From positions 1 through 19,401 of the forward strand of contig MNYV01000054.1 in assembly GCA_001873285.1 (NCBI GenBank): a DNA stretch of 19,401 bases, read 5' to 3'. This DNA comes from Nitrospirae bacterium CG2_30_53_67. GTDB taxonomy: Bacteria; CG2-30-53-67. The position numbers and the translations under genes are program-made. The notes under the pieces were generated by a model that saw only the letters and a program-made list of their open reading frames with translations, ran no database searches and had not been told where the DNA came from. This document shows positions 1-19,401 of this stretch, one piece after another. The first letter of the stretch is position 1; each line of letters begins with the position of its first letter.

Positions 1-49
1 TTTTACGGTCTTCCTTCCAACCGGCGCTCAAGCAGCAGGCGGGCATTAA
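1..49 (+). CDS. sensor histidine kinase, C-terminal end only (partial)
   Basis: The frame starting at base 2 reads FTVFLPTGAQAAGGH and stops at TAA 47-49. F-T-V-F-L-P is the typical last strand of the HATPase_c ATP-binding domain of sensor histidine kinases, which usually follows a glycine-rich box ending G-T-x-F. Only 15 codons lie in the window, so the sensor and phospho-acceptor domains cannot be described. The next gene is an NtrC-type response regulator on the same strand, the usual order for a kinase/regulator pair such as FlrB/FlrC or FleS/FleR. The two genes are now 345 bases apart because of the repeat-flanked remnant between them. The family call rests on a short match plus context. 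Confidence 0.65.
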   Translation, partial: FTVFLPTGAQAAGGH

Positions 50-91
50 GCGGTGTCTTATGATTTCAAGATCATCTCCAAAAGAGTGGGT

Positions 92-338
92 GAAAAAATC
101 AGGGGTCAAGGGGTCAAGGATTCCAGGGGTCAAGTGAAGTGCTGAAACATTACAAGGAGCTAAAGGTTTGGCAGAAGTCTTATCAATTATGCTTGGAGAT
201 TTATAAAATAACAAAAAGATTTCCTGGAGAAGAAAGATAGTGATATCAAGGAGGTTGAGCGGATGCTCAAGGCACTGATAAAGTCACTGGGAAACAAGCA
301 CTTGACCCCTTGAACCCTGGAATCCTCGAACCCTTTTT
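92..338. repeat. inverted-repeat-flanked insertion between kinase and regulator genes
   Basis: The left arm (about 92-134) carries octamers AGGGGTCA at 101-108, 109-116 and 125-132, with AGGATTCC at 117-124. The right arm (about 303-338) carries TGACCCCT (303-310), TGAACCCT (311-318), GGAATCCT and CGAACCCT. The reverse complement of the right arm matches the left arm at about 22 of 25 positions around the GGATTCC core. The arms enclose the two halves of a decayed four-helix-bundle gene. I read this as a small mobile or recombinogenic element, or its scar, between the kinase and regulator genes. No target-site duplication was identified. The same octamer recurs at 16633-16672. Confidence 0.6.
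139..313 (+). pseudogene. four-helix-bundle (23S rRNA intervening-sequence type) protein, internally deleted
   Basis: From GTG 139 the frame reads VLKHYKELKVWQKSYQLCLE and continues to RFPGEER before TAG at 238-240. The motif YKELKVWQKSYxLCLEIYKIT is the N-terminal helix of the four-helix-bundle family encoded in 23S rRNA intervening sequences and scattered through many genomes. From 242, one frame over, DIKEVERMLKALIKSLGNKH followed by LTP and TGA (311-313) matches the C-terminal helix of the same family. Intact members are about 115-125 residues. Here about 56 codons remain, so roughly 60-70 central residues are deleted and the junction near 238-242 is out of frame. No functional product is expected. 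The terminal stop codon lies in the TGACCCCT repeat. Confidence 0.75.
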
Positions 339-394
339 ACCCACTAAATGGGAGAAGAACCTGATTTTATAAAGCATGTGCCTGGAGGCGGTTC

Positions 395-1798
395 ATGAAC
401 AGGAACAGGATTCTGCTGGTAGACGATGAACCAGGCGCCTTGGAGATCCTGGCGGGTATACTCGGGCAGGAGAACTATGAGGTGGTTACCGCACAGGACG
501 GAGAGGAGGCCCTTTCCATTTTGAAGGAATCATCGTTTGACCTGGTTCTCACGGATTTGAATATGCCGAAGATCAATGGACTGGAACTGATCAGGAGAAT
601 CCAGCAGGTCGATCCGGTTTTGATGACGATTGTCCTGACCGGCTGCGGCACGATCGATAATGCCGTGGCGGCCATGAAGGCCGGGGCATACGACTACACC
701 ACGAAACCATTCAAAATCGACGAACTCATATTGACGGTGAAGCGCGCCCTGGAATACCGGACGCTGAAGACCCAGAATAAGAATCTGAAACGTCTGGTCG
801 GCGAGGCGTCCAGTTTCAGGAACATCATCGGTGACAGCGAGGGGATGCAGCGGGTGGAAAGCCTGATACACAAGGTCTCGGATGCGGATACCACGGTTCT
901 GATCCAGGGGGAGAGCGGGACCGGCAAGGAACTGGTGGCCCGGGCCATCCATTTCAACAGCCCAAGGGCTGACGCCCCTCTGATTCCCATCAACTGCGCG
1001 GCGATCCCGAGAGACCTCCTGGAAAGCGAGCTTTTCGGCCATGTCAAGGGGGCGTTCACCGGGGCGGCCCTCTCACGGATCGGACGCTTCGAACTTGCGG
1101 ATAAAGGGACGCTCTTTTTGGATGAGATCGGTGAGATGCCTCCGGAGCTTCAGGTTAAAATCCTGCGCGTGCTTCAGGAGCAGCAGTTTGAACGGGTTGG
1201 AGGGACCAAGACCATACAGATCAACGTCCGGATCATTGCGGCCACGAATAAAGACCTGGAAAAGGAAATCAAAAGGGGGATGTTCCGGGAGGATTTATAC
1301 TACCGATTAAATGTCATTCCCATTCATATTCCCCCCTTGAGGGATCGGATATCCGACATCCCTCTCCTCATCCGGCATTTCTTGAACCGGTTCAACCATG
1401 AGAGGAACCGGAATCTCAAAGGTTTTACCAAGGAAGCCCTGCAATGTCTGGAATCCTATGCTTGGCCCGGCAATGTCAGAGAGCTCGAGAACCTGGTCGA
1501 ACGGATGATTATTCTTTGTGAAGGGGAATGGGTCTGTATAGAGGATATCCCGGAGAAGTTTCATGCCCCCATGAAACTTCAATCCATCCGGTCCGTTGAT
1601 TTCCCGGAGCAGGGGATCGCCCTGAATGAAGCCGTCGAATCTTTTGAAAACGAACTGATCATCAAGGCGTTAAAGCAGGCCGGCGGAGTGAAAAGCAAGG
1701 CGGCAAAACTCCTCAATCTGAACCGAACCACCCTCCTGGAAAAGATCAAAAAGAAGAAACTGAACGGCTGGGCCGAAGATGCCGCCGGCACGCATTGA
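395..1798 (+). CDS. NtrC-family σ54-dependent response regulator (FlrC/FleR-like)
   Basis: This 467-residue activator has three domains. Receiver domain 1-120 has acidic residues D10/D11, phospho-acceptor D54 in TDLNMP, T82 and K104. AAA+ domain about 143-375 has Walker A GESGTGKE (172-179), the σ54-contacting loop GAFTGA (219-224), Walker B TLFLDE (239-244) and WPGNVREL (357-364). A Fis-type helix-turn-helix lies at about 431-455 (SKAAKLLNLNRTTLLEKIKK). All residues needed for phosphorylation, ATP hydrolysis and σ54 remodelling are present. The start at 395 has GGAGG upstream. The NRTTLLEKIKKK ending, the upstream kinase remnant and the downstream σ54-promoted flagellar genes suggest a flagellar class-III-type regulator such as FlrC/FleR. 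That specific assignment is inference; the NtrC-family call is secure. Confidence 0.93.
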   Translation: MNRNRILLVDDEPGALEILAGILGQENYEVVTAQDGEEALSILKESSFDLVLTDLNMPKINGLELIRRIQQVDPVLMTIVLTGCGTIDNAVAAMKAGAYDYTTKPFKIDELILTVKRALEYRTLKTQNKNLKRLVGEASSFRNIIGDSEGMQRVESLIHKVSDADTTVLIQGESGTGKELVARAIHFNSPRADAPLIPINCAAIPRDLLESELFGHVKGAFTGAALSRIGRFELADKGTLFLDEIGEMPPELQVKILRVLQEQQFERVGGTKTIQINVRIIAATNKDLEKEIKRGMFREDLYYRLNVIPIHIPPLRDRISDIPLLIRHFLNRFNHERNRNLKGFTKEALQCLESYAWPGNVRELENLVERMIILCEGEWVCIEDIPEKFHAPMKLQSIRSVDFPEQGIALNEAVESFENELIIKALKQAGGVKSKAAKLLNLNRTTLLEKIKKKKLNGWAEDAAGTH

Positions 1799-1821
1799 TA
1801 ATATGAGCCTGAGGCGGCGGA

Positions 1822-1855
1822 TGTCAAAGGATTGCCGGCAGACATAACTTTGACA
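1822..1855. promoter_or_regulatory. 8-bp inverted repeat upstream of the σ54 promoter, candidate activator site
   Basis: TGTCAAAG (1822-1829) and CTTTGACA (1848-1855) are perfect inverted copies separated by 18 bases. They lie just after the regulator gene, about 150 bases upstream of the -24 element at 1997. That distance suits an enhancer-binding σ54 activator. No T-run follows, so an intrinsic terminator is unlikely. It could instead be an mRNA hairpin. The rest of the 1799-2067 gap holds only AT-rich sequence and the σ54 promoter. Confidence 0.35.
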
Positions 1856-1996
1856 GGCCCATCGTCCAATCTGCACGCCGTACCCTATTCCCATACCCTT
1901 TTTTGCCTCAAGTCGTTTCTCACCTTATAGCAGCAACACCCTGTAAACAAAAAATAAAAAATTATTATGTTCAAACAATGCCGTGTATTCAGCTTT

Positions 1997-2012
1997 TGGC
2001 ATATAACTTGCT
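1997..2012 (+). promoter_or_regulatory. σ54 (RpoN) -24/-12 promoter for flhG
   Basis: TGGCATATAACTTGCT fits the σ54 consensus TGGCAY-N5-TTGCW, with GG at 1998-1999 and GC at 2010-2011, exactly 12 bases apart. Transcription would start near 2023, giving a leader of about 45 bases before the flhG start at 2068. A complete σ54 activator gene lies immediately upstream, which supports a functional site. It is probably the promoter for flhG-fliA and perhaps the chemotaxis genes beyond. Confidence 0.85.
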
Positions 2013-2067
2013 TTTAAAACCGCGTAGTGAAATTTAACGGCGCAGGAGATGAAAAAGGACATCCTGT

Positions 2068-2976
2068 ATGCAGACTCGGCCCCATCAACGTCGTGAGATA
2101 TCAGAAACCATGGGAAGAAATCCGGACCAAGCTGAGACGCTGCTGCATACCGTGAACCCGGAGCATGGAAGGCATGTCAAGGTGATTTCCATCACGAGCG
2201 GCAAGGGGGGCGTCGGCAAGACGAATGCGGCAGCCAACCTGGGTGTCGCTCTTGCCGGTCTCGGGAAAAAAGTGATGATACTGGACGCCAATCTGGGCCT
2301 TGGGAATCTGGATGTCCTTCTGGGGGTCAGCCCCAGGTACAATATAAACGATGTGATCGCCGGACGGAAGAGAATCCGTGATATCGTCATCCAGGGACCC
2401 GGGGGAATCCGAATCCTTGCATCGGGTTCGGGGCTTTATGATGTCACGGAACTTTCCAACGGTCAGAAGACCGATCTGATCACCCAGATGGACGAACTGG
2501 ATGACGACATAGATTTTCTTCTGATCGACGCCGGATCGGGAATCTCGGAAAATGTCATGTTCTTCAATACGGCGGCGCATGAGATCATCGTGGTGGCATC
2601 TCCTGAACCGACGACCATCACCGATACCTATGCCCAGATGGCCGTTATGTCGCAAAACCATGCTCAAAACCGGTTCCAATTACTGATCAATTCCGTGACG
2701 TCCGAAGAAGAAGCCAAGGGCGTTTATAAAAAACTCTGCAACATCACGGACCGTTTTCTCAATATTTCATTAGACTACCTCGGATATATTCTTTTTGATC
2801 CGGATATGACTCAAGCGGTACGGAGACAGAAGGCCATTGTCGAGATCCTTCCGGAGTCTCCGGCCAGTCAATGTTTCCGAAGAATCGCACGGGGCATGGC
2901 GGCGGCGCCATCCGACATGGTCTCTCCCAAAGGCAGCATCCAGTTTTTTTGGAAGAGACTTTTTCAGGTTGCCTGA
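2068..2976 (+). CDS. flhG: FlhG/FleN flagellar number regulator (MinD-like ATPase)
   Basis: FlhG/FleN is a membrane-associated ParA/MinD-type ATPase that limits flagellar number together with the SRP-like GTPase FlhF. The 302-residue protein has a deviant Walker A, GKGGVGKT (45-52), a following MILDANLGLGNLDVLLG switch region and a LLIDAGSG Walker B region. Its N-terminus contains DQAETLL (20-26), matching the DQAxxL(R/L) motif through which FlhG stimulates FlhF. The C-terminal FFWKRLF is a common FlhG ending. The start at 2068 has AAGGAC upstream; ATG 2110 would still keep the DQA motif. It follows a σ54 promoter and precedes fliA by 57 bases. flhF, often directly upstream, is not in this position. 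Confidence 0.93.
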   Translation: MQTRPHQRREISETMGRNPDQAETLLHTVNPEHGRHVKVISITSGKGGVGKTNAAANLGVALAGLGKKVMILDANLGLGNLDVLLGVSPRYNINDVIAGRKRIRDIVIQGPGGIRILASGSGLYDVTELSNGQKTDLITQMDELDDDIDFLLIDAGSGISENVMFFNTAAHEIIVVASPEPTTITDTYAQMAVMSQNHAQNRFQLLINSVTSEEEAKGVYKKLCNITDRFLNISLDYLGYILFDPDMTQAVRRQKAIVEILPESPASQCFRRIARGMAAAPSDMVSPKGSIQFFWKRLFQVA

Positions 2977-3033
2977 CTCAGTGCTCAGCGGCCATGATCA
3001 GAGATGCCGTAAGTCCTATGCAGGAGGGATGAA

Positions 3034-3789
3034 ATGAACAAGGCTCAGGGAAGATACAAAAAAAATTCGGCGGAGCTGGATGCCTTGAGGAGAAATGAGA
3101 TCATTCTGGAGTATGCGCCGCAGATCAAGTTCATCGCTCACCGGCTCGCCATGCGTCTTCCTTCCCATGTGGATCTGGAGGATCTGATCAATTCAGGAGT
3201 CATCGGACTGATGGACGCCGTCGAGAAGTTTGATCCTTCCAGAAACATCCAGTTTAAGACTTACGCGGAGTTCAGGGTCAGAGGCGCGATGCTGGATGAT
3301 TTGCGCTCACGGGACTGGATCCCGCGCTCGGTCCGTCAGAAATCCGCTGTGCTGGAGAAGACCTATGCGGAAATCGAACAGCGGGTCGGAAGGCCGGCTT
3401 CCGACGAAGAGGTTGCCGGGGCATTGAACATCACCATGGATGATTTTTATGACCTCTTGAATCGTACAAGAGGGCTGTCTTTGGTCAGTATAGAACCCGA
3501 AGATGAGGATTCAGGAATTTCCAGAAAGATCCGGGAATCCCTGGTTGCAGACGCTGAGGAAAATCCCTTCAACGTCCTGAAAAAGAAGGAATTGCAGATG
3601 CTGATGGCCAAGGCCATAGGTGAGCTCCCGGATCACGAAAAAAAAGTGGTCTCTCTCTATTATTATGATGAGCTGACCATGAAGGAGATCGGTAAGGTTC
3701 TAAATATTACGGAGTCGAGGGTCTCCCAGATTCACACGAAGGCCATGCTCCGTATGAGGGGTAAATTGAGGAGGTATCTTGAAGGGTAA
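3034..3789 (+). CDS. fliA: RNA polymerase σ28 factor FliA
   Basis: FliA directs RNA polymerase to late flagellar and chemotaxis promoters. The 251-residue protein has σ70-family region 2 (LINSGVIGLMDAVEKFDP, then FKTYAEFRVRGAMLDDLRS), region 3 with the FliA-typical DWIPRSVRQK stretch, and a region 4 helix-turn-helix (LTMKEIGKVLNITESRVSQI). Length and the absence of region 1 fit the σ28 group. The start is well supported by AGGAGG at 3022-3027. The order flhG then fliA then che genes is common in polar flagellates. No anti-σ factor FlgM is seen in the window. Confidence 0.95.
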   Translation: MNKAQGRYKKNSAELDALRRNEIILEYAPQIKFIAHRLAMRLPSHVDLEDLINSGVIGLMDAVEKFDPSRNIQFKTYAEFRVRGAMLDDLRSRDWIPRSVRQKSAVLEKTYAEIEQRVGRPASDEEVAGALNITMDDFYDLLNRTRGLSLVSIEPEDEDSGISRKIRESLVADAEENPFNVLKKKELQMLMAKAIGELPDHEKKVVSLYYYDELTMKEIGKVLNITESRVSQIHTKAMLRMRGKLRRYLEG

Positions 3790-3909
3790 CTGCCGGGCGC
3801 AGTCTCTGACGCCTTGACGATCTGATACGACTGGCCTTCAGCCCAGGTCCTTCCATAGACGGCGTTTCATACCCCGAGTGATCGGCATCTCCTCTCCTGG
3901 AAAGGTAAG

Positions 3910-4296
3910 ATGACGGGAAAACGGATCTTAATCGTGGATGACGACAGTATCATCAGGAAGTTTATCTCCTTTGCCCTGAGAACCCAGGGATTGGAGGTCA
4001 TCACCGCACAGGACGGCATAGAGGCGCTGGAAATATTAGCCGTCCGGAACGTCTGCCTCGTCATCACCGATCTGAACATGCCGAGGATGGACGGCTTTAA
4101 ATTGATCCGTCAAATACGGAATCTTGCTGAAACCTCCAATCTGCCGGTGATGATGCTGACCACGGAGGCGGATGAAGAAAGCCGGACTTTAGGATTCCAG
4201 GCCGGGGCTACTGAGTATATGATCAAGCCCATATCCAGAGAGAACCTTTTGGCGAAAGTCCTGCCGTTGATCGGGATGAGCGGGGTCCCGGCTTGA
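3910..4296 (+). CDS. cheY: CheY-like single-domain response regulator
   Basis: A stand-alone receiver domain of 128 residues with no output domain. The acidic pocket D10-D12, phospho-acceptor D54 (TDLNMPRMDG), T84 and K106 are all present. Directly followed by cheA, it is the likely diffusible link from the kinase to the flagellar motor. GGAAAGG lies just upstream of ATG 3910. A 120-base gap separates it from fliA; no clear σ28 promoter was found there. A motor-binding CheY is the simplest reading, but the sequence cannot exclude an adaptation or other regulatory receiver. Confidence 0.88.
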   Translation: MTGKRILIVDDDSIIRKFISFALRTQGLEVITAQDGIEALEILAVRNVCLVITDLNMPRMDGFKLIRQIRNLAETSNLPVMMLTTEADEESRTLGFQAGATEYMIKPISRENLLAKVLPLIGMSGVPA

Positions 4297-4396
4297 AAAT
4301 CAAATGGATCAAGCTGAACAGGCTTCTTCGGTACAAGGTCTGCATGGAGAAAATCATGAACCACGGATGAGAAAGGTCCATCAATAGGTCAGGCCT

Positions 4397-6031
4397 ATGT
4401 TTGATGAGAAGTTCCGGGATGAGATGCAGGAGATGATCGATGATTTCATCAAGGAGACCAGGGAGAACCTCTCCAAGCTGGAATCCGATCTTATCGACCT
4501 GGAGAAAGATCCGGAAAACCAGGAATTGTTGAACGGCGTTTTCCGTATCATGCATTCTCTTAAAGGATCTTCCGGGTTTCTCGGATTGTCCGGGATCGCC
4601 GAAGCGGCCCACCGGTCGGAGAGCCTCCTCAATCAGTTGAGACGAGGGGCCGTGATGTTGACTCCGGAAGTCATGGATGTGATTTTACAGGCGGTGGATC
4701 GCATCAAGGCGGGGCTTCTCGAAATCAAAACAGGGAAGGAGGCCGTTGGACCCGGCGGCAGGCTTCCCGATCAAAAAAAGCGGGAAGAACCGGATCTTCT
4801 GAAAACCGGTCTTCAGGGAAAAACGCGCCTTGATTCCGGCCAAGATCAGACCGTACGCGTCGACGTGGAACGGCTCGACACCCTGATGAATTTGGTTGGG
4901 GAAATGATTCTTGCACGGAACCGGCTGTTCAAGATCAACCGGGAACTGGAGGCAGCCTATGGCGATGATGAGAAGATCCAGTCTCTAATGGATGCCGTCC
5001 TTCATTTTGGATCCCTGACCGAGGATCTGCAGACGGCCGTGCTCAAGACCCGCATGCAGCCGATGCAAAAGGTTTTCAGTAAAATACCAAGAATAGTGCG
5101 AGATCTTTCAAAAGGGAACATGAAATGGATAGATGTCCTGGTCTCCGGAGGGGATACGGAGGTGGACAAATCCATCATTGAAGAGATCACGGATCCCCTG
5201 ATGCATCTGATCCGAAATGCCGTGGATCATGGCATTGAGGCCCCGGACATTCGGAGGCTTCATGGAAAACCTGAGACAGGGAAAATAGGTGTTGCAGCGG
5301 TTTATGCGGGTGATCAGATTGTGATTGAAGTCGAAGATGACGGGATGGGAATGGATCCGGAAAAACTGCGCCTAAAAGCGGTGGAGAAAAAATGGCTGGA
5401 TCCGGCCTCGGCGGAAAGACTCCAGGAAAAGGAATGCCTGAACTTGATTTTCATGCCGGGATTCAGCACGGCGGAAGAGGTTACGGAAACCTCCGGCCGC
5501 GGGGTCGGCATGGATGTGGTCAAAACAAACATCGGGAGGCTCAACGGCTCCATCACCCTGGAGAGCCATGCCGGAAAAGGGACCCGATTCCTGATCCGTG
5601 TTCCGGTTTCCGTGGCCATCATCAGGGCCTTGATGATCGGTGTGGGAAAGGAGACATTTGCAGTTCCCCTGAGTTCCGTGATCAGGACCCTGTGTCTTTC
5701 CGCCCAAGAAATGAATACCATCCGGGAGACGGAAGCCGTCAGGATCGGCGGTGAGCTCGTTCCTCTGATTCAACTTTCCCAAGAGTTTGATATTCCACTT
5801 TCCGGAATGGAAGTCGGCGCCAGGATGTATATCGTCCTGATCAAAGCGGCGGAGAAGAAGGCCGCGCTGATGGTATCGGAGATCCAAGGGCAGGAGGAGA
5901 TCGTGATTAAACCCCTTTGCCATGACCTTGGAACGAACCGTGTATTTTCAGGCGCAACGGTCAACGGCGGAGGGAAGGTGGTCATGATTCTCGATGCCGG
6001 CGGGCTGATCGGTCAACATGTCATGGTATGA
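4397..6031 (+). CDS. cheA: chemotaxis histidine kinase CheA (no P2 domain)
   Basis: CheA phosphorylates CheY and CheB in response to receptors. In the 544-residue protein the P1/Hpt domain (about 1-110) has the phospho-acceptor H53 in IMHSLKGSSGFLG. A linker of only about 40 residues follows, then P3 dimerisation (about 152-215), the P4 kinase domain with N-box LIRNAVDHG (271-279), G1 DDGMG (314-318) and GRGVGMDVV (368-376), and a P5 CheW-like domain (about 405-544). The P2 domain that docks CheY/CheB is missing, which shortens the protein from the usual 600-700 residues. Reading frame and catalytic motifs are intact. The ATG at 4397 has only a weak ribosome site. About 100 bases separate it from cheY. 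Confidence 0.95.
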   Translation: MFDEKFRDEMQEMIDDFIKETRENLSKLESDLIDLEKDPENQELLNGVFRIMHSLKGSSGFLGLSGIAEAAHRSESLLNQLRRGAVMLTPEVMDVILQAVDRIKAGLLEIKTGKEAVGPGGRLPDQKKREEPDLLKTGLQGKTRLDSGQDQTVRVDVERLDTLMNLVGEMILARNRLFKINRELEAAYGDDEKIQSLMDAVLHFGSLTEDLQTAVLKTRMQPMQKVFSKIPRIVRDLSKGNMKWIDVLVSGGDTEVDKSIIEEITDPLMHLIRNAVDHGIEAPDIRRLHGKPETGKIGVAAVYAGDQIVIEVEDDGMGMDPEKLRLKAVEKKWLDPASAERLQEKECLNLIFMPGFSTAEEVTETSGRGVGMDVVKTNIGRLNGSITLESHAGKGTRFLIRVPVSVAIIRALMIGVGKETFAVPLSSVIRTLCLSAQEMNTIRETEAVRIGGELVPLIQLSQEFDIPLSGMEVGARMYIVLIKAAEKKAALMVSEIQGQEEIVIKPLCHDLGTNRVFSGATVNGGGKVVMILDAGGLIGQHVMV

Positions 6032-6065
6032 CCTGTTCTTGCTTTTCGTATGGCGCGATTAAAAT

Positions 6066-7178
6066 ATGAGTATGACGGATCTGAAAAAGTTTATACGTGT
6101 ATTGGTTGTTGATGACTCATTTTTTATGAGGGTGACCGTCAAAAGACTGCTCGAGACCGATCCGGAGATTCAAGTCGTCGGTCTGGCAAGGGACGGGATG
6201 GAAGCGCTTGAGAAGGTCCATGCGCTGAATCCGGATGTGGTGACCCTGGATATCGAGATGCCGGTCATGGACGGTCTTGAGGCGCTCAGGATTATTATGG
6301 AAGAAAGGCCTCTTCCCGTGCTGATGCTGAGTTCAGTGACTCAGGAAGGGGCCGTACAAACCCTTCAGGCATTGGACATGGGGGCTGTGGATTTCATTCC
6401 GAAGCGTGTCCAGTATATGAATACAGGGATCATCGGGATGAGGGATACCCTGATTCAGAAGGTCAGGGCCTGCGCCGTATCCCATCCGGCTCGTAAGAGC
6501 AAAAAGCGGATCTTTGAGCCGGACGTCAAAAAGAAATGGGTGGATGCCGGCTTTGAGAAGGCCTTCCAGGTTGTGGCCATCGGGGCCTCCACAGGGGGGC
6601 CTTGCGCCCTCAATGATGTGATTCCTTATCTTCCTGAAGATCTGCCTGCCGCCGTGCTGATCGTACAGCATATGCCCAAAGGATATACAAAGGCCCTTGC
6701 CGACCGGCTGAGCCGAATAAGCAAAATCACCGTGAAGGAAGCCGAAGACGGAGAGGAAATCGTTCCCGGCCGCGTCCTGATCGCCCCTGCAGGAGAGAAT
6801 CTTTCGGTCATCCGAAACAAGCAGGGAAGGGGGGTGATCAGGCTCTTCATGGGACTCGATCAATCCGGATTTTGTCCGTCCGTTGATGTCATGATGCGTT
6901 CCGTGGCCGAGGTCTACAAAGATCGGGCGGTGGGAATCCTGATGACCGGCATGGGGCATGACGGCATGGAAGGAATGAAAGCCATCAAAGAGAACCTCGG
7001 GAAGACCATGGCCCAGGACCAGGAGAGCTGTGTGGTTTACGGCATGCCCAGATCCGTAGTGGAGATAGGCATTGTGGATCATATCGTGCCGTTGAGCCGT
7101 CTTTCCGAAAGGATTGTCGGCTGCATTGAGACGGAATGGGAAAGGGATATACAAAAGAGGAGAGCGGCGGCATCATGA
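6066..7178 (+). CDS. cheB: protein-glutamate methylesterase/deamidase CheB
   Basis: CheB removes methyl groups from chemoreceptor glutamates and is activated by CheA phosphorylation. The 370-residue protein has a receiver domain (D16/D17, phospho-acceptor D62 in [11 protein letters not shown]) and a C-terminal esterase domain. The catalytic triad is S175 (GASTGGP), H202 (QHMP) and D299 (GMGHDGM). The start at 6066 lacks a strong ribosome site; ATG 6072 is an equal alternative. The stop overlaps the MCP start as ATGA. No cheR methyltransferase is present in the cluster, so the opposing enzyme must be encoded elsewhere. Confidence 0.95.
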
Positions 7179-8458
7179 AGATCAAACATCAAATGACCAT
7201 TTTTGCAATTCTTGTTTCGCTGGGTCTTCTTTTCCTGAGCGGGCTCACCTACCGGCTCCTGGAGGAACTGAAGTCCGCCCATATCCAAACGATCCCATAC
7301 GGCGTGGAGGCGCCTGAATCCGGGCCGGACCGGAAAGGAGAAGCGATACCGGATATGGAAGAGATGAAGGCAAGGATCAGCGGAGTTGAAGAGACCCTCT
7401 TTCCCGTGATCTTCGGGATCTTATGTCTTAATGGGTGTCTGATGTTTGTTTTATCAAGGAAGGTTTCGGATTCGCTCGGCAGGCTCTCCGACCTGACAGG
7501 ATACATCGCATCCGGTGACTTTGTCTCTCAAGCGGATCCTGTGGAGACCCGCGACGAATTCGGCGGTCTTTATGAAAACCTCCTTCGGATCAAGACGGGT
7601 CTGGGCCGTATCCTCCAGGATGTCGCCGCCCTTGGAACGCAGGTGGCCGGTTCTGCTGAGGAACTGCACGTCACCTCCGAGCAGATTGCGGCCGGCATGA
7701 AGGATCAGAACCGGAAGGAGGACTTTATTGCAACGGCCATTGAAGAGATGAACAAGACCATACAAAACGTGGCGCATAATGCCTCGGAATCCTTTCATGC
7801 AGCGGAAAAAATGGTTGAGATGGCGGAGCAGGGAAACCGAAAGACCGGTGAAACCATCCAATCCATGGACCAGGTTTCCAAGATCCTGCATGAGGTCGGC
7901 GATATGGGAGGGTCCCTTTCCAGGAGGACGCAGGAGATCGGCAAGATTACCAAGGTGATTCATGACATCGTTGCAGAGACCCGTATTCTGGCCTTCAACG
8001 CGGCGATTGAGGCGGCCCATGCCGGGGAGCAGGGTAGAGGATTCGCCGTTGTGGCCGATGAAGTGCGGAAACTTTCAGAGAGAACCTCCAAGGCCACCCA
8101 GGAGATCGACAGGATGATCCAGGAGATCCAGGACGAAACCGGAGATACGGTTGCCGCCATGTGTGAGGGGATTGAAGACGTGGAGCAAGGGACCCTGAAG
8201 GCCCGGGAGTCTGGCGATGCCCTGCAGAAGATTGTCGAGAGCGTGACACAGGTGAAGGACATGATCATGCAGATCGCCAGATCCACCGAGGAGGAGAGCC
8301 AAACCTCGGACGAGATTGCCAGGAACGCCCAAGACATATCACAGGTCAGCAGGGAGACCATGAAAGGAAGCGAGACGTCTTTGAATGCCTGCGGGGAATT
8401 GAGCGCGCTTGCATCGGAACTTCTTCATAGGTTGTCGGTCTTTCAGGTTAAGAAATGA
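7175..8458 (+). CDS. methyl-accepting chemotaxis protein with minimal periplasmic domain
   Basis: This chemoreceptor has 427 residues from ATG 7175, which overlaps the cheB stop by ATGA and has AGGAG upstream. An upstream in-frame ATG at 7136 would add 13 unlikely residues. TM1 lies at about 7-27 and TM2 at about 76-94, leaving a periplasmic loop of only about 48 residues with no recognisable sensor fold. A HAMP-like segment is followed by the long coiled-coil signalling domain, with the kinase-control tip at about 272-305 ([20 protein letters not shown] and the following VADEVRKL). No C-terminal CheR/CheB tether pentapeptide is seen; the protein ends FQVKK. Embedded between cheB and cheW, it probably senses through membrane state or a partner protein. 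Confidence 0.92.
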
Positions 8459-8507
8459 GTGAAGGCGGTTGAAGGCCGCTGATTCCCGGACCGTGTTGGA
8501 AGGCATC

Positions 8508-8978
8508 ATGACCGGTGATCTTTTAAAAGAAAAGGCGGAAGAGGTCTCATGGATCCAGCTCGTTACTTTTTTTGTGCACAGGGAAGAGTACGCATTGGAT
8601 ATCCGGTCTGCCCAGGAGATACTCCGTATTCCCGAAGTTACCCGCGTCCCCAAGACGCCGTTTTTTCTTATGGGAGTGATGAACCTCCGTGGAAAAATCA
8701 TCCCGATTGTGGATTTAAGGAAAAGACTCGGAATCTCTTCTTCCGCTCCCTCACCGGAAGATTCACGGGTTATCGTCGTGAACGATGACGGCAAGGTATC
8801 GGGGCTGGCCGTGGATTCCATGTCTCAGGTCTTGAGAATTGAGGCATCATCTATTGATCCCGTTCCATCGTTTTTTGAATCCCAATCTCCTGCGGAATTC
8901 ATCCATGGGGTGATCCGATTGAACGGCCGGCTGTTGATTGTTCTGGACCTGAAAATTCTGCTGTCCGATCCAATCTGA
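8508..8978 (+). CDS. cheW: chemotaxis coupling protein CheW
   Basis: CheW bridges chemoreceptors to CheA. The product has the SH3-like CheW fold: early strands VTFFVHREEYALDI, then EILRIPEVTRVP, and the signature NLRGKIIPIVDLR at about 59-71. From ATG 8508, preceded by GGAAGG, it is 156 residues. The same frame is open back to TTG 8469, which would give 169 residues, but the ribosome site there is poor. It is the last gene of the chemotaxis run and is followed by a candidate terminator overlapping its stop codon. Confidence 0.92.
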   Translation: MTGDLLKEKAEEVSWIQLVTFFVHREEYALDIRSAQEILRIPEVTRVPKTPFFLMGVMNLRGKIIPIVDLRKRLGISSSAPSPEDSRVIVVNDDGKVSGLAVDSMSQVLRIEASSIDPVPSFFESQSPAEFIHGVIRLNGRLLIVLDLKILLSDPI

Positions 8979-9012
8979 AGATACTCTTGCAGACCCTTCC
9001 AGATTCTTTTTT
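8972..9012 (+). terminator. possible Rho-independent terminator after cheW
   Basis: AATCTGAAG (8972-8980) pairs with CTTCCAGATT (8996-9005) with one bulged C. The loop is about 15 bases, and C followed by six T runs to 9012. The left arm overlaps the cheW stop codon. The stem is AU-rich and the loop long, so strength is uncertain. It fits the end of the motility block before the polysaccharide cluster. Confidence 0.45.
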
Positions 9013-9036
9013 GTCATATTTTTGGTGAATAAAATA

Positions 9037-9065
9037 TTGTCTAAATGGGCTAAGTGTATTAAAAT
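9037..9065 (+). promoter_or_regulatory. possible σ70-type promoter for the polysaccharide cluster
   Basis: TTGTCT (9037-9042), 17 bases, then TAAAAT (9060-9065), in an AT-rich stretch about 60 bases before the asnB start. A second pairing, TTGTCA at 9011 with TATTGT, is also possible. This is the only AT-rich gap before the glycan genes, which supports a promoter here, but the -35 match is imperfect. Confidence 0.35.
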
Positions 9066-9123
9066 AAAATAAAAACGCTTTTAGTTCATTCAACTTCCAT
9101 CATTTCACTCTTTTGGAGACCTT

Positions 9124-11082
9124 GTGTGCGGAATTGCAGGGATTGCGGGGAAAAGTGACCCGGCGTGCGTGGAGAGGATGTGTGATGCCCTTTTTCACCG
9201 AGGCCCGGATGATCAGGGGATCTTTTCAGAAAAGGAGGTCACCCTCGGCATGAGGCGTCTTGCCGTCATTGATTGTCAGGGGGGCCGTCAGCCGATCTCT
9301 AACGAGGATGCATCCGTCTGGATCGTATTCAATGGAGAAATCTATAATTTTCATGAAATACGCTCCGGGCTGGCGCGGCGCGGCCACAAGTTTACGACCT
9401 CATCGGATACCGAGGTCATCGTCCATCTCTATGAAGAATACGGCGAGGAATGTCTCAACCATCTTCGGGGGATGTTTGCCTTTGCCGTCTGGGACAGAGA
9501 AAAAGAGACCCTCTTTCTTGCCAGGGACCGGCTGGGGATCAAGCCTCTATTTTATACCTTTGACGGGAAATGCCTTGTTTTCGCCTCTGAAGTCAGGGCC
9601 CTTCTAAGCGCCGGGATATCCACGGACGGGTTGGATCCTGGGGCTTTGAATGATTTTCTGACCTACCTCTATGTGCCTGCGCCCAAGTCCATGTTCCGTT
9701 CCATCCGAAAGCTTCCTCCGGGCCATACCCTGACGTATTGCAGGGGGAAGATCAGGATCAGGCGGTATTGGAATCTTCATCTGCAGGAGGGTCATTCCCG
9801 TTTAACAGGCCGCCGCGAGGCTGAATACAGGGAAGAGGCGGAATCCCTGCTTCGTGAATCCGTCCGGATGCACCTGGTGAGCGATGTCCCGCTGGGGGCA
9901 TTCCTGAGCGGAGGGATGGACTCCGGAAGCCTTGTGGCCCTGATGTCCGAATATTCCGGCGGGCCGGTCAAGACCTTCTCCATCGGTTACGGCGAGGAGG
10001 ATGCCTCCTATAACGAACTCGATTCAGCGCGCATGACGGCCGATTTCTTCGGCGCCGATCATCACGAATTCATCCTCCAGCCGGACGTGGTGTCTCTGAT
10101 CCCTGAAATCATCCGCGCGATGGGCGAGCCTTTCGCGGACTCATCCGCCATCCCGACCTATCTGATCTCACGGGAGACGAAAAGATACGTGACCGTTGCC
10201 TTGAGCGGGATCGGAGGGGACGAGGTCTTCACCGGGTATCCGAGATACCTGGGCGTCCGGCTCTCAAGGATCTACGATTCGGTTCCCTATTCCGTCAGAA
10301 GGTATCTCTTCTCTCCCCTGGCCGGACGGCTCCCCGAGAGTACACGGAGCAGGAATGTCGCCGGATGGATCAAACGGTTTGTCAGAGGAGGGCTCATGGA
10401 TCCGGTGTCACGGTATCTAAGCTGGATCTCCTTTTTCAGCCCGGAGATGAAAGGGGCCCTGTATTCGGATGACTTCAAGGATCTGCTCGTGAGCTGTGAT
10501 GAGACCGATATCCACAGGACGTTCATGGGTCAGGAGACAAAACTCGATGAGGTGCAGAGGGTATCCTATCTTGATCTGAACACCTACCTTCCTGATGACC
10601 TCCTGTTCATGGGCGACGCCATGAGTATGGCCCATTCCCTGGAACTTCGGGTTCCTTTCTGCGACCATCATCTGATCGAATTCATGATCAATGTCCCGGC
10701 AAAGATCAAGATGAACGGGTGGCATTTAAAGGGAATGCTCAAGTCCATGATGAAAGATGTGCTTCCTCGAGAGATTCTGATGAAGAAGAAACAGGGCTTC
10801 ATGGTGCCGATCGGCGCGTGGTTCAAACGGGACCTGCAGGGGTTCGTACGCGAGACCCTTTTGTCGCAGCAAGCCATGGGAAGAGGGGTCTTTAACGCCG
10901 GTTTTGTTGAACGGATGATCGAAGACCATTTCCAGGGGAGGCAGGTCCTCACCCACCAGATCTGGGCGCTGCTGACTTTTGAGATATGGTGCAGGCTCTT
11001 TATGGACCGGGAGGCATGTCCGGAAAAGGAGTCTGTTATGTGTGGCCCTATTCGTAAATACGATGGCATTCGAGTACCGTAG
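9124..11082 (+). CDS. asnB: asparagine synthetase B-type glutamine-hydrolysing amidotransferase
   Basis: It transfers ammonia from glutamine to an acyl-adenylate, classically making asparagine from aspartate. The 652-residue protein begins at GTG with Cys2 of MCGIAG, the class II glutaminase nucleophile. FNGEIYNF and the HRGPDDQG loop complete the glutaminase domain (about 1-205). The synthetase domain has the PP-loop SGGMDS (262-267). GGAG lies 6 bases before the GTG, and no alternative start keeps Cys2 in place. Its position at the head of a glycosyltransferase cluster resembles AsnB-like amidotransferases of exopolysaccharide clusters, which may amidate a sugar acid rather than aspartate. 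The final residues RKYDGIRVP and the stop appear to run into a palindromic repeat. Confidence 0.92.
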   Translation: MCGIAGIAGKSDPACVERMCDALFHRGPDDQGIFSEKEVTLGMRRLAVIDCQGGRQPISNEDASVWIVFNGEIYNFHEIRSGLARRGHKFTTSSDTEVIVHLYEEYGEECLNHLRGMFAFAVWDREKETLFLARDRLGIKPLFYTFDGKCLVFASEVRALLSAGISTDGLDPGALNDFLTYLYVPAPKSMFRSIRKLPPGHTLTYCRGKIRIRRYWNLHLQEGHSRLTGRREAEYREEAESLLRESVRMHLVSDVPLGAFLSGGMDSGSLVALMSEYSGGPVKTFSIGYGEEDASYNELDSARMTADFFGADHHEFILQPDVVSLIPEIIRAMGEPFADSSAIPTYLISRETKRYVTVALSGIGGDEVFTGYPRYLGVRLSRIYDSVPYSVRRYLFSPLAGRLPESTRSRNVAGWIKRFVRGGLMDPVSRYLSWISFFSPEMKGALYSDDFKDLLVSCDETDIHRTFMGQETKLDEVQRVSYLDLNTYLPDDLLFMGDAMSMAHSLELRVPFCDHHLIEFMINVPAKIKMNGWHLKGMLKSMMKDVLPREILMKKKQGFMVPIGAWFKRDLQGFVRETLLSQQAMGRGVFNAGFVERMIEDHFQGRQVLTHQIWALLTFEIWCRLFMDREACPEKESVMCGPIRKYDGIRVP

Positions 11083-11165
11083 GGCGTTCGGATCAAAGTT
11101 GCGCTCCCTGCGACGTACCACAGAGGTTACGCCTCAGTCGCGCGCCTTGATGAGACCACCCTACG
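11078..11165. repeat. imperfect palindromic element at the end of asnB
   Basis: CGTAGGG at 11078-11084 is inverted as CCCTACG at 11159-11165. Within them GATCAAAG and CTTGATG continue the symmetry, with about 15 of 21 paired positions over the outer arms. The element fills most of the gap between asnB and the GT9 gene. Its left arm contains the asnB stop codon TAG (11080-11082). It looks like a REP/MITE-type non-coding repeat; I see no gene in it. Confidence 0.45.
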
Positions 11166-11225
11166 ATCCTCTCGATGCTTCATCCTATTTACGAACAGGG
11201 CCACCAAGTCAGACAAGGTAAGGTG

Positions 11226-12332
11226 ATGATGAGAGGCGGCGGATTTCTTCCCAAGAGGATCCTGGTGGTCAAGGCGGCGGGGATCGGTGATCTGATTCTT
11301 GCCGTTCCGGCGCTCAGGGCGCTCCGCGCAAGGTTCCCTGATGCGGCCATTGATCTTCTGGCGACCCCGAAGTGCAAGGATCTCTTAAAGCATTGCCCTT
11401 ATCTGGACGATATCTATGTGATCCGAACCCAGGGCATGGCCAACCGGATCAAGGTCAAGGATCTTTGGGATATTCTCAGCCTGCTCTACCGGTTGAGGAA
11501 AAAACGGTATGACCTGCTGATCAACCTTTATCACCTCTTCTCGGACAGAGGGGCCTTCAGGATGAAGATCCTTTGCAAGGCCATCAAGGCAGGATTGACG
11601 GCCGGAAGAAACACGGACGGCAGGGGAGGATTCTACGATCTTTCGATCTTCGATTCGTGGGATGATCCGTCTTATGAACAAAGGCACGAGGTGGAACTGA
11701 ACCTGGATGTGGTCAACCTGCTGGGAGCTTTTGATCCGGGCGATGGTCCCGAGTTTTTTGTGGATGATCGGGATCGTGCATCTCTGCAAAAGGTTCTGGA
11801 CCGGCAAGGGATTTCATCAGGGGAAGGCCCCTGCATCATCCTGAATATAGGGGGGGATGCCGTGTACAAGCGTTGGCCTGAGGAGGATTTTGCCGTGCTC
11901 GGTGATCTGCTTTCCGAAAGGATTTCCGCAAGGCTCATCCTTGTCGGGGGGGAGGAGGACCGTTTTGTGGCTGATGGCGTCATCACGAAGATGAAAGCAA
12001 GGGCGGCGGATTTGGTGGGGAGACTCCGCATTCCGGAACTTGCGGCATTGATCGAGACCTCTGATCTCATGGTGACCAATGACACGGGCCCCATGCATCT
12101 TGCCGCGGCCCTAAGAATACCCGTGATCGCTCTCTTCGGGCCTGGGAAACCCGGCCGGTATGGACCGTATGGGCCTGAAGGGTTCCATGTGGTCATTCAT
12201 CACCCTGTGTCATGCAGCCCGTGCACGGATTTTACATGCACAGAGCGGGAATGCATGAGAAAGATCCGGCCTGAAGAGGTCTTTCAAAAAATCGTTGAGC
12301 GTCTCGCCTTGAGACAGGAGACATGCCTGTGA
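11226..12332 (+). CDS. glycosyltransferase family 9 (heptosyltransferase-like)
   Basis: GT9 enzymes add heptose or related sugars to lipopolysaccharide core or other glycans from a nucleotide-sugar donor at the inner membrane. The protein (368 residues from ATG 11226) has the N-terminal KRILVVKAAGIGDLILAVPA motif, KRWPEEDFAVLGD, LVGGEEDR, and the donor-site motif NDTGPMHLAAAL near 285, followed by ALFGPGKPGRYGPYG. A cysteine-rich tail has C-x2-C, then C, then C (CSPCTDFTCTERECM), often seen in this family. AAGGTAAGG precedes the start; the frame is open back to 11175, but that extension lacks family similarity. It overlaps the next glycosyltransferase by 10 bases, so the two are probably cotranslated. 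Confidence 0.9.
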   Translation: MMRGGGFLPKRILVVKAAGIGDLILAVPALRALRARFPDAAIDLLATPKCKDLLKHCPYLDDIYVIRTQGMANRIKVKDLWDILSLLYRLRKKRYDLLINLYHLFSDRGAFRMKILCKAIKAGLTAGRNTDGRGGFYDLSIFDSWDDPSYEQRHEVELNLDVVNLLGAFDPGDGPEFFVDDRDRASLQKVLDRQGISSGEGPCIILNIGGDAVYKRWPEEDFAVLGDLLSERISARLILVGGEEDRFVADGVITKMKARAADLVGRLRIPELAALIETSDLMVTNDTGPMHLAAALRIPVIALFGPGKPGRYGPYGPEGFHVVIHHPVSCSPCTDFTCTERECMRKIRPEEVFQKIVERLALRQETCL

Positions 12333-13480
12333 AGAGAATCAGGGTCCTTCATGTCCATACCCTCCCCGTGGTGAGCGGCTCCGGGATCAATACCTACCTG
12401 ACCATGAAGGGGATTCCCGTTGATCGTTTTGAATCGGCCCTGGCTTGCGCCCCAGGAGGAAAGTTGAACGAGATCGTGCGGGAGGCCGGGATGAAGGTCC
12501 ATGAAGTACGAAACCTGGTCCAGCCGATTCACCCGCTGAAGGACGTCCTTGCGCTCTTTGAGATCATCAGGATCCTCAGACGGGAGAAGATCGACATCGT
12601 CCATACCCACAACTCCAAGGCAGGCTTCCTCGGAAGATTGGCGGGAAGGCTCGCAGGGACGCCGGTTATCATCCACACGGTGCATGGGTTTGCCTTTCAC
12701 CAGTCAGAGTTCTTTCTGCGCCGCACGATCTTCAGGCTTCTGGAGAGACTGGCTGCTCCCTGGGCGGATCATACGATCTTTATTTCCCAGCCCATGATTG
12801 ACTGGGCCGGGAAGGAAGGGATCCTGAGAGGGGCATCGTATTCGAAAATCTACAGCGGGATTGACCTGAATGCGTTTCATGGATACGGGAAAAAGGAACA
12901 AGGGAGTCTCAGGGAGGAACTCGGACTTGACAAAAAGAGCCGCGTCATCGGGTTTGTCTCGAAACTCTGGGAAGGGAAGGGGCATGACGTCGCGCTTTCC
13001 GCCATGGCCCATGTGGTGAAAGAGATACCGGATGCCAAGCTTCTTCTGGTAGGAGAAGGCCCCCTCAGGCCGAAACTTGAGGAACTGAGCAGGAATCTAA
13101 GGATTGAGAGTTCTGTGGTCTTCGCGGGATTCCGGACGAAGATTGCAGAGATCACCTCTTTATGCGAACTTTGTATCCTCCCCTCGTTTTTTGAAGGGAT
13201 GGGCCGCGTCCTCCTCGAGGCCGGCGCCTGCGGCAAGCCGGTTGTCGCGTCCAATGTGGGAGGGATTCCCGATGTGGTTGTGGAGGGCGTCACCGGATTG
13301 CTTGTTCCGCCGGGAGATCCGGCCGCCCTGTCCGATGCCGTGCTCAGGTTGATGCGGGAGCCGAAATTAATCATAAAGATGGGCGAGGCCGCGAGGAAAA
13401 GAATCAACGAGAAATACGACGCCGGGACCATGGTCAGAGAAATCACGGCGTTGTATGATGTCTATCTTAAAATTTGTTAG
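12323..13480 (+). CDS. glycosyltransferase family 4 (GT-B fold)
   Basis: A retaining GT-B glycosyltransferase of 385 residues. The N-terminal lobe carries VLHVHTLPVVSGSGINTYLT and the acceptor-side motif DIVHTHNSKAGFLGR (91-105). The C-terminal lobe has GFVSKLWEGKGHD, LLVGEGPL and the donor-binding E-x7-E pattern, E291 and E299, in FFEGMGRVLLEAGACGKP, then VGGIPDVV and GLLVPPGD. There is no membrane segment, so it should be cytoplasmic or peripheral. Its start overlaps the GT9 stop by 10 bases and has GGAG upstream. The donor and acceptor sugars cannot be read from sequence. It probably extends the lipid-linked glycan begun by the downstream transferase. Confidence 0.92.
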   Translation: MPVKRIRVLHVHTLPVVSGSGINTYLTMKGIPVDRFESALACAPGGKLNEIVREAGMKVHEVRNLVQPIHPLKDVLALFEIIRILRREKIDIVHTHNSKAGFLGRLAGRLAGTPVIIHTVHGFAFHQSEFFLRRTIFRLLERLAAPWADHTIFISQPMIDWAGKEGILRGASYSKIYSGIDLNAFHGYGKKEQGSLREELGLDKKSRVIGFVSKLWEGKGHDVALSAMAHVVKEIPDAKLLLVGEGPLRPKLEELSRNLRIESSVVFAGFRTKIAEITSLCELCILPSFFEGMGRVLLEAGACGKPVVASNVGGIPDVVVEGVTGLLVPPGDPAALSDAVLRLMREPKLIIKMGEAARKRINEKYDAGTMVREITALYDVYLKIC

Positions 13481-13500
13481 TTTAGACCTCTGGATGTTTT

Positions 13501-13586
13501 CCCCCCTTTGGAAAAAGGGGGTTAGGGGGGATTTTTTCACATGCACGACCAGAAATCCCCCTCCATTCCCCTTTTGCAAAGGGGGA
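13501..13586. repeat. CCCCCTTT/AAAGGGGG palindromic repeat pair
   Basis: A left arm (13501-13534) and right arm (13552-13586) are inverted copies with about 27 of 35 positions matching, separated by about 17 bases. Each arm is itself nearly palindromic, with CCCCCTTT facing AAAGGGGG around a short centre, so several hairpins are possible. From memory, similar repeats are scattered in intergenic regions of Desulfobacterota- and Nitrospirota-type genomes. It occupies most of the 137-base gap between the GT4 gene and the next cistron. It may attenuate transcription or be inert. Confidence 0.7.
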
Positions 13587-13617
13587 CTTAAAAGCAAAGG
13601 GAAGGTCGGGTGACATC

Positions 13618-15153
13618 ATGGATTCACCGGCATTTTATTCGGTCCTCTTTATTTCCTCCCTCCTGCTCTGCTGGATTCTGACACCCCTTGCAGGACGCCT
13701 GGCCCTCAGGCTGGGATGTGTGGACCGGCCCGGCGGGAGGAAGATCCACTCCAGAAATATTCCTTACTTCGGGGGGATCGCCGTCTTCGTTTCTTTTCTG
13801 ACGGTCTTCATGGCGGTCTATTATTATTACATTCCCAGTATCTCCATTGAGGGGCGCAGGGTCATGTTCGGTTTTGTTTTCGGCGGAGGCCTGATCCTGA
13901 TCACCGGCCTGATCGACGATATCCGTTCAGTCCGTCCCAGCGTGAAACTCATGGGGCAGGCCGCTGCAGGGGTCATCCTTGCCGTCCTGGGCTTCCGGAT
14001 CGAGGTCTTGACCAATCCATTCGGCGGAGAGATCCATTTTGGCGCAATCATGGGCGGGATTCTCACGGTGATCTGGGTCGTGAGCATGGTCAATGCCATG
14101 AATCTCATTGATGGTCTGGACGGCCTGGCCTCAGGCATTGCCTTCATTGTCTCCGTGACGCTTTTTGCCGTGGCCATCAATCGGAACGATCCCATGGACA
14201 TGGTCATCACGGCCATCCTGGCCGGGAGTTGTCTGGGGTTTCTTCACCACAATTTTTTCCCTGCCCGGATTTTTCTCGGCGACGCGGGGAGCATGTTCCT
14301 CGGCTTTGTTCTGTCGGTCATCGGTATCCACGGCATACAAAAGAGCGCGACGGTCATGGCGCTCCTGATTCCCCTTTCCGCACTGGCGGTGCCGGTGCTC
14401 GACACCCTGATGGCCTTGATCCGGCGGAGCAGGGTCAGGCGGGATCTCTTCTCGGCCGATCACGAACATCTGCACCACCGGCTGGTCAGGCTCGGCATCA
14501 GTGAGAAGAACGTGGTGCTCCTGATCTATTTTTTCTGCATCCATCTCGGGATTACGGCGTTTGTCCTGACCCTGATCCCTGTGGATTACACGCTGATCAT
14601 CCTTCTCCTGATCGCCATGGGGATCATGCTCGGGATCAAGACCCTCGCATTTATTGAAGAGAAGATGGCCATCCGCCTGCGTGAATCGGAAAAAGAATCC
14701 ATGCTTGACGAAGAGACCGGCCTCAGCAGCTACCGGTATTTTACCCGCAGGGTCATCGAGGAGATCAACAGCTGTGATCGTTATGACAAGCGGAAGTTCT
14801 CGCTCCTGATCTTTGAGATCAAAGGGCTCATTTCTTTCTTGGATCCATTCAAGAAGATCGAGGAAAGGCGTAAACGCTTCCGGTCTGTGGGGCGGTTCTT
14901 TCAGGAGAATATCCGGTCCAGCGATCTGGTTTCCTTTCTTGGAAACGAATCCTTCGTGATCCTGACCCCGGAGCAAGGAGAGGGCAAGGATTACCTGGTC
15001 GAACGGTTGAAGACGATCTTTGAAAACATGAGGGCCGATCTCTTCGGCCCCCTGTCGGAGCAAAAGGTCGAGCTGAAGATCCGTGCAGTTGATTATCCGG
15101 GGAACCAGGGGCTTGTTCAGGATCTCCTACGCGATGCCATGGAGGTCTCATGA
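13618..15153 (+). CDS. WecA/TagO-like polyprenyl-phosphate sugar-1-P transferase fused to a degenerate GGDEF domain
   Basis: The first ~345 residues are a multi-pass PNPT-family enzyme that loads a sugar-1-phosphate from a UDP-sugar onto undecaprenyl phosphate, the first step of glycan synthesis. Its motifs are DDIRSVRPSVKLMGQ (D100/D101), NLIDGLDGLA (162-171), FLGDAGSMFLG (219-229) and DHEHLHHRL (281-289). After the last membrane helix, residues 361-511 resemble a diguanylate cyclase domain: DEETGLSSYRYF opening (364-375), FSLLIFEIKG core strand and RSSDLVSFLGNESFVIL (433-449). GGDEF has become GNESF and the metal/substrate residues are lost, so cyclase activity is unlikely. RxxD (433-436), five residues before, is the position of the c-di-GMP inhibitory site. 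The next gene overlaps by ATGA. The fusion is unusual; ordinary WecA/TagO ends near residue 350. Confidence 0.88.
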   Translation: MDSPAFYSVLFISSLLLCWILTPLAGRLALRLGCVDRPGGRKIHSRNIPYFGGIAVFVSFLTVFMAVYYYYIPSISIEGRRVMFGFVFGGGLILITGLIDDIRSVRPSVKLMGQAAAGVILAVLGFRIEVLTNPFGGEIHFGAIMGGILTVIWVVSMVNAMNLIDGLDGLASGIAFIVSVTLFAVAINRNDPMDMVITAILAGSCLGFLHHNFFPARIFLGDAGSMFLGFVLSVIGIHGIQKSATVMALLIPLSALAVPVLDTLMALIRRSRVRRDLFSADHEHLHHRLVRLGISEKNVVLLIYFFCIHLGITAFVLTLIPVDYTLIILLLIAMGIMLGIKTLAFIEEKMAIRLRESEKESMLDEETGLSSYRYFTRRVIEEINSCDRYDKRKFSLLIFEIKGLISFLDPFKKIEERRKRFRSVGRFFQENIRSSDLVSFLGNESFVILTPEQGEGKDYLVERLKTIFENMRADLFGPLSEQKVELKIRAVDYPGNQGLVQDLLRDAMEVS

Positions 15154-16643
15154 AGGGATGCATGATCCGGGTTATTTTCCTTTTGTGCGCGGCGCTTTGG
15201 ATCATGACTCCATGCCGATCAGCCCATGCCGAGGGCTTTCTACCCCTGACCGGCGCCGTGCATGTCCATTCCTCGGATTTCAGCAGCGGGGACCATACCC
15301 TTTCCGATCTGGTCGACATGGCCAGGAAACGCGGGCTGGACGTGATCGTTCTGACCGACCATGATCGCATCGCCTTGTCCTATGGGATCCCCCCCTTCCG
15401 TCATCTGCTATCCTTGGGCTTTTCACGGAACTCTGTCCTGAAGCGGGGGGCGCGTCAATATCTTGATGCGGTCAACAAGCTCAATGCCGAGAACCCGGAC
15501 ATGATTTTAATACCGGGGATCGAATCCGCCCCGTTTTATTACTGGACCGGATCCATCTTCAAGGGGAACCTGACGGTCCACGGGTTGAGAAAACATATCC
15601 ATGTGATCGGGCTGACCAACCCTGATGACATTGAACATCTCCCCATTCTCGAAAGCGGGTTCTCGACCCGGTATGTCATGAAACTCCTTCCCCGGTTCCT
15701 TCTATTCTTCGGGATCATTCTCTTGAGCCTGGTCCTGATCACCTGGAAGGGAATCTACAAAACTGCCGGGCGGATTTTACTCCTTCTCGGCGTCCTGGGA
15801 GCGTTGAATGCCCACCCGTTCAAGAGTTCACTCTTCGATCCTTACCATGGGAATCAGGGGGCAGCCCCATTCCAGGAGGTCATTGATTATGCGGATGCGC
15901 ACGGCGGCATGACCTTCTGGGCCCATCCGGAAGCGAACTACGGGGTCACCGAAACCGGGCCCGACAAAAAAATCCTAAGATTCAAAATCCCCAGAGTTTT
16001 TATGCAAACAGAAAAGTATGCGTCGGATCTCATCACAACCCATGGTTATACCGGATTCGAATCCCTCTACGGGGATACGATCCATGCAACGGAGCCGGGC
16101 AAGGAATGGGACCAGGCGTTGATCCGATACTGTGATGGGGGAAGAAAAAAACCGGTCTGGGGGCTCTGCGGCCTGGACTTCCACAAGCAGGGGCAGAACT
16201 CGTGGTCCTATCTGGACAGGGGAGAGACCGTGTTCTGGGTTCAGGAAAAGACCTGTGAACAAGTCCTGAACGCCATGCGCAATGGAAGGATGTATGCCGT
16301 GTATCAGGGGGGGGATTCCAAAATCCGCCTGAATTCATTTTCACTGGCCTCTCAAGACGGGGAAAGCGAGATTTCCGGAGGGACCGTGGAAACCCGCGGA
16401 GAATCACTGAATCTTCATCTTAGCGTAAACTTCAGTGATGCGGCTCAGGTCCCCGTCCGGATCGAGATCATCGATTCCGGAAAGACCCTCTACACCCTCG
16501 AAGGGAAGACCCCTCTCAATGTGATACAGGATATTACACCGAGCAGGGCCAAAGGATATGTCCGTGCCGTAGTCCGGGCGGACAAGTACCGGATCGTCGC
16601 CAATCCGATCTTCTACAAGGATCCCACAAAGTTGACCCCTTGA
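15150..16643 (+). CDS. membrane-anchored PHP-domain metal-dependent phosphoesterase-like protein
   Basis: PHP domains bind two or three metals and hydrolyse phosphoesters. The 497-residue protein starts with a signal-like hydrophobic stretch (about 6-22) and a candidate cleavage after AHA (27). Metal-ligand motifs follow: HVHSS (38-42), TDHD (69-72), GIES (E125), HIH (149-151), WAHP (H259) and GLDFH (D343/H345). Between the two halves of the fold lies a hydrophobic hairpin at about 183-220 (RFLLFFGIILLSLVLITW and RILLLLGVLGALNA), predicted to cross the membrane twice. Residues about 390-497 look like a β-rich accessory domain. The start overlaps the preceding transferase stop by ATGA. It may act on a glycan or lipid phosphate at the periplasmic face; substrate unknown. 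The last residues KLTP and the stop run into an octamer repeat. Confidence 0.82.
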   Translation: MKGCMIRVIFLLCAALWIMTPCRSAHAEGFLPLTGAVHVHSSDFSSGDHTLSDLVDMARKRGLDVIVLTDHDRIALSYGIPPFRHLLSLGFSRNSVLKRGARQYLDAVNKLNAENPDMILIPGIESAPFYYWTGSIFKGNLTVHGLRKHIHVIGLTNPDDIEHLPILESGFSTRYVMKLLPRFLLFFGIILLSLVLITWKGIYKTAGRILLLLGVLGALNAHPFKSSLFDPYHGNQGAAPFQEVIDYADAHGGMTFWAHPEANYGVTETGPDKKILRFKIPRVFMQTEKYASDLITTHGYTGFESLYGDTIHATEPGKEWDQALIRYCDGGRKKPVWGLCGLDFHKQGQNSWSYLDRGETVFWVQEKTCEQVLNAMRNGRMYAVYQGGDSKIRLNSFSLASQDGESEISGGTVETRGESLNLHLSVNFSDAAQVPVRIEIIDSGKTLYTLEGKTPLNVIQDITPSRAKGYVRAVVRADKYRIVANPIFYKDPTKLTP

Positions 16644-16672
16644 CCCCTTGACCCCTTGGCCCCTTGAACCCT
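16633..16672. repeat. 8-bp tandem repeat between convergent genes
   Basis: Five units of period 8: TGACCCCT three times, TGGCCCCT, then TGAACCCT. The PHP gene stop codon (16641-16643) is the start of the second unit, and the convergent amidohydrolase stop abuts the last unit. The same octamer in both orientations forms the arms of the element at 92-338. No hairpin terminator was found in the 27 bases between the two stop codons. Confidence 0.85.
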
Positions 16673-17930
16673 ATATTCCCCTACTGATCAGTATCCTCCC
16701 TCCCACCATCACCATGCGGATATGACGGTTATCCGTTCTGCTGATCAGATCCGAGGCCGGATCATTTACGCTTGACCGCTTCCATTCCACCGCGATCAGA
16801 TCGGCCTCCTTTCCTGTTTTGATGGATCCGATCTCCGATGCAAGTCCCAGCCCCTCGGCCCCGCCCAGCGTGGCCATCCTCAGGAGAGAATCCGCTGTCA
16901 TGGATGATGAGTCCTTGAATGATGAGTAAACATGCCGCATCTCATCCCAGAGAGAAAGCGTGGTGTTGCTGGCCAGGCTGTCCGTACCGAGCCCTACAGG
17001 GATCTTTTTTTGAATCAGGGCCGGAACCGGAGGCCGGCCCACACCGAGCATCTGGTTGCTCCGGGCGCAGACCACCACCTTGGCCCCTGCCTTCCGGATC
17101 CGGTCCATGTCTCCGGGGGAAAGGTGCACGCCGTGCGCGATCAGGAGCCGGTCCGTGACCAGCCCGAGCCTGTCCAGGTACAGTAGCGGAGAGACGACCT
17201 CCTTGGGATCGGGCTGATCCTGCCATTCCACGGCAGGGAACAGGCGGGACTTGATCCCCCCGCTATGTTCAAGGAAGTATTCCTGCTCTTCACGGGACTC
17301 GGCCACATGCATGGTATACGGCAAAGATTCTTTTTTCAAAAGCCCGGACAGTACGTACAGCCGCTCCTCGGAGAGGGTATAAGGTGTGTGCGGGGAGAGG
17401 CCCATGGTGATGAGTCCGCCTTGACTCTCATGGAGGCTCCGGATCTTCCCGGTCAGTTCATTTTTCCAATGTTCAGGATCTTTTTCGTCCCTGCCGAGGA
17501 CTTCAAAGAAGACCACGCCTCGGAGACCTTTCTCTCTCAGGATCTCAGGGCTGATGGGTGTATTGGTGATCTCGCCGAAACAGGTCGTCCCGGATGACAG
17601 GCCTTGCTCCGCTCCGGCCCGTATGGATTCCTCAATTTCATCCGGGGTCATCTTTCTTTTTTCTCGGATCAGATCAAGAATCCAGGAGATAAAGTCCCCC
17701 TGATGGGAGAGGCGGTTCCGGAGCAGGGTCAGCTCCAGGTGCGTATGGGCATTGACCAGTCCCGGCATCAGCACACACCCCTTGAAGTCCCGCCTCGGAA
17801 GATCCGGATACCTGCGGCAGATGGATGGTTCGTCACCCACAGTCAGGATCTTCGAACCCTGAATGGCCACTGCGCCATGGTACAGGGGATGGGAGGAGAC
17901 AGGAAGGATGCAGTCTGCGGTGAGGATCAT
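16671..17930 (-). CDS. amidohydrolase, MtaD/SsnA/aminofutalosine-deaminase type
   Basis: A metal-dependent TIM-barrel hydrolase of 419 residues. Motifs are NAHTHLE (metal ligands H62 and H64), LSPHTPYT (H181), HVAESREE (H208), IAHGVHL (H266), CARSNQMLG and GTDSLASN (D317). This pattern defines the adenosine-type deaminases, including S-adenosylhomocysteine/5'-methylthioadenosine deaminase (MtaD) and aminofutalosine deaminase of the menaquinone pathway. The substrate cannot be fixed from sequence. CARSN replaces the usual CPxSN, a minor change. The start has AGGAG upstream, and a σ70-like promoter lies 54-82 bases before it. It is transcribed toward the polysaccharide cluster and seems an independent housekeeping gene. 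Confidence 0.88.
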   Translation of the reverse strand: MILTADCILPVSSHPLYHGAVAIQGSKILTVGDEPSICRRYPDLPRRDFKGCVLMPGLVNAHTHLELTLLRNRLSHQGDFISWILDLIREKRKMTPDEIEESIRAGAEQGLSSGTTCFGEITNTPISPEILREKGLRGVVFFEVLGRDEKDPEHWKNELTGKIRSLHESQGGLITMGLSPHTPYTLSEERLYVLSGLLKKESLPYTMHVAESREEQEYFLEHSGGIKSRLFPAVEWQDQPDPKEVVSPLLYLDRLGLVTDRLLIAHGVHLSPGDMDRIRKAGAKVVVCARSNQMLGVGRPPVPALIQKKIPVGLGTDSLASNTTLSLWDEMRHVYSSFKDSSSMTADSLLRMATLGGAEGLGLASEIGSIKTGKEADLIAVEWKRSSVNDPASDLISRTDNRHIRMVMVGGRILISRGI

Positions 17931-17983
17931 GGGTACTCCTAAAATCTCAGCCTTAAAATGGTGATCCGAAAAGAGACCGGTTC

Positions 17984-18012
17984 AGAATAAGATGTCAGTG
18001 AATCGCTGTCAA
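17984..18012 (-). promoter_or_regulatory. σ70-type promoter for the amidohydrolase gene
   Basis: On the minus strand TTGACA (complement of 18007-18012), a 17-base spacer and TATTCT (complement of 17984-17989) form a good -35/-10 pair. Transcription would begin near 17977, giving a leader of about 47 bases that ends in the AGGAG ribosome site of the amidohydrolase gene. Confidence 0.6.
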
Positions 18013-18060
18013 GGGATTGTTGATTCAGGTAATGTATCATTCTTTGTGTCAGGGAAAGGA

Positions 18061-18128
18061 ATGGGGTACATTAACGAGGTTGGAAAGGTTTTTCATTTAT
18101 CAACCTAACTCGATAGGAGGTACCCCAT
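18061..18128. repeat. 68-bp hairpin next to a strong ribosome binding site
   Basis: ATGGGGTAC (18061-18069) is inverted as GTACCCCAT (18120-18128). Inside, AGGTTG (18077-18082) pairs with CAACCT (18101-18106). The right arm overlaps the end of AGGAGG (18115-18120) and the ATG of the small ORF at 18127, so the folded RNA would mask its start. It may be a mobile-element end or a translation-controlling leader; neither is proven. Confidence 0.6.
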
Positions 18129-18285
18129 GTCCGGTGTTGCGATTGTAAGTGTAAAGCAAGCGTTTAGAGAGATCAAGAGCTATGATTTGGATGGTTGGGA
18201 AAATATATATAGGGTATATATAGGGGGGGTATATATAGGGGGTCAAATCTTTATACTTGACAAACGGATCTTATTTGCATTATAA
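18127..18285 (+). CDS. 52-residue ORF with strong ribosome site, probably a truncated gene start
   Basis: AGGAGG lies six bases before ATG 18127. The product begins MSGVAIVSVKQAFREIKSYD and then LDGWENIYR, after which the frame enters the TATATAGGGG tandem repeat (VYIGGVYIGG) and stops at 18283-18285, inside the promoter of the following transposase. I do not recognise the family. The first 28 residues look like ordinary coding sequence and the remainder looks like repeat read-through. It is probably the 5' end of a gene cut off by insertion of the IS200-like element. Confidence 0.35.
   Translation: MSGVAIVSVKQAFREIKSYDLDGWENIYRVYIGGVYIGGQIFILDKRILFAL
18203..18242. repeat. AT-rich tandem repeat, unit GTATATATAGGGGG
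   Basis: Three tandem copies of 11, 15 and 14 bases differ mainly in the length of the G run (2, 6 and 5). The last copy runs straight into GGGGGTCAAATCT, the leader of the IS200-like transposase. Slippage in the G runs is a likely source of the length differences. Confidence 0.8.
18257..18285 (+). promoter_or_regulatory. near-consensus σ70 promoter of the IS200-like transposase
   Basis: TTGACA (18257-18262), exactly 17 bases, then TTATAA (18280-18285). Transcription would start around 18292, only a few bases before ATG 18297. The message would be nearly leaderless and has no visible ribosome site, a feature consistent with weak translation of a transposase. Confidence 0.65.
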
Positions 18286-18296
18286 GATTCATCACG

Positions 18297-18479
18297 ATGA
18301 CCCGACCATTAAGAATACAGTATCCCGGAGCGGTCTATCATGTGACCTGCAGAGGGAATGAGAGGCGAAAGATATACCATGATGATACGGACAGAATAAA
18401 GTTTCTTGAAATCCTTGCGCAGACAAAAGGGATCTATACCGTCAAGATTCACGGTTACGTCCTCATGAGCAACCATTTC
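18297..18479 (+). pseudogene. IS200-like (Y1, REP-associated) transposase, 5' fragment
   Basis: The first 61 codons read MTRPLRIQYPGAVYHVTCRG and continue to GYVLMSNHF. This is the N-terminus of the Y1/REP-associated tyrosine transposase family. Intact members continue NHFHLL with the HUH metal-binding histidines and a catalytic tyrosine later. Here the sequence breaks right after NHF at about 18478 and changes to an IS91 transposase. The second HUH histidine and the nucleophilic tyrosine are therefore missing, and the fragment cannot act as a transposase. The frame continues across the junction to TAG 18972-18974, giving a 225-residue chimeric ORF. Confidence 0.88.
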
Positions 18480-19401
18480 TGCCCCTCCTGTCACGCAAAA
18501 AAGGTGATTGAGTTCGGGGGCCGTCTTGGCCAGTCCATTCTTTATCCGGTGCCTCACCGCCAATATGTCTTCACCGTTCCGATACTGCTCCGTGTCTACT
18601 TCAAGTATGATCGGCGACTTCTCAGCAAACTCTGCCGATCCGCCTACGAGAGCCTGCTCATTTTTCTACGCACCACTCTCAAGCTTCCCCATGGCATCCC
18701 TGGGTGCATCATGACCATCCAAACCTTTGGAGAATATCCGGACCGCTTCCATCCCCACCTTCATGCATTGGTCTCGGACGAGCTTTTTAAGCGGGCCGGC
18801 ACTTTTTATGTGATGCCCAAAGTTGATCTCAAATTTCTGGAGGAGATTTTCCGTGCTAAGGTCTTGGGCATGCTGAAGGCAGAGGGAAAGATCGGAGATG
18901 AGACGATCCGCAAGCTCTTGATCTGGCGTCATTTAGGTTTCAATGTTCACAATGGCGTGCGGATCAGAAGGTAGGATGCGGAGGGACGGGAGCGGCTCTC
19001 CCGGTATATTCTTCGAAACACCTTTTCGGTAGAGAAGATGAGCTATGCGGAAGAGACAGGTCATGTCATCTACCAGTCCAAAATGACGCATGGAAAGAAC
19101 AAAAAGAACTTCGAGGTCTATGAGGCCACGGCGTTTATTGCCGCCATTACGCAACACATTCCGCAGAAATCATTCCAGATGGTCCGGTATTACGGATGGT
19201 ATTCCAACCGATCCAGAGGTATGCGATTGAAACAGGGTATTCAGAGACCGGGGGATGAGACTCCAGAATCCGACCAGGCCTTCGAGATCATTGATGTAAC
19301 GGAGCATGAGGTAAGGAAGATCCCCTCAAAGACATGGCGGGACTGTATCAAAAAGATCTACGAGGTGGATCCGCTATCTTGCCCGAACTGCGGCGGAGAG
19401 A
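18480..19401 (+). pseudogene. IS91-family transposase, N-terminally truncated with internal stop, runs off window
   Basis: From CPSCHAKK (about 18480) the frame matches IS91/ISCR transposases: PVPHRQYVFTVPILLRVYF, IQTFGEYPDRFHPHLHALVS with the HUH histidines (codon for the first at 18750), and LIWRHLGFNVHNGVRI. A TAG at 18972-18974 interrupts it. The same frame continues as DAEGRERLSRYILRNTFSVE, then QMVRYYGWYSNRSRG (YY at 19188-19193, the catalytic tyrosine region) and CPNCGGE at the window edge. About 75 N-terminal residues, including the first part of the zinc-binding domain, are missing. Because the post-stop sequence stays conserved and in frame, the stop looks recent. Not expected to be active unless the stop is suppressed. 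Confidence 0.9.

Follow-up and report, generated by a model that had tools for sequence, protein, structure and literature searches.

Receptors for c-di-GMP of the PelD and PopA type, in which a GGDEF domain is catalytically dead, are already known. PelD, a membrane-bound component of polysaccharide synthesis, has at its C-terminus a cytoplasmic, degenerate GGDEF domain, of which residues R367, D370 and R402 are needed to bind c-di-GMP and to drive Pel synthesis (PMC2170427; PMC8461298). A GGDEF-type or GGDEF-like domain with an RxxD-type site also acts as the receptor in PopA, whose output is that of a cell-cycle localisation factor (PMC12564702), in the cellulose co-factor BcsE (PMC10519070; PMC8461298) and, reportedly, in the histidine kinase SgmT (PMC3509222). 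The active cyclases WspR, PleD and DgcR carry RxxD five residues before GGDEF as an I-site for feedback inhibition, and in WspR c-di-GMP is held by R242 and R198, the latter coming from the partner domain (PMC2270323). Among pathways of polysaccharide synthesis, control by c-di-GMP is known for the synthase-dependent ones, and post-translational control of those of the Wzx/Wzy type is incompletely understood (PMC12802240, 2025). Direct post-translational control of a glycan-starting enzyme is represented by EpsZ-EpsW of Myxococcus xanthus, where it probably operates via dimer stability; EpsZ is a monotopic phosphoglycosyl transferase under a separate phosphorylated receiver protein, and neither c-di-GMP nor a fusion is involved (PMC12802240).

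The window analysed here, the whole stretch of 19,401 nucleotides, comes from a 2.36-Mb metagenome-assembled genome and encodes a polytopic phosphoglycosyl transferase (PNPT) that ends in a degenerate GGDEF domain. The parts of this protein are as follows, where invariance refers to six aligned domains, five from fusions and one from a paralogue.

13618..15153, + strand: PNPT-GGDEF fusion protein of 511 amino acids, one open reading frame with orthologues in relatives
13618..14652, + strand: PNPT (WecA/MraY-type) phosphoglycosyl transferase part, residues 1-345
14653..14700, + strand: linker, residues 346-361, predicted from secondary structure, with low confidence, to be helical and to run unbroken from the last membrane segment
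14698..15141, + strand: degenerate GGDEF domain, residues 361-508
14779..14781, + strand: R388, by alignment the equivalent of WspR R198, the I-site arginine that is supplied to the partner domain; the same in 6/6
14815..14841, + strand: former DxDxFKxxN segment, by alignment to WspR now E400 I K402 G L404 I405 S F L408 (ExKxLIxxL)
14914..14925, + strand: RSSD (R433, D436), residues 433-436, the primary I-site motif, whose R and D are the same in 6/6
14941..14955, + strand: GNESF, residues 442-446, replacing GGDEF/GGEEF, from the sequence and comparison with relatives
15004..15006, + strand: R463, in the place of the third I-site arginine (at position 273 in WspR; R402 in PelD by PMC8461298); the same in 6/6

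The original prediction, made from the sequence alone, was of a complete PNPT enzyme followed by an extension of the GGDEF pattern, and profile searches bore out both parts. The enzyme part matches PF00953 at residues 84-238 (E 4e-38; 131.3 bits against a cut-off of 27), contains all catalytic motifs at the expected places (DD at 100-101, NLIDGLDGLA at 162-171, FLGDAGS at 219-225 and HEHLHHR at 282-288) and has about 11 membrane segments as predicted by hydropathy. In these respects it is like PNPTs of the WecA/TagO type; typical members of that group end shortly past the last membrane segment, whereas the fusion extends on. Its score with the WecA model TIGR02380 (126.2 bits, E 1.6e-36) lies far below the cut-off of 326. 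As the catalytic loops are cytoplasmic and the eleventh segment crosses back, the C-terminus is expected on the cytoplasmic, catalytic side. The predicted linker helix spans residues 322-361 in the full-length AF2 model (pLDDT about 40-70) and appears as helix 2-20 in the model of the domain. The full-length model has a mean pLDDT of 52 and its membrane part is too poor for the GGDEF domain to be placed on the active site.

The extension matches PF00990 at residues 362-507, with 31.9 bits in the whole protein (E 1.4e-7) and 36.9 bits for the domain alone (E 4e-9), both above the curated cut-off of 23.8, and a PDB profile search returned DgcR as the nearest solved sequence (E 6e-10). An AF2 model of residues 342-511, based on five family sequences, reached a mean pLDDT of 79.5 and aligned with solved GGDEF domains at Z scores of up to 14.0, with 106 of 1000 chains at Z >= 8 (VIA-align). 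Foldseek matched the same model to PleD, WspR, GcbC and DgcR, and the structure matches include PleD, GcbC, DgcB and DgcR in their c-di-GMP-bound form. Judged by these profiles and the model, the GGDEF match of residues 361-508 is genuine and not a product of chance. The domain resembles that of PelD in being degenerate, C-terminal and cytoplasmic on a membrane protein of a polysaccharide system, and in carrying a further arginine, PelD R402 lying 35 residues after the first arginine of RxxD and R463 lying 30 after. Unlike the fusion, PelD has no enzymatic part; it contains a GAF domain and serves as a partner protein in a synthase-dependent system. The domain described here sits on an enzyme starting a lipid-linked pathway, and no GAF match was found in the fusion protein with Pfam profiles. 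Where PelD is recognised by four N-terminal membrane helices, GAF and degenerate GGDEF domains and a pel operon, the fusion has its eleven or so segments and PNPT motifs, with no pel genes among the scanned neighbours.

The predicted loss of catalysis holds for most of the residues concerned. In the alignment with WspR, from which the numbering derives, E400, K402, L404, I405, L408 and R417 occupy the positions of cyclase D, D, F, K, N and D, respectively. Across the family, all fusions have S at the fourth GGDEF position, L has replaced the guanine-site N, the place of the second guanine-site D is taken by R, E or Q, and the K is lost; 3 to 5 of 8 catalytic and substrate positions are kept in the fusions and 2 of 8 in the stand-alone paralogue. 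Because the fourth E, the guanine-site N and D, and the K are gone, the domain is predicted to have lost catalysis, and the marks of an active diguanylate cyclase (GG[DE]EF, DxDxFKxxN and the second guanine-site D) are absent from its sequence, with a score below the cut-off of the cyclase model TIGR00254. In this it differs from WspR, PleD and DgcR, with which it otherwise shares the fold, the position of RxxD and the partner arginine. The further statement that the metal residues were gone was too strong, as E444 still stands at the third GGDEF position in all relatives and the metal-binding position is E or D across the family, still D in two relatives. These two positions would be compatible with a domain that still handles GTP, either by weak cyclase activity or by sensing GTP at the former active site; activity is reported for certain degenerate domains, such as VCA0965 with its AGDEF (PMC3974145). 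Given the replacements listed above, most A-site contacts are gone, and we consider such handling of GTP improbable.

The I-site presents the opposite picture. RSSD lies exactly five residues ahead of GNESF, as had been predicted and as in the I-site of cyclases, and R433 and D436 align with WspR R242 and D245, while R463 occupies a site that we take to be that of PleD R390. All four predicted I-site residues (R388, R433, D436 and R463) are kept, and the features by which a degenerate GGDEF receptor would be recognised in sequence, namely a lost catalytic motif, RxxD five residues ahead, and R463 and R388, are present in each of the six domains.

The same intact fusion was found in all five family genomes that have a complete copy (G000, G001, G003, G004 and G005), at 64-84% identity, while in G002 the gene is cut by the contig end. 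G005 additionally encodes, directly downstream of its fusion gene and ahead of a PHP hydrolase gene, a stand-alone copy of 228 amino acids that consists of the last two membrane segments and the GGDEF domain (L043 3561-4247; 38-39% identical). This paralogue, a partial tandem duplication found only in G005, has DDERF where the fusion has GNESF, the first G being lost, and has kept RVAD. Conservation of RxxD, on which the original prediction had been staked, thereby extends over five fusions and one paralogue, and all four I-site residues are unchanged in these six domains down to 39% identity. They are among 42 invariant columns of approximately 170 in the six-domain alignment; the simple chance of four specified columns all being invariant is about 0.3%, a figure that ignores the general conservation of GGDEF domains. 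The codons differ between species, being CGT, CGA, CGC and CGG for R388 and CGG, AGA, CGT and CGC for R463. The GGDEF domain is under purifying selection, with dN/dS of about 0.1-0.14: between G000 and G001 the value is about 0.12 for the GGDEF part and 0.16 for the PNPT part, and between G003 and G005 about 0.10 for each. It could be argued that what remains is the decaying, functionless vestige of a past gene fusion, given that the domain scores 34.8 bits as compared to 100-178 for canonical GGDEF domains. Since every complete copy in the family encodes the whole domain in frame, under constraint nearly as close as that on the enzyme part, this explanation is already disfavoured and we regard it as very improbable indeed.

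RxxD as a sign of a receptor carries less weight than the original prediction implied, intact as the motif is and accompanied by the invariant R463 and R388. In a comparison set of 78 further GGDEF domains from this class, which is weighted to low-scoring domains so that the class-wide rate may be higher, RxxD stands at the same spacing in 65 (83%), comprising 41 of 44 canonical domains and 24 of 34 others. It is also kept in 12 of 13 other severely degenerate domains (those that retain no more than half of the catalytic positions), and 51 of the 78 (65%) carry the full set of four I-site residues. RxxD is thus the default of the class and its presence alone is weak evidence of a receptor; as sole proof it was rejected after this count. 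What weight it bears comes from its having stayed while the active site went and the sequence diverged, in a fold that does not need it: RxxD is dispensable for the fold because receiver-linked GGDDF proteins of the class have lost it.

These counts bear directly on the main competing explanation, that the GGDEF domain is a structural module which binds no nucleotide and which pairs transferase subunits or docks a partner, be it a glycosyltransferase or a real diguanylate cyclase. Retention of RxxD could on this account be a matter of descent or of structure, the I-site residues persisting by inheritance or as salt bridges, and the status of the motif as class default, together with its persistence in other degenerate lineages, is in keeping with that, as is the fact that dimerisation is natural to GGDEF domains. 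Other PNPTs, moreover, have unrelated C-terminal domains at the same place, so that a module there need not sense c-di-GMP. The invariance of all four I-site residues in six sequences of such divergence, including the stand-alone copy, argues against it, as does the independence of the fold from RxxD in the class members with GGDDF. We regard a purely structural role as possible, with odds well below even.

Several further GGDEF proteins were noted in the course of this comparison. L144 826-1758 (G000 contig 44) is a receiver-GGDEF protein with GGDDF and no RxxD, a mirror image of the fusion, and has counterparts in several genomes of the class. L142 1117-3447 (G000 contig 111) encodes a protein of 776 amino acids, GAF-rich by eye, with GPxKF and REYD, and L143 1496-3676 (G000 contig 36) one of 726 amino acids with GEDRF and RQID and, by eye, an HD-GYP-like end. 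RxxD is kept in both; they represent two more degenerate GGDEF lineages, each recurrent across genera of the class, and are candidate c-di-GMP receptors.

The distribution of the fusion was determined with a contig scan using the extension, which returned only three close relatives, and with a profile of the catalytic end plus the GGDEF domain. At E 1e-22 the profile matched approximately 145 PNPTs in 386 genomes, and outside the family no open frame reaching the GGDEF part was found among them, apart from a few cases in which the match crosses stop codons downstream of the PNPT. A further 597 genomes (sets of 4, 195 and 398) yielded none at the stricter thresholds of 1e-42 and 1e-36, at which a divergent fusion could escape. 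As searches of about 980 other genomes, with narrower sensitivity for about 600 of them, revealed no PNPT-GGDEF, the fusion is taken to be an invention of this lineage, and the fusion appears confined to one small candidate phylum of uncultured bacteria. Other C-terminal cytoplasmic extensions are frequent on PNPTs of other lineages (seen in L020, L071, L074, L075, L017 and L027/L029), and one of them is weakly GAF-like, while that of a sister family is yet another. The variety of these domains indicates that a cytoplasmic module was added to PNPTs repeatedly, and suggests that there may be a wider set of regulated initiating transferases.

The fusion gene lies within a cluster with the conserved order asnB, GT9, GT4, PNPT-GGDEF and PHP hydrolase, in which the neighbours of the fusion are:

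9124..11082, + strand: asparagine-synthase-like amidotransferase with a relationship to the EPS amidotransferase of XrtA/PEP-CTERM systems (TIGR03108, E 1e-181, 605.7 bits against a cut-off of 816.9)
11175..12332, + strand: GT9 heptosyltransferase-like glycosyltransferase (profile match)
12323..13480, + strand: glycosyltransferase of family GT4, a relative of the stp2 found in XrtA systems (below the cut-off of TIGR03088, E 2.6e-56)
15150..16643, + strand: PHP-type CehA/McbA-like metallohydrolase (NF038032, E 1.2e-21, just below cut-off), which also follows the fusion in relatives

The start of the hydrolase gene overlaps the stop of the fusion gene by 4 bases. As judged by gene position and length, and for G004 also by sequence, the order of GT4, fusion and hydrolase recurs in G001, G003 and G004, and in G005 with the paralogue in between; in G001 and G003 an asnB-sized gene precedes it. 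For two of the neighbours the XrtA/PEP-CTERM models TIGR03108 and TIGR03088 are the best matches, both below cut-off; an exosortase is encoded on another contig of the genome, and three monotopic transferases elsewhere. Genome-wide, 13 GGDEF domains, several of them canonical, and 5 PilZ domains were counted, by which the genome is equipped for c-di-GMP signalling. The original prediction had also placed the fusion in a flagellar and chemotaxis setting. Chemotaxis and sigma-28 genes do lie upstream of it in the window, and none were found upstream of the fusion in the same-genus G001 (L041), where holA and glgC take that place, or in G003, which has further glycosyltransferases there; the link was therefore rejected as peculiar to this genome. 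Two other elements of the window deserve mention. A 33-nt imperfect inverted repeat (13502-13585) is located in the 137-bp gap ahead of the fusion gene, and since the GT4 has a shorter C-terminus than its relatives, wanting their last residues, a palindromic element may have been inserted here. The open reading frame at 18297-18974 starts, by eye, like a REP-type (Y1) transposase and its end matches an IS91 transposase below cut-off, and it is probably a remnant or a join of two elements.

Taken as a receptor, the protein would be an initiating phosphoglycosyl transferase carrying its own sensor for c-di-GMP, and of the known systems it would resemble PelD most in its way of working. The PNPT part would move a sugar-1-phosphate onto undecaprenyl phosphate, and the cytoplasmic GGDEF domain, having lost c-di-GMP synthesis, would have kept its allosteric I-site in full. 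Two such domains in a homodimer would hold an intercalated c-di-GMP dimer, bound by R433, D436 and R463 of one domain and by R388 of its partner, and the domains so clamped would alter transferase activity by way of the helix that extends the last membrane segment. We infer that this clamping of paired GGDEF domains, and the regulation of the transferase by it, is the likeliest mechanism, at a probability of roughly 0.5. The poor full-length model leaves the sign and route of the coupling unconstrained; high c-di-GMP usually goes with matrix production, a link that activation would fit. The broader proposition, that c-di-GMP acts directly, via a built-in I-site domain, on the enzyme committing undecaprenyl phosphate to a lipid-linked surface glycan, is a tentative one to which we give a little less than even odds. 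As a single soluble domain is concerned, the idea is easy to test.

In agreement with the original prediction, which knew of no described PNPT-GGDEF receptor, a description of a PNPT or other phosphoglycosyl transferase with a GGDEF domain was not found in the literature searched, a body that leaves most subscription journals outside, and the word undecaprenyl is absent from two reviews on effectors of c-di-GMP and from one on how c-di-GMP controls exopolysaccharides. It is the joining of such a dead GGDEF domain to a PNPT enzyme that appears to be new. How entry of the shared lipid carrier into competing bacterial glycan pathways is controlled is largely an open question. If our reading is true, this protein would be, to our knowledge, the first polytopic phosphoglycosyl transferase under the control of a second messenger, and c-di-GMP would be linked to the first step of glycan synthesis without a transcription factor or a partner protein.
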